The notes below the pieces were generated by a model. That model did not search any database and was not told the DNA's origin. It saw only the letters and a list, made by a program, of their open reading frames with translations. Shown in pieces: positions 1 through 64,000 of a DNA stretch of 64,000 bases. The stretch spans positions 803,001 to 867,000 of the forward strand of contig NZ_CP097562.1 in NCBI RefSeq assembly GCF_000487995.2, given 5' to 3'. The stretch is from Mucispirillum schaedleri ASF457 (lineage in GTDB: Bacteria; Chrysiogenota; Deferribacteres; Deferribacterales; Mucispirillaceae). The first letter of the stretch is position 1, and each line of letters starts with the position of its first letter. The position numbers were made by a program, and so were the translations under genes.

Positions 1-220
1 ACTATATTTATTACATTTAAAAGTATAATTTAAACTTAATTTACATGACTGCCTATATTTGTTATAGATTTTACATATCATTTTTTATGTATTTTACAAC
101 AAGCATTAAATTACATTATAATATCCCTATGCTTTTACAGAAACACAAACTTATTATATATCTTTTATACTTTTATAATATTTATTATAAATCATTTTTC
201 TTCTATACTAAAGAGTTACT
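1..220. other. Intergenic, no gene seen
   Basis: Very AT-rich stretch at the window edge. The only open frame on the plus strand codes a low-complexity Tyr/Phe/Ile-rich peptide with no ribosome-binding site, so I do not call it a gene. Nothing else is recognisable. Confidence 0.5.
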
Positions 221-252
221 AAAAAAGCCACTGATATTCAGTGGCTTTTGTT
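221..252 (-). terminator. Rho-independent terminator of the first chemoreceptor gene
   Basis: An 8-bp perfect stem (226-233 paired with 239-246) with a 5-base loop is flanked by A-rich and T-rich runs. Read on the minus strand it is followed by a run of T and lies just past the stop codon of the chemoreceptor gene ending at 276. The T-rich run on the other side could let it work in both directions. Confidence 0.8.
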
Positions 253-275
253 TTATTTTATTGTATTATATATAA

Positions 276-2276
276 CTATACATTAAATTTACTTATTAAC
301 ATTTTTAACCCGTCTGTTCTTTCCTGTAAATGTGCAACAGTTCTATTAACTTCACTTACTGCCTGATTACTTTCTTCAATACCTGCTGCAATTACCTGAG
401 TATTATCAACAACTGTTAATATTGTGCTGTATTGGTTAGACACACTTTCTGCAACTGTTTTCATTTCTCTGTGTAAGTCCATAACACTTTCAACAGCACT
501 TTTAAATCCTTCATTAGTTTCGCCAATATTATCAACACCAGCCTGAACGCTTTCTACTGATTTTGTCATCTCAACAGAAGCAAGATTTGATTTCTGCTGC
601 AATGAGCCTATAATAGATTCTATTTTGCCAGTAGCATGCTGTGTTCTTTCTGCAAGTTTTCTTACTTCATCTGCAACTACTGCAAACCCCCTGCCTGCTT
701 CACCTGCACGAGCTGCTTCAATTGCTGCATTTAATGCAAGAAGATTTGTCTGGTTTGCAATATCATTAATAACACTTAATATTTCACCTATCTGGTTAGA
801 GCTGTCTGCAAGCTCTGAAATAACAGCTTCCAATGATACTGTTTCATTTTTTATAGTCATCATATCCTGCTGCACACCATTTAACTGGTCTGCTCCAGAC
901 TGAGTTTTTACTGCTGCACCTTCTAATATATCCATATTAGTATCAAGAGCCTGTGATGTTTCATTAGAAATATCTCTAACAGTATCCATACTTAAAACCA
1001 TATCAGATATTTGTTTAGCCTGAGAATCAAAAGTTGTTGATAATTCTTCCATTGTAGCTGCAAGCTCATTATTACCTGAAGCAACTTCATTTGTTGCATC
1101 TTTTACTTCTTTAATAATAATCTGCACATTTTCTATAAAAGAATTAACATGTGCTGCCAGCTCTCCAAACTCATCTTTTGATTTAATATCTATTCGTTTA
1201 GTTAAATCACCATCACCATTTGTTAAATTACTTATCCTTGCTACAAGGACATCTAAAGGTTTAATAACACTAATATTTAATGATAATATAACAATGAATG
1301 CTAATATTATAGCCAAAACAGCAAAAAAGGAACTAGTTAAAAGAGCTTTTTTCTGACTGGCAATAATGTTATCAGCTGCTATTCTAACATCATCTGCAGA
1401 AAGTCTTTCATATTCTTCTAATTGAAAAAATAATGTATCCTTGCTGGTATTAACTTTCCCCATAGATGAAGAAAATTCACTAAATAAAGGCTCTGCATTT
1501 TTAGCCATTTTTTCAAGCTCTACAATTTTATTAGAGATATATGTTAAATCATCTATAGATTCTCTTAATCTTGCTACTTTTCTTGCTTCTTGTATATGTT
1601 CTCTCATTTCATTTATTTGCAGATAAATAGAATTATATACTTCCATACTGTAAGTAGCCCCTGAAAGTATTGTATTAGCAATAGATACTGTTTCTAAAGC
1701 ATGCTCTTTTGCTTCACCAAGTAAAAAAGAAAGTTTAAAAAAATTAAGAATACGCTCTTGATCATTTCTATCAATATAATCTTCCATACGATTAGCAGTT
1801 CTGTTTTGTATTCTCTCAGTAGCTGTGAATAAATCATTAGCAGTAGTAAGGAAAGTATCACCATTATCTTTAAGTAATTTAAAAGAATTAGTTACCTTTT
1901 GGGAGCTTACAGCAAAATCTTCAACACCACTATAAAATTCATCTAACTGATTATAATCATAAAACATTTTAGGATTTTTACTCACTATATTTTTAAACTG
2001 AGCTAAATTATCAGAATCTATTGCTTTTTGCATATTCTCAATATATTTTTGATCACCAGTAATTACATACTTGCTCACATCAGAATTAACATTTAATACA
2101 TTAGTTTTAACAGCAGTAAGCAGTAAATTCGCAGATAAACTGACTTCATCAAGAGTTTCAGCTTCATTTATCCCTTTTATACTAGCTATTATAGAGAATG
2201 AACTTGCTAAAATACATGTTAAAACAAGTATAATAGTAAAAGTATTAATTTTTTTTGCAATAGTGAATCTTAACAT
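276..2276 (-). CDS. Methyl-accepting chemotaxis protein
   Basis: Transmembrane chemoreceptor that senses a ligand outside the inner membrane and controls CheA kinase. From the N-terminus it has a signal-anchor helix, a long all-helical periplasmic region (about residues 35-310, possibly a double four-helix-bundle type), a second membrane helix near residues 320-340, a HAMP domain, and a long cytoplasmic coiled coil. The hairpin tip carries the classic [21 protein letters not shown] signature followed by [18 protein letters not shown]. The frame opens at a TTG at 2291, but I prefer the ATG at 2276, which has a GGGAT motif seven bases upstream and gives the usual short cytoplasmic N-terminus. 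No C-terminal CheR-binding pentapeptide is visible. No che genes are nearby. The ligand is unknown. Confidence 0.93.
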
Positions 2277-2397
2277 CGTCTTATCCCACAATCTTTATTT
2301 TATTTACAAATTATATATAATATATTGATGAGCAAATGTCAATATATCTTAACTAACAGGACAAATGTTACACTTTTAGTAAAAAATAAATCTTAAC

Positions 2398-3336
2398 TTA
2401 ATATAAATCAAGCAATAATTTATTTTCAATAACAATCTCATATGGAGATTTAAAATTTAAGCATGTTTTAGCAGTATTATTATATCTATCTTCATGCTGT
2501 TTAAGAGCCTTAATTAATTCATCTTTGGAATAGAATTTATTATTTGCATATAAAATTTTTCCATCCTCTCTATGACTTCTTTCCACCTTTCCATTCTGCC
2601 AAGGTGAATAAGGTCTTATTCGTTTAATAGTATATCCTTTCTTTTCAGCTGTCTCTTCAAAATAGCTTTTCTTGTTTGTAACTTCCTTATCATTTACAAA
2701 CTCATAGCCATTATCCACTTGAATTGTTTTTAGTGGAAAGCCAAATTTACTTTCCAGTTCGTCTAAAAACTTACCTGTTTCAAATGTGCTTTTTTCTTCT
2801 ACTATTTCTAATACTCTCATTCTGCTGTATTCATCTATCGCTGTTATCTGATAATATTTTTTACCATAGCTGGAAAACATTATACATTCCTGTGGAACAT
2901 ATTTTATATCTATCTGAACCTTGTCGCCTATATACTGACCTGTTATTGGTTCATATCTTGTATAGCTCTTTTTTGACTTGTTTAATGACTTTAAGCCTTT
3001 CTTCCTTATCTGCATACACATACTGCCAAAACTACGATTATAACCAATTTCTAGAAGTCTGACATATACCTCCGCATTACCATACAAACCATGCTCGGCA
3101 TATGTGTTAAATATTAAATCAAGCTCTTCTTTACTATGCTTATTTGGACTGTTTCTTGGTCTACGACTTTTAAAAGATAAACTCTGAACTGTTCCATCAT
3201 ATTTCTTTAAATGCCTGTATACAAACATACGGTTCACTTGATATTTGCGGGCTGCTTTCGTTGCTCCTTTTTTTAATGCATACTCACATAACCGTTGACG
3301 AAATCGCATTTCTTCTGTTATTATCACTTTATTCAT
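2398..3336 (-). CDS. IS481-family DDE transposase
   Basis: Cuts and joins the ends of the surrounding insertion sequence. The 312-residue protein has an N-terminal helix-turn-helix (about residues 10-50, with the AARKYQVNRMFVYRHLKKY helices), a linker, and an rve-type integrase core. Likely catalytic residues are Asp in VQIDIK, Asp in IQVDNGYEF and Glu in NGKVERSHR. The last segment with SPWQNGKVERSHREDG is characteristic of IS481/IS3-type cores. No frameshift or stop interrupts it, so it could be active. The ATG at 3336 is preceded by an AAGAGGT ribosome-binding site that lies inside a long hairpin described separately. It stands alone between the chemoreceptor and a repeat-rich gap. Confidence 0.9.
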   Translation of the reverse strand: MNKVIITEEMRFRQRLCEYALKKGATKAARKYQVNRMFVYRHLKKYDGTVQSLSFKSRRPRNSPNKHSKEELDLIFNTYAEHGLYGNAEVYVRLLEIGYNRSFGSMCMQIRKKGLKSLNKSKKSYTRYEPITGQYIGDKVQIDIKYVPQECIMFSSYGKKYYQITAIDEYSRMRVLEIVEEKSTFETGKFLDELESKFGFPLKTIQVDNGYEFVNDKEVTNKKSYFEETAEKKGYTIKRIRPYSPWQNGKVERSHREDGKILYANNKFYSKDELIKALKQHEDRYNNTAKTCLNFKSPYEIVIENKLLLDLY

Positions 3337-3340
3337 TGTG

Positions 3341-3398
3341 ATACCTCTTAGTTTAGTTTAGTTTTTTGCTTAATTTTATACTATATACTAAGAGGTAT
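3341..3398 (-). promoter_or_regulatory. Hairpin able to mask the transposase ribosome-binding site
   Basis: Two perfectly complementary 12-base arms (3341-3352 and 3387-3398) flank a 34-base AT-rich loop. On the minus strand the arm next to the gene contains the AAGAGGT ribosome-binding site five bases before the transposase ATG. A transcript entering from outside the IS would include both arms and hide this site. A transcript started inside the loop would not. Translation control by such hairpins is known for other IS elements; here it is inference. Confidence 0.6.
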
Positions 3399-3428
3399 TT
3401 TTTTATACTTATTTTTGTAACATATGTC

Positions 3429-3729
3429 TCATAATCTTACAAAATCTAATATGTTTTACCCCTGTTTTTTAATAAATACTATGATATAATATACATCAGA
3501 GCAATAAGTAAACTTACCCAGAAATTTTGTGCAGCATTCATTTTGAGCCTGATTTTATAGATGAAAAATATAAATTATATATATTACAAAAGTGCATAAT
3601 ATATTTAAGTTATCTTACTTTTAGATACTTCGCCTTTAAGGCTCAGTATAACTTACTGCTTTCACACCACAGTCATTTTGAGCCTGATTTTAAAGGCGAA
3701 AAATCTAAAAAATATGATATAAGTTTTAA
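3429..3729. repeat. Cluster of dispersed palindromic repeats
   Basis: Contains three copies of the window's dispersed repeat: 3535-3575, 3619-3652 (opposite orientation) and 3672-3712. Each has the core GAGCCTGATTTTAAAGGCGAA or its complement. A short open frame across the copies (3527-3733) encodes only translated repeat and is not a gene. No promoter or RNA gene is obvious. Confidence 0.8.
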
Positions 3730-4584
3730 CTAAAATTTTACTTTTATTCCAGTGTGAAATATAAGACTGTTTATAAACTTAATTTCTGCAAAAATAGATG
3801 AATACTTATAAATATCAAGCTCCATGCCAAACAGCATATTGATATTTTTATCATAATTTTCTTGATACTCTGCAGCTGCATAGAAATTATATACTGACAT
3901 ACCTGTCATTAAATATTCATTAGGAACAGCAATATTAATATTTTCAATCATTAATCCGTTATTAAAAAGAGTTGTGTAATCTGCTCCAGTATAAATATTT
4001 AATATAAAATTTTTATTAAATGTAATATATGTGCCTGCTTTTAATGCAAATGATGCATTATAAAATATATCTTCATAGCGTTCTGAAACTGTTAAGCCAA
4101 AACCTGTTTTAAATGAAATATATGGTGTATATTTTTTTATAGACCATTCATAAGCTGCTTCAAATCCTGCCATATAGATATGTTCATTACTTTTTTTTGA
4201 AAATACAGATGTATAATCTTTTATAAGATATTGGTGATTATTCTTATTAAGTGTATATTTTATATCCAAAAGACTATTTCTAAATGTATAGTTTACAAAT
4301 AATTTAAGAAATGGTGTAATATAAAGGTCTGCTTCTGTTTTGATTCCACTACTGTATTTACTTATTTCTGTATTACTTAATGCTTTGCTTGATGTTATTA
4401 AGTTAAATCCATCTGTGCTGCTGTATTCATAACCTATGCTTATGTTAAAAGGCTGCTTTTTAATAAATCCCTTTTCATTAAATCTTTCATCAAATAGTGG
4501 CAGGCTGTATGCATAACTTATTTGTATTAAAAAATGACATAATGCAAATATTATTATAGTGTATTTTATTGTTTTAAATTTCAC
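3730..4584 (-). CDS. Putative outer-membrane beta-barrel protein
   Basis: I do not recognise a named family. The 284-residue protein starts with a cleavable-looking signal peptide (hydrophobic stretch ending ISYAYS, about residue 27). It continues with alternating polar and aromatic strands such as FNISIGYEYSS, FLKLFVNYTF and FILNIYTGADY, and ends FHTGIKVKF, a C-terminal Phe like that used by the BAM machinery. This pattern fits a small outer-membrane barrel of 8-12 strands. It follows larE by one base in the same operon, but no functional link is evident. The 3' end runs directly into dispersed repeats. Confidence 0.65.
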   Translation of the reverse strand: MKFKTIKYTIIIFALCHFLIQISYAYSLPLFDERFNEKGFIKKQPFNISIGYEYSSTDGFNLITSSKALSNTEISKYSSGIKTEADLYITPFLKLFVNYTFRNSLLDIKYTLNKNNHQYLIKDYTSVFSKKSNEHIYMAGFEAAYEWSIKKYTPYISFKTGFGLTVSERYEDIFYNASFALKAGTYITFNKNFILNIYTGADYTTLFNNGLMIENINIAVPNEYLMTGMSVYNFYAAAEYQENYDKNINMLFGMELDIYKYSSIFAEIKFINSLIFHTGIKVKF

Positions 4585-5388
4585 TTATATCAGCCTATTC
4601 ATAGAGCCAGTTTTATATTCTTCTAAATCCATACATACAAATATAAATCCAAGAGATTTCAGATATGTAATAATTTTACTTCGTATTTCTTTATTATTTA
4701 TAATATCTTTTATATGATTTTCAGATGCTTCTATTCTGGCTGTTTGATTATGATATCTTACTCTTACACTGTTAAAGCCAAGTGAATGTATATAGCATTC
4801 ACTTTTAGATATAATTTCAATCATTTCTTTACTTATTTCTATGTTGTATGGAAACCGTGAAAAATAGCATGCAAAAGATGGTTTATTATAGTCTAAGTCT
4901 GCCTGTTTTAAAAGGTTTCTAATATCTTCTTTTGTAAGAGCTGCCATATCAAGCGGGCTTAATGCACCAGCTTCCTGCACAGCTTTAAATCCGGGACGAA
5001 AATCTTTTCTATCATCATAATTTGAGCCTTCAATAATAGTATCACAGCCATCATTTTCTGCCATTGTTTTTAGCATAGAAAACATATATTTTTTACATAT
5101 ATAGCATCTTTCTTTTGGGTTATATTTAATATTTTCAATCATTTCTAATGGCTCAATATAAATTATCTTATGCTCTATATTTAATAGTATTGCAGTGTTT
5201 TCAGCATCTTTCAGCTCACTGTCAGGGTATAAATAAGAATGAAATGTATATGCTTTTGTTTTAATATTCAGTTTAGAAAGATAGTATAGAAGCAGTGTAG
5301 AATCAGTGCCGCCTGAAAAAGCGACGGCACATGATTTAAAACATTTTAATATATTGATTAACTTTTCTTCTTTATCTTTTAATGTCAT
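4585..5388 (-). CDS. larE: LarE-like ATP-dependent sulfur transferase (NPN cofactor synthesis)
   Basis: LarE adenylates a pyridinium dicarboxylate mononucleotide and adds sulfur, a step in making the nickel-pincer cofactor of lactate racemase and related enzymes. The 267-residue protein has the PP-loop AFSGGTDS (residues 23-30), the RCYICKK motif (C95, C98) and the family signature GSNYDDRKDFRPG (121-133). Cys174 in PSFACYFSRFPY is at the position of the sacrificial cysteine. Its start overlaps the nhaB stop, indicating co-translation. No larB, larC or larA homologue lies in the window, so the substrate enzyme must be encoded elsewhere or the protein serves another thiolation. Family assignment is good; cofactor role is by homology. 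Confidence 0.82.
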   Translation of the reverse strand: MTLKDKEEKLINILKCFKSCAVAFSGGTDSTLLLYYLSKLNIKTKAYTFHSYLYPDSELKDAENTAILLNIEHKIIYIEPLEMIENIKYNPKERCYICKKYMFSMLKTMAENDGCDTIIEGSNYDDRKDFRPGFKAVQEAGALSPLDMAALTKEDIRNLLKQADLDYNKPSFACYFSRFPYNIEISKEMIEIISKSECYIHSLGFNSVRVRYHNQTARIEASENHIKDIINNKEIRSKIITYLKSLGFIFVCMDLEEYKTGSMNRLI

Positions 5389-6911
5389 TACAAATTATAG
5401 TATGTTGCGATTAATGCAACTGTTGTCATTATAATTGTATATGGAAGTGCAAGTTTCATCATCTGTAAATAAGATAATCTTATTAATGGGGCAAGTGTAG
5501 AAGTTAGCAAGAATAAAAATGCAGCCTGTCCGTTTGGTGTTGCAACTGATGGAATATTTGTTCCCATATTTGTAGCAACAGCAAGTTTATCTGCCTGAAG
5601 CTGGTCAATTATACCGCCTTTTAATGCAGCAACAACTTCTGTAATATAAACAGTAGCAACAAACACATTGTCACTAATAGCAGAAAGCACACCGTTTGCA
5701 ATAAAGAATGCTAATATCTGATGTTTACCATCCATTCCAAAAACCACATTAATGATAGGTTTAAATAACCCTTGGTCTGCAATAACTGCTACAATTGTAA
5801 AAAATACAACTAAGAGTGCAGTAAATGGCAGTGATTCAGTAAATGCTTCACCAAAATGGTGTTCTTCAATAACACCTGTAAATGATGTAACTAAAATGAT
5901 AATTGTTAAACCAACAAGACCTACTTCTGCTAAATGCAGAGCAAGAGCAATGATTAAAAATACACCCGCAGCAGCTTCTGCAATGTATCTGCCTATTGTT
6001 TTAACATCCATATCTTCAGAAGTTCTTTTCACTTCAGCTTCTAAAACCTTACGGACATTTTCAGGCATTTGGTAGCCATAGCCTAATATTTTAAATACTT
6101 CTGTAAGAACACATGTTACAAGACCGGCAAAAAATACTGGCACTGAAACAGGGGAACATTCTTTAAAAAACTGTATAAAATCCCAGCCCATTTGTTTACC
6201 AATAATTAAGTTTTGCGGCTCACCTACTAATGTTAATGCACCGCCTAATGCTGTTCCAACAGCAGCATGCATCATTAAGTTTCTTAAAAATCCACGAAAA
6301 TTATTTAAATCTTCTCTGTCAATTTCATCAATACCATCATCATCTTTAATAGATTTTGCCTGCCTGTCGCCTTTGTTTGATGCATATTTATGATATATCC
6401 CATAAAATCCATAAGCAACAGTAATAACAACTGCTGTAACAGTAAGTGCATCTAAAAATGCAGATAAAAATGCTCCAAGGAAGCAAAAAATTAATGATAA
6501 TAAGATTTTAGAGCGAACACTTACTAAAAGACGAGTAAAAATAAAAAGCAGCAGTTCTTTCATAAAGAAAATACCTGCTACCATAAACATAAGTAATAGT
6601 AACACTGGAAAATTATCTACTACATGGTGATAGACATGTTCAGCGGAAGTCATACCAATAACGACTGCTTCAATAGCTAATAAACCACCAGATGGCAGTG
6701 GATAGCATACTAATGCTAATGCTAATGTAGAAATAAATTCTGCCATTAACACCCAGCCTGCTACAAATGGATTAATAGCAAATAAAATAGGGTTAATGAT
6801 AAGATATGATATAATTAAAATCTTATACCATCTTGGAGCTCTGCCTAAAAAGTTAGAGCCTATTGCAGATAATACATTTTTTTCTGCACCTGAATTTCCA
6901 TTTACCTTCAT
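5388..6911 (-). CDS. nhaB: Na+/H+ antiporter NhaB
   Basis: Inner-membrane sodium/proton antiporter for sodium extrusion and pH homeostasis. The 507 residues match the usual NhaB length (about 510). The sequence contains strongly conserved NhaB segments: [14 protein letters not shown], the [19 protein letters not shown] region, [19 protein letters not shown] and [15 protein letters not shown]. About 12 membrane segments are visible, plus a charged cytoplasmic loop near residues 180-205. The ATG follows a GGGAGAG ribosome-binding site. It heads an operon with larE and an outer-membrane protein. A sodium antiporter suits a host-mucosal or saline habitat, but that is inference. Confidence 0.95.
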
Positions 6912-7036
6912 TTTTTCTCTCCCAAGATAAACAATTATTATAATATTCTATTAATAAACTTATTTTTTTATATTGCAAGAGAAAATTTGTATTTTTTTTT
7001 AAATAAAATTAATATTATATAATATAAAAGAAAGTT

Positions 7037-7465
7037 TTAATACAGCTTATTAATTTTAAACTGCCAGTTATCCTCTGTATCGCTTATAAAGTCATACTCT
7101 AATATTTCATCAACTGTGTTTATGCGGCTGTCATGGTTAAATGTAACTACTTTTGCTTTTCTGCATGCCATTTCGTCATTTGTTATATATTTAGAAAGGG
7201 ATATAATCACTTCATCTCCAACCTGACAGCTTCTTGCAGCAGCTCCGTTTAAGCAGACAATACCACTGCCTTTTTCTCCGGGCAGCACATAAGTAGCAAT
7301 TCTTGCACCACTTGCTTTGTTCCAAATATATACAAACTCCATAGGGCGAATACCTGCCTTGTGAAGTATATCTTCATCAATTGTAACACTTCCATGATAA
7401 TGCAGTGCACTTTCTGTTATTTTTATCCCATGCAGTTTTGCAGATATAACTTCAATCAGCTCCAC
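7037..7465 (-). CDS. panD: Aspartate 1-decarboxylase (pyruvoyl-dependent)
   Basis: Makes beta-alanine from aspartate for pantothenate and CoA. The proenzyme self-cleaves at Gly25-Ser26 (in LHYHGSVTID) to create the pyruvoyl group. Conserved active-site surroundings are present: Lys10, the IWNKASGARIATYVL strand and NGAAAR. At 142 residues it is slightly longer than typical because of a C-terminal acidic tail after KYI. The start is GTG at 7465, six to seven bases after a strong GGAGG. It is divergent from the TSUP permease; no other pan genes are close. Confidence 0.93.
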   Translation of the reverse strand: MELIEVISAKLHGIKITESALHYHGSVTIDEDILHKAGIRPMEFVYIWNKASGARIATYVLPGEKGSGIVCLNGAAARSCQVGDEVIISLSKYITNDEMACRKAKVVTFNHDSRINTVDEILEYDFISDTEDNWQFKINKLY

Positions 7466-7524
7466 TAATAAGCCTCCAAAAAATATAGTAGAATAGGTAT
7501 ATATTAAATTGTAGAATAAATCAA

Positions 7525-7553
7525 TTGAAATAATTACAAATTTATATTATAGA
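7525..7553 (+). promoter_or_regulatory. Sigma70-type promoter for the TSUP permease
   Basis: TTGAAA at 7525-7530 and TATAGA at 7548-7553 are separated by 17 bases and lie 19 bases before the start codon, with a GGGGGA ribosome-binding site between. The AT-rich context makes chance matches likely, but spacing and position fit. Confidence 0.5.
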
Positions 7554-7571
7554 TTACTCTGGGGGAATTAT

Positions 7572-8348
7572 ATGGAATATATTTCTGATTCATACTATAT
7601 ACTTGCATTTTTAATTGCTGCTTCATTTTGTGCAGGCTTTATTGACAGTATTGCAGGCGGCGGCGGGTTTATCCTTGTGCCTGCTTTAATGCTTGCTGGT
7701 CTTTCTCCAACTATGGCAGTAGCTACAAATAAACTGCCTGCAGTATTTGGCACAGCAACTGCCGCATATAACTTTATCCGCAGTAAAACTGTAATATGGC
7801 CTATTGCATTAATTGGTCTTGTGTGTGCATTTTTAGGCGGGATGGCAGGCTCTCATATAAACTTAGGGGTTACTCAAGATACTCTAAATAAAATCATTCT
7901 TTTTATTCTTCCTATTGCTGCTATTGTAACATTTATTCCTAAAAAGAATTTAAAACATAATGTAAAAGATTTTTCCAGAAAGGAGCTTTATATTGCTGCA
8001 CCATTTATCACTTTTGTTTTAGGAATATATGACGGCTTTTTTGGTCCTGGAATGGGAACATTTTTGATTATAGCATTTTATTCAATTCTTGGTATGAATA
8101 TGGTGCAGGCTTCAGCTGTTGCAAAGATAGTAAATTTTGCTTCAGGTGCAGGTGCATTAGTAATGTTCTTAAAAGCAGGACAGGTGATAATATATATTGG
8201 CATACCGCTTTTAATAGCTAATGTATTAGGCAGCTATATAGGCAGTAAAATGGCTATTAAAAACGGGCAGGCTTTTGTTAAAAAAATATTAATAATTGTA
8301 TTTATTGTGATGTTTGTATCACTTATTATTAAAATTGTTAAAGCATAA
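7572..8348 (+). CDS. TSUP (TauE/SafE) family membrane permease
   Basis: Integral membrane protein of the sulfite-exporter-like TSUP family, which moves sulfur-containing or small organic anions across the inner membrane. The 258 residues form about eight membrane helices in two repeats. The first holds GFIDSIAGGGGFILVPAL and the NKLPAVFGTATA motif. The second has GIYDGFFGPGMGTFL and AKIVNFASGAGAL. Both are typical of YfcA-like members. GGGGG lies six bases before the ATG. It is a single-gene unit. The substrate cannot be told from sequence. Confidence 0.88.
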   Translation: MEYISDSYYILAFLIAASFCAGFIDSIAGGGGFILVPALMLAGLSPTMAVATNKLPAVFGTATAAYNFIRSKTVIWPIALIGLVCAFLGGMAGSHINLGVTQDTLNKIILFILPIAAIVTFIPKKNLKHNVKDFSRKELYIAAPFITFVLGIYDGFFGPGMGTFLIIAFYSILGMNMVQASAVAKIVNFASGAGALVMFLKAGQVIIYIGIPLLIANVLGSYIGSKMAIKNGQAFVKKILIIVFIVMFVSLIIKIVKA

Positions 8349-8770
8349 AATTTGCAGGATTTTTGATTTAGACTTACACAAAAAATTAGACTAATACATA
8401 TAATGAATACTGCAATAAAATAAAGTAAATTAGGTCATACTGAGCTTGGTTTAAAGCGAAGTATCTAAAATATATAAACTGCAATAATTATAAAAATAGT
8501 ATGTATAATTATTGAAATTTATACTATATAGATTTTTCGCTTTGCTAAAAATGACTTACTAGTGTGAAAGATGTAAGTCATACTGAGCTTGATTTATAAG
8601 CGAAGTATCTAACATATATAAACTGCAATAATCATAAAAATAGTATGTATAGTTATTGAAATTTATACCGTATAGATTTTTTGCCTTTAAAAATCAGGCT
8701 CAAAAAGACTGATACACAAAATTACTGGATTCAAAAAATAACAAGTTGCATAAATAATTATAATATTATT
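8349..8770. repeat. Two tandem copies of a 143-bp composite palindromic repeat
   Basis: No gene. Copy one runs about 8434-8556 and copy two about 8577-8710, with a period of 143 bases. Each unit starts with GTCATACTGAGCTTG...GCGAAGTATCTAA and ends with the near-complement TAGATTTTTCGC...AATGAC, so the unit is an inverted repeat with arms of about 35 bases around a 55-base AT-rich core. This has the form of a miniature inverted-repeat element, present here twice in tandem. Confidence 0.75.
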
Positions 8771-8771
8771 T

Positions 8772-8804
8772 AGCTTAATGGGAAGATAAACTTCCCATTA
8801 GGCT
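8772..8804 (-). terminator. Stem-loop at the end of the aldolase gene
   Basis: A 14-bp stem (8772-8785 with 8791-8804, one G-T pair) and a 5-base loop lie just beyond the aldolase stop codon at 8812. The following minus-strand sequence is AT-rich but lacks a long T run, so termination strength is uncertain; it may chiefly protect the 3' end. Confidence 0.6.
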
Positions 8805-8811
8805 TATATAC

Positions 8812-9789
8812 TTATTTCACTCTGTTTGCACTGCCTAAAACATTTTCGTTTTTAGCTTTATATGCTTTTACAAGTTCGCTTCTAGCATTACCTAAATATT
8901 TTCTAGGGTCAAATTCACTTGGTTGTGTAGCAAGTGTTTCTCTAACTTTTGCAGTGAAAGCAAGACGACCATCAGAGTCAATATTAATTTTACATACTGC
9001 TGATTTAGCAGCTTTTCTTAACTGGTCTTCAGGAACACCAACTGCATTTTCCATTTTACCACCGTATTTATTGATTAACTCTACATATTCAGGAAGAACA
9101 GAAGAAGCACCATGTAAAACAATAGGGAAGTTTGGAAGTCTTTTTTCACATTCTTCTAATATATCAAAACGAAGTGGTGGAACACTTTCGCCCGGTTTTA
9201 ATTTAAATTTGTATGCACCATGTGATGTTCCAATAGATATTGCAAGCGAATCAACACCAGTGCGTTTAACAAAATCTTCAACCTGGTCTGGGTCTGTATA
9301 GTGAGAATGTTCGCTTTGAACTTCATCTTCTATACCAGCAAGCACACCTAATTCACCTTCAACAGTAACATCAAATTGATGAGCATAATCAACAACTTTT
9401 TTAGTTAATGCAACATTTTCTTCATAAGGCAGATGAGAGCCGTCAATCATAACTGATGAGAAGCCTTTTTCTATACAGTCAACACAAAGCTCATAGCTGT
9501 CTCCATGGTCTAGATGCAATGCTATAGGTATGCTGCAGCCTAATTCTTTTGCATATTCAACTGCACCAACAGCTAAATATCTTAAAATTGTTGCATTTGC
9601 ATAATTTCTTGCACCTTTTGAAACCTGCAGTATAACTGGAGATTTTGTTTCAGCACAAGCCTGAATAATTGCTTGAATCTGCTCCAAATTGTTAAAGTTG
9701 TATGCAGGAACTGCATAACCATTTTTCATAGCGTCTGCAAACATTTCTTTTGTGTTTACAAGACCTAATTCTTTGTAAGAAACTGCCAT
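8812..9789 (-). CDS. fba: Class II fructose-bisphosphate aldolase
   Basis: Zinc enzyme interconverting fructose 1,6-bisphosphate with dihydroxyacetone phosphate and glyceraldehyde 3-phosphate in glycolysis/gluconeogenesis. The 325 residues form one TIM barrel. Visible active-site features are LHLDHGDS (Asp94 catalytic, His95 zinc ligand), VEGELG, SIGTSHGAYKF (His190) and IVLHGASS (His226). The AAAGGAGG ribosome-binding site eight bases before the ATG is one of the best in the window, fitting high expression. It follows a flavoprotein gene by 14 bases on the same strand. A stem-loop follows the stop. Confidence 0.95.
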   Translation of the reverse strand: MAVSYKELGLVNTKEMFADAMKNGYAVPAYNFNNLEQIQAIIQACAETKSPVILQVSKGARNYANATILRYLAVGAVEYAKELGCSIPIALHLDHGDSYELCVDCIEKGFSSVMIDGSHLPYEENVALTKKVVDYAHQFDVTVEGELGVLAGIEDEVQSEHSHYTDPDQVEDFVKRTGVDSLAISIGTSHGAYKFKLKPGESVPPLRFDILEECEKRLPNFPIVLHGASSVLPEYVELINKYGGKMENAVGVPEDQLRKAAKSAVCKINIDSDGRLAFTAKVRETLATQPSEFDPRKYLGNARSELVKAYKAKNENVLGSANRVK

Positions 9790-9803
9790 TAGAGTATCCT
9801 CCT

Positions 9804-10346
9804 TTAATTAAAAAACATTGATACATTCATTTTTATTTCATCAAGTTTTATTTTTACACCATCAGTATTATCATAGCCACAGTTTGGTATAACAAAAGTA
9901 AAAGTTTTTAATCCATATTGCTCAAAAAAACCTTTTGCCCAGTTTACTGCCATATTTCCATGGCTTCTGTCTGCTGATTTTTGAGTTAATATAAAAAACA
10001 TTTTTTTGCCTTCTTCAAATTTAGTTTTACGCTCTGATGTTTTCAAACAGTAAAATCTGTCTGTTAAAATCTTTGCATGGCTTGAAATAAAACCCATAAT
10101 ATTTGGGGAAATAAGAATAATTTTATCAGCAGATAAAAGTTTAGAATAAAGCTCAGAAATATCATCTTTAATAACACAAAAACTGTTATTAATTTTACAA
10201 GAGCGACAGGAAGTGCATGGCTTTATATTAAGCTCTGCAAGATTTACTACTTGACAGCTATCTCCATACTTTTCCTTTAAACTTTCAGCTATAAATGTTG
10301 AATTGCCACTTTTTCTAGGGCTTGCATTAATTATTAATATGCTCAT
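9804..10346 (-). CDS. NADPH-dependent FMN reductase-like iron-sulfur flavoprotein
   Basis: Flavodoxin-fold redox protein. The N-terminal SPRKSGNST loop (about residues 9-17) is the FMN-phosphate binding site of the family. CTSCRSC followed by a Cys six residues later (residues about 47-60) resembles the compact cysteine motif of iron-sulfur flavoproteins, which may hold a 4Fe-4S cluster. A typical length of 180 residues. The ATG at 10346 has no strong ribosome-binding site. It is immediately upstream of fba, but a common role is not evident. Electron donor and acceptor are unknown. Confidence 0.75.
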   Translation of the reverse strand: MSILIINASPRKSGNSTFIAESLKEKYGDSCQVVNLAELNIKPCTSCRSCKINNSFCVIKDDISELYSKLLSADKIILISPNIMGFISSHAKILTDRFYCLKTSERKTKFEEGKKMFFILTQKSADRSHGNMAVNWAKGFFEQYGLKTFTFVIPNCGYDNTDGVKIKLDEIKMNVSMFFN

Positions 10347-10494
10347 AATAAGTTATAGTATTATATTGTTTAATATCTTTCAAGATATATTTTATCTTAA
10401 ATCAAAATATTTCACTACATTTATTAAATTGATGACTAGAAGCCTTTTTAAGATATATAAAAAAAATTACTTAGTTAAACTGTTTAGACAGAAG

Positions 10495-10704
10495 TTATTT
10501 TTTATATTTAGAGTTTATAGCATCATCTTGAACTTTTGACTGACTCATAATAATAGCATTTCTATTTTCATATTCTTCTATCATTTTAGAAAGCTGTTCA
10601 AGCTCATCACCTTCTGGCGTGCCAGGAACTGCATGAAACATTAGTGTATCAACTCTATTCAAGGCTGATAAAAACTCTTTTTCATTGTTTATTCTTTTAA
10701 TCAT
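10495..10704 (-). CDS. Short HigA-like antitoxin N-terminal fragment
   Basis: A 69-residue protein with a near-ideal ribosome-binding site (AAGGAGG, five bases before ATG). Residues 7-47 contain EKEFLSALNRVDTLM, PGTPEGDELEQLSKMIEEYE, closely matching the N-terminal dimerisation region of HigA/COG5499-type antitoxins. In those proteins a helix-turn-helix domain follows after a YP-I motif. Here the frame instead ends after a short polar tail (SQSKVQDDAINSKYKK), so the DNA-binding domain is absent. No toxin is adjacent. It is probably an antitoxin remnant or an autonomous short protein at the end of the hemE operon. Similarity is by eye. Confidence 0.6.
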   Translation of the reverse strand: MIKRINNEKEFLSALNRVDTLMFHAVPGTPEGDELEQLSKMIEEYENRNAIIMSQSKVQDDAINSKYKK

Positions 10705-10718
10705 ACATCCTCCTTATA

Positions 10719-11210
10719 TTATTTTATTACTAATACACCATCAACAGGTATATCATTTGAAACAGGTATAGGATATGAACCAAACCTGTCTGTATATATA
10801 AACCCACCGTCTTCCTGTGGATAATAAATATACTTTAACACTAAACTTTTACATTTATCATAATCTATTTGAAAGACTACATTTTTGTAAAAGTATGCTT
10901 TTAAATTGCTTAGTGAATGAATATCTGTGATTATATTCCCATTATTATACTCACATTCCATAGACATATTTAAGTTTGTCATAAATGTGCTGCTTACATT
11001 TTTAACTGTGGAAGTTATATAGCCATCTGTAGTGTTATAATATACACTTATATCCATATTTCTTATATTATTTTTATACAGGCTGTCTAGATTATCATAA
11101 CCAAATAATGTTCCAGAACAGCCTGTTACAACACATATAAGCAGTATAATAATATAATTATTTATTATCCTCTTTTTTCTCATCATTTTCAACAGTTTCT
11201 GGTTTAACAT
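10719..11210 (-). CDS. Putative lipoprotein of unknown function
   Basis: Not recognised. The N-terminus has positive charges (MMRKKR), a hydrophobic stretch and a lipobox VVTGC, giving a mature lipoprotein of about 135 residues with Tyr-rich strands and no known motif. The frame begins at 11210, but the ATG pair at 11186/11183 gives a more usual signal-peptide length. Its start lies within the end of the preceding coiled-coil gene (about 50-base overlap), suggesting translational coupling. Confidence 0.6.
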   Translation of the reverse strand: MLNQKLLKMMRKKRIINNYIIILLICVVTGCSGTLFGYDNLDSLYKNNIRNMDISVYYNTTDGYITSTVKNVSSTFMTNLNMSMECEYNNGNIITDIHSLSNLKAYFYKNVVFQIDYDKCKSLVLKYIYYPQEDGGFIYTDRFGSYPIPVSNDIPVDGVLVIK

Positions 11211-11541
11211 CTACAATATTTTCATTATCATCAGATTTCTTTTTACCAAATCCATATTTTAAATTGCCTTTAATAGCTTCAACTTCTGCTTCCATTTCTT
11301 CTATTTTTTCAGAAATCTGCATAATAGAGCTGTATTCTGGCTCAAAAAGAGATGCATCTATTTCTCCCTGCTCTATAAGTTTAAGCAGGCGTTTGCTTAT
11401 TTTATGCATCTTCTCATTATAAGTTTTATTAAAAGAATTGATTTCTAATTTTAAACGAGAAATTTTGTAAACTTTTGCTGTTTCTTCTGTAACATTGTTA
11501 AGTGTTTTTGCAAACCAGTCTTTTCCTTCAGATTTATCCAT
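11158..11541 (-). CDS. Charged coiled-coil protein, unknown function
   Basis: A soluble 127-residue protein. Residues about 25-95 are predicted helical with heptad-like spacing (KISRLKLEINSFNKTYNEKM, ISEKIEEMEAEVEAI), followed by a highly charged disordered tail rich in Glu, Asp and Lys. No catalytic motif is visible. It lies two bases downstream of the zinc-ribbon membrane protein gene and overlaps the lipoprotein gene, in the hemE-led run. I cannot assign a role. Confidence 0.65.
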   Translation of the reverse strand: MDKSEGKDWFAKTLNNVTEETAKVYKISRLKLEINSFNKTYNEKMHKISKRLLKLIEQGEIDASLFEPEYSSIMQISEKIEEMEAEVEAIKGNLKYGFGKKKSDDNENIVDVKPETVENDEKKEDNK

Positions 11542-11543
11542 AA

Positions 11544-12014
11544 TCAGCCTCCTGTTATTTGACCTACTAAATTGGTTATTCTGCTATTCATCATATATAA
11601 TAATACAATTAATGTAAAATTAATTGCAATAGAAATTATTAGAAGAAACACAAGCATATTAATAACTGACAACTTTTTTTTCTTTTTTTTATATAAAATT
11701 ATACCGCTTCTGTTATCCTGTTCATCTATTTTTTTAAAATAATATTCAAAAGATGAATCATAAACATGTATCCATGGTCCATCAACACTTGCAATATAAT
11801 CACCTGCTAAAATAGAGCCTGTTTTTATACCTAAAACAATATCATCATAAGACAGGCTTGTTTTAATAAACCCACCAGAAAGGCGGACTTTAAACTGAGT
11901 ACTTTTTTCTGCAATATTATATTCTGCATTACAGCAGGAACATATTGCAATACCTTTTTTAATGTTTACTATCTGGTTAAAACATTCTACACAAAGTATT
12001 CTCAATTTTTCCAC
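11544..12014 (-). CDS. Zinc-ribbon membrane protein, unknown function
   Basis: N-terminal zinc ribbon formed by CVEC and CSCC pairs (residues about 8-28). Residues 40-92 resemble a GYF-2-like segment (DDIVLGIKTGSILAGDYIASVDGPWIHV), a fold often found near zinc ribbons in regulatory membrane proteins. One strong membrane helix follows at about residues 117-141. The gene overlaps the ubiX end by 13 bases. The cytoplasmic N-terminus would sit at the membrane. Function unknown. Confidence 0.65.
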   Translation of the reverse strand: MEKLRILCVECFNQIVNIKKGIAICSCCNAEYNIAEKSTQFKVRLSGGFIKTSLSYDDIVLGIKTGSILAGDYIASVDGPWIHVYDSSFEYYFKKIDEQDNRSGIILYKKKKKKLSVINMLVFLLIISIAINFTLIVLLYMMNSRITNLVGQITGG

Positions 12015-12580
12015 CGTGTATAACAGCTGTTATCTATACCTATAACATCAAGAACTTTTCCAGTTACAAAATTAACTAAATCATCAATAGTTTCTGGTTT
12101 ATTATAAAAGCCTGGAGCTGCAGGAATTATTACTGCACCAGCTTGAGAAAGCCTTGTAAGATTTTCTAAATGTATAGTAGATAAAGGCATTTCTCTAAAA
12201 AGCACAACTAACTGCCGTCTTTCTTTTAATGCAACATCAGCACATCTTTCTATTAATGATGAACTAATTCCATTTGCACATCTGCCAACAAACCCCATAG
12301 AAGCTGGAGCAATAATATAATGCTCTACTTTAAATGAACCGCTTGAAACGGATGCACTCAAATCATTATTATTATGTATTATAATATTTTCTATACCATT
12401 TGATTTATACATATCTTCAATGCTTTTATATGCAGCACCAGTTTCTGCCTGAGCATTTGCAAGTGCTTCATTAGCTGCTGCTGTATGAACTTCAAAGCCT
12501 GCCTTTTGCAGTGCTTTAATTATACCAAAGCTGTAAAGAATACCACTTGCCCCAGTTAATGCAACAAATGAGCGTTTCAT
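12002..12580 (-). CDS. ubiX: UbiX flavin prenyltransferase
   Basis: Joins a dimethylallyl group to FMN to make prenylated FMN, the cofactor of UbiD-type decarboxylases. The 192 residues show the N-terminal ALTGASGILYSFG nucleotide-binding turn, the APASMGFVGRCANGISSSLIERCADV block, and KERRQLVVLFREMPLS, all diagnostic of UbiX. Gene order ubiA-like then ubiX, with a stop-start join at 12580, ties it to quinone synthesis. In futalosine-pathway bacteria the partner decarboxylase is MqnL; no ubiD-like gene is in the window. Confidence 0.92.
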   Translation of the reverse strand: MKRSFVALTGASGILYSFGIIKALQKAGFEVHTAAANEALANAQAETGAAYKSIEDMYKSNGIENIIIHNNNDLSASVSSGSFKVEHYIIAPASMGFVGRCANGISSSLIERCADVALKERRQLVVLFREMPLSTIHLENLTRLSQAGAVIIPAAPGFYNKPETIDDLVNFVTGKVLDVIGIDNSCYTRWKN

Positions 12581-13434
12581 TATTTACCTACCCATATATC
12601 TATAATTGTAAAAATCATTATTGTAATACTAATATAAGCATTCATATTAAAAAATGCCAGATTAAGTTTGGATAAATCATCTTTTGACACCAAGCTGTGC
12701 TCATAAGCCATTAATGCACCAGATAATAATACCCCTGCTAAATAAATATATCCTAAATTAGTAAATGCCATTAATGATATAAATAAACATATAGCTGCAA
12801 AGTGCAGCACTCTTGCAATTATTAAAGAACCACCTGTTCCAAAAACTGCAGGGATAGAGTGCAGCCCTTCTTTTCTGTCATATTCTATATCCTGCACTGC
12901 ATATAATATATCAAAACCAGCTACCCATAATATTACTGCACTTCCTAATATAAAAGGTGCAGTATCAACCCTTCCGGTTACAGCAATCCATGCACAAATT
13001 GGTGCAAGTCCTAATGCTATGCCTAAAATTATATGGCAGAAGTTTGTAAACCTTTTTGCATAAGCATATAATATAAATATCAATACAGGAACAGGGGAAA
13101 GTATTGCTGTTAACCTGTTAAGCATAAATGCTGCTGCAAAATATACAGCAAGGCTTAATAAAATATAAAATAATGCTGCTTTTTTAGAAATATTGCCAGC
13201 AGGTATTTCCCTTGAAGCAGTGCGGGGGTTTCGTGCATCTATCTCAGCATCTGCATATCTGTTTATACCCATAGCGGCACTTCTTGCACCAACCATTGCA
13301 ACAACTACCCATAATATTATATTCCATGAAGGCAGTCCATTAGCTGCTAATATCATACCAACAAAGGCAAAGGGAAGTGCAAAAAGAGAATGTTCTAATT
13401 TTATCATTTTTATAAAAGCAAAAAAACTGTTCAT
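12580..13434 (-). CDS. UbiA-family polyprenyltransferase (4-hydroxybenzoate or MqnP type)
   Basis: Integral membrane enzyme that attaches a polyprenyl tail to an aromatic acid in quinone synthesis. Both Asp-rich prenyl-diphosphate motifs are present: NRYADAEIDARNPRTASREIP (about residues 60-80) and DILYAVQDIEYDRKEG. About eight to nine membrane helices are visible. The ATG at 13434 is preferred over the TTG at 13446 because GGAG lies six bases upstream. Clustering with ubiX fits either ubiquinone synthesis or menaquinone by the futalosine route (MqnP). The latter is more likely for an anaerobe, but sequence alone does not decide. Confidence 0.88.
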   Translation of the reverse strand: MNSFFAFIKMIKLEHSLFALPFAFVGMILAANGLPSWNIILWVVVAMVGARSAAMGINRYADAEIDARNPRTASREIPAGNISKKAALFYILLSLAVYFAAAFMLNRLTAILSPVPVLIFILYAYAKRFTNFCHIILGIALGLAPICAWIAVTGRVDTAPFILGSAVILWVAGFDILYAVQDIEYDRKEGLHSIPAVFGTGGSLIIARVLHFAAICLFISLMAFTNLGYIYLAGVLLSGALMAYEHSLVSKDDLSKLNLAFFNMNAYISITIMIFTIIDIWVGK

Positions 13435-13448
13435 TAAATACTCCAAAA

Positions 13449-14414
13449 TTAAATATTTATAACATCACTTAAAGCTTCAATAAAATCAGGGCTGTCATTT
13501 AAACTTTCTATCCGAACTATATTTTTGCCAGCATTTTTTAATATTGGCATAAGCTGTTCATCAAGCTCTATTAATGTTTCTATATGGTCAGAAATAAAAG
13601 ATATAGGAACAATAATTATATTATCAATATTTTTATCTTTATAGCTTTCAAGTATATCTATCATAGCAGGCTGCATCCATTTCACAGGACCTACTTTACT
13701 TTGATAAGCAGTTTCAAATGATTTTATACCTGTCATTTTATTAATTATATATATGTGGTTTTTTATATGTTCAGGGTAAGGGTCGCCCTTTTCTATATAA
13801 CTCATTGGCACAGAATGGGCAGAATAAAGCACATGGCAGTCTTTTATATCTTTATTCAGCTTTTCTGCAGCCTTTAATATTCTTTTAGATAATGCCTTGC
13901 AGTATTTTTCATTTTCATACCAGTATGGAATAACTACACTTTTATATTTATTACTGCCAGAAATATTATACATTTTTGCAAGTCTGTTAAAGCATGCTTC
14001 TACAGTAGTTAAAGAATACTGTGGATAAACTGTTGTAAATATTACTCTGTTACACTCTGTATTTTTAAGCACTTCAAGAGCCTCATCAAAAAATGGATGA
14101 TAGTAGCAGTTTGCTTCTATAACCATTAACTGCCTGCCTGTTAAATCTATATAATATTTTTCAAGTGCTTTAAAGATTCTTCTGTGAATTATATTCTGCG
14201 GCGATGCACCATTATATCCCATTTTTAAATATTCTGGTGATAGCTTTTTAGAGCGTTTTGCAGCTATTTTTTTTGCAATAAATTTTTGCAGAATATTTCC
14301 CACATGAAAGTTTATTATATCTCTGTCTGAAAAAAGGTTAAATAAAAAGGGCTCTATTGCTTCAATACTGTCTGGACCGCCCATACCCATTATAAACAAT
14401 ACATCTTTTTTCAT
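13449..14414 (-). CDS. hemH: Ferrochelatase
   Basis: Inserts ferrous iron into protoporphyrin IX (or coproporphyrin III in the alternative route). The 321 residues begin with the typical MGGPDSIEAIEPFLFNLFSD block. The catalytic His is His200 in LYSAHSVPMSYIEKGDPY, and SDHIETLIELDEQ holds the acidic metal-site residue. It is one base downstream of hemE and 14 bases upstream of the ubiA-like gene, so heme and quinone synthesis are co-transcribed, consistent with respiratory use. Confidence 0.94.
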   Translation of the reverse strand: MKKDVLFIMGMGGPDSIEAIEPFLFNLFSDRDIINFHVGNILQKFIAKKIAAKRSKKLSPEYLKMGYNGASPQNIIHRRIFKALEKYYIDLTGRQLMVIEANCYYHPFFDEALEVLKNTECNRVIFTTVYPQYSLTTVEACFNRLAKMYNISGSNKYKSVVIPYWYENEKYCKALSKRILKAAEKLNKDIKDCHVLYSAHSVPMSYIEKGDPYPEHIKNHIYIINKMTGIKSFETAYQSKVGPVKWMQPAMIDILESYKDKNIDNIIIVPISFISDHIETLIELDEQLMPILKNAGKNIVRIESLNDSPDFIEALSDVINI

Positions 14415-14415
14415 A

Positions 14416-15423
14416 TTAAGCTAAACCTTTAACAACATCTATTAAATATTTCACATTTTCCACAGGTGTTGCAGGCATAATTCCATGACCTAAATTAAAA
14501 ATATGACCAGGACATAATTTTCCTTCATTTATTGCAGTTTCTGCATATTTTTTAATAGATGCTTTGTTAGAAAATAGTATTGCTGGGTCTAAATTACCTT
14601 GCAGGCTAAATTTACTGCCAAGCATGACATTTGCTTCTTTTAAGCTGATTTTCCAGTCAATCCCTATACCTGCACAGTTTAGTTCTTTAATAGTATCAAA
14701 ATAGGCTGAACCGTCTTTTGCAAAATATATAAATGGAGCAGAAATGCTTTCGCTTATTTCTTTTACATAAGGAAATACCATTTCTTTATATTCTGCAGGC
14801 GGCAGAATACCTGCCCATGTATCAAACATTTGGATAGCAGCACAGCCATGTTTCACCTGATTTTGTAAATATTTTATGGTATCTTCAGTTAATTTTTTCA
14901 TAAGAGAATGAAAAACATCTGGTGTGTTTAACATCATTTTACGGATTTCTAAAAATGATTTAGAGCCAGCTCCTTCTGTCATATAGCATGCAAGAGTAAA
15001 AGGTGCACCAGAAAAGCCAATTAATGGAACATTTAACTTTTTAACAAGTAAATCTATTGTTTTATATACAAATGGTGCATCGCTTTCTGGGTTAAAATGG
15101 TTAAGTCTGTTAACATCTTCCATAGTTCTTACAGGGTTAGATATAACAGGGGCAGGATTAAAGCTTAAATTTACCCCTATTGGCTCAATAGGTATTAAAA
15201 TATCTGAAAACAAAATTGCAGCATCTGCACCTAATATATCAACAGGCTGTAATGTAACAGCACATGCAAGCTCTGGTGTTTTACATAATTCTAAAAATGA
15301 AACTTTTTTACGCACTTCCATATATTCTGGCATATATCTGCCAGCCTGCCTCATAAGCCATACTGGCGGACGCTCTGTTTTTTCTTTATTTAATGCTTTT
15401 AATAGCAAGTCGTTGAAAGCCAT
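14416..15423 (-). CDS. hemE: Uroporphyrinogen decarboxylase
   Basis: Removes four carboxyl groups from uroporphyrinogen III to give coproporphyrinogen III. The 335 residues start with the highly conserved PPVWLMRQAGRYMPEY motif (about residues 19-34), with the substrate-binding Arg pair and later IQMFDTWAG and FNLGHGIMP blocks. The length is normal. It is the first gene of a minus-strand operon hemE-hemH-ubiA-ubiX and faces a 320-base gap shared with serA. Confidence 0.95.
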   Translation of the reverse strand: MAFNDLLLKALNKEKTERPPVWLMRQAGRYMPEYMEVRKKVSFLELCKTPELACAVTLQPVDILGADAAILFSDILIPIEPIGVNLSFNPAPVISNPVRTMEDVNRLNHFNPESDAPFVYKTIDLLVKKLNVPLIGFSGAPFTLACYMTEGAGSKSFLEIRKMMLNTPDVFHSLMKKLTEDTIKYLQNQVKHGCAAIQMFDTWAGILPPAEYKEMVFPYVKEISESISAPFIYFAKDGSAYFDTIKELNCAGIGIDWKISLKEANVMLGSKFSLQGNLDPAILFSNKASIKKYAETAINEGKLCPGHIFNLGHGIMPATPVENVKYLIDVVKGLA

Positions 15424-15748
15424 ATTTGTATCCTCATATTTAGTTTATAAATGTTTTGACAAGTATATATACAGTAGTATAAAATATCAAGGAAAATATA
15501 TTATACAGCAGGGATAATTATGAAATCAAAGTATACTTTTCTATCTTTGGCAGCAGAAATTTTAGCTGAAAGTGAAATGCCTGTGATAAAAAAGATATTG
15601 TGATAAAGTCCTTACTGATGATGAAATAAATATCTTTTAAAACTAAAAACAAAAAATGATGAAATTTAATAGTTACTCTTGATTAGTTAAGAGAATTTTG
15701 ATATTGTTATCCTGCTTTTAATTATTAAAGCTATTTTTGAGGTGGATT
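15424..15748. other. Gap between divergent hemE and serA, with a gene remnant
   Basis: Should contain both divergent promoters; no single pair stands out in the AT-rich sequence. On the plus strand a 27-codon frame (15520-15603) after a GGGATAATT leader encodes the start of what looks like a helix-turn-helix protein and then stops, described separately. No repeats of the dispersed family are present here. Confidence 0.5.
15520..15603 (+). pseudogene. Possible HARE-HTH-type gene remnant
   Basis: ATG at 15520 opens 27 codons including YTFLSLAAEILAESEMPV and KKIL, then TGA. This resembles the first helices of HARE-HTH domains (FLDLAEEVLKEAKKPLT-like), found at the N-terminus of restriction-associated and RNA-polymerase delta-like proteins. 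Sequence after the stop does not continue convincingly in any frame, so if real it is a broken fragment. Evidence is short and by eye. Confidence 0.25.
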
Positions 15749-17380
15749 GTGAAAAAATTTGATATTCTTATTACTGACCATATTGCAGAGGAAGGTATTG
15801 AGATTTTAGAAAAAGCAGAAAGCGTTAATTATGAAATCCGTGCAGGTATTTCTAATGCTGATTTAAAACATATTCTTGGCAATTATGATGCTGTTATTAC
15901 TAGAAGCGGCACTACAGTAGATGCTGATTTACTTGAAAATACAGGCAAACTTAAAATTATAGGCAGAGCAGGTGTTGGTCTTGATAATGTTGATATTGAG
16001 ACAGCCAGCAAAAAAGGTCTTATTGTTATGAATGCTCCAACAGGTAACACTTATGCTGCTGTTGAGCTTACTATGGGGATGATATTAGCTGCATGCCGTA
16101 AAATTCCTGCTGCTAACAGCTCTGTTAAAGCTGGGGAATGGAACAGAAAGAAATTTATGGGTATTCAGCTTTTAGATAAAACTCTCGGTATTGTTGGTAT
16201 TGGTAGAATTGGCGGTAATGTTGTTACAAGATGTAAAGCATTTGGTATGAAAGTGCTTGCTTATGACCCTTATGTTAAACAGTCCTGTGCAGAAAACCTT
16301 GGTGTTACTTTATGCAACTCTCTTGATGAAGTATTATCTCAGGCTGATGTTATTACTCTGCATACACCATTAACTGAAGAAACAAAAGGTATGATAGCAA
16401 AACCTCAGTTTGATATGATGAAAGATGGAGCTGTATTTGTTAACTGTGCAAGAGGCGGTTTAGTAGATGAAGATGCTCTTTATGAGGCTGTAAAAAGCGG
16501 TAAATTATTTTCTGCTGCAACAGATGTTTTTTCATATGAACCTCCAAAAGGTATGAAATTATTAGAACTTGATAATATATTTGTAACGCCTCATATTGGT
16601 GCAAATACTCATGAAGGTCAAAAAGGTGTTGCTGTTATTATATGCGAGCAGATAGTTAATGCTCTTGAAGGCAGGTCTTATGCTAATGCTGTAAATATTC
16701 CTTATATGAAATCACTTCTGCCTGAAGAATTACAGCGTTATTTTGAGCTTGCAAGAAGTATGGGACGACTTGCTTCTCAATTTATTACAGGCAGACCAGA
16801 AGAAATCAGATTTACTATGGTTGGTAAAAGATTTGAAGAAGATTTTGGCGAGAGAACATTTGATTCGCCATTTAACTATCAGCCATTTACTATTGCAGCA
16901 TTAAAAGGCTTTTTAGAAGTTGTGCTTGAAGATTCTGTTTCTTTTATTAACTCACCATATTTAGCAAAAGATAGAAATATTAATATAATGGAAGCTAAAA
17001 ATGACCATTATGATAAATATAACGATTTGCTTGTATTAACAGTAAAAACAAATGATGGCAAAGAAACTACAATTGGCGGAACACTTTTTGCAGAAAATAT
17101 TGGCAAAATATTATTTATTGACAACTATACACTTGATTTAGAAGCAAGCGGCAATTATATCTATTTTAGAAATAATGACCGTCCGGGCATTGTTGGTAAA
17201 GTTGCAACACTGCTTGGTGAAAATAATATCAACATTGCTAACTTTGGACTTGCACGAGTAGGCAGTAAAGGAAGTGAAGCTATTTCTTTTGTTCTTGTAG
17301 ATGATAAAGTATCTTCTGAAGTTGTAAAAAAAATTAGCAATTTAGAAGATATTATAGAAGCAAAATATATTAGAATATAG
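15749..17380 (+). CDS. serA: D-3-phosphoglycerate dehydrogenase
   Basis: First enzyme of serine synthesis, oxidising 3-phosphoglycerate with NAD+. Domains in order: substrate-binding/NAD domain with AGVGLDNVDIETAS, NAPTGNTYAAVELTMG and the Rossmann GIVGIGRIGGNV; an intervening allosteric substrate-binding domain (about residues 320-455); and a C-terminal ACT domain (DRPGIVGKVATLLGENNINIA) for serine feedback. I start at GTG 15749 because GAGGTGG lies directly upstream; a TTG at 15737 is inside that ribosome-binding site. This gives 543 residues, normal for the long SerA type. Transcribed alone. Confidence 0.94.
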   Translation: MKKFDILITDHIAEEGIEILEKAESVNYEIRAGISNADLKHILGNYDAVITRSGTTVDADLLENTGKLKIIGRAGVGLDNVDIETASKKGLIVMNAPTGNTYAAVELTMGMILAACRKIPAANSSVKAGEWNRKKFMGIQLLDKTLGIVGIGRIGGNVVTRCKAFGMKVLAYDPYVKQSCAENLGVTLCNSLDEVLSQADVITLHTPLTEETKGMIAKPQFDMMKDGAVFVNCARGGLVDEDALYEAVKSGKLFSAATDVFSYEPPKGMKLLELDNIFVTPHIGANTHEGQKGVAVIICEQIVNALEGRSYANAVNIPYMKSLLPEELQRYFELARSMGRLASQFITGRPEEIRFTMVGKRFEEDFGERTFDSPFNYQPFTIAALKGFLEVVLEDSVSFINSPYLAKDRNINIMEAKNDHYDKYNDLLVLTVKTNDGKETTIGGTLFAENIGKILFIDNYTLDLEASGNYIYFRNNDRPGIVGKVATLLGENNINIANFGLARVGSKGSEAISFVLVDDKVSSEVVKKISNLEDIIEAKYIRI

Positions 17381-17420
17381 TAAAAATCAAAAATATATTA
17401 TACATTACTGCAATATATGT

Positions 17421-17520
17421 AATCTAGATTTTTCGCCTTTAAAATCAGGCTCAAAATGACTTATATTGTGAAAACTGCACTGTCATACTGAGCTTGATTT
17501 TTAAGCGAAGTATCTAAAAC
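17421..17520. repeat. Facing pair of dispersed palindromic repeats
   Basis: One copy in the complement orientation (17421-17460, TTTTTCGCCTTTAAAATCAG core) and one in the direct orientation (17481-17520, GTCATACTGAGCTTG...GCGAAGTATCTAA) lie 20 bases apart between the 3' ends of serA and ligA. The two could pair as a long stem and may act as the transcription end for both convergent genes. Confidence 0.75.
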
Positions 17521-17555
17521 AGATACTTTATGATGCAGTTATAATTAAGATATTT

Positions 17556-20727
<3,172 letters not shown>

Positions 20728-20751
20728 ATATCATTATCCTTATTTATTTAG

Positions 20752-20879
20752 TTTAGTGGCTTAATATAGCATAATTTATGTTTTATTAAAAGAACATATT
20801 TATAATACAGCACTTTATTTAAAATATCTGCACAAATATAAAATGGACTTATACAAGATTCTTGAACTAAGCCACTAAA
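20752..20879. repeat. Possible miniature inverted-repeat element
   Basis: Perfect 12-base inverted ends (20752-20763 and 20868-20879, reading TTTAGTGGCTTA) bound a 128-base AT-rich stretch with no gene. It lies between the U32 gene and the lipoprotein gene on the same strand. It could be a miniature mobile element or simply a long-range hairpin. I saw no second copy in the window. Confidence 0.4.
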
Positions 20880-20932
20880 TAAATTTCTTTTTCCTGTAAC
20901 ACTGTAAGTCCATACAGTTTTCACACTATAAG

Positions 20933-20972
20933 TCATTTTGAGCCTGATTTAAAAGGCAAAAAATCTAAATTA
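20933..20972. repeat. Dispersed palindromic repeat copy inside a coding end
   Basis: TCATTTTGAGCCTGATTT...AAGGC..AAAAATCTAAA matches the intergenic copies elsewhere in the window. Here it is read on the minus strand as the last codons and stop codon of the adjacent lipoprotein gene. Confidence 0.8.
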
Positions 20973-22204
20973 TCAAAATAATAATATATAGTATTATCTT
21001 CTACTCGGCGATACATTACTGCATCTTTATTATTTTTAATAGGTATGGCGAATTTACCACATTTTTTGCCAGAACAGTAAAATTCACCATAATTAAGGAC
21101 TACATTTTTACTGGAACATTTTTTAGGCATTACTGATATTTTGCTTTCCTTTCCATTTATATTTTGATAAATACTGCCACTGAATGACTTATAATATACA
21201 GTTTTACCAGAAACACATGCCTTTGGCCTTTCATAACTCATAGATAAAAATCTCTGCCAAACTGTCTCAAGATAATATATATTTATATTTGATTTATCAA
21301 GGGTAATAAAAGTGGTAGATGTGGAAGCAAACTTATCTTTTACAGGCAGGTCATGATATATTTCATTATCAGTTATTAATGTAGTGCCGCACAGCCCTGA
21401 AACACTGTATGGGCTTGCAGTGCAGTCTGTATTATCGCTGATTTTTACTGTGTCATTATCAAGCACAAAAAATTTCTTTTCATCTTTTAATGTGCCATAA
21501 AATCTGCCTTCAGAATGGTATATTTCATTATAACCTGATGGAATTTGCCCTGTTAATATAAAAGCCTGCATACTTTTATCATAGGTTAATATATAGCCAT
21601 TTTCCTGCAAAAGAACAGGTGCACCATTTACATATCCTGCTGCTTTTATTAAAAGCCCTGTATCACCAGTATAGAGTTCATCACCATTATAAGAATTTCT
21701 TAATGCTGCCTGAGAGCCAGCCCATTCTATAATATAGTTTGGCACTATTTCCACACTGCCGTTTAACATTCTAGGATATGTTCCTAAACTTGCACATTCT
21801 GAAGCAGAATAAACATCTATATAACTGCTATTATATATTGCTGCTTCTAGTCCGTATACTCTTACATTGTCATAAGTATTTTTTAAATAAAGTCCCGGAC
21901 AGCTTGTAATTGTAAAACCTATTTCATCTGGCTTCAAAACAGTAATCATTTCTTTACCTGCTGCCATTGATGTTACATTGCTGTCACTGTATACTCTTTG
22001 ATATGTTTTATTAAAGCTGACTAAAGAATTTCTAATCATTGAAGATTCTGGTATTTTTAATTCAAAATCTTTTGGATTTGATGGCTCAGCTTTTACATGG
22101 CTTACTACCTGCAAAAGCTGCCCGCCAGTAATAACTTTTTGTTTTTCTGCACAGCCATATAATAAAAAAACTACACAAAATGTTATTAATACAGATTTTT
22201 TCAT
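20933..22204 (-). CDS. Putative lipoprotein, beta-propeller-like, unknown function
   Basis: Signal peptide with lipobox LLYGC (Cys18), then about 400 residues of repeated short beta-strand motifs (for example GAPVLLQENGYILTYDK and KFFVLDNDTVKIS) suggesting a propeller-like surface protein. No known family is recognised. The final residues LDFLPFKSGSK and the stop codon are encoded by a copy of the dispersed palindromic repeat (20933-20972), so the native C-terminus has probably been replaced. It is followed downstream by no gene on the same strand for 200 bases and preceded closely by a PorV-like barrel gene (14-base gap), suggesting a joint envelope role. Confidence 0.65.
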   Translation of the reverse strand: MKKSVLITFCVVFLLYGCAEKQKVITGGQLLQVVSHVKAEPSNPKDFELKIPESSMIRNSLVSFNKTYQRVYSDSNVTSMAAGKEMITVLKPDEIGFTITSCPGLYLKNTYDNVRVYGLEAAIYNSSYIDVYSASECASLGTYPRMLNGSVEIVPNYIIEWAGSQAALRNSYNGDELYTGDTGLLIKAAGYVNGAPVLLQENGYILTYDKSMQAFILTGQIPSGYNEIYHSEGRFYGTLKDEKKFFVLDNDTVKISDNTDCTASPYSVSGLCGTTLITDNEIYHDLPVKDKFASTSTTFITLDKSNINIYYLETVWQRFLSMSYERPKACVSGKTVYYKSFSGSIYQNINGKESKISVMPKKCSSKNVVLNYGEFYCSGKKCGKFAIPIKNNKDAVMYRRVEDNTIYYYFDNLDFLPFKSGSK

Positions 22205-22217
22205 TTTATTTTAATAT

Positions 22218-23369
22218 CTAGTCAATAAGCCTGCTGTTTGGCTGCTTTTTAAGCTGGTCCCAGCCTAAAACTACTTCTATTACATGACGCTGGTCTGAAT
22301 ACTGACCTGCATAAGCACCAAGCTCTTCTGTATAATAAGCATAATTTATGCGAAGTGCCCAGATATTAATGCCTGCACCTGCTGTCCAGTATCCCTGATG
22401 AAGTCCTGTGCGGAGAAATATCCTGTTCCAAAATCCTATTTCTGCACCAATATTTACACGCTTGCCAAAAGAATCATCAGTGCCGTTCATAAATAATAAA
22501 TCATTAAAATCTATAACTATATTAGATGAAATAAACTCCCAGTTTGGTGAAATTGCTAAACTTAAATTTAATGTAGGCTCAATTTTATCAAGCCCGTCCG
22601 CCATATACTGATACCCAAAATCATTAAAGGAAAGCCCTACTCTTGCATTTAATTCTTTTCTAAGCCATGGAAGTTCATACATTACACCAACACTTGCAAG
22701 AATACCCCAGCCAGTGTTTTCTAATAAATCACTTACTATGCCGTTTGTATCAAGATTTGCAATATCAACTGCTGTATATGTTGCACTGTAACCCATACGG
22801 TAAAAACCCATTAATGATACACCTAAATGCAAAGATTTATCTTTTAAAAATGAATGTGCATAAGTTAAAACTGCACCTGCATCTGCATGAATTTTTGCAG
22901 AAACTGTTGGCATTACTTTATTATATGTAAGCACATCTGCATAGCTGTTTACAAATATACCAAAAGACCAGTTTTTATATGTAAATGCAGGAAAAAAAGT
23001 AATAGGACTTATATTATTATACTGACCCATCATACCATCTAATGTTTTTACAATAGTATCTGTACTTAAACCGCCTTTTAAAAACATACTTCCCAAATCT
23101 GTGGCATTTGAAATCATATTGCTGTTGGCACCAATGCTTAATGGAATAATATCAACATTCCATACACTTTTATTCATAGCAAGACCTGCAGGGTTATAAA
23201 AAGCTGCATATTTATCATCACTTACACCAAAAAAAGCATTCCCCATACCCATAGCACGCACAGAAGTCATCATTCTAGGATATTCTCGTGAAAAAACTGC
23301 TTTTTGAGCATAGCTTGATGCAAATGGAATGATTACTAAAAGAGTAACTAAAATTGCTTTAAATTTCAT
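22218..23369 (-). CDS. PorV/PorQ-like (OmpP1/FadL superfamily) outer-membrane protein
   Basis: A 383-residue protein with a signal peptide ending SSYAQ (about residue 21). The mature N-terminus SVRAMGMGNAFFGVSDDKYAAFYNPAGLA is a clear hallmark of the PorV/UPF0164 group of FadL-like 14-stranded outer-membrane barrels. In other bacteria such proteins serve in type IX secretion or hydrophobic transport. The body shows alternating strands and ends with HVIEVVLGWDQL plus a short tail. It lies between two lipoprotein genes with gaps of 14-20 bases, so the three are probably one envelope operon. Confidence 0.75.
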   Translation of the reverse strand: MKFKAILVTLLVIIPFASSYAQKAVFSREYPRMMTSVRAMGMGNAFFGVSDDKYAAFYNPAGLAMNKSVWNVDIIPLSIGANSNMISNATDLGSMFLKGGLSTDTIVKTLDGMMGQYNNISPITFFPAFTYKNWSFGIFVNSYADVLTYNKVMPTVSAKIHADAGAVLTYAHSFLKDKSLHLGVSLMGFYRMGYSATYTAVDIANLDTNGIVSDLLENTGWGILASVGVMYELPWLRKELNARVGLSFNDFGYQYMADGLDKIEPTLNLSLAISPNWEFISSNIVIDFNDLLFMNGTDDSFGKRVNIGAEIGFWNRIFLRTGLHQGYWTAGAGINIWALRINYAYYTEELGAYAGQYSDQRHVIEVVLGWDQLKKQPNSRLID

Positions 23370-23389
23370 ACCTATATTCCCCCATAACC

Positions 23390-24256
23390 TTAGCCATTGC
23401 CTTGAATGCGGTCATTAGCCCCATTACTGCTGATATTTTGACCTTCTTGTATACTTGTTATATATGATTTTAATTTATCTTCAGATACTTGATTTAAAAC
23501 TTCATCAAACAGACTGCTTTTCATTTCATTTACCATATCAGTAGAGCCGCCTAAAAAACTTTCCATAGATGATAACCCATTAAAAGCTGTGTTTAGTGTT
23601 AATGTTAATTCTTCTAAATATGTGTCATTTTCTGCATTTGCAAAAAAATTATCTACTGCCATATTTATATCTATCTGCTTCAATGCCTGCTGAAAACCGA
23701 TTTCACTGAATTTTACAGGAATATCTTCACCTGCAATAGAAATAATAAGAGATGAAACATTTAATGCAGTGCTTATCATACCAGCAAATCCGCATAATGA
23801 AGCAGTGCTTTTATCAAGAGTAGTATTATTATCTTTTGCAAGAGCATGTCTAATATAGCATATATCAACTGTTTTTTTATAATATGGACTTATAGCATTT
23901 AAATTTTCAAAAGTTACTTCTGATATGCCAAGCATGCCAGCAACAACACCATACACATCAGATGTGCCTGTTTTACTAACCATATCTATGCCGCCAATAA
24001 CATTAAAACCACCACAGTGTAATATTGCACTTAAAAATTTAAATGTATCATCCCTTGATAAAGCTGCACCAGTTGAGTCTACACTATTATAATAATTCAT
24101 AACTGGAGCACAGTTATTACCAATAAATTCAAAATCTAACTGGTCTTGCTTAGCCGCCAGTGAATAATTATTATCTACATCTGCATACATATTTTCACCA
24201 CAGCCATATATAAATACTAAAAAAAACAGTAATAAATATAAAATATTTTTCTTCAT
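23390..24256 (-). CDS. Putative lipoprotein of unknown function
   Basis: Lipobox IYGC (Cys19) after a Leu/Phe-rich hydrophobic core. The mature part of about 270 residues is mostly helical, with two Cys pairs that could form disulfides (HCGGF, SLCGF) and a low-complexity C-terminus. No known domain is recognised. It is the second gene in the run MltB - this lipoprotein - PorV-like barrel - propeller-like lipoprotein, spaced about 20 bases from each neighbour. Confidence 0.6.
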   Translation of the reverse strand: MKKNILYLLLFFLVFIYGCGENMYADVDNNYSLAAKQDQLDFEFIGNNCAPVMNYYNSVDSTGAALSRDDTFKFLSAILHCGGFNVIGGIDMVSKTGTSDVYGVVAGMLGISEVTFENLNAISPYYKKTVDICYIRHALAKDNNTTLDKSTASLCGFAGMISTALNVSSLIISIAGEDIPVKFSEIGFQQALKQIDINMAVDNFFANAENDTYLEELTLTLNTAFNGLSSMESFLGGSTDMVNEMKSSLFDEVLNQVSEDKLKSYITSIQEGQNISSNGANDRIQGNG

Positions 24257-24276
24257 TTCAGCCTCATCATATTATT

Positions 24277-25293
24277 TTAGTGTGAATATAGTTTAGCTCC
24301 CGCACGAGAGCCAACAGTATTTCCTAAATAATTCACACCTAAAACATAATGAATACTTGGATTATACCTGTAAACAGCACAAAAATTATTAAAAGCTGCA
24401 TGATACTCTTTACCATTTTCTGCCTGCACTGTAAAAAGTATGGCTTTTGTATCATTAGAAATATTAAATGGAAATGATACCCCTGCATTTTTTAATGTCT
24501 TAACAGTTACTTTATAGCCATTACATGGTGATTCTGTCACATATTTATGAAATTTTTTACCTTTTACATGCACTTTCATAGAAACAGGCTCCCCTGTTTT
24601 CCAGCCCTTTTTCTTCAAAAAGTTTGCAACACTGTATAAAGCATCCAAATGGTTATTAATTATATCTATATGTTTATTTCCTGTGCCACTGACAGCATAA
24701 GTCAGCACATTGCTTGGCATAAACTGCGGTATACCAATAGCTCCAGCATAAGAGCTTTTAATATCAAAAATATCAGTATCTGTTTTTCTTGCAAATAAAA
24801 ATAATGCTTCAAGCTCTCTCTGAAAATATTCAGCACGCCTTGGATAATAAAATGCAAGAGTTGCAATAGAATCAACAGCACGGAACTTCATAGGGGAATA
24901 TCCATAATTAGTTTCCATACCTATTATACCAGCAATAATATAAGCAGGCACCCCATAATGTTTTTGTGCTTTTAAAAGCTCTGTTTTATGTTCTTTAAAA
25001 TATCTTACACCTAAATCAACACGGATATTATTTACCATCTTTTTCCTGTAAACTGCCCATGTATTTACACTTTCAGCAGGGCTGTTCATATACTTTGGAG
25101 TAAAACCTGAATGCATTGTTTTATCAAAAACACCATAAAGATAATCTTTACTAAAACCATGCTGATTATTCATTTTATTAACAAAAACATCAACATCTGG
25201 ATTATTTATAAACTTACCTGCAGTAAGCTCTGCATAAGAGTTGCCAAAAATAGACAAATATAATAAAATTATCAAAAAAGTCAATTTTTTCAT
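24277..25293 (-). CDS. Lytic murein transglycosylase B family (MltB-like)
   Basis: Cleaves peptidoglycan glycan strands with anhydromuropeptide formation in the periplasm. The 338 residues have a signal peptide (to about GNSYA). The family core is YGVPAYIIAGIIGMETNYG, where the Glu is the catalytic acid, followed by YPRRAEYFQRELEALFLFAR and GAIGIPQFMPSNVLTYA. No lipobox is seen, so it is likely soluble or periplasmic rather than an outer-membrane lipoprotein. First gene of an envelope operon. Confidence 0.88.
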   Translation of the reverse strand: MKKLTFLIILLYLSIFGNSYAELTAGKFINNPDVDVFVNKMNNQHGFSKDYLYGVFDKTMHSGFTPKYMNSPAESVNTWAVYRKKMVNNIRVDLGVRYFKEHKTELLKAQKHYGVPAYIIAGIIGMETNYGYSPMKFRAVDSIATLAFYYPRRAEYFQRELEALFLFARKTDTDIFDIKSSYAGAIGIPQFMPSNVLTYAVSGTGNKHIDIINNHLDALYSVANFLKKKGWKTGEPVSMKVHVKGKKFHKYVTESPCNGYKVTVKTLKNAGVSFPFNISNDTKAILFTVQAENGKEYHAAFNNFCAVYRYNPSIHYVLGVNYLGNTVGSRAGAKLYSH

Positions 25294-25616
25294 AATCTGG
25301 ATATAGCATATATTTTATAAAAATAAAAGAAAAATATATGATTGTGTAAAATTTTTGTAATGAATAATCACATATAATAAAAGTGTTTTAAAAAACAATA
25401 GCCTGCAAATCACTATACATGCAAATAATCATAAAATAATTATAACTATCTTTGCTAAAAGACAGCTGATAAAAAGATTTAATATTTTCCTAAAAAAACC
25501 TGCAATTTTAATTATAAGAAATAAAAATCTTATTATTTACTATCAAAAATCGCTGGTCTAAGTTATTGCTTTTTTTATATAATAATGTATAATTATATAT
25601 TATTTTGGAGGATTAA
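25294..25616. other. AT-rich gap between divergent mltB-like and rpe genes
   Basis: No gene, RNA or repeat copy is apparent. Near rpe, TTGCTT followed 16 bases later by TATAAT (ending about 30 bases before the ATG) is a plausible promoter, but such matches are common in this base composition. The upstream promoter of the mltB-like gene must also lie here. Confidence 0.45.
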
Positions 25617-26261
25617 ATGATAGTTTCCGCATCTATTTTAAGTGCAGATTTTGCTAATTTAGAAAAAGAAATTAAAGCAGTAGATAAGGCTGGAGCAGAC
25701 TGGATACATTTAGATATTATGGACGGCTCTTTTGTTCCAAATATTACTTTTGGAGCACCTGTAGTTAAAGCTTTAAGAAAACATACAGATAAAATATTTG
25801 ATGTTCATTTGATGATTGATAACCCAGCAAAGTATATAGATGATTTTATTGATGCAGGAGCAGATATTATTGTGCCGCACTTTGAAGCTGATAAACATAT
25901 TCAAAGAACAATCTCATACATTAAAAGCAAGGGAAAAAAAGCAGGCATTTCTTTAAACCCCGGCACACCAGTATCTATGCTTGAAGAAATACTGCCATTT
26001 CTTGATTTAGTTCTTATTATGTCAGTAAACCCCGGCTTTCCTGCCCAAAGCCTGATTGAAACAAGTTATGATAAAATTACTAAATTAAAAATTATGGAAG
26101 AAAATATAAAACATAGTTTTATAATAGAAGTTGATGGCGGTGTCAATGACAAGACAATTGCAAGGCTTGCATCTTCTGGAATGACTTGTGCAGTTGCTGG
26201 CAGTTATATATTTAAAGCCAGTGATTACAGCATACCAATAAACCTGTTAAAACAGTATTAA
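25617..26261 (+). CDS. rpe: Ribulose-phosphate 3-epimerase
   Basis: Interconverts ribulose 5-phosphate and xylulose 5-phosphate in the pentose-phosphate pathway. The 214 residues form a TIM barrel with the usual motifs: SILSADFANLEKE, WIHLDIMDGSFVPNITFG (metal-binding His and Asp), MSVNPGF and EVDGGVN. TTGGAGG lies seven bases before the ATG. Monocistronic, with a hairpin after the stop. Confidence 0.95.
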   Translation: MIVSASILSADFANLEKEIKAVDKAGADWIHLDIMDGSFVPNITFGAPVVKALRKHTDKIFDVHLMIDNPAKYIDDFIDAGADIIVPHFEADKHIQRTISYIKSKGKKAGISLNPGTPVSMLEEILPFLDLVLIMSVNPGFPAQSLIETSYDKITKLKIMEENIKHSFIIEVDGGVNDKTIARLASSGMTCAVAGSYIFKASDYSIPINLLKQY

Positions 26262-26277
26262 TTACTGATATATAATG

Positions 26278-26301
26278 GCTTTTTCAAAAAAGCTCTTTTT
26301 T
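26278..26301 (+). terminator. Terminator of rpe
   Basis: Seven-base stem (26278-26284 with 26287-26293) with a tiny loop, then a run of T, located 16 bases after the rpe stop. Confidence 0.6.
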
Positions 26302-26515
26302 GTATTTTTTATTATTTTATATTACTGTTATAATTTTAAAAAAATAATTAACTAATTGATATTTTTTTGTAGCATATTTAAGTTTATTCTGTTATACTCT
26401 TTTTATGGAGTGTATTTTGCTGCATTATTTTACTGCATACCAAAATCTATCAGTTTCTCAGCAAAATATAATTCTTTATCAATCTGTTTTATACACAATT
26501 TAAAAGGAGGATTTT

Positions 26516-26878
26516 ATGGCTTATAATATTTTATTAGTTGATGATGAGGAAGATATTCGTTTTCTATTTTCATCAGTTTTAAAGGAAGAAGGCTATAACA
26601 CTTTTGAAGCATCTAACTCTGCAGAATGTTTTAAAATATTAGAAACAGAAAAAATAGACCTTTGCCTGCTTGATATTAAATTAAAAGGTGAAAGTGGTAT
26701 TGATATTCTGCAGCGTATAGTTAAAGAATACAAAGGTATGAAAACTATCCTTGCCACAGCTTACTCTGCTTATCAAGATGATTTTTCAACATGGAGTGCA
26801 GACGGATACTGGGTGAAATCTCAAGATACAGACTCTTTAAAAGAAGAAGTGAAAAAAGTGCTTGCTAAAGAAAGCTAG
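26516..26878 (+). CDS. Single-domain response regulator (receiver only)
   Basis: A 120-residue CheY-like receiver. Acidic pocket residues DDEED near positions 9-13, phospho-acceptor Asp53 in LCLLDIKLKGESG, Thr/Ala in ILATAYS and Lys in WVKSQD are all present. There is no output domain, so it must act by protein contact, as in phosphorelays or motility control. An AAAAGGAGG ribosome-binding site precedes the ATG. It lies 140 bases upstream of the polysaccharide operon, but no cognate kinase is nearby. Confidence 0.85.
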   Translation: MAYNILLVDDEEDIRFLFSSVLKEEGYNTFEASNSAECFKILETEKIDLCLLDIKLKGESGIDILQRIVKEYKGMKTILATAYSAYQDDFSTWSADGYWVKSQDTDSLKEEVKKVLAKES

Positions 26879-27017
26879 AATAAAGGTCAGTTAATTATTC
26901 CTAAATAACAGTCTTTAAATATTAGTAAGTGCATTTTATATTACTTTTACAGCAAAGACTTTATTTAATTTGTTTAAAAACAATTAAAAAATAAAGAAAT
27001 ATAAAGGTGGTACAATT

Positions 27018-29519
27018 ATGAAAGCAGTTGTTATGGCTGGTGGATTTGGAACAAGGATACAGCCCCTCACATCAAGTGTTCCAAAACCAATGATTCCTGT
27101 TTACAACAAGCCTATGATGGAGTATATAATAATGTCTCTGCGTGATGCAGGCATTAAGGACATTGCTATCCTTCTCTACTTTAAGCCTGAAATTATTAAA
27201 GAGCATTTTGGCGATGGCTCTAAACTTGGTATTCATATAGAATATTTTACGCCAGATGATGACTATGGCACAGCAGGTGCAGTTAAAAAAGCAGAAAAAT
27301 TTCTTAATGAACGCTTTATTGTTGTAAGTGGCGACTTAATTACTGATTTTAATATACCAGAAATTATAAAATATCATGAAGATAAAAACTCAAAAGCAAC
27401 TATTACACTTACTTCTGTGCCAGACCCTTTACAGTTTGGTGTTGTAATTACTGACAGCGATGGCAAAATAGTCCGTTTTCTTGAAAAACCGGGCTGGGGT
27501 GAAGTTTTCAGCGACACTATCAATACTGGTATTTATGTATTTGAACCAGAAATCTTAAACTATATACCAGAAAATAAAAACTTTGACTTTTCAAAAGACT
27601 TATTCCCAAGCATTATGGCAGGCGGAACACATATATATGGATACAATGCAAAAGGCTACTGGAGAGATGTAGGCAACCCTGACTCATACAGAACTTCTTT
27701 ACTTGAAATTGCATCAGGCATGATTAAGCTGCCATTTGAAGGAACAAAAGTTACTTTAAATGAAGGTGTATTATACCATGGCGAAAATTTTAAAATGGCA
27801 GAAGGTGTTGAAATTACAGGTTTGGTTGTTGTTGGTGATAACTGTTCTTTTGGAGCTAATGCAAAAATCTCTGACTGCTGCATGGGCAACGACTGCTCTG
27901 TTGATGAGAATACATCAATTTCTAAATCTATCCTTTGGAATAAAGTAAATATTGGTGTCAACTGCTCTATTACTAATGCAGTTTTCTGCGACAGTGTGCT
28001 TGTTGGCAGCAAAGTAAAATGCGAATATGGAGTTATTATTGCAGAAGGCACTTCTATTGGCAATAATGTTGTATTTGAAAAAGATATTATGGCATGGCCT
28101 AATAAACAGGTGGAAGAAGGCTCTATTGTTTCATCTAATCTTATATGGGGTGATAAATGGAAAAACTCTATATTTGAAGGCGGCAAAGTAAGTGCCAGAA
28201 CAAATATTGAGCTTTCAGCAGATATGGCAGCAAAACTTGGTGCAGCTTTTGGCTCACTTTTACCACATGGTGCTAAAATCCTTACATCAAGGGATTATCA
28301 TAAAGCTTCAAGAATGCTTAAAAGAGCATTTTTAGGTGGTCTTCTTTCAACTGGTGTTAATGCTGTTGATTTAAAAATGGAAGCTCTGCCTGCTATGCGT
28401 TATAAACTTTCTACTTTTGGCGAAGTTGGCGGTGTTCATTTCAGACAGTCTCCTTGTGACCCAACTCACACAGAAATACTTTTCTTTAATGATGCTGGCG
28501 ACAGTATAGACTCTGGTGTTGAAAAAAATCTTGAAAGAGCATTTTTCAGAGAAAATTTCAGGCGTGTAACACACAATGAAATAGGCGATATTAATGAAAA
28601 ACAAATGGTTAAAGAGTTTTATATTGAAGGGCTTTTAAGAAGTATTGACCAGACTTCGCTTATGGCTAAGAGCACAAAAATAGTTCTTGACCTGCTTAAT
28701 GGTGTAACAGACCCTATTCTGCCTAAAATACTTAATAAAGTAGGTATTGATTCTATTATATTAAATGCAAACCATGATGAGCTTAAACTTTCACGCTCTG
28801 AACATCAGCAGGATGCTGCAATACAGCAGGCTGCTAATATTGTTAAAGTATTAAATGCTGATGCCGGATTTACTATATTCCCATCTGGCGAGCGTTTAAC
28901 AGTTATTGATGATATGGGCGAAAAACTTAACGGTCATAAACTGCTTATGCTTATGCTTTTGTTAATAGATAAATCTGTTGATAAAAAAGTAAAAGTCTAT
29001 CTGCCTGCTTTTGCTCCTAGTGTGCTTGACCATAAACTTAAAAATGTGGAAGTAATACACGGCTCTTTTACAGGCATTAAAGGAACATTTTTAAAAGATT
29101 ACTATTTTACAGGCAATTTAAGAAGCTTCATCTGCTTTACTGAACATAACACTACACCTGATGCAATGTATGCTTCATTAAAAATAGTTGAAATGATGAA
29201 TAAAATAGGCAAACCACTTTCTGAAATAGTATCAGAAATACCAGAATATAAATTTTATCACTCAGTAATTAACTGTCCTGTTGAAGTAAAAGGATTTTTA
29301 ATGAGAAAAATGAGTGAAGAAGCAAGAGAAAAAGAAGCTTCTTTCTTAGATGGTATTAAAATACTTCTTGACGGCGGGTGGGCTCACATGGTGCCAGACC
29401 AGTATTCCCCAAATGTTCACTTATACATTGAAGGAAAAACAGAAAAAGAAGGTGATGCAATCCATAAAGAATTTGTTGATAAAATAAATAAATGGATTGA
29501 AGAACACGATGCAGAATAA
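27018..29519 (+). CDS. Sugar-phosphate nucleotidyltransferase fused to a degenerate phosphohexomutase domain
   Basis: Residues 1-235 form a nucleotidyltransferase with the MAGGFGTRIQPLTSSVPKPM signature. Residues about 250-375 are a left-handed beta-helix, and 380-833 resemble phosphomannomutase/phosphoglucomutase. In the mutase part the usual TASHNP loop reads RQSPCDP (a Ser is kept), the Mg-binding DGDxDR loop reads PSGER, and the phosphate loop RPSGTEP reads PDQYSP. The fold is thus present without normal metal and phosphate ligands. The same architecture is known in cyanobacterial and actinobacterial GDP-mannose pyrophosphorylase-like proteins. Standing first in a glycogen operon with no glgC, it may supply the nucleotide sugar for GlgA; the nucleotide and sugar are unproven. 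833 residues. Confidence 0.85.
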   Translation: MKAVVMAGGFGTRIQPLTSSVPKPMIPVYNKPMMEYIIMSLRDAGIKDIAILLYFKPEIIKEHFGDGSKLGIHIEYFTPDDDYGTAGAVKKAEKFLNERFIVVSGDLITDFNIPEIIKYHEDKNSKATITLTSVPDPLQFGVVITDSDGKIVRFLEKPGWGEVFSDTINTGIYVFEPEILNYIPENKNFDFSKDLFPSIMAGGTHIYGYNAKGYWRDVGNPDSYRTSLLEIASGMIKLPFEGTKVTLNEGVLYHGENFKMAEGVEITGLVVVGDNCSFGANAKISDCCMGNDCSVDENTSISKSILWNKVNIGVNCSITNAVFCDSVLVGSKVKCEYGVIIAEGTSIGNNVVFEKDIMAWPNKQVEEGSIVSSNLIWGDKWKNSIFEGGKVSARTNIELSADMAAKLGAAFGSLLPHGAKILTSRDYHKASRMLKRAFLGGLLSTGVNAVDLKMEALPAMRYKLSTFGEVGGVHFRQSPCDPTHTEILFFNDAGDSIDSGVEKNLERAFFRENFRRVTHNEIGDINEKQMVKEFYIEGLLRSIDQTSLMAKSTKIVLDLLNGVTDPILPKILNKVGIDSIILNANHDELKLSRSEHQQDAAIQQAANIVKVLNADAGFTIFPSGERLTVIDDMGEKLNGHKLLMLMLLLIDKSVDKKVKVYLPAFAPSVLDHKLKNVEVIHGSFTGIKGTFLKDYYFTGNLRSFICFTEHNTTPDAMYASLKIVEMMNKIGKPLSEIVSEIPEYKFYHSVINCPVEVKGFLMRKMSEEAREKEASFLDGIKILLDGGWAHMVPDQYSPNVHLYIEGKTEKEGDAIHKEFVDKINKWIEEHDAE

Positions 29520-29528
29520 ATAAATATT

Positions 29529-29622
29529 TCCTGCCCTTAAACACAGGGCAGGAGTTACTTATTATATAACAATATTAGATTAGTAGTATATAGTATAATG
29601 CCGGTAAAGTAGTGTCCGGCTT
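29529..29622 (+). terminator. Two stem-loops between the fusion gene and the first GH57 gene
   Basis: First, a 9-bp stem (29529-29537 with 29545-29553) just after the stop. Second, a GC-rich 5-bp stem (GCCGG...CCGGC, about 29602-29622). Neither has a long T run, so they may partly end or process the transcript inside an otherwise same-strand cluster. Confidence 0.5.
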
Positions 29623-29657
29623 AATTAGTTTTAATATGTAAAAACATAAGGAAATAG

Positions 29658-31748
29658 ATGATGAAAAAATTATATTTAAGTTTACTGTGGCATCAACACC
29701 AGCCTTATTATAAAAATGACAGTGATGGCAGGTTTTATATGCCATGGGTATATCTGCATGCCTTAAAAGATTATTATGAAATGGCTGCCCATGTAGAAAA
29801 ATCTGGTGTTAAGGCTGTATTTAACTATGTGCCTTCGCTGCTTATTCAGTTAAAAGAATATACAGATTTTAATGCAGCAGATAATTTCCTTATACTTATG
29901 CGTAAACAAACATCATCACTTACTCAGGAAGAACGCCAGCTTGTTTTAAACCAGTGCTGTATGGCAAACTTTAATACTATGATTAAACCTATTAAAAGGT
30001 TTTATGAATTGCATCAAAAAATTGTCGCATCAAATGGAAATGCTGCAGATTTTTCAGATGCTGAAATATTAGATTTAGAAGTTGTATATATACTTTCATG
30101 GTGCGGCGAATATTTAAGGCAGGAAGATACCCATATAAAATACCTTTTAAGTAAAGGCTCTTCTTTTACAGAAGAAGATAAAATTGAGCTTTTAAAACAT
30201 GCTGCAGACTGGGTATCAAAAATAGTAGAAATTCATAAAAGACTGCAGGTTAATAATCAGGCAGAAATATCATGCACTCCATTTTATCACCCTATTCTTC
30301 CATTACTTATAGACATTAATTCTGCAAAAGAAGTTTGCCCTGATATGAATATGCCAGCTTTTGAAGGCAGTTTAGAAGATGATGCTTCATGGCATGTAAG
30401 AGAAGGGCTTAATGAATTTGAATCACACTTTGGTTTCAGACCAAAAGGAATGTGGCCTGCAGAAGGCAGTGTAAGCCAGAAAGCAGCTGAAATATTTGCA
30501 GACAATGGTATCAGCTGGATAGCTACAGATGAAGAAGTTTTAGGCAACAGTCTTCAAATTAATATGAAAGATGGAGCAAACAGACACAGGCTTTATCAAA
30601 AACATTTTCAAATACATAACGGTAATAAAATAAATATATTTTTTAGAGATAAAATGCTCTCTGACTTAATAGGTTTTACTTATTCATCATGGAATGAAGA
30701 TGATGCCGTTAATGATTTTATGCACCATTTAAAAAATATATATGATTCTGTTGATTTTTCTCCCCATGTATCTGTTATATTAGATGGGGAAAATGCATGG
30801 GAATATTATAATAAAAATGCTTATAACTTTTTTACAAAACTTTATGACAGGCTCACTCATACTGACTGGCTGCAAACTCAGACATTTTCAGAAGTAATCA
30901 GCAACTATGATATACCAGAAGAAACTCTCCATAATATTAAAGCCGGCTCATGGATTATGGGTAACTTCCGTATATGGATAGGTCATCCTGAAAAAAATAA
31001 AGCATGGGAACTGCTAAGCAAAACTAAACGCTCTATTGAAAAACATATTTCAAATGCTGATAAGGCTGCTGCTGAACAGATTTATAAAGAATACCATGCA
31101 GCAGAAGGCAGCGACTGGTTCTGGTGGTATGGAGATGACCATTTTTCTATACAGGCAGATATATTTGACAAACTTTTTAGAACTCATCTTGTTAACATAT
31201 ACAGGCTCTTAAAATTAAATGTGCCATCAGAGCTTTTTACACCAATAAAAGCTGTAAAAAATTCTGGTGTCATTACAAAACCTTCATCTTATATCTGTCC
31301 TAAGATAGAAGGTAAAATCAGCAACTTTTTTGAATGGCTTGGTGCTGGCGAATTTGATTTGAAATCTGATGCAGGCTCTATGCATGCAGGTGGTGATATT
31401 TTGCAGCATATACTTTATGGCTTTGATGATGAAAACTTGTATATTGCTTTAAAAAGCGATTTTTCATCAATAGAAAATACAGTCTGCCAGATAGATGTAT
31501 CATGCAGTGATAACAAAAAGACTTTTGAAATAGATTTAGACTGCAAAAAAAATACATCTGGAGATATAACTTATGCAATAGACCATATTTTAGAAGCGTC
31601 TATTCCTTTAAAATTATTTAAAGGAGCTGAAAAAATATATTTAGAATTTAAGCTGATACAAAACGGTCTTGTTATTGAAAAAGCACCTCTTTATAATGCT
31701 GTAGAAATAAATATTGCAGATGATTTTAAAGAGGAATGGATAGTATAA
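29658..31748 (+). CDS. GH57 glycoside hydrolase (alpha-amylase/glucanotransferase-like)
   Basis: Intracellular enzyme acting on alpha-glucans. The 696-residue protein starts with LSLLWHQHQPYY, the GH57 motif 1 with metal-like His residues. Catalytic nucleophile Glu269 lies in KGMWPAEGS and acid/base Asp376 in VILDGENAWEYY, both canonical GH57 motifs. A C-terminal beta domain (about residues 540-696) looks like a glucan-binding extension. No signal peptide, so it works in the cytoplasm, probably in glycogen turnover. AAGGAAA precedes the ATG pair. Confidence 0.88.
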   Translation: MMKKLYLSLLWHQHQPYYKNDSDGRFYMPWVYLHALKDYYEMAAHVEKSGVKAVFNYVPSLLIQLKEYTDFNAADNFLILMRKQTSSLTQEERQLVLNQCCMANFNTMIKPIKRFYELHQKIVASNGNAADFSDAEILDLEVVYILSWCGEYLRQEDTHIKYLLSKGSSFTEEDKIELLKHAADWVSKIVEIHKRLQVNNQAEISCTPFYHPILPLLIDINSAKEVCPDMNMPAFEGSLEDDASWHVREGLNEFESHFGFRPKGMWPAEGSVSQKAAEIFADNGISWIATDEEVLGNSLQINMKDGANRHRLYQKHFQIHNGNKINIFFRDKMLSDLIGFTYSSWNEDDAVNDFMHHLKNIYDSVDFSPHVSVILDGENAWEYYNKNAYNFFTKLYDRLTHTDWLQTQTFSEVISNYDIPEETLHNIKAGSWIMGNFRIWIGHPEKNKAWELLSKTKRSIEKHISNADKAAAEQIYKEYHAAEGSDWFWWYGDDHFSIQADIFDKLFRTHLVNIYRLLKLNVPSELFTPIKAVKNSGVITKPSSYICPKIEGKISNFFEWLGAGEFDLKSDAGSMHAGGDILQHILYGFDDENLYIALKSDFSSIENTVCQIDVSCSDNKKTFEIDLDCKKNTSGDITYAIDHILEASIPLKLFKGAEKIYLEFKLIQNGLVIEKAPLYNAVEINIADDFKEEWIV

Positions 31749-31773
31749 AATAGGAATAATTATAGAGGTTAAT

Positions 31774-33819
31774 ATGAAAATACCATTTTTATTTGGAATT
31801 CACTGCCACCAGCCTGCTGAAAATTTTTACAATGTTGTAGACTGGGCAATAAATGAAAGCTATGCTCCATTTATTGAAGTGGCTTTAAAAAACAAAAAAT
31901 TTAAATTCTCAGCACATTACAGCGGCTGGCTTTTAGAATATATAAGAAATCATAGAGAAGATGTTTTTAATAATCTTAAAAAAATCAGCGATGAAGGCAG
32001 AGTTGAATTTTTTGCAGGTGGTTTCTATGAGCCTATACTTTCAGCAATCCCCAGTGATGACAGAAAAGGACAGGTTAAAATGCTTATAGATTATATTGAC
32101 AATTATTTTGGTCAAAAACCTGCAGGTCTGTGGCTGACAGAAAGAGTGTGGGACCCTGCCGTTATTCCTGATATGGCAGAAATAGGCATTAAAAATATAA
32201 TAGTTGATGACTATCACTTAATAGCAGCAGGCTTTCCACAAGAATCTTTAACTGGTTATTTTACAACTGAGCAGGATGGCTGCCTTGTAAACATTTTTCC
32301 TATTGATATGGGGCTTAGATATTTAACTCCATTTAAACCTCAGGAAGAAGTTATAAAGCATATTCTTGAAGCTAAAAACAGAAATGTAAAACTTATTTCA
32401 TGCTTTGATGATGGAGAAAAATTTGGTGTATGGCCCAATACTTATGACTGGGTATATACAAAAGGCTGGCTGAAAAACTTTATTAAAGCAATTATGGCAG
32501 AAAAAGAAATAGAATTTATGCACTATGAAGAAGCTGTAAAAAAAGTAAAACCATCAGGTCATGTATATCTTCCTATCACAAGCTATGAAGAAATGGGACA
32601 GTGGTCGCTTTTTGCAGATAAGGCAGAAAAATTTGAAGAAATAAAAGAATATTTAAAATCATCTCCATTTAATCATGATATAGAACAGTTTTTAAAAGGG
32701 AGTGTTTGGAAAAACTTCCTTGTAAAATATCCAGAAAGTAACAGACTGCATAAAAGAACTGTTGATTTATCTATAAGAGGCAGAAAATATAAAAACAACT
32801 CTGAATTTAAAGACCTGCTTTATAGAAGCCAGTGTAATGATTCACTATGGCATGGTGTTTTTGGCGGGCTTTATCTGCCTAATTTAAGAAATAATGCATG
32901 GGCACCACTTATTCAGGCAGAAGCAATGTATGAAAAACTTGAAAATATAAAGCTGCCTATTATAGAGCAGCCAGCAGATATTGATAGAAATGGTTATGAT
33001 GAAGTATATACAAGAGGCACTGAATTTAACTGTCTTTTTGAAACAAGAGATTTTGGTCAGCTTACAGCCATAGAATTAAAAGATAAAAATTTTAATCTGC
33101 TTAATGCTATATCAAGGAAAAAAGAAGCATATCATGCAAAACTTTTAAAAAATATAAAACCAAGACAGGAAAATAAGGCAGAAGAAACTGCATCAATTCA
33201 TGATATGGAATATTCTATCACACCAGAAGAAGCAGGAAGAATTATTTATGACTGGTATAATAAAAACTGCTTTGTAGACCATTTTATGGATAAATTTATA
33301 CTTGAAACTTATGAAAAATGTTCTTTCAGAGAGTTCAGTGATTTCACAAACCAGCCTGCTGACAGTGTGGAAGTCAATGATAATAATATACTTTTTAAAA
33401 GAAACGGTGGAATATACATTAATAATGAAAAAATAAATACACAGGTGGAAAAATCATATACAATAAATAATAATGCAATAGACTTTAATATTAAAGCAAA
33501 AGCATCTAAAAAAATAGAATGTGATTACAGCTGCGAATTTAATTTTCATTTTGCTGATGTTTCACAAATCACTATCAATAATAAAGAATTTATAGGAAAT
33601 GGCTCTATTAAAGGCAAAAAGTTTGAAATTTATGACAAATATCTTAATAAAAAGATTGCAATTACAGTAGAAAAAGAGATAGAATTTATCTACTTTACAT
33701 TGTATACTGTTTCTCAGTCTGAAATAGGTATAGATTTAACAGAGCAGGGTATTACAGTTGCTTTTGGTATGCCATTTAGCAAAGAAATGAATATAAAAGG
33801 CACACTTAGTATAGGGTAA
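31774..33819 (+). CDS. GH57 4-alpha-glucanotransferase-like protein
   Basis: Transfers alpha-1,4-glucan segments between chains. The 681 residues begin FLFGIHCHQPAENF and match the Thermococcus-type glucanotransferase layout: GH57 barrel, then DUF1925-like helical part and a C-terminal DUF1926-like beta-sandwich. Nucleophile Glu123 (GLWLTERVWDP) falls at the same number as in the Thermococcus litoralis enzyme, and the acid Asp212/213 lies in CFDDGEKFG. AGAGGT precedes the ATG. It is 25 bases behind the first GH57 gene and 4 bases before galT, a tight operon. No secretion signal. Confidence 0.88.
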   Translation: MKIPFLFGIHCHQPAENFYNVVDWAINESYAPFIEVALKNKKFKFSAHYSGWLLEYIRNHREDVFNNLKKISDEGRVEFFAGGFYEPILSAIPSDDRKGQVKMLIDYIDNYFGQKPAGLWLTERVWDPAVIPDMAEIGIKNIIVDDYHLIAAGFPQESLTGYFTTEQDGCLVNIFPIDMGLRYLTPFKPQEEVIKHILEAKNRNVKLISCFDDGEKFGVWPNTYDWVYTKGWLKNFIKAIMAEKEIEFMHYEEAVKKVKPSGHVYLPITSYEEMGQWSLFADKAEKFEEIKEYLKSSPFNHDIEQFLKGSVWKNFLVKYPESNRLHKRTVDLSIRGRKYKNNSEFKDLLYRSQCNDSLWHGVFGGLYLPNLRNNAWAPLIQAEAMYEKLENIKLPIIEQPADIDRNGYDEVYTRGTEFNCLFETRDFGQLTAIELKDKNFNLLNAISRKKEAYHAKLLKNIKPRQENKAEETASIHDMEYSITPEEAGRIIYDWYNKNCFVDHFMDKFILETYEKCSFREFSDFTNQPADSVEVNDNNILFKRNGGIYINNEKINTQVEKSYTINNNAIDFNIKAKASKKIECDYSCEFNFHFADVSQITINNKEFIGNGSIKGKKFEIYDKYLNKKIAITVEKEIEFIYFTLYTVSQSEIGIDLTEQGITVAFGMPFSKEMNIKGTLSIG

Positions 33820-33823
33820 AATA

Positions 33824-34846
33824 ATGGGAGAATTAAGATATAATCCAGTGACAAAAAAATGGGCTGTTATTTCACCAGAAAGAGGAACTCATAGAAATTC
33901 ATATATTACAAATGACACTATTACATCTATGCCCTGCCCTTTTTGTGATAAAGATGGCGGTATAAATAAAAAATTACGGAGTATTTTTACTATTAATCTG
34001 CCAGAAAGCTCATGTCCTGCTTTAATTGTAACGCCAAACAAATACCCTGTTATGGGTATAGAAGGCTCTCTTAATAGAAAGGCTTATGGAATATATGATA
34101 AAATGGCATCAATTGGTGCTCATGAAGTAATTATTGACTCTTTCAGACATGGTATTGATATATCAGGCTATACAGAAGATGAGCTTAATAACTTATTTAC
34201 TGCATTTAAATGCAGAATTGCAGATTTAGAAAAAGATATTAGGTTTAGATATGTGGCAGCTTTTAAAAACATTGGTGCAGAAGCTGGGGAAAATATACAC
34301 CATCCACATTCACAGATACTTGCAATGTCTGTTATACCAAGCATTGTTGAAGAATATATGAATAAAGCGGTAGATTATTATAAAGAAAAAGAACGCTGCA
34401 TATACTGTGACATAATTAATCAGGAAAAGCAGTGTAAAGAAAGAATTATATTTGAAAACTACGAATTTATTGCATTTGCACCTTATGCATCTGAAAATCC
34501 TTTTGAAATATCAATATATCCAAAGCAGCATGAATACTGTTTCAGCAATATTTCAGAAAGTTCAATAAGGCAGCTTGCAGATATTACACATGAAATATTT
34601 AGAAGACTTGCACAAGTTTTAGCCTGCCCTGCTTTAACTCTTGCATTGAGGCTTGCACCATATAAAAATAACAGACCAGACTATAATGGTTATATGAAGT
34701 ATTTAAAAGATGCTTTCCACTGGCATATAGATATTCGCCCAGTAGCTGCAAAATTAACAACAAGCAGCTGGGCAGCAAATATATGTATTAATCCTGTAAG
34801 CCCAGAAGATGCTGCTAAACATTTAAGAGAGGTCAATCAGTTATGA
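33824..34846 (+). CDS. galT: Galactose-1-phosphate uridylyltransferase family (GalT)
   Basis: Histidine-triad-superfamily enzyme exchanging UMP (or another nucleotide) between sugar phosphates. The 340 residues have CPFC (Cys38, Cys41) zinc ligands and HPHSQ at 160-164 with nucleophile His162. No other Leloir genes (galK, galE) are close. In a glycogen operon it may work on glucose 1-phosphate or link nucleotide sugars to the GlgA donor, as suggested for ADP-glucose-handling relatives; this is inference. It overlaps glgA by four bases. Confidence 0.85.
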   Translation: MGELRYNPVTKKWAVISPERGTHRNSYITNDTITSMPCPFCDKDGGINKKLRSIFTINLPESSCPALIVTPNKYPVMGIEGSLNRKAYGIYDKMASIGAHEVIIDSFRHGIDISGYTEDELNNLFTAFKCRIADLEKDIRFRYVAAFKNIGAEAGENIHHPHSQILAMSVIPSIVEEYMNKAVDYYKEKERCIYCDIINQEKQCKERIIFENYEFIAFAPYASENPFEISIYPKQHEYCFSNISESSIRQLADITHEIFRRLAQVLACPALTLALRLAPYKNNRPDYNGYMKYLKDAFHWHIDIRPVAAKLTTSSWAANICINPVSPEDAAKHLREVNQL

Positions 34847-36261
34847 ATATTATTCACATAACATCAGAAGTGCTTCCCTTTTCCTATGCAGGAAGCACAG
34901 CTGAAACATTATTTTGCCTGCCTTATGCAGAAAGGATGGATGGTCATCAGGTGACAGTATTATCGCCTCTTTATGCTTCTGTTGATACTGTTAAGCATAA
35001 TATAAACTCATTACAGCTTAAAACATGGGTTAATGCAGGGTTTGCAGTATATGAATTTGAACTTTTTGAAACTCACTTAAATGGTGTCAGGTATGTCTTT
35101 TTTAAAAATGATGAGTTTTTTAACCGTGCAGGTTTATATGGTGTTGGTAAGTTTGATTATGCTGATAACGATATCCGTTTTGGAACATTCTGTCAGGCTG
35201 CTTTAAACTTTGTTAAATATCATAATATAGAAGCAGATATTCTGCACTGCCATAACTGGCAGACTGCTCTAATACCAGTTTACAAAAAACTAAATTTTGC
35301 AGATTTAGAATGCAAAGTTGTTTTAACTATACATTCAGTAGATAATCTTGGAATATTTAATAAATTTACATTAGAAGCACTTAATCTGCCATGGGATATT
35401 TATAATATTGACTGTATAGAATATTACGATAATATCAGCTTTTTAAAAGGTGGTATTGTTTATTCTGATGCTATAACAACATTAAGCCCTACTTTTGCCA
35501 GTGAGCTTATAAACAACGGCGGCAGTATAGGGGTAGAAGAAATTTTTTATAACCATGCACATAAACTTGTAGGTATATTAAATGGTATCTGCTCTATGAT
35601 ATGGAATCCAGAAATTGATACAAATATTGAAAAAACTTATTCAAGTAATGACATAAGTGGCAAAAAAATGTGTAAAAATGCACTATGTAGTGAACTTGGA
35701 CTTGACCAAAGCCTGCCTTTAGTGGTATTTATACAAAAAATGCTGCCAGAACGAGGGCTTGACTTAGCACTTAATGCAGCAGAAGAGTTTGAAAAAAATA
35801 ATATTAACTTAATTATCTTTGGACCAAACAGCAGTGATTACGGCCATAAAATCCAAGAAATAAAAGAAAAATATAATAAAAATATTCGCATAATTATTAA
35901 TGACCATGCAAATGAAAGCCAAAAAGAATATGCAGCTGCTGATATTGTGCTTATGCCTTCACTTTATGAGCCATGCGGCTCAAGCCAGATGATTGGTATG
36001 CGATATGGGGCAGTGCCAGTGTCCCGCAGAACTGGCGGACTTGTAGATGGTGCAAAAGAAGCTGTTGAAAAAGGTGTTGGATTTACATTTGATGAATTTA
36101 GTGTAGATGCTATGATGAAAGCTGTAATGAATGCTGTATCTCTTGTTTCATCTGAAAAATATGATGAAGTTGTAAAAATTTTAATGCAGATTGATAATTC
36201 ATGGCAAAAAGCATCTGAAAAATATATAAAGCTATATGAAAGATTACTGGAGGGTAAATAA
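34843..36261 (+). CDS. glgA: Glycogen synthase, GT5 family
   Basis: Extends alpha-1,4-glucan from a nucleotide-glucose. The 472 residues have two Rossmann domains with IHCHNWQTALIPVY-like LHCHNWQT, LTIHSVDNLGIF and the C-terminal MPSLYEPCGSSQM donor-site motif with catalytic Glu. The N-terminal KTGGLADV loop, whose Lys15 contacts the donor phosphates in bacterial GlgA, reads YAGSTAET here, so Lys15 is lost. The protein may use a different nucleotide donor. ATGA overlap with galT indicates coupling; followed by the DUF4912 gene after three bases. Confidence 0.9.
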   Translation: MNIIHITSEVLPFSYAGSTAETLFCLPYAERMDGHQVTVLSPLYASVDTVKHNINSLQLKTWVNAGFAVYEFELFETHLNGVRYVFFKNDEFFNRAGLYGVGKFDYADNDIRFGTFCQAALNFVKYHNIEADILHCHNWQTALIPVYKKLNFADLECKVVLTIHSVDNLGIFNKFTLEALNLPWDIYNIDCIEYYDNISFLKGGIVYSDAITTLSPTFASELINNGGSIGVEEIFYNHAHKLVGILNGICSMIWNPEIDTNIEKTYSSNDISGKKMCKNALCSELGLDQSLPLVVFIQKMLPERGLDLALNAAEEFEKNNINLIIFGPNSSDYGHKIQEIKEKYNKNIRIIINDHANESQKEYAAADIVLMPSLYEPCGSSQMIGMRYGAVPVSRRTGGLVDGAKEAVEKGVGFTFDEFSVDAMMKAVMNAVSLVSSEKYDEVVKILMQIDNSWQKASEKYIKLYERLLEGK

Positions 36262-36264
36262 AAA

Positions 36265-37011
36265 ATGAAGCTGGATAAACTGACAAAAAAGGAACTGCTT
36301 GATCTGGCTGCAGCCAAAAAAGTTGCAGGTAGAAGCAAGATGAGTAAAGATGAGCTTATAAAAGCATTAGAGCCATTCTTTGCAGAACCTGCTCCTGCTA
36401 AAGATGCAGAAGAACTGCAGACTAGAAAAGCAGAGCAGAATGTAGGCTATACATATCAAGAAGCAACAGGACAGCCTGCAAAAATAAAGCGTGATGAGTA
36501 TCCTATTCCACCTTATTATGATAAAGATACTATTGCATTTATGCCTGTTGACCCTTCAAAAGAGTATGTATATTGGGAAATAAGTGACTATACACTTAAC
36601 CAGTTTAAAAGTGAATTAAAACTTTCTGAATCAAGAATTGTTTTAAAAATCTTTTCAAGCATAGATAATTACACAACAGAAGCCGCTTCTGTATCTGTTG
36701 AAAAAATGGGGAACTGGTATTTTAATATCTATGCTCCTGATACTATCTTATGGTCTGAAATAGGCTTGATTGATTCTAATGGTGGTTTTCACCCTATTTT
36801 AAAATCAAACAAAGTTCTTATGCCATCTGATAAAGTGTCTGATATTGTAGATCAGGAAACTTGGATGACAATAGGCGGCAATTTAGACAAACTTTATGAA
36901 CTTTCTGGAGTTGGTTTAAAGGATTTGAACAGCAGTGTTACTATTAATACAGAAATAGCAAAACACATATCACAACACATGGGCTCATCTGGTGTGTTGA
37001 AGGATAAATAA
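36265..37011 (+). CDS. DUF4912 protein with Rho-N/SAP-like N-terminus
   Basis: Residues 1-35 (LDKLTKKELLDLAAAKKVAG, then SKDELIKAL) form a Rho N-terminal/SAP-like helical motif. Residues about 75-210 match the DUF4912 pattern with VYWEISDYTL and a beta-rich body. In other genomes DUF4912 proteins often sit beside GH57 branching enzymes and GlgA-like genes, as here, so a structural or regulatory role in glucan metabolism is likely but unproven. 248 residues, preceded by a GGAGGG ribosome-binding site, two bases before the branching-enzyme gene. Confidence 0.8.
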   Translation: MKLDKLTKKELLDLAAAKKVAGRSKMSKDELIKALEPFFAEPAPAKDAEELQTRKAEQNVGYTYQEATGQPAKIKRDEYPIPPYYDKDTIAFMPVDPSKEYVYWEISDYTLNQFKSELKLSESRIVLKIFSSIDNYTTEAASVSVEKMGNWYFNIYAPDTILWSEIGLIDSNGGFHPILKSNKVLMPSDKVSDIVDQETWMTIGGNLDKLYELSGVGLKDLNSSVTINTEIAKHISQHMGSSGVLKDK

Positions 37012-37013
37012 CT

Positions 37014-38591
37014 ATGAAACAAGGATACTGGATGCTGGTGCTGCATGCTCACCTTCCTTTTGTAAAGCACCCTGATTATGACTATTTTTTAGAAGAAAAC
37101 TGGCTTTTTGAAGCAATTACTGAAACATATCTGCCTATCCTTTTAAATTTGAAAAAGCTGGAAGCAGAAAATGTGCATTTTAGATTGACTTCTTCTGTTA
37201 CTCCCCCACTTGCAGAAATGCTTGCTGACTATCATCTTCGTGATAAATACATTAAGTATTTAGACAGAAGCATAGAACTTGTTGGCAAAGAATTATGGAG
37301 AACGAAAGATGACCCTAATTTTAAGCCTGTTGTTGAAATGTATCGCGACAGACTGAATACATTAAAAGGGTTTTTAATTAATGATTTAGACGGCAGTGTT
37401 TTAAATGGATATAAATATTTTCAGGATAAAGGTTATCTTGAAATTATTACATGCGGAGCAACACATGGCTACCTGCCATTTATGACAAATGAAAAAGCTG
37501 TCAGAGCACAGCTGGAAGTGGCTGCTCAAACCCATGAAAAGCATTTTGGCAGGCGTCCATTAGGTATATGGCTGCCTGAGTGTGCATATTATGCAGGGCT
37601 TGAATATAAACTAGAAGAAGCAGGTATTAAATATTTCTTTGTGGATACCCATGGTATATTATATTCTAAACCGCGTCCACGGTATGGAACTTATGCACCA
37701 GTTTATGCAAAAAACGGCACTGCTGCTTTTGGCAGAGATTATTTTTCATCAAAACAAGTATGGAGCTCAAAAGAAGGCTATCCGGGCGATTTATATTACA
37801 GAGATTTCTACCGTGATATTGGTTATGATTTAGACTATGAATATATTAAACCTTATATATGCCCTGATGGCACAAGAGTATTTACAGGGCTTAAATATCA
37901 CAGAATAACAGGTGACTCTGAATATAAAGAAGTATATCAGCCAGATATTGCTTACAGTAAAACAATAGACCATGCAAAACATTTTGTTCAGGGCAGAGAA
38001 GCTCAAATTAATGAAGTTGGCGATATAATAGACAGAAAACCACTTATTATATCACCTTATGATTCAGAGCTTTATGGGCACTGGTGGTTTGAAGGCCCTG
38101 ATTTTTTAATGAATGTATTTAGAGAGATGGATAAGTCAGACACTGTAAAAGCCGTTACTGCTCTTGAATATCTTGGCGAGTTTCCTACTAATCAGGTTGT
38201 AGATGTAAACCCATCATCATGGGGCGATGAAGGATACTATAAAGTATGGCTTAATACTGGGAATGACTGGATATACCGTCATCTTCATTTTATGGCAGAT
38301 AATATGACTATGCTTGCTGGTAAGTATAAAGACGGCACAGACAGCTTAAAAACACGCTGTTTAAATCAGCTTGCAAGGGAATTACTGCTTTGTCAGGCAA
38401 GTGACTGGGCATTTCTTATCACAACAGGAACTGCAACTGAATATTCTACAGAAAGAACAAGAGAGCATATATATAATTTTATGAAATTATATGGTATGCT
38501 TGAAGACAGCAGAATAGATATTGGATACCTTGAATGGCTTGAAAATAAAAACTCAACCTTTCAAGGAATTGATTACAGAATATATGCTTAA
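37014..38591 (+). CDS. GH57 1,4-alpha-glucan branching enzyme
   Basis: Forms alpha-1,6 branches in glycogen. The 525 residues start LVLHAHLPFVKHPD (motif 1) and show nucleophile Glu189 in IWLPECAYY, acid Asp350 in SPYDSELYGHWWFEG, and a C-terminal helical DUF1957-like region rich in Trp (ASDWAFLITTGTA). This matches the Thermus/Thermococcus branching-enzyme group. Last gene of the operon, followed by a strong terminator. No GH13-type GlgB is in the window, so this is probably the branching activity that partners GlgA. Confidence 0.92.
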   Translation: MKQGYWMLVLHAHLPFVKHPDYDYFLEENWLFEAITETYLPILLNLKKLEAENVHFRLTSSVTPPLAEMLADYHLRDKYIKYLDRSIELVGKELWRTKDDPNFKPVVEMYRDRLNTLKGFLINDLDGSVLNGYKYFQDKGYLEIITCGATHGYLPFMTNEKAVRAQLEVAAQTHEKHFGRRPLGIWLPECAYYAGLEYKLEEAGIKYFFVDTHGILYSKPRPRYGTYAPVYAKNGTAAFGRDYFSSKQVWSSKEGYPGDLYYRDFYRDIGYDLDYEYIKPYICPDGTRVFTGLKYHRITGDSEYKEVYQPDIAYSKTIDHAKHFVQGREAQINEVGDIIDRKPLIISPYDSELYGHWWFEGPDFLMNVFREMDKSDTVKAVTALEYLGEFPTNQVVDVNPSSWGDEGYYKVWLNTGNDWIYRHLHFMADNMTMLAGKYKDGTDSLKTRCLNQLARELLLCQASDWAFLITTGTATEYSTERTREHIYNFMKLYGMLEDSRIDIGYLEWLENKNSTFQGIDYRIYA

Positions 38592-38594
38592 ACT

Positions 38595-38624
38595 AATATT
38601 GGGAGGCTTTGGTCTCCCAATATT
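38595..38624 (+). terminator. Terminator of the glycogen operon
   Basis: An 11-bp perfect stem (38595-38605 with 38614-38624) closes an 8-base loop three bases after the branching-enzyme stop. The T run after it is short. Confidence 0.7.
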
Positions 38625-39198
38625 ATTGTAGAAAATACATTTTTTTGCATTATGCTGCCCCGCCTTATAATGTCCGCAGCATATTATTCAGGATGTTAAA
38701 GAAAGGTCATATTAAGCCTGCTTCTGTGTCATACTGAGCATTTAAGCGAAGTATCTAAAAACAGATACTTTAAATATATTATACACTATTGCAATATATA
38801 TAATTTAGATTTTTCGCCTGTAAAAATCAGGCTCAAAATGACATAATTGTAATAGTTTTATTATTTACAGAGTTATCCTGCACAATGTCTATTCTGAGCA
38901 TAGCGAAGAATCTTAATCTATTCTTTATTAAAAAATATATACTTGTATTTTTTAAATCACACTCTGCCGAAACAAGTTCGTCTATCGCTTACTAAAAACG
39001 GCTCGTCCTGAACCTGCTTCTATGTCTTACTGAGCGTTTAAGCGAAGTATCTAAAAAATAAGATACTTTAAATATATTATACACTGCTGTAACAATAAAT
39101 AATGTAGATTTTTCGCTTGTAAATTAAAGTTAAAAATGAGTATAATCCAAAATTATTGGGTAAGTCCCAAAAAAATATACAATTATAAAAGGTATTAT
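38625..39198. repeat. Gap with several dispersed palindromic repeats
   Basis: No gene. Direct copies of the repeat at 38728-38759 and 39023-39056, complement copies at 38804-38842 and 39103-39139, and a shorter variant TCTATTCTGAGCATAGCGAA at 38887-38914. Two units of the type direct arm - AT-rich core - complement arm can be read (38728-38842 and 39023-39139), separated by a sequence with partial resemblance to the tandem repeats at 63.5 kb (TCGCTTACT and a related GC-richer palindrome). Confidence 0.75.
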
Positions 39199-39804
39199 AT
39201 GAAATTTACACTGAATAATAAAGATAACTTCTTTAAAGATTTTGACAAAGCATATATTGAACCGCCAAAAAAACTGCCTTTATTTATAAGACTTGGTGCA
39301 TGGATTTCAAAAAAAATTATCAAAAAAGATATTATGATACCAAAACTTTTAGCATGGTATCCAAAAGCAGCAATAAGCTCTGGCATAATGGAAAGCCTTG
39401 TTGCCCATGATGATAAAGAGATAGATAAACGGCTGTTAAAAATGATAAGAGTGCAGGTTTCTGTTATGGTTGCCTGCCCATTCTGCATAGATATGAATGC
39501 TTTTGAGTTTGACAAGGCTGGACTTAATATAGATGAAGTTAATGCTATAAGAATCGGTGATTATAAATTTCACTCTTTTTCAGAGAAAGAGCAGCTTGTT
39601 ATGGAATATGTAAATTTAGTTACAAAAACACCTGTTATAATACCAGAAGAAATAGTCAATAACATGCAAAAGCATTTCTCAGAACGGGGTATTATTATCA
39701 TTGCATCAACTATCGCACAAGTAAATTACTGGGCAAGACTTATACGCAGCCTTGGTATTCCTGTTGCAGGCTTTTCCGATATATGCAAAATAGAAAAATC
39801 ATAA
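39199..39804 (+). CDS. Carboxymuconolactone decarboxylase family (AhpD-like) protein
   Basis: A 201-residue all-helical protein. The segment VMVACPFCIDMNAFEFDKAG (residues about 93-112) carries the CxxC of AhpD-like alkylhydroperoxidases, which act as disulfide-exchange proteins in peroxide defence. The frame extends upstream to 39136, but those codons are translated dispersed repeat. The ATG at 39199 follows AAAAGGT by five bases and is preferred. A single gene after the repeat cluster. The actual substrate is unknown. Confidence 0.8.
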   Translation: MKFTLNNKDNFFKDFDKAYIEPPKKLPLFIRLGAWISKKIIKKDIMIPKLLAWYPKAAISSGIMESLVAHDDKEIDKRLLKMIRVQVSVMVACPFCIDMNAFEFDKAGLNIDEVNAIRIGDYKFHSFSEKEQLVMEYVNLVTKTPVIIPEEIVNNMQKHFSERGIIIIASTIAQVNYWARLIRSLGIPVAGFSDICKIEKS

Positions 39805-39947
39805 TTAAATTTTATTCTATTTATTTAAATAATAAATCAAAAAGCACTGCCTGATAATGTGATTAATCTTAAATAATAATAGTGTCTTATTTTTCTTTAC
39901 ATATATATAACATAACAGTGTTTTATGCCAAACAGAACTAATATATA

Positions 39948-39976
39948 TTGACTTAACTTATGCTTTATGGTAAAAA
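39948..39976 (+). promoter_or_regulatory. Possible promoter of the second chemoreceptor gene
   Basis: TTGACT (39948-39953) and TAAAAA (39971-39976) with a 17-base spacer, 44 bases before the start codon. The -35 is good, the -10 weak; other AT-rich -10 choices exist nearby. Confidence 0.35.
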
Positions 39977-40001
39977 TACCAGTATATATAGTATAAGTAG
40001 T

Positions 40002-40022
40002 AAGGTGGGGGGGGGGAAAATG
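40002..40022 (+). promoter_or_regulatory. Ribosome-binding site with a G10 homopolymer next to the start codon
   Basis: AAGGT at 40002-40006 is followed by ten G (40007-40016), three A and the ATG at 40020. The G run separates the AAGG core from the start by 14 bases and can itself pair with the anti-Shine-Dalgarno sequence. Slippage in the run would change ribosome-binding-site spacing. Confidence 0.7.
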
Positions 40023-42017
40023 AGAATCACACTTAAAATTAAAATTTTTGCAATAATTATTTTATTGATTACTATGGCTTTACTATTAGGCTTTTTCTCT
40101 GTGGTAGCAGTAGAAAATGCAGCTAAACGAATGGAGAATATGAACCAGCGGTATATTTATGTTTATAAACTTAATTCTTCCACTGCTTTAAATACAATGA
40201 ATTTCAGAAGATATTTCTACATAATACAAAGGACACCTTCTCAAAACAATTTAAACACTTTTATTGAATTTGGAAAGCAGGTAACTGATAATATGACAGA
40301 GCTGAACTCATTTATGCAGATTGCTGAAAATAAAAAAGAAATGCCTGCTGTTTCAGAAATTATTCCTGAACTAAATGATTCAGTAAACACTTATATTCAA
40401 GCAGCTGTTGAACAGCTTTCAATAAGAGTAAATAATGTTCCATTAGAATTAAGTTTTGTGAAAGGCATTCAAGATTTCATTAAAGAAGAAGAGACTTATA
40501 AAACAAATTTAAAAAGAATAATAAATAATGCAGAAACTCCAGCAGATGCAATCAGAAATTTCACAAACTATGACAGAATAAACAATATAAGTATAGAAAT
40601 AACAGAAATAAAAGATATGTTTTCAGATGCAGTGATGTTAAACAGTTTACAAACTCTGCTTCAAGTAGAAGAGCCTTTAAAAAATATAAATAAAGATGCT
40701 CTTGATATAAGAGATAATTTAAATAATAGAAATTTGATAGGCAATATTACAAAAATGATTAATATATCAGAAAAAATGATGGATGATTATAACAAGTTAA
40801 AGCAGGCATACACTCAAATGCAGGCTATAGCTGAAAGCAGAACAAAATATATGAACAGCATGCAGGAAATAACAAAGGAAACTCAAGACATTGTAAATGG
40901 TATGCTGCAAAGAACTTATGACAGCTCAATTAATGGTGTTTTACTGGCTAAAACACTTATATATACTTTACTTGCAGCGATGATAACAGTAGCAGTGCTG
41001 TCTTTTATTATAGTGCAGAAAACAGTGCTTGCTCCAATAAATAATTTTGTGAAAACTGCCAAAAACCTTACAAGTGGCGATAAAGACTTAACTATCAGGC
41101 TTACAACTAAAACTAAAGATGAACTTGCAGAACTGTGTGTTTATTTTAATACTTTTATAGAAAGTGTGCAGAATATTGTAAGAGAAGTAAAAGAAGCAGC
41201 CAATGATGTTGCTTCAGGAAATAATCAGCTGGCAGCAACTATGGAAGAGTTTTCTGCCACATTCAGCTCTCAGGCAGAACAAGTTGATAATATTGTTGTA
41301 GATATGCAGGTTATTCAAAATAAATCAGAAGAAGCAACTGTTGAAATGGGAAATAATTTAAATAAAATTGATGAAACTACTCAAAGAACAGTTGAAGGTT
41401 CAAATTCATTAAATAATATTAAAAATACAATGCTTGAAATAAGCGACAATACTAAACAGCTTTCAAAAACTATTGATAATCTGCTTGCAAGCTCTACACA
41501 AATTGGAGAAATTTTAACTGTTATTAATGATATTGCAGACCAAACAAACCTGCTTGCTTTAAATGCAGCTATTGAAGCAGCAAGAGCAGGTGATGCAGGC
41601 AGGGGGTTTGCTGTTGTTGCAGATGAAGTTAGAAAACTGGCAGAAAGAACAACAAAAGCTACAAGCGAAATAGAAAATATTATCTCTGCATTGCAAAATG
41701 AATCTGAACAGGCAGCAAATGCTATGAAATCAGCAGATACAAGTGTATCAACTGGTGTTAATGTAATTGAAGAAACTGCTTCATCATTCAGCCTTGTTGT
41801 AGATGGTGTAAATGATGTTACAAACTCAACTCATAATATGATGACAAATTTTGAAGAGCAGCATCATACAGTTCAAGATGTTACAGATAAAACTCAGGCT
41901 ATTGCAAGCGGTATTGAAGAAAGCAATGTGGCAGTAAGCGAAGTAACTGTTACAGTTAACCATTTGCAGGCAAGAACAGAAAAATTAAAAATATTAGTGG
42001 AACAGTTTAAATCATAG
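40020..42017 (+). CDS. Methyl-accepting chemotaxis protein with a G-tract leader
   Basis: Second chemoreceptor of the window, 665 residues from the ATG at 40020. The longer frame from 39960 would translate the G tract and lacks a ribosome-binding site. N-terminal signal-anchor ([20 protein letters not shown]), a helical periplasmic domain of about 290 residues, second membrane helix near residues 315-335, HAMP, and a signalling hairpin with [21 protein letters not shown] and [18 protein letters not shown]. The cytoplasmic half is close in sequence to the first chemoreceptor, suggesting duplication, while sensor domains differ. The G10 tract makes its expression a candidate for phase variation. 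A strong terminator follows. Confidence 0.92.
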
Positions 42018-42042
42018 GTTCTTGTATATACCTATTTTATTG

Positions 42043-42073
42043 CTCCATGTTATAATAAAACATGGAGTTTTTT
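42043..42073 (+). terminator. Rho-independent terminator of the second chemoreceptor
   Basis: Nine-base stem (42043-42051 with 42059-42067), seven-base loop, then TTTTTT. Located 26 bases after the stop codon. Confidence 0.85.
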
Positions 42074-42118
42074 ATATTTTACTAGACAAAATATTTTATT
42101 AAACCTATTAATATTACT

Positions 42119-44410
42119 ATGAATAAAAAAAATTTATATAAAATTAATTATGATAAACTGGATATTCAGGAAAAACAGAATATTTTAAATGAAATTGCAG
42201 ACCATTACGGCTTTATAATAAAAAAATATGCAGAATTTGAAAAAAACAGCATAACCCTTTATACTGCCATTTTTGATGATAATGGCACAGAGTTTGTATT
42301 TATTCCCGGAGCAAAAAACATTGCTCTTGGATGGAAAGCTGCTATTTCTTCAAAAAAAGAAGAGCCTTTCTTAATTGAGCAGATAAAAGATATATTCCTT
42401 GATTATTTTCTTATGCCTGACAATAATTCTGATATTGTAAATCTTAATAATACACAGCAGCTGCAAAAATTATTAGATAAGGAAAATTATAAACAGGCAG
42501 ATATACTTTTATCTAAAATGGTATTTGATTTTATAGATGAACATACTTCCTTTTTAAGACGGATTGATATAGAGCCTATGCTGATAGAGAGAAAAAGCAG
42601 CAGTATAAACTGGATGTTTGTTAAAGAAATATCATCAAAAACAGTAGCTGACAGCCCAACATATTTTAAAATATATCAGGAAATCATAAAAGGAAATAAA
42701 CAATTTATAATAAAACAACATACTTCAAAATCTGAATATAAAAAAATACAAAAATTTGAAATATCAAATCATGGCTTAAATGTATATAAATATATAGATA
42801 TTTCTTACGAGGAAATACTTTTCAACTATGCATCAAAAGGATATTCAGTGCCAAACAGAAACCAGTGGGAATATGCAGCCTCTGGCGGCTGTTCTACTTT
42901 TATGCAGAATACTGATACTTTATTAAATAAGCATAATAATATGCCAAATGCTTTTGGGCTTTATATTGCTGATAATATTTACAAACCTGAAATAATTTCT
43001 GATGATAAATATACATATAAAGCTGGTGATAATGGGTATTTTAAAAACTATATATCAAAAAAACTTGCTGATTTTTCATTAAATCCTTTTTACAATGTTA
43101 CTTCTAATGTTTTTGAATACACTGATAATAATGGACTTTTTGCTAGGAAAGTTATCACAGTGGATTTAAAAAAACAATTTAAGCCATCTATTACTAAAAA
43201 AAATCTTAATAAATATATTACTGAAAATATGTCAGAAAATAACTTTGATAACATTATTTATGCTGTCCAGTCTGTAAAAAACCCTGATTTATATTTTAAA
43301 AATGCATTAAGAATAATAAATATATACCATTCAAAAGGGTTTATTAATAAAGCTTATGAACTGGTTGAGAAATATATAAATAAATGGCATAATAATCCAG
43401 ATTTTTTATATCTTGCTGGGTTTACAGTTTTTAGATTACAGGATTATGAAAAAGGAGAATATTTACTTAAACGGGCAGTTTATTTTAAAAGAAATATACC
43501 TGAATGTTATCAGCTGCTTTCATATATTTATCAAAAACAAAATAATAAAGAAGAAATGGAAAAAGCTCTGCATAATCTTTATGTTTTAGCTCCAGAAGTG
43601 GCAGAAAGCATGCTGCATATACTTATACCAAAAGGTGTTTCTTTAAAAGATATGGATTATGAAGATTTATGGAGCAAACTTGTTGCAAACCTTACTAGAC
43701 AGGATAAAGAAAAAGTTAACTTATATACAATAACAAGCGAAGTGATACTTCTTGATTCTACAATTAAGCTGATTATACATAAAGGTGTTACCCATTATAT
43801 TAAATATATCAAACCTACAGGCAGTAAATATTTAATGGAAATTTTTGATAAAATAGAAAATTCTAAATATATTTCAGATGAAACTTATTTATCAAAAGAT
43901 GATTATATGCAGGCTCTTGAAGAATTTAATGCCTGCAAAAATATTATTTATGAAGCAGAAAATATTACTGATTTAAAAGAAAATAAAGAGTATCTGCAAA
44001 ACTTAACTAACACTTTTTTTGATTACTTTCCTGCACTTATGAGCCTTGCTTATATTCATTACAGTAACTGCAGACTTTTTGAAGCAGAAAAACTGTTTGA
44101 TGAAAACTATGCCCTTTGTGCCACACTTTATAACACAAAAGCACTGCCTATACAAATAGCTGATAAAATAAGGGTATTGCTTGAAAATTTTATTCTTTCT
44201 ATTACTATGAATATTCTTTCATACGGACAGATACAAGACTATATTGATAATATAATAGATGAAGTAAATAACATTAAAGAAAGTTATTCGTCAAAAATAA
44301 ATCAAGGTATTTTAACAATAGAGTTAAGTGTAACAAAGGATATTAAATATATATTAAACTGGTTTAATATTAATATAGAAATAAAAGATGCTATGCGTAA
44401 AAATAATTAA
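42119..44410 (+). CDS. FGE-sulfatase-like and TPR-containing protein, unknown function
   Basis: A 763-residue cytoplasmic protein. TEFVFIPG (about residues 57-64), SVPNRNQWEYAASGG (243-257) and NAFGLYIAD (277-285) correspond to the start, the LPTEAEWEYAARGG-like core and the NPFGLYDMLGNVWEW-like core of formylglycine-generating-enzyme/C-type-lectin-like domains. The matches are degenerate and contain insertions. Tetratricopeptide-like helices follow at about 420-500 (FLYLAGFTVFRLQDYEKGEYLLKRAV). The rest is Asn/Ile/Lys-rich without known domains. The ATG has no visible ribosome-binding site. It lies between a chemoreceptor terminator and a symporter gene. Likely a protein-binding scaffold; domain calls are by eye. 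Confidence 0.6.
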   Translation: MNKKNLYKINYDKLDIQEKQNILNEIADHYGFIIKKYAEFEKNSITLYTAIFDDNGTEFVFIPGAKNIALGWKAAISSKKEEPFLIEQIKDIFLDYFLMPDNNSDIVNLNNTQQLQKLLDKENYKQADILLSKMVFDFIDEHTSFLRRIDIEPMLIERKSSSINWMFVKEISSKTVADSPTYFKIYQEIIKGNKQFIIKQHTSKSEYKKIQKFEISNHGLNVYKYIDISYEEILFNYASKGYSVPNRNQWEYAASGGCSTFMQNTDTLLNKHNNMPNAFGLYIADNIYKPEIISDDKYTYKAGDNGYFKNYISKKLADFSLNPFYNVTSNVFEYTDNNGLFARKVITVDLKKQFKPSITKKNLNKYITENMSENNFDNIIYAVQSVKNPDLYFKNALRIINIYHSKGFINKAYELVEKYINKWHNNPDFLYLAGFTVFRLQDYEKGEYLLKRAVYFKRNIPECYQLLSYIYQKQNNKEEMEKALHNLYVLAPEVAESMLHILIPKGVSLKDMDYEDLWSKLVANLTRQDKEKVNLYTITSEVILLDSTIKLIIHKGVTHYIKYIKPTGSKYLMEIFDKIENSKYISDETYLSKDDYMQALEEFNACKNIIYEAENITDLKENKEYLQNLTNTFFDYFPALMSLAYIHYSNCRLFEAEKLFDENYALCATLYNTKALPIQIADKIRVLLENFILSITMNILSYGQIQDYIDNIIDEVNNIKESYSSKINQGILTIELSVTKDIKYILNWFNINIEIKDAMRKNN

Positions 44411-44466
44411 AATATTCTTGATTAATTTATATATTCAAGCTACTATTTTTTTCTGTGGGGTAAAAA

Positions 44467-45672
44467 ATGAAAGAAAAAAAATCAGATTCTTTACTTATAA
44501 AAATTGCTGCTGCTGTTATTTTGGGTATAATAATCGGTTTGATTATTAAATCTACAAGCAGCGAATCAGTAAATGGCAGTATGCCAACTCAGCATATACT
44601 TATGAATATTGTTTTGCCAATCAAGCATATTTTAGGTCAGGTAATATTTTTTATGGTGCCGCTTATTATTATAGGCTTTGTAACACCTGCTATTACAGGA
44701 ATGAAAAATAATACAAGTAAAATGCTCGGCACAATGCTTATGCTTGCTTATTTATCATCAGTGCTTGCCGCTGCCTTTTCTATGGCTGCAGGATATATTA
44801 TAATACCACACTTAAATATTGAGCAGAATGTTACAGATATACTGCTTCCTGAAATGATATTCAAGTTAGATATTGCACCAATGTTTCCTGTTATTACTGC
44901 CCTTTTCTTTTCTATTACATTTGGTCTGGCAGTAATATATACAAACTCTGCTTTACTTGAAAAAATATTTAATGAGCTTAATAATGTAGTAATGCTGCTT
45001 GTTAATAAACTGATTATTCCTATACTTCCATTTTTTATATGTGCTACATTCATAGAGCTTACATATCTTGGCAAGATAACTGACCAGCTTTTTACTTTTA
45101 TCTCTATGGTAATATTAGTTTTAATAGGTCAGTTTATATGGCTTACACTTTTATATACTATTGGCGGCTTAATATCTGGCAAATCTCCATTTAGAGTTCT
45201 TAAACATTATGCACCGGCATACTTTACAGCAGTAGGAACAATGTCAAGTGCTGCTACACTGCCAGTTGCATTAAAATGTGCAGGCAAGTCTGATGCTCTT
45301 GATAAAGATATAGTTGATTTTGCTATACCTATGGGAGCAACTATCCACTTATGTGGTTCAGTTTTAACTGAAACTTTTTTTGTTATGGGAATAAGCTATA
45401 TACTATACGGCTCACTGCCAGACCTGCATACTATGCTTATATTTATTGTGCTTTTAGGCATATTTGCAGTAGGTGCTCCAGGAGTTCCCGGTGGAACAGT
45501 TGCCGCATCTATTGGCATCATTACATCAGTATTAGGCTTTGATGCTACTGGTGTTGGTTTAGTAATGGCAATATTTGCTTTGCAGGACAGCTTCGGCACA
45601 GCATGCAATGTAACAGGCGACGGTGCTCTTGCTCTTATGCTGCAAGGAATATTTAAGAAAAAACAACAGTAA
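44467..45672 (+). CDS. Dicarboxylate/amino acid:cation symporter (DAACS family)
   Basis: Sodium- or proton-coupled uptake of dicarboxylates or acidic/neutral amino acids. The 401 residues show about eight membrane helices and two re-entrant hairpins. Motifs include MSSAATLPVAL (the serine-rich hairpin), IPMGATIHLCGSVLTE (substrate/Na+ site) and GAPGVPGGTVAAS (second hairpin). The SSAATLP form resembles SstT/GltP-like members, but substrate cannot be fixed. Ribosome-binding site GGGG five bases before ATG. Transcribed alone. Confidence 0.9.
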   Translation: MKEKKSDSLLIKIAAAVILGIIIGLIIKSTSSESVNGSMPTQHILMNIVLPIKHILGQVIFFMVPLIIIGFVTPAITGMKNNTSKMLGTMLMLAYLSSVLAAAFSMAAGYIIIPHLNIEQNVTDILLPEMIFKLDIAPMFPVITALFFSITFGLAVIYTNSALLEKIFNELNNVVMLLVNKLIIPILPFFICATFIELTYLGKITDQLFTFISMVILVLIGQFIWLTLLYTIGGLISGKSPFRVLKHYAPAYFTAVGTMSSAATLPVALKCAGKSDALDKDIVDFAIPMGATIHLCGSVLTETFFVMGISYILYGSLPDLHTMLIFIVLLGIFAVGAPGVPGGTVAASIGIITSVLGFDATGVGLVMAIFALQDSFGTACNVTGDGALALMLQGIFKKKQQ

Positions 45673-46036
45673 CTGGATTTACACATATTACATTTATATC
45701 ACCGTGAGAGAGTAAAACAACCGAAGGGTCTTAATTACAAATAATTTGTATATCTATAATTGTTGTAACTATTATGCATTAATAAGATTTGCATAGTTTA
45801 GATTCTTCAGCAATGCTTCAGAATGATATAATAAGATAAAATATTATATACCAATAACTTACAGCAAAATATTAATAGTTAAATATTATTTAGCTAATAA
45901 AGCATTGAAATAATGCCATAAAAGGATTAAAGATTTTTGCATTATACTAGGCGGATTAAAATTTTTGCGACAGGAGTTTACAAAATAGTAAATGACTGAG
46001 CAAAAATTTTAACCAATAATAAGCAGCACAAAAATA
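45673..46036. other. Gap between convergent symporter and aminotransferase genes
   Basis: No gene. Degenerate traces of the dispersed repeat are visible around 45718-45735 (CCGAAGGGTCTTA) and 45800-45830 (AGATTCTTCAGCAATGC). A perfect 13-base inverted repeat, 45956-45968 with 46000-46012, with a 31-base loop, lies next to the aminotransferase stop and may act as its 3' hairpin. Confidence 0.55.
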
Positions 46037-47344
46037 TTAAGCTGTAAGTGATTTGCAGCACTGATAAATAACTGAATATAACTCTTCAATATTTTCCACA
46101 TCTACACTGGAGAATGCTATTCTTATATCTGTTTGATTTGTGCTGATTACCCCTATGCCATATTTATCAAGCAATGCAAGACGCAGAGTTTCTGCTTCAA
46201 CATTTTTGAGTTTTATACACATAAAATAACCAGAATTAAATGGATATGGAGTAAATTCATCTGCATACAAACCTTTATCAAAAATTGATTTTACTTTTTT
46301 ACATCTTTCTTCAATAACTGCATTTAATCTGCTTCTTTCTGTTTTAAAAGACGGCTCTTTTAATACATCTACTGTAATAGACTGGCTTGGGTGTGGAGCA
46401 CTTGATATAGTTGCTCTTAAATATCCTGCTGCCTTTGTTTCAAGTGCTTTAAAAAGTGCTGAGTTATCGCCTTTGAAAGTCTCTCCAAATGTAATAAAGC
46501 CCACACGGAAACCCCATGCAAAACTTTCTTTTGTGATACCATCTATTTTAACAGCCAAAAGCCTTTTGCTTCTGCCTGCAAGCATACTAAATAATGATTC
46601 TTTTAATACATCATCAAAAAATAATCCAAAATAAGCATCATCTGTAACTGCTATAACATTTATTCCGCTTTCTGCAATATCTACTAAACCGTCACTTAAC
46701 TGGACTGCTTCATCTTTTGTTAAAGTATATCCTGTTGGGTTATTAGGAAAGTTAAGCACGACAAAAACTTTTTTATTTTTTATGCCACACTCTTTTACAG
46801 TTTTTAAAAAACCATCCACATTATAGCCATTATTTTCATTAAATGTTTCATAAGTAGCTATTTCTGCCCCAATTAATGTGCTGAACATTAAACGATAATT
46901 GCCCCAGAATTTATCTGGAAGAACAACAAAATCACCTTTATTTAAAAACAATTCTCCAGATGTAACAAGACCATTAGTTAATGCATTACATACTACAGGG
47001 TTGCTTATTTGAATATTTTGCAGCGACGGATTTTCTGATTTAATTTTTGCCGCCCATAATTCTCTTAATTCTGGAAGTCCTGTTGCAGGTGCATAAGTAA
47101 AAAGTTTTTTAGGGTGAATACCTTGAAATTTTTTAAACATACTCATAAGATACATAGGCTCGCCTTTTTCAGTAGAAATACCTATTGTTGCATTAAATTT
47201 AGTTGCTTTTACTTTTGCTTCTGCACTTTGGCTTAATATACCTTTTGGCATAAATATTTCTCTACCAGTATCTGAAAGCATTTCTAAAATATGCGGGTTA
47301 TTTTCTTTGATTACTTCATTTAAACTTTTTGCTAATGGATTCAT
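46037..47344 (-). CDS. PLP-dependent class I/II aminotransferase
   Basis: A 435-residue fold-type I aminotransferase. Visible elements are YAPATGLPELRELWAAKI (substrate side), NFPNNPTGYTL (cofactor-binding Asn and Pro), AVTDDAYFGLFF (Asp binding the pyridine N) and VKIDGITKESFAWGFRVGF with the Schiff-base Lys and the phosphate-binding Arg. The N-terminal region before residue 60 is longer than in AspC-type enzymes. Substrate specificity is not clear. It is separated by about 100 bases from the lpxK-ended operon on the same strand. Confidence 0.88.
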   Translation of the reverse strand: MNPLAKSLNEVIKENNPHILEMLSDTGREIFMPKGILSQSAEAKVKATKFNATIGISTEKGEPMYLMSMFKKFQGIHPKKLFTYAPATGLPELRELWAAKIKSENPSLQNIQISNPVVCNALTNGLVTSGELFLNKGDFVVLPDKFWGNYRLMFSTLIGAEIATYETFNENNGYNVDGFLKTVKECGIKNKKVFVVLNFPNNPTGYTLTKDEAVQLSDGLVDIAESGINVIAVTDDAYFGLFFDDVLKESLFSMLAGRSKRLLAVKIDGITKESFAWGFRVGFITFGETFKGDNSALFKALETKAAGYLRATISSAPHPSQSITVDVLKEPSFKTERSRLNAVIEERCKKVKSIFDKGLYADEFTPYPFNSGYFMCIKLKNVEAETLRLALLDKYGIGVISTNQTDIRIAFSSVDVENIEELYSVIYQCCKSLTA

Positions 47345-47441
47345 ATATCACCTTTATTATTTAGGCAAAATATTATATCTGCCTTAAATTTTAATTTTTA
47401 TCAACCAGAAATATAGTATAAAATAAACATTTAATCAATAT

Positions 47442-48365
47442 CTATTTTGATACAGCAGCTTCTATTTCCTTAATAAAAGCATCTTTATTATTAAATTCTA
47501 TATCCATTTTTAAATATCCAAAAATATTTTGATATTCCTGAGGCAGCTTAACAAAATCTTTTTCTGTGGTAATAAAAAGTGCTGCACCTTTTTTTCTGCC
47601 TTGAGTTATAATACCATTAATAGATTTTTCTGAAAGCATTCTATGGTCTGCAAAACCTGCAAAAAATCTAACATCAAGCCCTGCATTTTGCAGTGTGTGA
47701 TAAAATACATCATTATTTGCTATACCTGAATAAGCGGCAGTTACTGCACCTTTTAAATATTTAAGCTCTACAACTTCATTTTTTAAAATTACCCTGTTAA
47801 ATACAGTGTTGCTGAAATATAAACTCTGCTTATCAATAAACTCTTTTACACTTTCAGGTATATTGTCATTTAATGCTCTTGTAAATACTATTATATCTGC
47901 ACGGCTTATGCTTGAGGGAAACTCCCTTAAATATCCAAAAGGAAATGGAAAGCCAGTAGATATTGGTCTTTTATGGTCTAACAGCAAAATATTTACATCT
48001 CTTTGCAGTTTTTGATACTGGTATCCGTCATCAAGAACAGCTGCTGTTGCACCAAACTTATCTCTTGCAATTTCTAAAGAGATTTCTCTTTTTTTTCCAG
48101 TAATTACAACTGCATTAGGCAGATTACTTGCCATCATATAAGGCTCATCTGCAGCCATTGGAGGATGATGAAAAAAGTTTCCGTTCCCGTCACTTATAAC
48201 ATTTATATCATAGCCAATTTTACCTTTATAACCCAATGATAATATTGCAGTTTTCTCGCCTTTTTTTATTAATTCATCTGCTATGAACAGTGTATGGGGC
48301 GTTTTTCCTGCTCCGCCCATTACAATATTACCAACAGATATAGTTTTTATTCCCTTATTTATCAT
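47442..48365 (-). CDS. lpxK: Tetraacyldisaccharide 4'-kinase (lipid A)
   Basis: Phosphorylates the 4' position of the lipid A precursor at the inner membrane. SVGNIVMGGAGKTPHTLF (residues 10-27) is the characteristic P-loop of LpxK; the later LDDGYQYQKLQRDVNILLLD segment is also diagnostic. At 307 residues it lacks the roughly 40-residue N-terminal membrane helix seen in E. coli and Aquifex LpxK. The start at 48365 overlaps the upstream glycosyltransferase stop (ATGA), leaving no room for an extension in this frame without deep overlap. It may bind membranes peripherally. Last gene of the LPS operon. Confidence 0.9.
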   Translation of the reverse strand: MINKGIKTISVGNIVMGGAGKTPHTLFIADELIKKGEKTAILSLGYKGKIGYDINVISDGNGNFFHHPPMAADEPYMMASNLPNAVVITGKKREISLEIARDKFGATAAVLDDGYQYQKLQRDVNILLLDHKRPISTGFPFPFGYLREFPSSISRADIIVFTRALNDNIPESVKEFIDKQSLYFSNTVFNRVILKNEVVELKYLKGAVTAAYSGIANNDVFYHTLQNAGLDVRFFAGFADHRMLSEKSINGIITQGRKKGAALFITTEKDFVKLPQEYQNIFGYLKMDIEFNNKDAFIKEIEAAVSK

Positions 48366-49138
48366 TTACCAGTATCCTTGTTCTTGCCTGCATTATGCAT
48401 TTCCCACAAAAAAGCATATTTTAAAAAGCCATAAACATAAGCACTGATACCTGCAATAAAACCGGGAATACCGTCTAAAAAACCACCCTTAATGATATAT
48501 ATTTTTATAAAAGCAATTACAGGACTGAAAATCATCTTGCTTAATTTAAACTTTTTGCCTTTTTTATAATAACTTTCTGCACTAAGTCGTGCATAACGAA
48601 TAGTTCGTCTAAAATGGTCATCAATATCCCTGTATGAATAATGGATAATAAAGCCATCTAAATGCGAAGTGCTGCCTTGAATTTTAAGCTCTTCATGGAC
48701 TATCTCACCTACCCATAAAGGATTTGCAGATGCTTTTACAAGCCTTAATCTTTCATCTTTCTGCCATGAATAATTAAGCAGCTTTCCAAGATAATGTGTT
48801 TTACGCCTTATATAGTAGCCGTCAGATTTGCCGTTTTTAACAGCATTAATCACTGCCTTTTTTAATTCATCACCTATAACTTCATCTGCATCAAGGTATA
48901 AAATATATTCTTTTGTGCATTTTTTGGTGAGAGAGTTTTTTTGTGCTGCAAATCCACGCCATTCTTCATTATATATTTTTGCACCAAAACTTTCAGCAAC
49001 AGCACAAGTATTATCTGTAGAGTTACTATCTATAATAATAATTTCTGATGCAATATCTTTTATGCTTTCAAGAGTTTTAGTAAGCCGTTCTTCTTCATTA
49101 TAAACTATCAAAGCAGCAGATAAATTAAGTGTATCCAT
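48362..49138 (-). CDS. Glycosyltransferase family 2, LPS core-type (WaaE/KdtX-like)
   Basis: Transfers a sugar to lipopolysaccharide core. The 258-residue protein has a GT-A fold: SAALIVYNEEERLTKTL, IIIDSNSTDNT and the YLDADEVIGDEL DXD motif, then HYLGKLL and RLVKASANPLWVG typical of WaaE-like enzymes. A C-terminal amphipathic/hydrophobic stretch suggests membrane association. I start at ATG 49138 (GGAG seven bases upstream); the in-frame ATG at 49171 has no ribosome-binding site. It overlaps the GT9 gene by 14 bases and lpxK by four. Confidence 0.85.
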   Translation of the reverse strand: MDTLNLSAALIVYNEEERLTKTLESIKDIASEIIIIDSNSTDNTCAVAESFGAKIYNEEWRGFAAQKNSLTKKCTKEYILYLDADEVIGDELKKAVINAVKNGKSDGYYIRRKTHYLGKLLNYSWQKDERLRLVKASANPLWVGEIVHEELKIQGSTSHLDGFIIHYSYRDIDDHFRRTIRYARLSAESYYKKGKKFKLSKMIFSPVIAFIKIYIIKGGFLDGIPGFIAGISAYVYGFLKYAFLWEMHNAGKNKDTGK

Positions 49139-50171
49139 AAAGTTTCTCCAGAGCTTTCTCTGCTGCTTCATTTATTATATCATCAGTAATATTAGAAAAT
49201 ACTTTTGACTTATAATTCTGCTCTATATTATTAATATCTGGCACTATATATGTTGTATTTTCATCATTACCGTAAAGCCCCCAGCGTGCATGTGATAAAA
49301 ATTTATAAGCTGGATAAATACATATACACTTTTTACTCAGGTTACCTGCTATATGGCTTGGCCCTGTGCTTGCTCCAATATAAAGTCTGCATTTATCTAT
49401 TAATGCTGCAAGTTCCAAAATAGATTTTGCATTATATACATAAGTGTTGCTGCACTGCTGCGATATATATTCTGCTTCTTTTATATCGCTTTCTGATGAT
49501 GATATAACTATCTGCTTATCTGGCCATTTTTCATGTATTTTATTAATAAGCCTTATATATTCATCTACCTGAAAATTTTTAGTAGAGCCCCCTGAAAATG
49601 GATGAACTACAACATAATTATAAATACTATTTGCATCCAAAAAAGCTACTATTTTATTATGGTTAAGTTTGCCATAAGGTATTTTATCAATAGTAACGAT
49701 TTTGCTGTCAAAAAGCTCACTATCCATCTGCCTTACTAAATCAAGATTATATTCAGCTTCATTTTTTAGTGATTCTGAGCGGTGCTGTCTTATACCTTTA
49801 TTATATATAAACCATGAAAGCGGTTTAGATAATGGACCTATCCTGTATTTTGCTCCACTTTTTAGCACCAGTTTCAATATTTGGTTATCAGAATAAAGTG
49901 CAATAAAAACATCTGCTTTTATCTGCCTTATTTTTGCAGTCAAATCTTTTTCCTTATAATCATCAATAGATATAACTCCATCAATAAATGGAAATCCTTT
50001 TACTATCTCAGCATTATATCTTCTTACAAGCACATAAAGCTTGCTTTCAGGATACATTTTTTTAACCATAGAGATAGCAGGAATGGAAAGAACTAAATCA
50101 CCTATTTTATCAGTTCTTGATATAATAATATTTTTTGGAGTTTTTATTTTTCTTTGGCAGAATATAAACAT
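49125..50171 (-). CDS. Glycosyltransferase family 9 (heptosyltransferase-like)
   Basis: Adds heptose or a related sugar to LPS core. The 348 residues have the GT9 N-terminal RTDKIGDLVLSIPAISMVKKMYPES motif, VVHPFSGGSTKNFQVDEYIRL at the middle and the donor-site YIGASTGPSHIAGNLSKKCI block. Together with the neighbouring GT2, LpxK and MsbA-like genes it builds an LPS core and export cluster. Ten bases after the msbA-like gene. Confidence 0.88.
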   Translation of the reverse strand: MFIFCQRKIKTPKNIIISRTDKIGDLVLSIPAISMVKKMYPESKLYVLVRRYNAEIVKGFPFIDGVISIDDYKEKDLTAKIRQIKADVFIALYSDNQILKLVLKSGAKYRIGPLSKPLSWFIYNKGIRQHRSESLKNEAEYNLDLVRQMDSELFDSKIVTIDKIPYGKLNHNKIVAFLDANSIYNYVVVHPFSGGSTKNFQVDEYIRLINKIHEKWPDKQIVISSSESDIKEAEYISQQCSNTYVYNAKSILELAALIDKCRLYIGASTGPSHIAGNLSKKCICIYPAYKFLSHARWGLYGNDENTTYIVPDINNIEQNYKSKVFSNITDDIINEAAEKALEKLYGYT

Positions 50172-50180
50172 TATAAGCCC

Positions 50181-51899
50181 TTAATCTTCTGTTTTAAACT
50201 GCATTTCATAAAGTTTTTTATATGTAGGTGAAGTTTTAATTATTTCTTCATGTCTGCCAATGGCTTCCACACCACCTTTATTAAATACCACAATCATATC
50301 AGCATTTAAAATAGTGCTTAACCTGTGGGCTACTACAAAAGAAGTTCTTCCTTTCATTAAGTTATCAAGAGCTTTCTGCACAACCCGTTCACTTTCTGTA
50401 TCAAGAGCACTTGTTGCTTCATCAAGTATTAATATTGCAGGGTTTTTAAGCAATGCTCTTGCAATAGTAATACGCTGTTTCTGACCACCTGAAAGTTTTA
50501 CACCACGCTCTCCACATAATGTATCATATTTTTCAGGAAAACTTTCTATAAACTCATCTGCATAAGCAGCTTTAGCTGCTGCTTTTATTTCTTCTTCTGC
50601 TGCATTTTCTTTGCTGTAGCTTATGTTGCTGCCTATTGTATCATTAAATAGAAAAGCATCTTGAGAAACTATGCTTATATTATGACGGAGAGAAAATAAA
50701 TCATAATCTCTAATATCTACATTATCAATTAATATCTGCCCTTTTGTTACATCATAAAATCTAGGTATTAAGTGAGCCATAGTAGTTTTGCCTGCACCAG
50801 ATGGCCCAACAAATGCAATGGTTGAACCTGCTTTCACTTTAAATGATACATCTTTTAATGCATAAATATCATCTTTATATATGAAAGAAACCTGCTTAAA
50901 TTCTATGTCTTTATTTTCTGCATCACATTGTTTTGTTCCTTTATTTTCTATCACTTCATCGCTTTCTTTAAACATAGCAAAAACTCTGTCGCTTGCAGCA
51001 ACTGCAGCCTGTAAAGCATTATTTGATGATGCAAAAAGCTTAACTGGTTCATATATCTGTATAAGAGCAGCTAAAAAAGCAAAAAATTCACCTGTTGTAA
51101 CTGTGCCATTTATAACCTGATAACCGCCTATAAAAAGAACTGCTGCAATACCCACAGAGCCAAGAGCTTCTGTTAATGGAGAAGCTAAGTTACCTGCTAA
51201 AACACTTTTGTTTGCATATTTTATAGTTTGAGCATTGGCTTTTTCAAACCTTTCCATTTCCTTATCTTCTGCAACAAAGGCTTTCACAACACGAACACCA
51301 CTGAATGATTCCTGCAGCACACTTGTTAATATACCCATACTTTCCTGCCCTCTTGTGCTGTATTTTCTTAATTTTTTACTAATAACACTAAGGGGATAAA
51401 TAAATATTGGATACAATATAATAGCTACAAGAGCAAGCTGCCAGTTCATATATATTATAACACCAATAAGCCCTATCATTGTGATAACTGCACGAAGCAT
51501 ATTTATAATTGTAGGAATAGATGACTGCACTAGATTAATATCATTTGTAACACGGCTCATTAATGCACCAGTAGATTCTTCTGCATAGTATTTTACAGGC
51601 AGATGTATCATCTTTTCAAAGGTTTCATTTCTTAATTTTTCAATAACCTTATTGCCTATAAAGCTCATTAAAAAGCCCTGTAAAAATAAAAAGCCGCTTT
51701 TTGCCACATATATAAGCATAACAGCAAAAGGCAGAACAAAAAGATATGTATAATTTTTAGCAATAAAAATACTGTCTAATACATATTTTACAGCAACCGC
51801 AAGTGCACCATTTGTAGATGCAGTAATAATAGATGCTGTAACAGCAATAACAAGCAACACTTTATATGGCTTAAAATAAGGCCACATTAATTTAAACAC
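50181..51899 (-). CDS. MsbA-like ABC transporter (lipid A-core flippase)
   Basis: Half-transporter with six membrane helices (about residues 15-305) and a C-terminal ATPase: Walker A VGPSGAGKTTM, signature LSGGQKQRI, Walker B ILILDEATSALD and the H-loop AHRLST. Position among lipid A and core genes supports a flippase role. The start is uncertain. The expected N-terminus MKKVFKLMWPYFKPYK begins at 51908 where the codon is ATA, ideally spaced after GAGGG. I give GTG 51899, the first standard start downstream; a TTG at 51959 also opens the frame. About 572 residues. Confidence 0.88.
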   Translation of the reverse strand: MFKLMWPYFKPYKVLLVIAVTASIITASTNGALAVAVKYVLDSIFIAKNYTYLFVLPFAVMLIYVAKSGFLFLQGFLMSFIGNKVIEKLRNETFEKMIHLPVKYYAEESTGALMSRVTNDINLVQSSIPTIINMLRAVITMIGLIGVIIYMNWQLALVAIILYPIFIYPLSVISKKLRKYSTRGQESMGILTSVLQESFSGVRVVKAFVAEDKEMERFEKANAQTIKYANKSVLAGNLASPLTEALGSVGIAAVLFIGGYQVINGTVTTGEFFAFLAALIQIYEPVKLFASSNNALQAAVAASDRVFAMFKESDEVIENKGTKQCDAENKDIEFKQVSFIYKDDIYALKDVSFKVKAGSTIAFVGPSGAGKTTMAHLIPRFYDVTKGQILIDNVDIRDYDLFSLRHNISIVSQDAFLFNDTIGSNISYSKENAAEEEIKAAAKAAYADEFIESFPEKYDTLCGERGVKLSGGQKQRITIARALLKNPAILILDEATSALDTESERVVQKALDNLMKGRTSFVVAHRLSTILNADMIVVFNKGGVEAIGRHEEIIKTSPTYKKLYEMQFKTED

Positions 51900-52003
51900 T
51901 TTTTTTATAGCAATACCCTCATAAATCAGCAAAAAATATATGCTGAAAAAGTAACACAATTTAACTTAATCTGCAAAATGCAGTTTCTATTTAACAGAAA
52001 AAT

Positions 52004-52330
52004 TTATTTTTCATGACAGTTTAAGCATGTATTTAAAGATGCATGATTGCCATCTTTTGGCCATTCAGCATGGCACTGAAAACATCTATCCCCACAGCCG
52101 CCAAGAGATAAAGAAAATGACTTCTGCTCTGATGGTTTATGACATTTTATACATGTGGTTAAAGATAAATGTCTCATATCACCAATTAATTTTGGATGGC
52201 ATGTCATGCAGTCACCTGCACATCCTGATACCGCATCTTGATAATAACCAGATACAAGTATTATTAAGGCAGTAAAGAGCATGATAAAGATTCCAGCACT
52301 AAACTTCCTTTTTGTGTTGTTTTCAGCCAT
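52004..52330 (-). CDS. Small tetraheme c-type cytochrome
   Basis: A 108-residue protein with an N-terminal membrane anchor (residues about 13-29) and four CxxCH heme motifs: CMTCH 41-45, CIKCH 60-64, CFQCH 83-87 and CLNCH 102-106. Spacing is regular, two motif pairs of related sequence, so it probably arose by duplication. It faces the periplasm and would carry electrons in anaerobic respiration or redox stress. It overlaps hemW by 67 bases; AAGGATG precedes the ATG. No partner reductase is adjacent. Confidence 0.88.
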   Translation of the reverse strand: MAENNTKRKFSAGIFIMLFTALIILVSGYYQDAVSGCAGDCMTCHPKLIGDMRHLSLTTCIKCHKPSEQKSFSLSLGGCGDRCFQCHAEWPKDGNHASLNTCLNCHEK

Positions 52331-53349
52331 ACATCATCCTTTTCAAGTAACCCAAGTTTAATATTTTTTTCTATTTTATTTAGCAGACTTTTATCAATTT
52401 TGCCAAACTTTTTTTCAAGATTATATAAATTTATACCTTTTTTCATACGAAGACCAAAAATAATATCTTCCAATAGTGCATCGCTTTCAGATATTATTTC
52501 CTGATTATCAATATTATATGGATTTTTTATATATTCTTCAATACTGTCCTTATGATTATACCTTTTTCTTTTATTTTCTTCAAGCAAAACCATAGAGTGA
52601 GCAGCAGAGCCTGCGCCTTTATATTCTTCTCCCTGCCAGTAAAGACAATTATGCCTGCTGTGTTTGTCTGGCAGTGAGAAATTAGATGTTTCATATTTAT
52701 AATATCCAAATTCACAGCATATTCTTTCCACTTCTTCAAAAAGAGTTTCATCATCCTGCACCCCATCTTTTAAATAGAGAGTATCTGCATAGTCATAAGA
52801 GTAAGCAGATATATGGTGCGGATGAATTGAAATAATTTTATTTAAAGTTGATATACTTTTTTTACTATCAGTATATGGAATATCATAAATCATATCTATA
52901 TTAAGCTGTTTCCCAGTTGATAATATATCTTCTGCTGCCTGCTCTGCTTTTTCTGCACTATGCAGACGGCCTAAAAGCTTTAAAACATCATCATCAAAGC
53001 TCTCTACACCAAGAGAAACCCGCGATACAGGGCTTGATTTTATCAGAGATAAAAAATTACTATCTGTGCTTTCTGGATTAGCTTCAATTGTCCATTCTGC
53101 ACCTTTATAATCAATCAGCTTTATTATATTATCTACTAATTTATCAAGCAGTTTATAATGCAGCGATGATGGAGTGCCGCCGCCAATATATACAGTATCA
53201 AACTGCTTATTATCAAATGATGCTATTTCTGCAATTAAAGCATTAATATACTTTTTCTTTATGCTTTCATCTATATTTTTTTCAGAATAAAAGCTGCAGT
53301 ATGGACATAAGCTGTTACAAAATGGAATATGTATATATAAGCCGCGCAT
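52264..53349 (-). CDS. hemW: HemW-like radical SAM heme chaperone
   Basis: Inserts heme into respiratory proteins; formerly annotated as coproporphyrinogen oxidase. The 361 residues begin with IHIPFCNSLCPYCSF: Cys11, Cys15 and Cys18 bind the radical SAM cluster, and a Ser rather than Cys at position 19 separates HemW from true HemN (which has CxxxCxxCxC). The HemW C-terminal part LLEDIIFGLRMKKGINL is present. Its start is inside the stop of the NUDIX gene (TAATG). Adjacent to a multiheme cytochrome. Confidence 0.88.
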   Translation of the reverse strand: MRGLYIHIPFCNSLCPYCSFYSEKNIDESIKKKYINALIAEIASFDNKQFDTVYIGGGTPSSLHYKLLDKLVDNIIKLIDYKGAEWTIEANPESTDSNFLSLIKSSPVSRVSLGVESFDDDVLKLLGRLHSAEKAEQAAEDILSTGKQLNIDMIYDIPYTDSKKSISTLNKIISIHPHHISAYSYDYADTLYLKDGVQDDETLFEEVERICCEFGYYKYETSNFSLPDKHSRHNCLYWQGEEYKGAGSAAHSMVLLEENKRKRYNHKDSIEEYIKNPYNIDNQEIISESDALLEDIIFGLRMKKGINLYNLEKKFGKIDKSLLNKIEKNIKLGLLEKDDVWLKTTQKGSLVLESLSCSLLP

Positions 53350-53885
53350 TACAAAATATTTTTATAAAGGCAGTAAGCAGCAACTGATAAACTTTGAGAA
53401 AACTCTCCTGTTTTAAGCATTTGCTTAAAACCATCTTCTGTTACTACTATTGGCTCTGTATCTTCAAATAAATCAAGCTGCTGCACACCATCAAATGTGC
53501 AGTCAAGAGCTGCAAACGCATAGCATTTATTAGTCATAAATGCAGGGTTTGGGTCTATCACACCAAGTGGTATAATACTGCCTGAAACTGCACCTGTTTC
53601 TTCCTGCAATTCTCTTGCTGCAGCATGAGCAATATCTTCATTTTTATTTATACTTCCACCGGGAAACTCTAAAGTGTCAGAGTTAGTGCCTGCTCTGAAC
53701 TGCTTAACCAATATAAATTCACCATTTTTTGTAACAGGCACTATTACAGCCCAGCTGCTCATATCCTGCACAGTAAATACCATAGATTTATCAGCTGTTT
53801 TATAATAATATTCTAAATGTCTGATAGAAAGTATATTGTCACTGTATACTTTTTCTTCTTTTATAAACTGCCACTTCTTTTTCAT
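53349..53885 (-). CDS. NUDIX hydrolase (ADP-ribose pyrophosphatase-like)
   Basis: Hydrolyses nucleoside diphosphates linked to another moiety, probably ADP-ribose. The full NUDIX box is seen: G-x5-E-x7-REL-x-EETGA at about residues 77-99. The N-terminal KWQFIKEEKVYSDNILSI strand arrangement is typical of NudF/ADPRase. 178 residues. It is 30 bases after a small unknown gene and joined to hemW by a stop-start overlap. Confidence 0.9.
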   Translation of the reverse strand: MKKKWQFIKEEKVYSDNILSIRHLEYYYKTADKSMVFTVQDMSSWAVIVPVTKNGEFILVKQFRAGTNSDTLEFPGGSINKNEDIAHAAARELQEETGAVSGSIIPLGVIDPNPAFMTNKCYAFAALDCTFDGVQQLDLFEDTEPIVVTEDGFKQMLKTGEFSQSLSVAAYCLYKNIL

Positions 53886-53914
53886 AATATTAACTTTAAA
53901 TTTTATATAAATGG

Positions 53915-54220
53915 TTATAAAATAATATTGCCGTTATTTGAGCCTGAAATAAGTTTAATATTAGAAGTTGCTTCAGTATATTTGTTTTGTAAATCTTCAG
54001 GCACTTTTTCTATTTCATATATTATTTTATCATTTGAAATAAATCCAGTAAATTCATTTTCAAAAGGAAACCCAAAAGGTATTAATGCAACAGACATACC
54101 GCCAGTTTCCGCAGGCACAAACTGTAATGAGCCTATATTTTTAATTCCTTTGTTTTCTTCATCGTTAACGCCTATTATAAAATCACCGCTAACTAATTTG
54201 CCTAATCTGATTTCTGCCAT
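53915..54220 (-). CDS. Conserved-looking small protein, unknown function
   Basis: A 101-residue soluble protein without signal peptide or recognised domain. It begins AEIRLGKLVSGDFIIGVND and is probably beta-rich with a short helical tail (PEDLQNKYTEATSNI). Its coding potential is supported by an excellent ribosome-binding site (AAGGAG) and tight operon position between the metal permease and the NUDIX gene. No function can be suggested. Confidence 0.65.
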   Translation of the reverse strand: MAEIRLGKLVSGDFIIGVNDEENKGIKNIGSLQFVPAETGGMSVALIPFGFPFENEFTGFISNDKIIYEIEKVPEDLQNKYTEATSNIKLISGSNNGNIIL

Positions 54221-54236
54221 TTTTTACTCCTTATAA

Positions 54237-55361
54237 TTAATAGAAACAGTGCTGAGCTGCTAAAAATCTATTAAGTATATCTTTTCCTTCTTCTGTAAGC
54301 TGCACTTTATCTTGAACTATTTCTATTTTATTTTCTGATTTTAATTTATTCATTATATAAGATACTCTCATTAACTTCCACTTTAAAGAATATGAAATTA
54401 CTTCATTAATATTTTTTTCTTTACAGTCTATAATTTCTGAGTTTAATATATCCATAATAATATATTCTTCAAGTCTTTTTTGTGTTGTAAGGTTATCAAA
54501 ATATTTTTTTAAAAGCCCTTCTTCTGGAGAAAATATTACAGATACAACAAATAAAACACCTAAAAATGATACTATTGTGCCAGAAATAGAAACTTCATTA
54601 GGCCATGCTATACCAAACCCTGCAAGACAGGCAACTGATGATATGAATACAGAAACAAAAGCTAATGAAGAAAGCCGCTTAGTGTAAAAAAGAGCAGTTG
54701 CAGCAGGCCCTAAAATGAAAGCTGAAGTCATAAAAATACCTGCTGTCTGAAAAGATACTGATACACTTAATGATGTCATTATCAAAAGAAGATAATCAAT
54801 AGTGCTTTCTCTCATTTCTATTGAAGCTGCATAGTTTTTATCTACACCATCTATTTTAAATTCTTTGTAAAACACTGTAATTATGATAATATTAATAATC
54901 AAAACAAGCGAAATTGCATAAAGAGCATAAGAGCCTATATCTACACCAAAAATTCTTAATCTGTTAAAATATGTAAAAGCAGTTTCACCAAGATATATTA
55001 TTGATAAATCAAAATTTGATGTGCTGCTGAAAGAAACATTTGCAGCAATCAGTATACCAAAGCATAAAAAAGCTGATGAAATTATAATAGACAACCCTTT
55101 TGCTCTAAACATTGTAAAATCTTTTATTTTTTTTACAAGTATCATAGCAAGCACTGCTGTAATTGAGCCAAAGATAATTACAAGAGGCGAAGAAAGGTAT
55201 GATGAAAAAATTAATGCAGCTGCAATACCAAGCATTGACGAACGGTTTGTTGTGTCTGCTGCATAATAATTTTTACGCATTACTAAAAAGGCTCCCGGTA
55301 TAGAGCATGTTACGGCAGAAAGTATGATAACTAAAACTATTTCAAATTCTATAGAAAACAT
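54237..55361 (-). CDS. Metal ABC transporter permease with C-terminal winged-helix-like domain
   Basis: Second permease of a Mn/Zn/Fe ABC importer. Residues 1-285 give about eight to nine membrane helices of the ABC-3 family (FMTSAFILGPAATALFY). Residues about 297-374 are soluble and look like a winged helix-turn-helix of the DtxR/MarR kind (helices around LEEYIIMDIL, NEVISYSL, KLMRVSYIMNKL; wing EIVQDKVQLTEEGKDIL). Permease-repressor fusions are known, for example Chlamydia YtgCR. I start at ATG 55361, nine bases after GGGGGAG and directly after the previous stop; the GTG/ATG at 55385 would overlap the neighbour. Confidence 0.85.
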   Translation of the reverse strand: MFSIEFEIVLVIILSAVTCSIPGAFLVMRKNYYAADTTNRSSMLGIAAALIFSSYLSSPLVIIFGSITAVLAMILVKKIKDFTMFRAKGLSIIISSAFLCFGILIAANVSFSSTSNFDLSIIYLGETAFTYFNRLRIFGVDIGSYALYAISLVLIINIIIITVFYKEFKIDGVDKNYAASIEMRESTIDYLLLIMTSLSVSVSFQTAGIFMTSAFILGPAATALFYTKRLSSLAFVSVFISSVACLAGFGIAWPNEVSISGTIVSFLGVLFVVSVIFSPEEGLLKKYFDNLTTQKRLEEYIIMDILNSEIIDCKEKNINEVISYSLKWKLMRVSYIMNKLKSENKIEIVQDKVQLTEEGKDILNRFLAAQHCFY

Positions 55362-55363
55362 AA

Positions 55364-56263
55364 TTATTTTCTCCCCCTGAGCCATACACCAAGCAGCCCT
55401 TTATATGGTGCAATAAGCAGTGATATAAAAAACATCATAGAAAGAACAATGGTAATAGATATTCCAGAAGAAACATTGCTTATATTTCCTGCAATTACTG
55501 CGCCTATGCCCCCTCCTATTCCACCAAAAAAGCCTGAAAGAAGTGTTATAATAAAAAGTCTGTTACTCCATAATCTTGCAGTAACTGCTGGTATTAAAAA
55601 TATTGATACTGCTAAAAATACACCCATTAATTTTACAGATAAAGCCACAAGACATACTACAAATATATTTATTAAATGCACATAATACATAGTATGAAAA
55701 TGAGTTGTTTTTGCCATATCTATATTAAAAATAACTACACGAAGCCGTCTGAAAAATAAAAGCAGCAAAACTATTACTGTCAGGATAATTATTCTTAAAA
55801 AATAAAATTTTTCATCAGTTAAAGATGTTGCTTCTCCAAATAAATATACATCTATGCCAGAATCTAATGCACCGCCTGCCTGCTTTATACTTGTAACAAG
55901 AGTAATGCCTACACCAAGCAGCACCGCAGTCATAAGGCTTTGTATAATATGGGGATGAAGTCTGTTTGTTTTATAAAGCATATTTAATATTGTTATCATT
56001 ATCAATATGCCTAAAACAGAGCCTGTGAATGAATATATATCCTTATCTACCTGACCAAATATATAAGGGCTTATAGATAAACCAAAACTTGACATCAGCA
56101 ATAAAAGCAGTGTGCCTACAAATGAGCCTGCTGAAAGAGCATTTATTTCTATACTTCTTCTCTGGTATGATATAAATACACCAAGCATACCCGCACTAAA
56201 CCCAAGAAATACAGCATTTTTGAGCATAGTTTGGAATAGAAATGAATTATTTATTTCTAACAT
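55364..56263 (-). CDS. Metal ABC transporter permease
   Basis: First ABC-3 family permease, 299 residues with about nine membrane helices. Motifs SAGMLGVFISYQRRSIEINALSAGSF near the start and VAVSIFLIPAVTARLW are typical of ZnuB/MntB/TroC-type proteins. It overlaps the ATPase gene by 17 bases. Having two different permeases matches the TroC/TroD layout of spirochaete Mn/Zn/Fe importers. Confidence 0.9.
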   Translation of the reverse strand: MLEINNSFLFQTMLKNAVFLGFSAGMLGVFISYQRRSIEINALSAGSFVGTLLLLLMSSFGLSISPYIFGQVDKDIYSFTGSVLGILIMITILNMLYKTNRLHPHIIQSLMTAVLLGVGITLVTSIKQAGGALDSGIDVYLFGEATSLTDEKFYFLRIIILTVIVLLLLFFRRLRVVIFNIDMAKTTHFHTMYYVHLINIFVVCLVALSVKLMGVFLAVSIFLIPAVTARLWSNRLFIITLLSGFFGGIGGGIGAVIAGNISNVSSGISITIVLSMMFFISLLIAPYKGLLGVWLRGRK

Positions 56264-57065
56264 TGCTTTCTTCCATATATAAACGGATATTTTTTATCAT
56301 ACCAGCATACATACCATATGCTTTTTCAAAGTTTTCCTCTGTTAATACATCTTCAGTTTTTCCGCCTGCAATGAGACGCACATTTAAAAGTGATACCATA
56401 TCAAAATAGCGTGGAATAGTAACAAAATCATAATGGGAAACAATAACTGTTTTCTTTTTATGCCTTAATTCCTGCAGCACATCAATAATAATATTAATAC
56501 TTTCTTCATCTGCTGCTATCATTGGCTCATCCATTATATAAATTCTAGCATCCTGCACCAATGACCTTGCAATTAATGCTCTGTGCTTTTCACCCCTTGA
56601 TAAATCACATATGCTTTTTTTACTGATAGTATCAAGGCCCATTCTTTCAAGAGCTTCACGAGCAGAAACCTTGTCTTTATTTCCCGGTGATTCCACTTTT
56701 TTAAGCCTGTTATAAGAGCCCATAAGCACTAAATCATAAAGATTAATAGGAAAATCCCAGTTTACAGAATTTCTTGCAGGCACATAAGCTATATCATTTT
56801 TTAATGCATTAGCAGGTCTTGAATAAATATATACATTACCTGCTGACGGTTTATTTATCCCCGCAATAATTTTTAAAAGAGTAGTTTTACCTGAGTTATT
56901 AGGACCAAGCACAGCCATTAATACACCACTTGGAATATCTAAATTAATATTAAAAAGAGTTGGTCTGCCGTTATATTCAACAGTTAAATTTTCTATTTTT
57001 ACTGCTACACTTAACTGCTCTATATGTTCTTTTGATGAATAAGTTCTAAGCATATTAAATTCCAC
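56247..57065 (-). CDS. Metal ABC transporter ATP-binding protein
   Basis: ATPase of the Mn/Zn/Fe importer, 272 residues. Walker A GPNNSGKTTLLK, signature DLSRGEKHRALIARSL, Walker B ARIYIMDEPM and the switch His in VIVSHYD are all seen. In the signature motif the usual SGGQ is SRGE, a common variant in metal importers. The frame starts at GTG 57065; ATG 57053 is an alternative. Nine bases after the binding-protein gene. Confidence 0.9.
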   Translation of the reverse strand: MEFNMLRTYSSKEHIEQLSVAVKIENLTVEYNGRPTLFNINLDIPSGVLMAVLGPNNSGKTTLLKIIAGINKPSAGNVYIYSRPANALKNDIAYVPARNSVNWDFPINLYDLVLMGSYNRLKKVESPGNKDKVSAREALERMGLDTISKKSICDLSRGEKHRALIARSLVQDARIYIMDEPMIAADEESINIIIDVLQELRHKKKTVIVSHYDFVTIPRYFDMVSLLNVRLIAGGKTEDVLTEENFEKAYGMYAGMIKNIRLYMEESNVRNK

Positions 57066-57073
57066 TATTATAT

Positions 57074-57997
57074 TTATTTTGATGATAAAGCATTTACTAT
57101 TGTATCTACATTATGACGCATCATAGCTTCATAATCATTATTATATCCAAGAGTATCAGAATAAAGTGTGCCGCCTATTTTTACAAAATGACCTGCTGCC
57201 TTTAATGTAGACTGTAAAAGTCTGATATTTTTATCAGGCAGGGTAGCTTCTAAAAATAAGGTGGTAACATTTTTTTCTATTAATAAGGCTGCTAACTCAT
57301 TAATATCAGCAGATGAAATATCGCTTGATGAGCTTGACCCATGCAAATAATATGTCTCAAACCCATAAGACGCACCAAAATATGCAAAAGCATCATGCTC
57401 TGTTACTATTATACGGTTTTCTGCGGGTATTTTCTGCACCTGCTCTTTTATATAATTATTTAATGTATCTAATGTATATAAAAATACTTCTTCATTTTGA
57501 AAATATATCTGCTGGTTTACATTATTCATTGATGCAAGATTATCTGCAATAAAATGAGCTGCAATTTTCCATAAAACTGGGTCATGCCAAAAGTGGTGGT
57601 TTACTGTTTTTTTACCACTATTTTTATCTGTATCATATATAAGTTTATCTTTTGGCAGACAGTCTATAATAGATACTGCTGGAGTAATATTGCCTATCTT
57701 GCTTAATGCCCATTCAAGCCGTCCTTCTAAACTTCCGCCATTATATATAATAAGAGATGAATCTGTTATTCTGATAATATCTTTTTCTGTGGCAGTGTAT
57801 GAGTGCGGGTCGTTTCCTTTTCTTATAACCATACTTGTTTCTATAAAGTTGCCGCCAATAGATTTTACTAAATCATCTATAATTTCATTTGAGCTCATTA
57901 CCACTGATTTATATTTATTTTTAACTGTTTTAGGCTGACATGCAATAAATACCATACCTAAAATTAATATACTGATTAATAAATATATTTTTTTCAT
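57074..57997 (-). CDS. Metal ABC transporter substrate-binding lipoprotein (ZnuA/TroA-like)
   Basis: Captures Zn2+, Mn2+ or Fe2+ in the periplasm. The 307 residues begin with a lipobox FIAC (Cys20). Metal-binding positions appear as His in DPHSYTATEKD, His in VNHHFWHDP, His in TEHDAFAYFG and an acidic residue near the end, as in the cluster 9 binding proteins. There is no long His/Asp-rich loop, which is more typical of Mn/Fe than zinc proteins, but this is weak. Four bases downstream of ispG; starts the transporter run. Confidence 0.9.
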   Translation of the reverse strand: MKKIYLLISILILGMVFIACQPKTVKNKYKSVVMSSNEIIDDLVKSIGGNFIETSMVIRKGNDPHSYTATEKDIIRITDSSLIIYNGGSLEGRLEWALSKIGNITPAVSIIDCLPKDKLIYDTDKNSGKKTVNHHFWHDPVLWKIAAHFIADNLASMNNVNQQIYFQNEEVFLYTLDTLNNYIKEQVQKIPAENRIIVTEHDAFAYFGASYGFETYYLHGSSSSSDISSADINELAALLIEKNVTTLFLEATLPDKNIRLLQSTLKAAGHFVKIGGTLYSDTLGYNNDYEAMMRHNVDTIVNALSSK

Positions 57998-58001
57998 TAT
58001 T

Positions 58002-59048
58002 TTATATTATTCCATCTTCTTTTAAAATATTTTCAAACTCTTTTAATAATATATCTTCATTAACTTTTTTTAAAATTGTGCCTTTTTTAAAAATAAGCCC
58101 CTGACATGTGCCGCCAGCTATACCATAATCTGCTTCCCGTGCTTCGCCGGGACCGTTTACAGCACAACCCATAACAGCAACAGTTACAAGCGATTTTGAG
58201 CATTGCAGCATATTTTCTACTTTCTGAGCTAAATCTATTAAATTAATTTCTGTTCTGCCGCATGTTGGACATGATATTATTTCAGGCCCTTTTCTTCTTA
58301 AATCAAGAGCAGATACTATCTGCCAGCCAGTTTTTACTTCCTCTACTGGCTCTCCAGTTAAGGATACCCTTAATGTATCACCTAAGCCAAGAGAAAGAAT
58401 TGAGCCTATGCCAACAGCGGATTTAATAGTGCCAGAAAAAAGTGTGCCTGCTTCTGTTACACCAACATGAAGCGGAGAATTATCCTGCTCTGCAAAAAGT
58501 TTATAAGCCTGAATAGTCATTGGAACAGAGCTTGACTTTAATGACACTTTAAAATTATCAAAATTCAAATCATATAAATATCTGATATTTCTTAAAGCTG
58601 ATTTTACAATAGCAGCTGCAGTTACACCATGATTTGCAAGAATATCTTTTTCCAGTGAGCCTGAATTAATACCAACTCTTATAGCAGCACCAGCTGCTTT
58701 TACTGCATCAGTTACAATTTTAAGCCTTTCAAACCCGCCTAGGTTACCGGGATTTATGCGTATACAGTCTGCTCCATATTCTACAGATTTAACTGCTAAT
58801 TTATAATCAAAATGAATATCTGCAATTAGTGGTATATGTATTTTATCTTTTATTTCTTTTAAAGCATAAGCAGCCTTTTCATCAGGCACTGCACAGCGGA
58901 TTATCTCACAGCCTGCATTTTCAAGCTCTAATATCTGCTGCACAGTAGCAGCAGCATCTCTGGTATCAGTATTTGTCATAGACTGAATAAGCACAGGATT
59001 ACCACCACCAATCAATACACTGCCAACTTTTATTACACGGCTTTTCAT
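58002..59048 (-). CDS. ispG: 4-hydroxy-3-methylbut-2-enyl diphosphate synthase
   Basis: Iron-sulfur enzyme of the non-mevalonate isoprenoid pathway. The 348 residues begin with the TIM-barrel KVGSVLIGGGNPVLIQSMTNTDTRD. The cluster-binding C-terminal part holds SCPTCGRTE (two Cys) and VMGCAVNGPGEAREADYG (third Cys). Typical short bacterial form. It heads the long minus-strand operon that runs through metal uptake, heme chaperone and LPS genes. Iron-sulfur demand gives a loose logic for the metal transporter next to it. Confidence 0.95.
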   Translation of the reverse strand: MKSRVIKVGSVLIGGGNPVLIQSMTNTDTRDAAATVQQILELENAGCEIIRCAVPDEKAAYALKEIKDKIHIPLIADIHFDYKLAVKSVEYGADCIRINPGNLGGFERLKIVTDAVKAAGAAIRVGINSGSLEKDILANHGVTAAAIVKSALRNIRYLYDLNFDNFKVSLKSSSVPMTIQAYKLFAEQDNSPLHVGVTEAGTLFSGTIKSAVGIGSILSLGLGDTLRVSLTGEPVEEVKTGWQIVSALDLRRKGPEIISCPTCGRTEINLIDLAQKVENMLQCSKSLVTVAVMGCAVNGPGEAREADYGIAGGTCQGLIFKKGTILKKVNEDILLKEFENILKEDGII

Positions 59049-59412
59049 TTAACTTCCTTTTATATAAATATAATTTTTACACTTTAACATAAATATATAA
59101 ATAAAAGCAACTTTTAATTTTAACTATGGCACTTCTATTTTTTGTGTAAGTCCAAAGTATATGAGTGCTTTACTATATGTATTTTGAATGTGGCAGCATT
59201 TTTATACTGCATATATTTTTGAAATACTAAAATATGTCTTCCTGAGTAAGTATCAGCGAGCAAAGGAACTATAAAACATCACCATTATAGATACTTCGCC
59301 TTTTAGGCTCAGTATGGCAAAAGTTGAAGTATATAAATATTTTACTTAACTTTATATATTTTTTAATGAAGTAACATTTTTATACTGCATATATATTATT
59401 AATACTAAAAAA
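59049..59412. repeat. Gap with repeat copies and the left arm of an inverted repeat
   Basis: No gene. About 59195-59312 matches the complement of 63840-63957 with only scattered differences, including the dispersed repeat core at 59285-59318. A part of this, AACATTTTTATACTGCATA, recurs directly at about 59373-59391. The right portion of this gap (59345-59393) also matches the complement of 63937-63985. Confidence 0.7.
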
Positions 59413-59438
59413 ACAGACAGAGAAAATTCTCTGCCTGT
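59413..59438 (-). terminator. Terminator of the phase-variable lipoprotein gene
   Basis: An 11-bp stem (59413-59423 with 59428-59438) with a 4-base loop. On the minus strand the single mismatch becomes a G-U pair and seven T follow, so it ends transcription of the lipoprotein gene whose stop is at 59477. Confidence 0.85.
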
Positions 59439-59476
59439 TGTTTTTGTCTTTATTACTTATTCACTTTTAGATAGGA

Positions 59477-60195
59477 TTAATTATTTTTTAATTCATATTT
59501 TATATCTTGGCTAAAATTATTAATCACTGGAGTATCATAAGGTGTATTAGGATCTAACTCAATAACATCATTACTTGTTTTTTTCATACGGATAACAGTA
59601 TCTGCTGGCATAACAGTTTTATCCGTTACCCTGCTAACTACTATTCCATCTTCTGCAACAGTAAAATTAAATGTATTTTTATCACTTTTTGTTTCGTCAA
59701 CTAATGTTTTTGCACTTCTGCCATATGTTCCTTTAATGTCATTACCAGCTGCAGCATTAATAGTAGTCTTACTTATTGCACTACTTGGTACTGTCGGAAA
59801 CTCTGTAAAATTATATGTTTTATCTGATGCAACAGATTGTATAATGGAAGAAGTATCAAATACTCCACCATTAATTTGAACTTTTGATATAACTTTAACT
59901 GAACCATTATCATTAACTTTGATTGTAGCTTGTCCTTTATGCTTAACTCCATCAGTATCTGGTTTATTACATTTTTTAGCCTCTGCTCCAATATATGTTG
60001 CAACCATAGAACAATCTGTTGTTAATGTTTCTACCTTAGCATCAACATAGAAAAACTCAATATTATATGTCCCTTCCAAAGACTTAAGTGTTACAGGGTC
60101 TGTTAAGTCTATACCACTGTCACTACTGGAATCATCACTGCATCCAGTAACTAAAAATACAAGTAAAATACTTGTTAAAATAAAAACTTTTTCAT
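59477..60195 (-). CDS. Surface lipoprotein, start codon one base out of frame (phase-off or broken)
   Basis: The ATG at 60195, seven bases after GGAGG, opens MKKFLF and hits a stop after six codons. One more A in the A5 run right after ATG would give MKKVFILTSILLVFLVTGC, a textbook lipoprotein signal peptide with lipobox VTGC, continuing without interruption for about 240 residues. The mature protein starts with a Ser/Asp-rich linker (SDDSSSDSG), then a beta-rich domain with two Cys. The last part (residues about 100-200) has no known family. The present frame is open only from a TTG at 60079, which would remove the signal. It has a strong promoter with a C10 tract and a clear terminator. Either a phase-off gene or a recent pseudogene. 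Confidence 0.7.
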
Positions 60196-60223
60196 TGTAT
60201 TCCTCCGTTAAAAAATTTTTGCC

Positions 60224-60251
60224 ATTATAACGGGGGGGGGGATTTTGTCAA
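60224..60251 (-). promoter_or_regulatory. Consensus sigma70 promoter with a C10 tract in the spacer
   Basis: On the minus strand, TTGACA (60246-60251) and TATAAT (60224-60229) are both perfect. The 16-base spacer between them includes ten consecutive C (60232-60241). The -10 lies about 30 bases before the lipoprotein ATG. Loss or gain of one or two C would move spacing away from or to the 17-base optimum, the mechanism known for Neisseria porA and opc. Confidence 0.8.
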
Positions 60252-60377
60252 TTACAATCAACAATATTCAACAAAATATAGTTATTTGTTAAATTTTAAT
60301 ATTTTTCGGACATTACGGACACTTATATTTTTATTCTCCATATTATAGCTGATAAATTACTTTTTAGGAGCAATAAT

Positions 60378-60935
60378 ATGACAAATATGCAAAACTTAAT
60401 TGAAAGAATAAGAATAAAAATTAATGATACAGCTTCTTTTGAGTTTCAAGATAATGAGCTTTTATCATATATTCATGAAGGATTATCTATGCTTGAAATG
60501 CTGATGTTATCTAATAAAGTGCAGTTTAATATTACATATCTTTACACTGCTTCATCAATATGCCCTGTGCCAGAAGATATGCTTGAAATACATAAAATAG
60601 TATCTGATAACAAAGAAATGCCACTTAAAGATGTAACTGATTTATCCTATGGTTATTATATTTTAAATAATAGTATTATTCTTCCATGTGCTAATGCTGA
60701 AATATATTATATTAAGGAATTTGAAAGATGTAATATTAGTGATGATATAAATCTTCCAAATATTTATATAGAGTATCTTTATAATAATGCAGTAATCAAA
60801 GCCCTTTCAAGATTAGAGTTTAATATGGAAAATGAAAAAAATGAACTTATGCAGCTTTCTTCTTTAATTATTAAAACTGCACTTCATAAAAACAGCATAT
60901 ATCAAATGAAAAGATATAACGGGTATGCTTTATGA
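60378..60935 (+). CDS. Phage head-tail connector/adaptor-like protein
   Basis: A 185-residue helical protein. Layout and motifs (LIERIRIKINDTASFEFQDNELLSYIHEGL at the start; FNMENEKNELMQLSSL near the end) resemble small adaptor proteins that join portal and tail in phages such as P22 gp4. It is preceded by TTAGGAGC and overlaps the next gene by ATGA. No portal, capsid or terminase gene is nearby. Assignment by pattern only; a structure search would test it. Confidence 0.5.
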   Translation: MTNMQNLIERIRIKINDTASFEFQDNELLSYIHEGLSMLEMLMLSNKVQFNITYLYTASSICPVPEDMLEIHKIVSDNKEMPLKDVTDLSYGYYILNNSIILPCANAEIYYIKEFERCNISDDINLPNIYIEYLYNNAVIKALSRLEFNMENEKNELMQLSSLIIKTALHKNSIYQMKRYNGYAL

Positions 60936-63079
60936 AAAAATCATCATATCATTCAAAAAACAGTGTATTAAAACTATATAAACCAATAGGTGGTATGTGT
61001 AACACCATAAGTGGCGAATATATAAAAGATAATCAGGCTTGCAGTATAAGTGGTGTTATATATAATGAAGATACAAATACATTTCAAGGCTCACCAGCTT
61101 ATAAATCAGTATCTTCTTTTGCAGGCAGAAAGTTTGCAAGGCTTTTCAATGTAGAATATAACGGAAAAAATGCTGTTTTTGCAACTTATGCAGGCGGCAT
61201 TGCAAATATTACTGAAAATAAATATTATCAAGTAGAAACAGGTATAACACCAACTGATATTATATATAACCAAGACGGGCTTTATATTTCATCTTCATCA
61301 AATGTATATCATCTAAATCCAAATGGAGAGCTTACTAAAATAGCTTTTTCATTTGCACCATTTATGTGGCAGAGAATATCTGCAAGGCAGAGTGTGGATA
61401 CTCTTACAAATGCAGCTGCTTATTATGGAGATAAAATATATTTCAGTGACAGCCGCGGAACTGGTTATATGTCTATAGATGGAAAAAATGTAAAAATATT
61501 AAATCATGAAATAAAAGTAATTGAATTTTTCCCATGCAGCAATACTCTTTATGCCTGCGATGCAACTGATATATATACAATATCGGGAGATGAATTTATA
61601 CACTTTTTAAATTTTTCACATCTTGGTTTAAAAGTCAGAGTGTGTGCATCTACTGCTTACAGCTTATTAATTTTAGATTACAATACAGCTTATGAAATAT
61701 ATGAGATAAATACTTTAACAAAAGCAATTAAAAAATATAATGTTAATGCTTTAAAAGGACTTGGCACTTACGGCATAAAATATTTAAGGGTTATTGATAA
61801 CAAGTTTTATTTATTAGTTAATGAAACTGATGCACTGTTTTCAAATAATACTGCATCTCTTTACAGGCTCTCATTTAACGGCAAAGAATATAATATTGCA
61901 GAAAGATTATTTGAAAACTATACCATAAAAAATTTTTTACAAGATGTTTTTTATATCAATTCTAAACTAATATGCTATTTTGGCTCAATTAATGAAAACT
62001 CTGCATTAAATGATACAATAGAGCTTTATGAATGCAGCAGGGAAATGTTAGTCTATCTTGATTATTCAAACAGTCCTGCAAATGCTGCAGCTGCTCAAAA
62101 ACTTTCTGTTAAAGGAAACAGGCTTTATTGTGCAAATAATTATGGCATGTATTATGTTGACATTTTACCATCAGATGAAAATATCCCATGTCTTTTAGTG
62201 CAGAATGGCAGGCTTATAGTGCCGCAGAACTCTAATTTATATTTCAGTGGTGCAGGTGATTTTTATAACTGGTCATGGAATACTGACAGTGACGCACAGT
62301 TTATAGAAATTGGATATAAAGACGGCGGCAGAATAATTTATACTGCCCTTGTGCTTGACAGTATTATTGTTTTTAAAGATAACGGCAGTATATACAGGCT
62401 TGCAGGCAGTTATCCTTACTGGACTGTATCAAAACTTGGCGAAATAGATAAACTTACCACAAAAGCTATTGTATATGGCTCTGAAATCATTTTTGGAGCA
62501 TCTTTTGGCATAAAAAAAATAGGAGTTACAGAATATTATGGTGATTTTTTCTTATCTGATTACCAGCAGTATATTCATGACAAAAATATATCAGATGTAA
62601 GCCTGTGTTCAGAAAGAAACACTATTATTTTTATAAATAATGAATATATTTTTGAATACAGCAGTATTTTAAAAGGATTTACTGTTTATAAAAATAATTT
62701 AACAGATAAATTAATGCAGATTATTGAAATATATGAAAATAATAATACATATTCCAGCTATGGATTAGATATAAATGGCAGGCTTTATAAAGCAGATAAA
62801 AATATGCGTAACAGCATAGATGTAAAATATAAAGAAATTAAAAACAATCAAGATATTTTAATTAAATCAATTACTGTTTTTACACCAATGTTAAAAACTA
62901 ACAAAATATTTAAATTAAGTATAAATGAATATAATAACACATTTACTTTAAAGGCTGATAGAATACGCCATAAATATTTTATTTTAAAAAGATTAAATAA
63001 CTTGCAAATAAAATTATCCCATAATGGTGATTTTTTTATAGATAATATTTTTATAGAATACTCCACTATTGGAGAATAA
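60932..63079 (+). CDS. Phage tail/stabilisation-like beta-propeller protein
   Basis: A 715-residue protein made of repeated short beta strands. NLYFSGAGDFYNW (about residues 434-447), SIIVFKDNGSIYRLAG and EIIFGASFGIKKIG match the propeller body of podovirus tail-tube or P22 gp10-like proteins, in which a (Y/F)FS-x-x-GD-x-x-(D/N)W motif and an FF-x-x-GS(I/V)Y motif are frequent. There is no signal peptide. Overlap with the upstream gene indicates a coupled operon. The Asn/Ile-rich composition matches the host genome, arguing for long residence. Confidence 0.6.
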   Translation: MKKSSYHSKNSVLKLYKPIGGMCNTISGEYIKDNQACSISGVIYNEDTNTFQGSPAYKSVSSFAGRKFARLFNVEYNGKNAVFATYAGGIANITENKYYQVETGITPTDIIYNQDGLYISSSSNVYHLNPNGELTKIAFSFAPFMWQRISARQSVDTLTNAAAYYGDKIYFSDSRGTGYMSIDGKNVKILNHEIKVIEFFPCSNTLYACDATDIYTISGDEFIHFLNFSHLGLKVRVCASTAYSLLILDYNTAYEIYEINTLTKAIKKYNVNALKGLGTYGIKYLRVIDNKFYLLVNETDALFSNNTASLYRLSFNGKEYNIAERLFENYTIKNFLQDVFYINSKLICYFGSINENSALNDTIELYECSREMLVYLDYSNSPANAAAAQKLSVKGNRLYCANNYGMYYVDILPSDENIPCLLVQNGRLIVPQNSNLYFSGAGDFYNWSWNTDSDAQFIEIGYKDGGRIIYTALVLDSIIVFKDNGSIYRLAGSYPYWTVSKLGEIDKLTTKAIVYGSEIIFGASFGIKKIGVTEYYGDFFLSDYQQYIHDKNISDVSLCSERNTIIFINNEYIFEYSSILKGFTVYKNNLTDKLMQIIEIYENNNTYSSYGLDINGRLYKADKNMRNSIDVKYKEIKNNQDILIKSITVFTPMLKTNKIFKLSINEYNNTFTLKADRIRHKYFILKRLNNLQIKLSHNGDFFIDNIFIEYSTIGE

Positions 63080-63096
63080 ATGAACGGAGAAAAATT

Positions 63097-63432
63097 ATGA
63101 GTTTTTGGGAAGGATTTAATAAACTTCTTTTTGGAGAAAACAAGGCAGGCTCAAAACAGAAAGAGCAGTATGATAAATTAGCAAATTATGATAACAGAGT
63201 GGAAGATTTTGAAAGTTTAAGTGGAAATGTTATAAATGAAATGGCAAACCGTGGAATAATCAATTCTTCTGTTACTGGAAAAGCCTTAGGCAGTGCTGTG
63301 GCAGAAGCTGAAAATAATTACTGGAACGACCAAATGAAATTATTAGGTTACAGCTATGGCACAGATAAAAAAGGTATAGCAGAAGATTTATCATCAACTT
63401 TTACAAAAAGCTTTGTAAAAAGCATATTTTAA
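63097..63432 (+). CDS. Small phage-like structural protein
   Basis: A 111-residue protein starting MSFWEGFNKLLFGENKAGS, with the segment MANRGIINSSVTGKALGSAVAEAENNYW. Short proteins with a RG(I/L)xNSS motif occur beside tail or internal virion proteins in podoviruses. Third gene of the phage-like run, 17 bases after the propeller gene, GGAGAAA ribosome-binding site. After its stop only repeats follow. Confidence in coding is fair, in function low. Confidence 0.5.
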   Translation: MSFWEGFNKLLFGENKAGSKQKEQYDKLANYDNRVEDFESLSGNVINEMANRGIINSSVTGKALGSAVAEAENNYWNDQMKLLGYSYGTDKKGIAEDLSSTFTKSFVKSIF

Positions 63433-64000
63433 AGCATTTCATAAAAAAATGTCCGCCCTGCAATGCAGAGCGGACAATATATCAATGCAGTTACTTCACA
63501 GTATGGCAGTAAATATTCCAGTAATTTACTTTCAGACGGGACTTCCTGTCCCTACATTAGTCTTACTGAGCCTAAAAGGCGAAGTATATTGATTTATCCT
63601 TTATTTTCAAATTCGTCCATGAATTTGAAAAAATACGCTTGGTCGCAGTAAATGCTCCCGTCGCTTACTTTCAGACGGGACTTCCTGTCCCTTACATTGT
63701 CATACCGAGCCAAAGGCGAAGTATATTGATTTATCCTTTATTTTCAAATTCATCCATGAATTTGAAAAAACACGCTTGGTCGCAGTAAATGCTCCCGTCG
63801 CTTACTTTCAGACGGGACTTCCTGTCCCTTACATTGTCATACCGAGCCAAAGGCGAAGTATCTATAATAGTAATGTTTTATAGTTCCTTTGTTCGTTGAT
63901 ACTCACTTAGGAATACATATTTTAGTATTTCAAAAATGTATGCAGTATAAAAATGTTACTTCATTAAAAAATATACAAAGTTAAATAAAGTATTCATACA
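63433..64000. repeat. 137-139-bp tandem repeats and right arm of the inverted repeat
   Basis: No gene. Two full units and a partial third start at 63526, 63665 and 63802 (periods 139 and 137). Each unit contains CTTTCAGACGGGACTTCCTG with a GGGAC...GTCCC hairpin, the dispersed repeat core (AAAGGCGAAGTAT), and a perfect hairpin AAATTCATCCATGAATTT. The last copy joins the inverted-repeat arm 63840-63957. A short open frame at 63463-63651 is translated repeat only. Confidence 0.75.

Follow-up and report, generated by a model that had tools for sequence, protein, structure and literature searches.

The poly-G contingency loci of Campylobacter and Helicobacter act mostly by frameshift inside genes. 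These loci (the phasome; PhasomeIt, PMC6321876) resemble those of the Mucispirillum genome considered here in the AT-rich setting, in the many G9-G11 tracts and in the surface-structure genes concerned, and homopolymeric tracts within coding genes are presented as general regulators by Orsi et al. (PMC2831843). Closer in arrangement are two systems in which the tract lies in a promoter. In porA of Neisseria meningitidis (van der Ende 1995), a poly-G homopolymer occupies the core spacer between the -35 and -10 elements, and in tp0126 of Treponema pallidum, encoding an OmpW homologue, a poly-G tract is likewise found between -35 and -10; a change in spacer switches expression in both, with 17 nt being best (PMC7864442). 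The opc promoter of Neisseria, ahead of an outer-membrane protein gene, is also controlled by a tract, of poly-C; there the tract extends over the -35 region, and its effect is thought to be regulator-mediated (PMC7864442).

The locus studied here lies in a window of 64,000 nt, meaning the whole stretch of DNA that was analysed, which covers bases 803001-867000 of a single contig; its features are collected in Table 1. Gene content and AT-richness assign the DNA to Mucispirillum, and it is most probably from the closed ASF457 chromosome (PMC9600240). The promoter reads TTGACA AAATCCCCCCCCCCGT TATAAT on the minus strand (60251..60224), with two perfect hexamers, a 16-bp spacer in the order AAAT(C10)GT and an ATG 28 nt past the -10. 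Both this promoter, as given in the preliminary description, and the placing there of a ribosome-binding site and ATG within 30 bases of the -10 proved exact when the sequence was read again.

Table 1. Coordinates of the features of the poly-C promoter locus within the window.
Feature	Position	Strand	Remark
-35 element TTGACA, perfect	60246..60251	-	sequence read
C10 tract (G10 on + strand) within 16-bp spacer AAATCCCCCCCCCCGT	60232..60241	-	one of the genome's 43 C9+/G9+ tracts
-10 element TATAAT, perfect, without TGn extended -10	60224..60229	-	sequence read
Ribosome-binding site GGAGG	60202..60206	-	sequence read
Start codon (60195-60193) and six-codon frame ATG AAA AAG TTT TTA TTT TAA (MKKFLF*)	60175..60195	-
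Lipoprotein reading frame, KVFILTSILLVFLVTGC lipobox, ~237 aa	59477..60192	-	frame displaced by one base relative to the ATG
Intrinsic terminator, 12-pair stem, 4-nt loop, T-rich tail	59412..59439	-	just past the lipoprotein stop codon

As in porA and tp0126, the tract sits between -35 and -10 and overlaps neither, and a run of ten C is of slippable length and far above chance. It neither overlaps nor replaces the -35 region, TTGACA being intact and 4 nt ahead of the C10; of the two Neisseria genes to which the locus was likened, porA is a fitting parallel and opc, with a poly-C that reaches into its -35 region (PMC7864442), is not. With 36 nt between its end and the ATG downstream, the C10 is not inside a reading frame, as a Campylobacter-type tract would be; other tracts of the same genome are. 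An alternative in which tract length alters regulator binding or DNA curvature, instead of core spacing, has precedents in opc (PMC7864442), nadA (PMC2791445) and Helicobacter sabA (PMC4081817), but it is quite improbable here given the clean position of the tract between two perfect hexamers and the fact that, in most pairwise comparisons, no shared operator was seen beyond ~25-60 bp of promoter.

We regard it as highly probable that this is a sigma-70-type promoter whose slippery poly-C sets the -35/-10 spacing, and one of about ten phase-variable promoters in the Mucispirillum genome. Slipped-strand mispairing at replication would add or remove one C, the distance between the hexamers would move by one base around its working range, and promoter strength would be altered, so that the downstream gene, for the most part a lipoprotein gene, would go randomly up or down and its product be made in some cells and not in others. 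We infer such slippage in the population, its transcriptional effect and a benefit from it. At the present locus, with a spacer of 16, one gain would give 17 and two losses 14. In E. coli, with consensus hexamers, spacers of 15-19 bp are tolerated and activity drops outside this range (PMC8695583); since RNA polymerase works well throughout it, a single step from 16 might change little here. Loss of mismatch repair was considered as the cause of the many tracts and rejected, as mutS (full-length mutS1) and mutL are both present and intact in the genome.

It had been proposed that two perfect hexamers with the tract exactly between them are unlikely by chance. Shuffling gave an expectation of 0.55 perfect TTGACA/TATAAT pairs with a 14-21 spacer per window, and genome-wide such pairs are no commoner than the reversed control pattern (22 versus 20), so that perfect hexamers by themselves are weak evidence. 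The tract inside them is decisive: C7-C11 is enclosed by 7 of the 22 perfect pairs and by none of the reversed controls, and the proposal stands for the tract, not for the hexamers alone. G/C runs of 8 or more have an expectation of 0.07 in the window, where run lengths go from 1 to 5 and then to two of 10. The 2,347,083-bp genome has 43 runs of 9 or more against about 0.36 expected under a first-order model built on the window's composition, and eight of these 43 C9+ tracts begin 1-4 nt after TTGACA (0.06 expected); through paralogy the eight are not fully independent, and six would still far exceed chance. The near-equal counts of pairs and reversed patterns are what would be seen if AT-rich DNA had by accident yielded two perfect hexamers on either side of one poly-C run. 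Chance alone is nevertheless rejected, with practically no probability left to it, on the ten occurrences of the composite in one genome (TTGACA-N1-4-C7-11; reversed control 0), its recurrence across the genus Mucispirillum, its strongly directional placement ahead of genes and the 22/20 comparison taken with the tract.

The ten sites share one design with variable detail. The -10 box is TATAAT in seven, TAAAAT in one and TATAGT in one, the last site being degenerate and without a clear -10; the spacer, 16 at 60224-60251, is 14, 15, 15, 14, 16, 14, 17 and 15 at the others and 14 at the degenerate site. Tract lengths range over C7-C11, and in all ten the C lies on the non-template strand. Seven sites, the present locus included, precede lipoprotein genes, four of which form one paralogous group that includes the gene at 59477..60192; the remaining three precede a GtrII-type glucosyltransferase gene (PF14264), a gene for a small membrane protein followed by one for an Mrr-type nuclease and, behind the degenerate copy, uvrB. 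Such a set could also come about if a promoter cassette or repeat had spread, recombination at the tract making the copies, with any phase variation incidental. Two sites (L093 and L094, near 1921193 and 1933225) share 127 bp of upstream sequence at 98.4% identity, with homology ending at the tract, which may be the recombination point; the tracts are C11 in one copy and C10 in the other, and the copy ahead of uvrB is without a good -10. In addition, the 27-mer TTGACATTC9ATGATATAAT is repeated at unrelated genes. Most sites, however, are alike only in the core and a short adjoining stretch, and differ in their flanks and in the spacer edges (AAAT/AAT/TT before the tract, GT/GTT/ATGA after it), so that spreading as the whole explanation is unlikely; spreading and switching are compatible, and both can be true.

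In the phylum, the full pattern was found in nine of ten Mucispirillum genomes, the tenth being 57% complete, and in a single genome from a sister genus in the family, and in none of 40 other Deferribacterota genomes; the reversed control gave one match across all 51 phylum genomes. Long G/C runs are common in Mucispirillum and in the sister genome with the pattern; in a further genus of the family they are scarce in three of four genomes, the remaining one carrying a few of great length. The promoter of an MQKKK-type lipoprotein gene, TTGACATTC9GTGATATAAT, is letter-identical in three species despite diverged preceding DNA, which indicates that selection would act on the hexamers and the tract together. 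For a TRL-family lipoprotein gene, the genome considered here has C10 and a spacer of 16, whereas the nearest species has C9 and a spacer of 15, and the bases adjacent to the tract differ. Exactly C9 is kept across species by several orthologues, and the tract is absent from the orthologues of the GtrII gene and from most TRL orthologues, so that the switch would have been both gained and lost.

Conservation of this kind, with C9 the commonest tract in all lineages (76 of 117 among the matches listed), could also come from a fixed promoter class in which the demands of DNA shape or of a binding protein keep the poly-C at one length (mode C9) and nothing switches. The constancy of C9 in some orthologues supports such a class, but the C7-C11 spread among ten sites of one genome, the one-C differences between related loci and the many C9+/G9+ tracts inside genes of the same genome, including paralogues frame-broken at the tract, speak against it, and a mode of 9 also fits a length equilibrium, the poly-G of T. 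pallidum tprL being mostly 9 with a range of 7 to 11 (PMC7864442). We consider a fixed class unlikely, if somewhat less so than the other alternatives. The homopolymer spacer switch of the preliminary description is strongly supported as a class, by the ten sites, their recurrence in the genus, the promoter kept between diverged flanks, the C7-C11 range and the position on the start-codon side.

At the locus itself the gene is another matter. The lipoprotein frame, with its LVTGC lipobox, is 7 nt shorter in the signal peptide than in six relatives (own genome and nearest species), the missing 7 nt falling between TTAT repeats, and no upstream ATG, GTG or TTG restores it. Because the frame is shifted directly after the ATG, the gene in the present assembly is probably a pseudogene, or else a copy kept off by a second lesion, unless the assembly is in error or ribosomes shift frame at AAAAAG. 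Rescue of the gene by a -1 ribosomal frameshift on AAAAAG was weighed, on sequence support only, and rejected, a 7-nt deletion between the TTAT repeats being simpler. The switch would here probably drive a dead or currently disabled gene copy. Loci of the porA/tp0126 type usually, if not by strict definition, control a gene that is intact and related to the surface; this is seen at six sister loci and not at this one, where the frame is broken; the earlier view of a surface lipoprotein as the target is thus right for the gene family and wrong for the assembled gene, which opens MKKFLF* and is frameshifted straight after its ATG. The lipoprotein had no Pfam or PHROGs match and no family, and no relatives among IMG/VR viral contigs, in which the promoter pattern had one match. 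Its transcription unit is probably monocistronic, as the terminator follows right after the stop codon; two terminator-like sites were found against 0.3 expected. Divergent genes at 60378-63432 (+) read like phage structural proteins, with no PHROGs match at E 0.01.

Beyond the promoter set, more than 30 further G/C tracts are associated with glycosyltransferases, acyltransferases, sensors, a StcE-like peptidase and molybdopterin enzymes, and glycan, sensor and secreted-protein genes contain many of the C9+/G9+ tracts, a pattern familiar from genomes known to carry contingency loci. The second G10 of the window (40007-40016, +; GGTGGGGGGGGGGAAAATG) takes the place of the Shine-Dalgarno sequence of a gene for a methyl-accepting chemotaxis protein, with 3 nt between its end and the start codon (ATG, 40020), and slippage there could alter translation; a frame from an upstream ATG is also open through it. 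Three further tracts of G9-G10 (L255, L258 and L262, near 1729882, 2103557 and 2307925) lie just upstream of the start codons of an MQEKTLK-starting gene, an MSKIVFEKE gene and a vgrG-like T6SS spike gene, respectively, and may form a translational switch class. At five loci a G9 lies near the N-terminus of large genes: L261, which matches molybdopterin oxidoreductase and has a TAT signal; L001, L011 and L013, whose GCSKD signal region is that of L261 as well; and L256. The long downstream frame at the G9 is continuous with the signal peptide in L261 and not in L001, L011 and L013, as would be expected for frameshift phase variation. An in-frame C9 (L253, near 1558496) occurs in a secreted M66/TagA peptidase with a ricin-type lectin domain (StcE-like). 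Intragenic G9-G10 tracts at eight loci (L014, L016, L018, L025, L026, L027, L259 and L260) fall in genes for an ATP-grasp enzyme, two MBOAT acyltransferases, a histidine kinase, a GT2 and two GT9 glycosyltransferases and a sulfatase-family protein, which are usual target classes of frameshift phase variation.

A scan of ~85,000 species genomes returned at least 114 stretches with the promoter pattern. The lineages among the matches listed are Mucispirillum, many uncultured Clostridia, Treponema and Bipolaricaulota, with single matches including Glaesserella and Histophilus. Among the non-Mucispirillum matches listed, the start of an ORF of 80 or more aa lies 12-75 nt past the -10 in 54 of 74 and on the mirrored side in 3 of 74, which argues that most of these sites are real promoters. 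The architecture, its multiplicity, its recurrence over species and phyla, its orientation towards genes and the differences in tract length between loci and species can all be read from the genomes themselves. Thirteen non-Mucispirillum genomes have 1 to 10 sites each, and no match to the reversed pattern. The number is 8 to 10 in three Clostridia-type MAGs, which measure 0.8-1.0 Mb, and two Treponema genomes differ as C8 versus C9. The spacers of 39 C9 promoters in 13 genomes are of 14 (3), 15 (19), 16 (11), 18 (1), 19 (3) and 20 (2), with none of 17, under a pattern that could detect spacers up to 20. Set against the 15-19 bp window of E. coli, this preference for 15-16, with some at 19-20, suggests to us that these promoters would stand near the edges of tolerance, where one slip matters most. 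Outside Mucispirillum the poly-C design, in tiny-genome Clostridia, Treponema and others, is apparently of independent origin. A broader proposal, that poly-C spacer promoters arose independently, as a multi-gene system of random expression, in several uncultured lineages of gut and environment (Mucispirillum, 0.8-1.0 Mb Clostridia with as many as ten in a genome, Treponema and Bipolaricaulota), with modal spacing at the tolerance edges so that a single slip would flip a gene, is put forward tentatively, at rather less than even probability.

M. schaedleri is a mucus-dwelling gut bacterium that is linked to inflammation and belongs to the defined Altered Schaedler Flora. If the proposed switching is true, the promoter set before lipoproteins, together with the >30 further G/C tracts, would make the cell surface differ between cells. 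A resource paper on this flora compared stock with mice and reported that SNPs were numerous and that there was little sign of extensive indels, in a comparison that did not cover single-base tract changes (PMC9600240). Mucispirillum is not mentioned in a 2025 review of phase variation (PMC11868660), the words phase, slippage and homopolymeric are absent from the main text of the Mucispirillum genome paper (PMC5285517), and no relevant paper on phase variation or homopolymeric tracts in Mucispirillum was found in the literature searched, which consisted mainly of open-access journal papers. The preliminary description had known of no such promoter in this kind of organism, and for the phylum this agrees with the literature searched.

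The type of switch is thus already known; what appears new, going by that literature, is its occurrence in this organism and phylum and its use at multiple loci. In contrast to Campylobacter and Helicobacter, the Mucispirillum promoter tract would act at transcription, and unlike opc its hexamers are intact and outside the tract. Compared with porA, the run is of C on the non-template strand, the hexamers are perfect, and ~ten loci occur in one genome of another phylum. Compared with tp0126, the tract is on the other strand, in another phylum and in a multi-locus family mostly preceding lipoproteins; the C version of the promoter is also found in Treponema MAGs. Since the promoter design recurs in uncultured lineages that are unrelated to one another, transcriptional switching through slippage in the spacer may well be more widespread than the few examples from pathogens imply.

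Follow-up and report, generated by a model that had tools for sequence, protein, structure and literature searches.

The three-gene cassette at positions 60378 to 63432 of the window, the 64,000-nucleotide stretch of the Mucispirillum schaedleri ASF457 chromosome analyzed here, represents, at a probability that we put at roughly three in four, the tail-encoding part of a particle system that Mucispirillum domesticated from a podovirus, and this system is most likely a gene transfer agent (GTA) encoded by three operons. Of the three readings in the initial annotation (a relic of a prophage, a single locus of a split GTA, and a domesticated tail device), the split GTA is now strongly favored, and the cassette is no lone relic, as a head operon and a lysis operon stand elsewhere on the chromosome behind the same promoter box.

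The tail cassette and its products

The cassette consists of three intact forward-strand open reading frames (ORFs), found exactly where they had been annotated: an adaptor ORF (60378..60935, 185 aa), a propeller ORF that overlaps it by 4 nt (60932..63079, 715 aa), and a third ORF (63097..63432, 111 aa). On the chromosome of the window genome (G000; a contig of 2,347,083 bases), the cassette starts at position 863378. When its 3,055 bases were shuffled 300 times, the longest ORF to arise by chance had a mean length of 69 aa and a maximum of 129 aa, so the adaptor and propeller ORFs lie far beyond chance. The third ORF falls within the chance range of lengths and is counted as real because it is conserved, with a product of 111 aa in all eight genomes aligned and 63 to 86% identity to the window protein in the seven others. 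The long, unbroken frames described initially were confirmed. In codon usage, the adaptor, propeller, and third genes scored at the 98th, 60th, and 47th percentiles, respectively, relative to 43 host genes from the window. No phage genes adjoin the cassette in the window or in the 13 kb after it; all other ORFs there look host-like, and a hidden prophage in this stretch was therefore rejected. Nor did the cassette have close relatives among 50,697 phage records, in which the adaptor, nozzle, and third gene had no tblastn match at an E value of 1 and the adaptor of genome G007 had three weak, chance-level ones. Among the viral contigs scanned, the sole match was one contig identical to the M. 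schaedleri genome over the nozzle gene.

Profile and structural comparisons support the first gene product as a putative portal-to-tail adaptor, in agreement with its earlier description as adaptor-like. The SU10_adaptor profile (PF24175) matched the window protein with an E value of 2.4e-4 and 22 bits, below the curated cut-off of 27, and gave weak E values in seven of nine adaptor members (best, 5.9e-6), while phrog_399 matched all nine (best E, 6.6e-8). In Foldseek comparisons, the fold nearest to the adaptor model was the tail of phage KHP30 (E, 4.6e-8), followed by SU10, and the 17 matches with E values of 0.001 or less were all phage tail, portal, connector, or virion entries. A PDB profile search gave a weak portal-adaptor match (E, 0.43). 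The genome has a second adaptor-like match (2210949; E, 3.4e-4) with a counterpart in G007; both were rejected as chance, lying within an ORF that, by eye, resembles an efflux transporter.

The second gene product is probably a beta-propeller serving as a tail nozzle of the P22 gp10/T7 gp12 type, a role suggested by its predicted fold and its place after the adaptor. Residues 142 to 413 of the model, which is of low confidence (mean pLDDT, 56.9), resemble many propellers, with Z scores of up to 18.8. T7 tail proteins were among its PDB matches, and P22 Gp10 and tail tubular protein B appeared five times each among the 50 viral matches listed, while a PDB profile search returned nothing useful for the nozzle. 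Consequently, the initial label of a gp10-like propeller holds at the level of the fold in this low-confidence model and not beyond it. The third protein did not retain its label of small structural-like, as profile searches yielded no assignable family (best PHROG E value, 0.012 among eight members); a match to a pentatricopeptide-repeat chain in the PDB profile search (E, 1e-9) was set aside, having no passing stretch. With dN/dS values of 0.11 to 0.33 for its gene, this protein may, given its position, be a minor tail or ejection protein.

Head and lysis operons behind a shared promoter box

The cassette had been regarded as isolated, a view that could not be maintained at the scale of the chromosome. 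Its lack of head, portal, terminase, and integrase genes is true of the neighborhood, but a genome scan for capsid, portal, and terminase genes, as had been suggested, recovered all three in a head operon (G000, contig C1, 1043822-1050113), approximately 177 kb from the tail cassette on the same 2.35-Mb chromosome. This operon encodes TerS (GP3_package; E, 5e-14), TerL (phrog_2; E, 1e-40), an SU10-type portal (SU10_portal, PF23899; E, 6e-124; 415 bits against a curated cut-off of 30), a scaffold-like protein, and an SU10-type capsid (SU10_MCP, PF17236; E, 4e-40; 138.6 bits against a curated cut-off of 24.1). The capsid reached Pseudomonas phage PaP2 by tblastn, and the codon usage of the terminase is slightly atypical (5th percentile). 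Two profiles of classic families, PF03237 (matched in one of seven genomes and not in G000) and PF05065 (matched in none of G000, G003, and G007), missed the head genes that phrog_2 and PF23899 caught. A Big_2 protein at 1050503-1052104, first assigned to the head operon, was rejected as a member of a surface lipoprotein family because its counterparts in G004, G007, G001, and G006 begin with a lipoprotein-like signal.

The lysis operon (G000, contig C1, 2173982-2175450) lies approximately 1.3 Mb from the tail cassette and comprises two spanin-like genes, a holin (phrog_2073; E, 1.3e-16), and an M15-type endolysin (phrog_465; E, 1.1e-33); the Rz1-like spanin matched PF23793 (E, 1.8e-6).

The tail, head, and lysis operons are each preceded by a CGGACATWACGGACA-like box, with a -10-like hexamer usually 19 to 20 bp downstream. 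Before the tail cassette, the box reads CGGACATTACGGACA (60307..60321, forward strand), containing the direct repeat CGGACA-N3-CGGACA common to the three operons, and the hexamer TATTAT (60341..60346, forward strand) follows 19 bp after it. The degenerate form of the box, RGACANNNYGGACA, occurs at exactly three sites in the 2.35-Mb G000 genome, one before each operon; across seven genomes it occurs at 25 sites, 19 of them at the operons and the other 6 all inside ORFs. A hexamer with at most one mismatch to TATAAT was present at a spacing of 19 or 20 in 21 of the 23 regions that precede these operons, compared with a mean of 1.4 and a maximum of 7 in shuffles.

Maintenance in the genus and rival explanations

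The three modules are present in all seven genus genomes that are at least 94% complete, with differing spacings and a broken portal in one. Portal genes were found in 10 of 10 genus genomes, nozzle and capsid genes in 9 of 10 each, and holin genes in 7 of 10, namely, the seven at least 94% complete; G002 (86% complete) had no matches for nozzle, capsid, or holin. Identities to the proteins of the window genome were 90 to 95% for the capsid and 84 to 95% for the holin. Among five genomes from sister genera within the family, none had a match for the nozzle or portal, and the two that were searched for the capsid had none for it either. The modules occupy common host flanks throughout the genus, although the far-side flank of the tail cassette varies between genomes. 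Furthermore, the 11 module genes compared had dN/dS values of 0.01 to 0.47 (TerL, 0.03 to 0.13; capsid, 0.06 to 0.10), against 0.05 to 0.27 for host genes; the module genes are under purifying selection. The tail, head, lysis, and host trees, the last built from only two host genes that both adjoin the tail locus, share the same deep split (100/100) and the same position of G009. The branch order differs, with the tail and flanking genes pairing G007 with G001 and the head and lysis genes pairing G001 with G006. One recent multi-kilobase recombination tract was detected between two species.

All of the evidence for a maintained particle would fit equally well if the same domesticated, co-regulated particle brought its benefit through killing of or signaling towards relatives and not through gene delivery, comparable to PBSX, which packages host DNA and has a reported tailocin action. 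The Discussion of PMC12946183 raises the same alternative for FpGTA, the GTA of Faecalibacterium prausnitzii. We consider this unlikely in Mucispirillum, since TerS, TerL, portal, and capsid are kept under strong constraint and would be needless for a pure tail weapon, and since the tail is, by homology, of the short podovirus type. To our knowledge, no tailocin is built on such a tail. A podovirus-type tailocin in the strict sense, a tail devoid of head and packaging functions, was rejected because the head and terminase genes share the promoter box and are conserved alongside the tail genes.

The operons might instead serve a phage satellite, or a phage with its other genes elsewhere, in which case the cargo would be that element and not random chromosome. 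Ordinary contiguous prophages do occur in other members of the genus (G006, contig C14; G003, contig C3), and no tail fiber, receptor-binding, or ejection protein was recognized for the particle, whose 111-, 82-, and 62-aa proteins could be assigned to no family. However, the only terminase-like matches in G000 were the TerL of the head operon and two short, low-scoring ones (one in a helicase-like ORF, the other at 1716557), PF03237 was unmatched in G000 and PF05065 in G000, G003, and G007, and in the ORF listings of G000, inspected by eye, none of the three unlinked modules had an integrase, repressor, or replication gene as a neighbor. We therefore regard this explanation as very improbable. 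Equally improbable is a decaying, now functionless ancient prophage scattered by rearrangements. Such decay would agree with the portal frame of G006, broken into two pieces, with the nozzle of G008, cut to 103 aa and lacking the third gene after it on the same contig, and with frequent rearrangements in the genus, such as the variable flank of the tail cassette. Both breaks may be assembly faults, as these assemblies comprise approximately 70 and 340 contigs, respectively, and decay is contradicted by dN/dS values well below 1 in all 11 genes, by long intact frames in the seven most complete genomes (the G006 portal excepted), by the holin and capsid identities, and by a box retained before three unlinked operons although their spacers diverge. 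Finally, a functional prophage was rejected, given three dispersed, host-flanked operons with no adjoining integration, regulation, or replication genes in the ORF listings of G000.

A proposed dispersed gene transfer agent and its known counterparts

According to the definition in PMC9662315, GTAs are made of caudoviricete-derived proteins that form caudovirion-like particles (protein similarity being accepted for the proteins), encapsidate mostly random host DNA, and do not or cannot fully package their own genes. The same definition includes an endogenized genome, often in multiple loci, vertical inheritance with host co-diversification, and delivery to other cells. The Mucispirillum system, known here from its genes, has such protein similarity in its head, adaptor, and lysis matches, and its three host-flanked loci lie on one contig (863378, 1043822, and 2173982), in line with endogenization at multiple loci. 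As these loci are at least 177 kb apart in G000, one headful could hardly hold them all. We infer that particles would be produced, would package DNA at random, and would deliver host DNA.

In such a three-operon GTA, a putative regulator would, upon induction, act at the CGGACA-N3-CGGACA box just upstream of the -10 hexamer and co-activate the unlinked operons. TerS, TerL, portal, scaffold-like protein, and capsid would assemble procapsids, and the terminase would package DNA, presumably mostly pieces of chromosome, because the 14 genes of the element are spread over three distant sites that have no neighboring integrase, repressor, or replication gene. The adaptor would then dock on the portal, the propeller protein would form the short-tail nozzle, and the 111-aa protein would take some part. 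The lysis operon would, from the homology of its genes, burst the producing cell, and the particles may inject their DNA into kin. We lean towards an independently domesticated, short-tailed GTA of the Deferribacterota, with three separately moving operons linked only by a dedicated box. Through it, Mucispirillum cells would trade chromosomal DNA in the gut mucus, and multi-kilobase recombination tracts like that between the two species could stem from it. If true, such a system, present throughout a genus and in a bacterium of the mouse gut from a phylum other than that of FpGTA, would suggest that phages of this kind were domesticated repeatedly and that this kind of exchange is more widespread among gut bacteria. 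With the shared box, genomes can be tested simply and the regulator approached directly. Since strain ASF457 belongs to the defined altered Schaedler flora (PMC9600240), whether particles are made and DNA is transferred could be tracked within an animal.

Our literature search found no published report of a GTA in Mucispirillum or its phylum; very few outside the Alphaproteobacteria appear to have been described, the first podovirus-like one being reported only in 2026. RcGTA and the other type I GTAs of the Rhodobacterales, with GafA as regulator, have a set of domesticated phage genes that is spread over several unlinked loci and jointly controlled, as proposed for the Mucispirillum system. 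RcGTA is alphaproteobacterial with a long siphovirus-type tail, whereas the Mucispirillum system has an SU10-type portal and capsid and a short-tail adaptor. Among phages, SU10, Helicobacter phage KHP30, and Pseudomonas phage PaP2 are the relevant likenesses, through the SU10_portal and SU10_MCP families, the KHP30/SU10-like adaptor fold, and the PaP2 capsid match. However, these are complete phages with their genes in one piece (KHP30, 26.2 kb, with integrase and replication genes; PaP2, 43.8 kb), in contrast to the dispersed structural genes of Mucispirillum, which have no integrase or replication gene with them. BhGTA (VSH-1) of Brachyspira, as described in PMC9662315, likewise has an intestinal host outside the Proteobacteria, occurs genus-wide, has its only terL outside the main cluster, and varies in gene order between species. 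It differs from the three Mucispirillum operons in its single 16.3-kb cluster and 65-nm flexible tail, and only its endolysin resembled phage genes in that analysis (PMC9662315), whereas in Mucispirillum phage relatives are clear for the portal, capsid, terminase, adaptor, and lysis genes.

The closest published system, judged by its description, is the two-operon, podovirus-like FpGTA (PMC12946183). It also belongs to a gut anaerobe and has podovirus-like proteins, a head operon encoding TerS, TerL, portal, scaffold, and capsid, and a second, unlinked operon that carries additional structural genes together with lysis genes and, in one strain, lies approximately 125 kb from the first. For FpGTA, particles, proteomics, and approximately 8.5 kb of packaged DNA are reported, while the Mucispirillum system is known from its genes; the words "promoter," "SU10," and "nozzle" are absent from the main text of that paper (PMC12946183). 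FpGTA has two operons in another phylum, whereas the Mucispirillum system has three, with tail and lysis genes separate and a common promoter box before each.

The tail cassette and its proteins

The window covers bases 803001-867000 of a genome of 2,347,083 bases assembled as one contig. The three ORFs initially annotated as a phage-tail-like operon (185, 715 and 111 aa; window 60378-63432) do form one operon. Chance ORF length was judged against 300 shuffles of DNA with equal composition, in which the longest ORF reached 129 aa. To the left lie the ispG-znuA genes (named by eye), oriented opposite to the cassette, and to the right a gap of about 0.8 kb followed by host-like genes. The cassette start adjoins ispG in all nine genus genomes having the cassette, and its far flank varies among them.

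The first protein is an adaptor, in agreement with the initial annotation. SU10_adaptor matches it at E 2.4e-4, below the curated cut-off, and matches 7 of 9 adaptor members (best E 5.9e-6), while phrog_399, "structural protein", matches all nine (best E 6.6e-8). The AlphaFold2 model (mean pLDDT 75.3) is closest to the KHP30 tail (E 4.6e-8), with SU10 and others next, and each of its 17 matches at E <= 0.001 is to a phage entry of the tail, portal, connector or virion kind. The 715-aa protein, annotated as a gp10-like propeller, is a beta-propeller: in a low-confidence model (pLDDT 56.9), residues 142-413 align to many propellers (Z up to 18.8), and its viral matches, among the 50 listed, include five named P22 Gp10 and five named tail tubular protein B. 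Support is at the level of fold, and the position after the adaptor makes a nozzle the natural, though inferred, reading of its role. Searches for family membership yielded no assignable family for the 111-aa protein.

Divergent from the cassette, a lipoprotein-like gene (59477-60240, minus strand) and its apparent start are in different frames. Upstream of this gene, between it and the promoter box of the cassette, lies a ten-G run (60232-60241); together they look like a phase-variable surface gene. The sole other run of at least seven G or C in the window, also ten G (40007-40016), is near the start of a 685-aa ORF and is possibly a contingency tract. Just 3' of the cassette, a 137-bp unit occurs in 2.4 tandem copies (63526-63861). 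The end of a sequence classed as viral (IMGVR_UViG_3300005469_000610, 37626 bases) coincides with the nozzle stop codon; given its length and the gene content of the window, it would be nearly all host chromosome, so its viral classification may derive solely from the cassette.

Head and lysis operons sharing a promoter element

The cassette had been described as lacking head, portal and terminase genes. The same genome (G000), however, encodes TerS, TerL, portal and capsid in a head operon at 1043822-1050113. The SU10_portal profile (PF23899) matched in 7 of 7 genus genomes searched and in 0 of 14 control genomes; in G000 the gene lies at 1045862-1047556 (E 1.0e-124 in that search, 6.3e-124 for the operon), directly preceded by TerL (phrog_2, E 1.4e-40), which contains a Walker-A-like GHGIGKS by eye. 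The operon also holds TerS (GP3_package, E 5e-14), the capsid gene (SU10_MCP, E 3.9e-40), a 228-aa protein scaffold-like by position, and proteins of 82 and 62 aa. The closest phage relatives share about 49% identity with TerL and about 25% with portal and capsid. Immediately 3' of the operon (G000:C1:1050503-1052104) is a member of a fast-changing Big_2-domain surface lipoprotein family; the lipoprotein signal is absent in this copy and present in counterparts of G004, G001, G006 and G007.

The lysis operon (G000 2173982-2175450), with a box site at its head (2173907), encodes a holin (phrog_2073, E 1.3e-16), an endolysin (phrog_465, E 1.1e-33; Peptidase_M15_4, E 2.6e-6), an Rz1-like protein (PF23793, E 1.8e-6) and a 122-aa membrane coiled-coil-like protein matching an Rz-like spanin at just E 0.051. 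Lysis cassette homologues on contig C137 of G009 (holin 51% identical) lie near an integrase-like ORF (by eye) and may represent a phage relative of the domesticated cassette.

When the sequences preceding the tail operon (nine genomes) and head operon (seven genomes) are aligned, both sets carry the box, a shared element just 5' of a -10-like hexamer. With up to two mismatches, CGGACATNACGGACA finds four G000 sites only: tail, head, 2173907 and 173918, the last surrounded by unrelated host genes. The relaxed pattern RGACANNNYGGACA finds exactly three in G000, one per operon. Across seven genomes it gives 25 sites. Of these, 19 belong to the operons and six lie elsewhere, all six within ORFs; the two operon promoters that it misses, those of the tail in G001 and G007, have a variant box. 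In 21 of 23 upstream regions, a hexamer differing from TATAAT at no more than one position lies 19 or 20 bp past the box (shuffled regions: mean 1.4, maximum 7); these regions are related by descent and so are not 23 independent cases. The weight of this evidence lies in the agreement among three unlinked operons. A backward-read pattern, an automatic control, had more sites than the pattern itself; its base order differs, and it was not taken as a yardstick.

Distribution, constraint and descent

Nozzle genes were found in 9 of 10 genus genomes and 0 of 29 others, and capsid genes in 9 of 10 and 0 of 10. Portal matches occurred in 10 of 10 and, much more weakly (E 1.8e-9 to 5.8e-22), in 5 of 40 genomes from elsewhere in the phylum. 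The holin was present in 7 of 10, namely all seven genomes at least 94% complete, and in one of ten outside the genus (49% identity). The genus misses fall among three genomes with a completeness of 57-86%, namely G002, G005 and G008. The tail and head operons are 177 kb apart in G000 versus about 60 kb in G003, and the tail and lysis operons 1.3 Mb apart in G000 versus about 28-30 kb in G001, G006 and G007; the modules therefore move independently, yet stay together within a genome. These dispersed modules contrast with the ordinary prophages that G003 and G006 have in addition, which are contiguous and keep terminase genes adjacent to repressor-like, lysis-like and structural-like ones (by eye).

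Tail genes gave pairwise dN/dS values (Nei-Gojobori, two saturated spanin_i pairs left out) of 0.11-0.33 and head genes values of 0.03-0.17. Lysis genes spanned 0.01-0.47, with the spanins at the top, and the host genes ispG, znuA and a dus-like gene 0.05-0.27; the ratios are rough for many pairs, since synonymous distances exceed 1 there. Concatenated-protein trees for tail, head, lysis and host all separate G000, G003, G004 and G009 from G001, G006 and G007 (support 100/100), with G009 as first branch of the former group, and conflict within the latter. G007 and G001 are nearly identical over the tail locus and at least 12 kb of its surroundings (dS mostly 0.02-0.34; 0.53 for the 111-aa gene), versus mostly 0.4-1.6 for the head and lysis operons and their flanks. 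From this difference, we read the near-identical tract of these two species as the outcome of recent recombination, rather than as tail genes of separate origin.

A predicted gene transfer agent

The finding holds up and proves larger than first reported: the cassette is one of three parts of a podovirus-derived system whose operons are dispersed and apparently co-regulated. A maintained particle is likely (probability about 0.9), as a prediction from gene content, dispersal, co-regulation and constraint. Counted against it are a broken portal in G006, a shortened nozzle in G008 and the lack of any recognised fibre or ejection gene. The split gene-transfer agent, one of three readings suggested initially, agrees with the tail being one of three dispersed operons; judged by its genes, the system is most likely such an agent (the term as defined in PMC9662315), and delivery of random host DNA by the predicted particle is the less certain step.

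Among the full-text literature matches listed, none reported a gene transfer agent, or genes of this kind, from Mucispirillum or Deferribacterota. In the text searched, the main part of the M. schaedleri genome paper (PMC5285517) contains neither "prophage" nor "gene transfer agent", and "phage" in a reference only; PMC9600240, on altered Schaedler flora, contains neither "phage" nor "terminase"; and PMC7667829 does not name Mucispirillum. The closest system is FpGTA, the gene transfer agent of Faecalibacterium prausnitzii, as described in PMC12946183.
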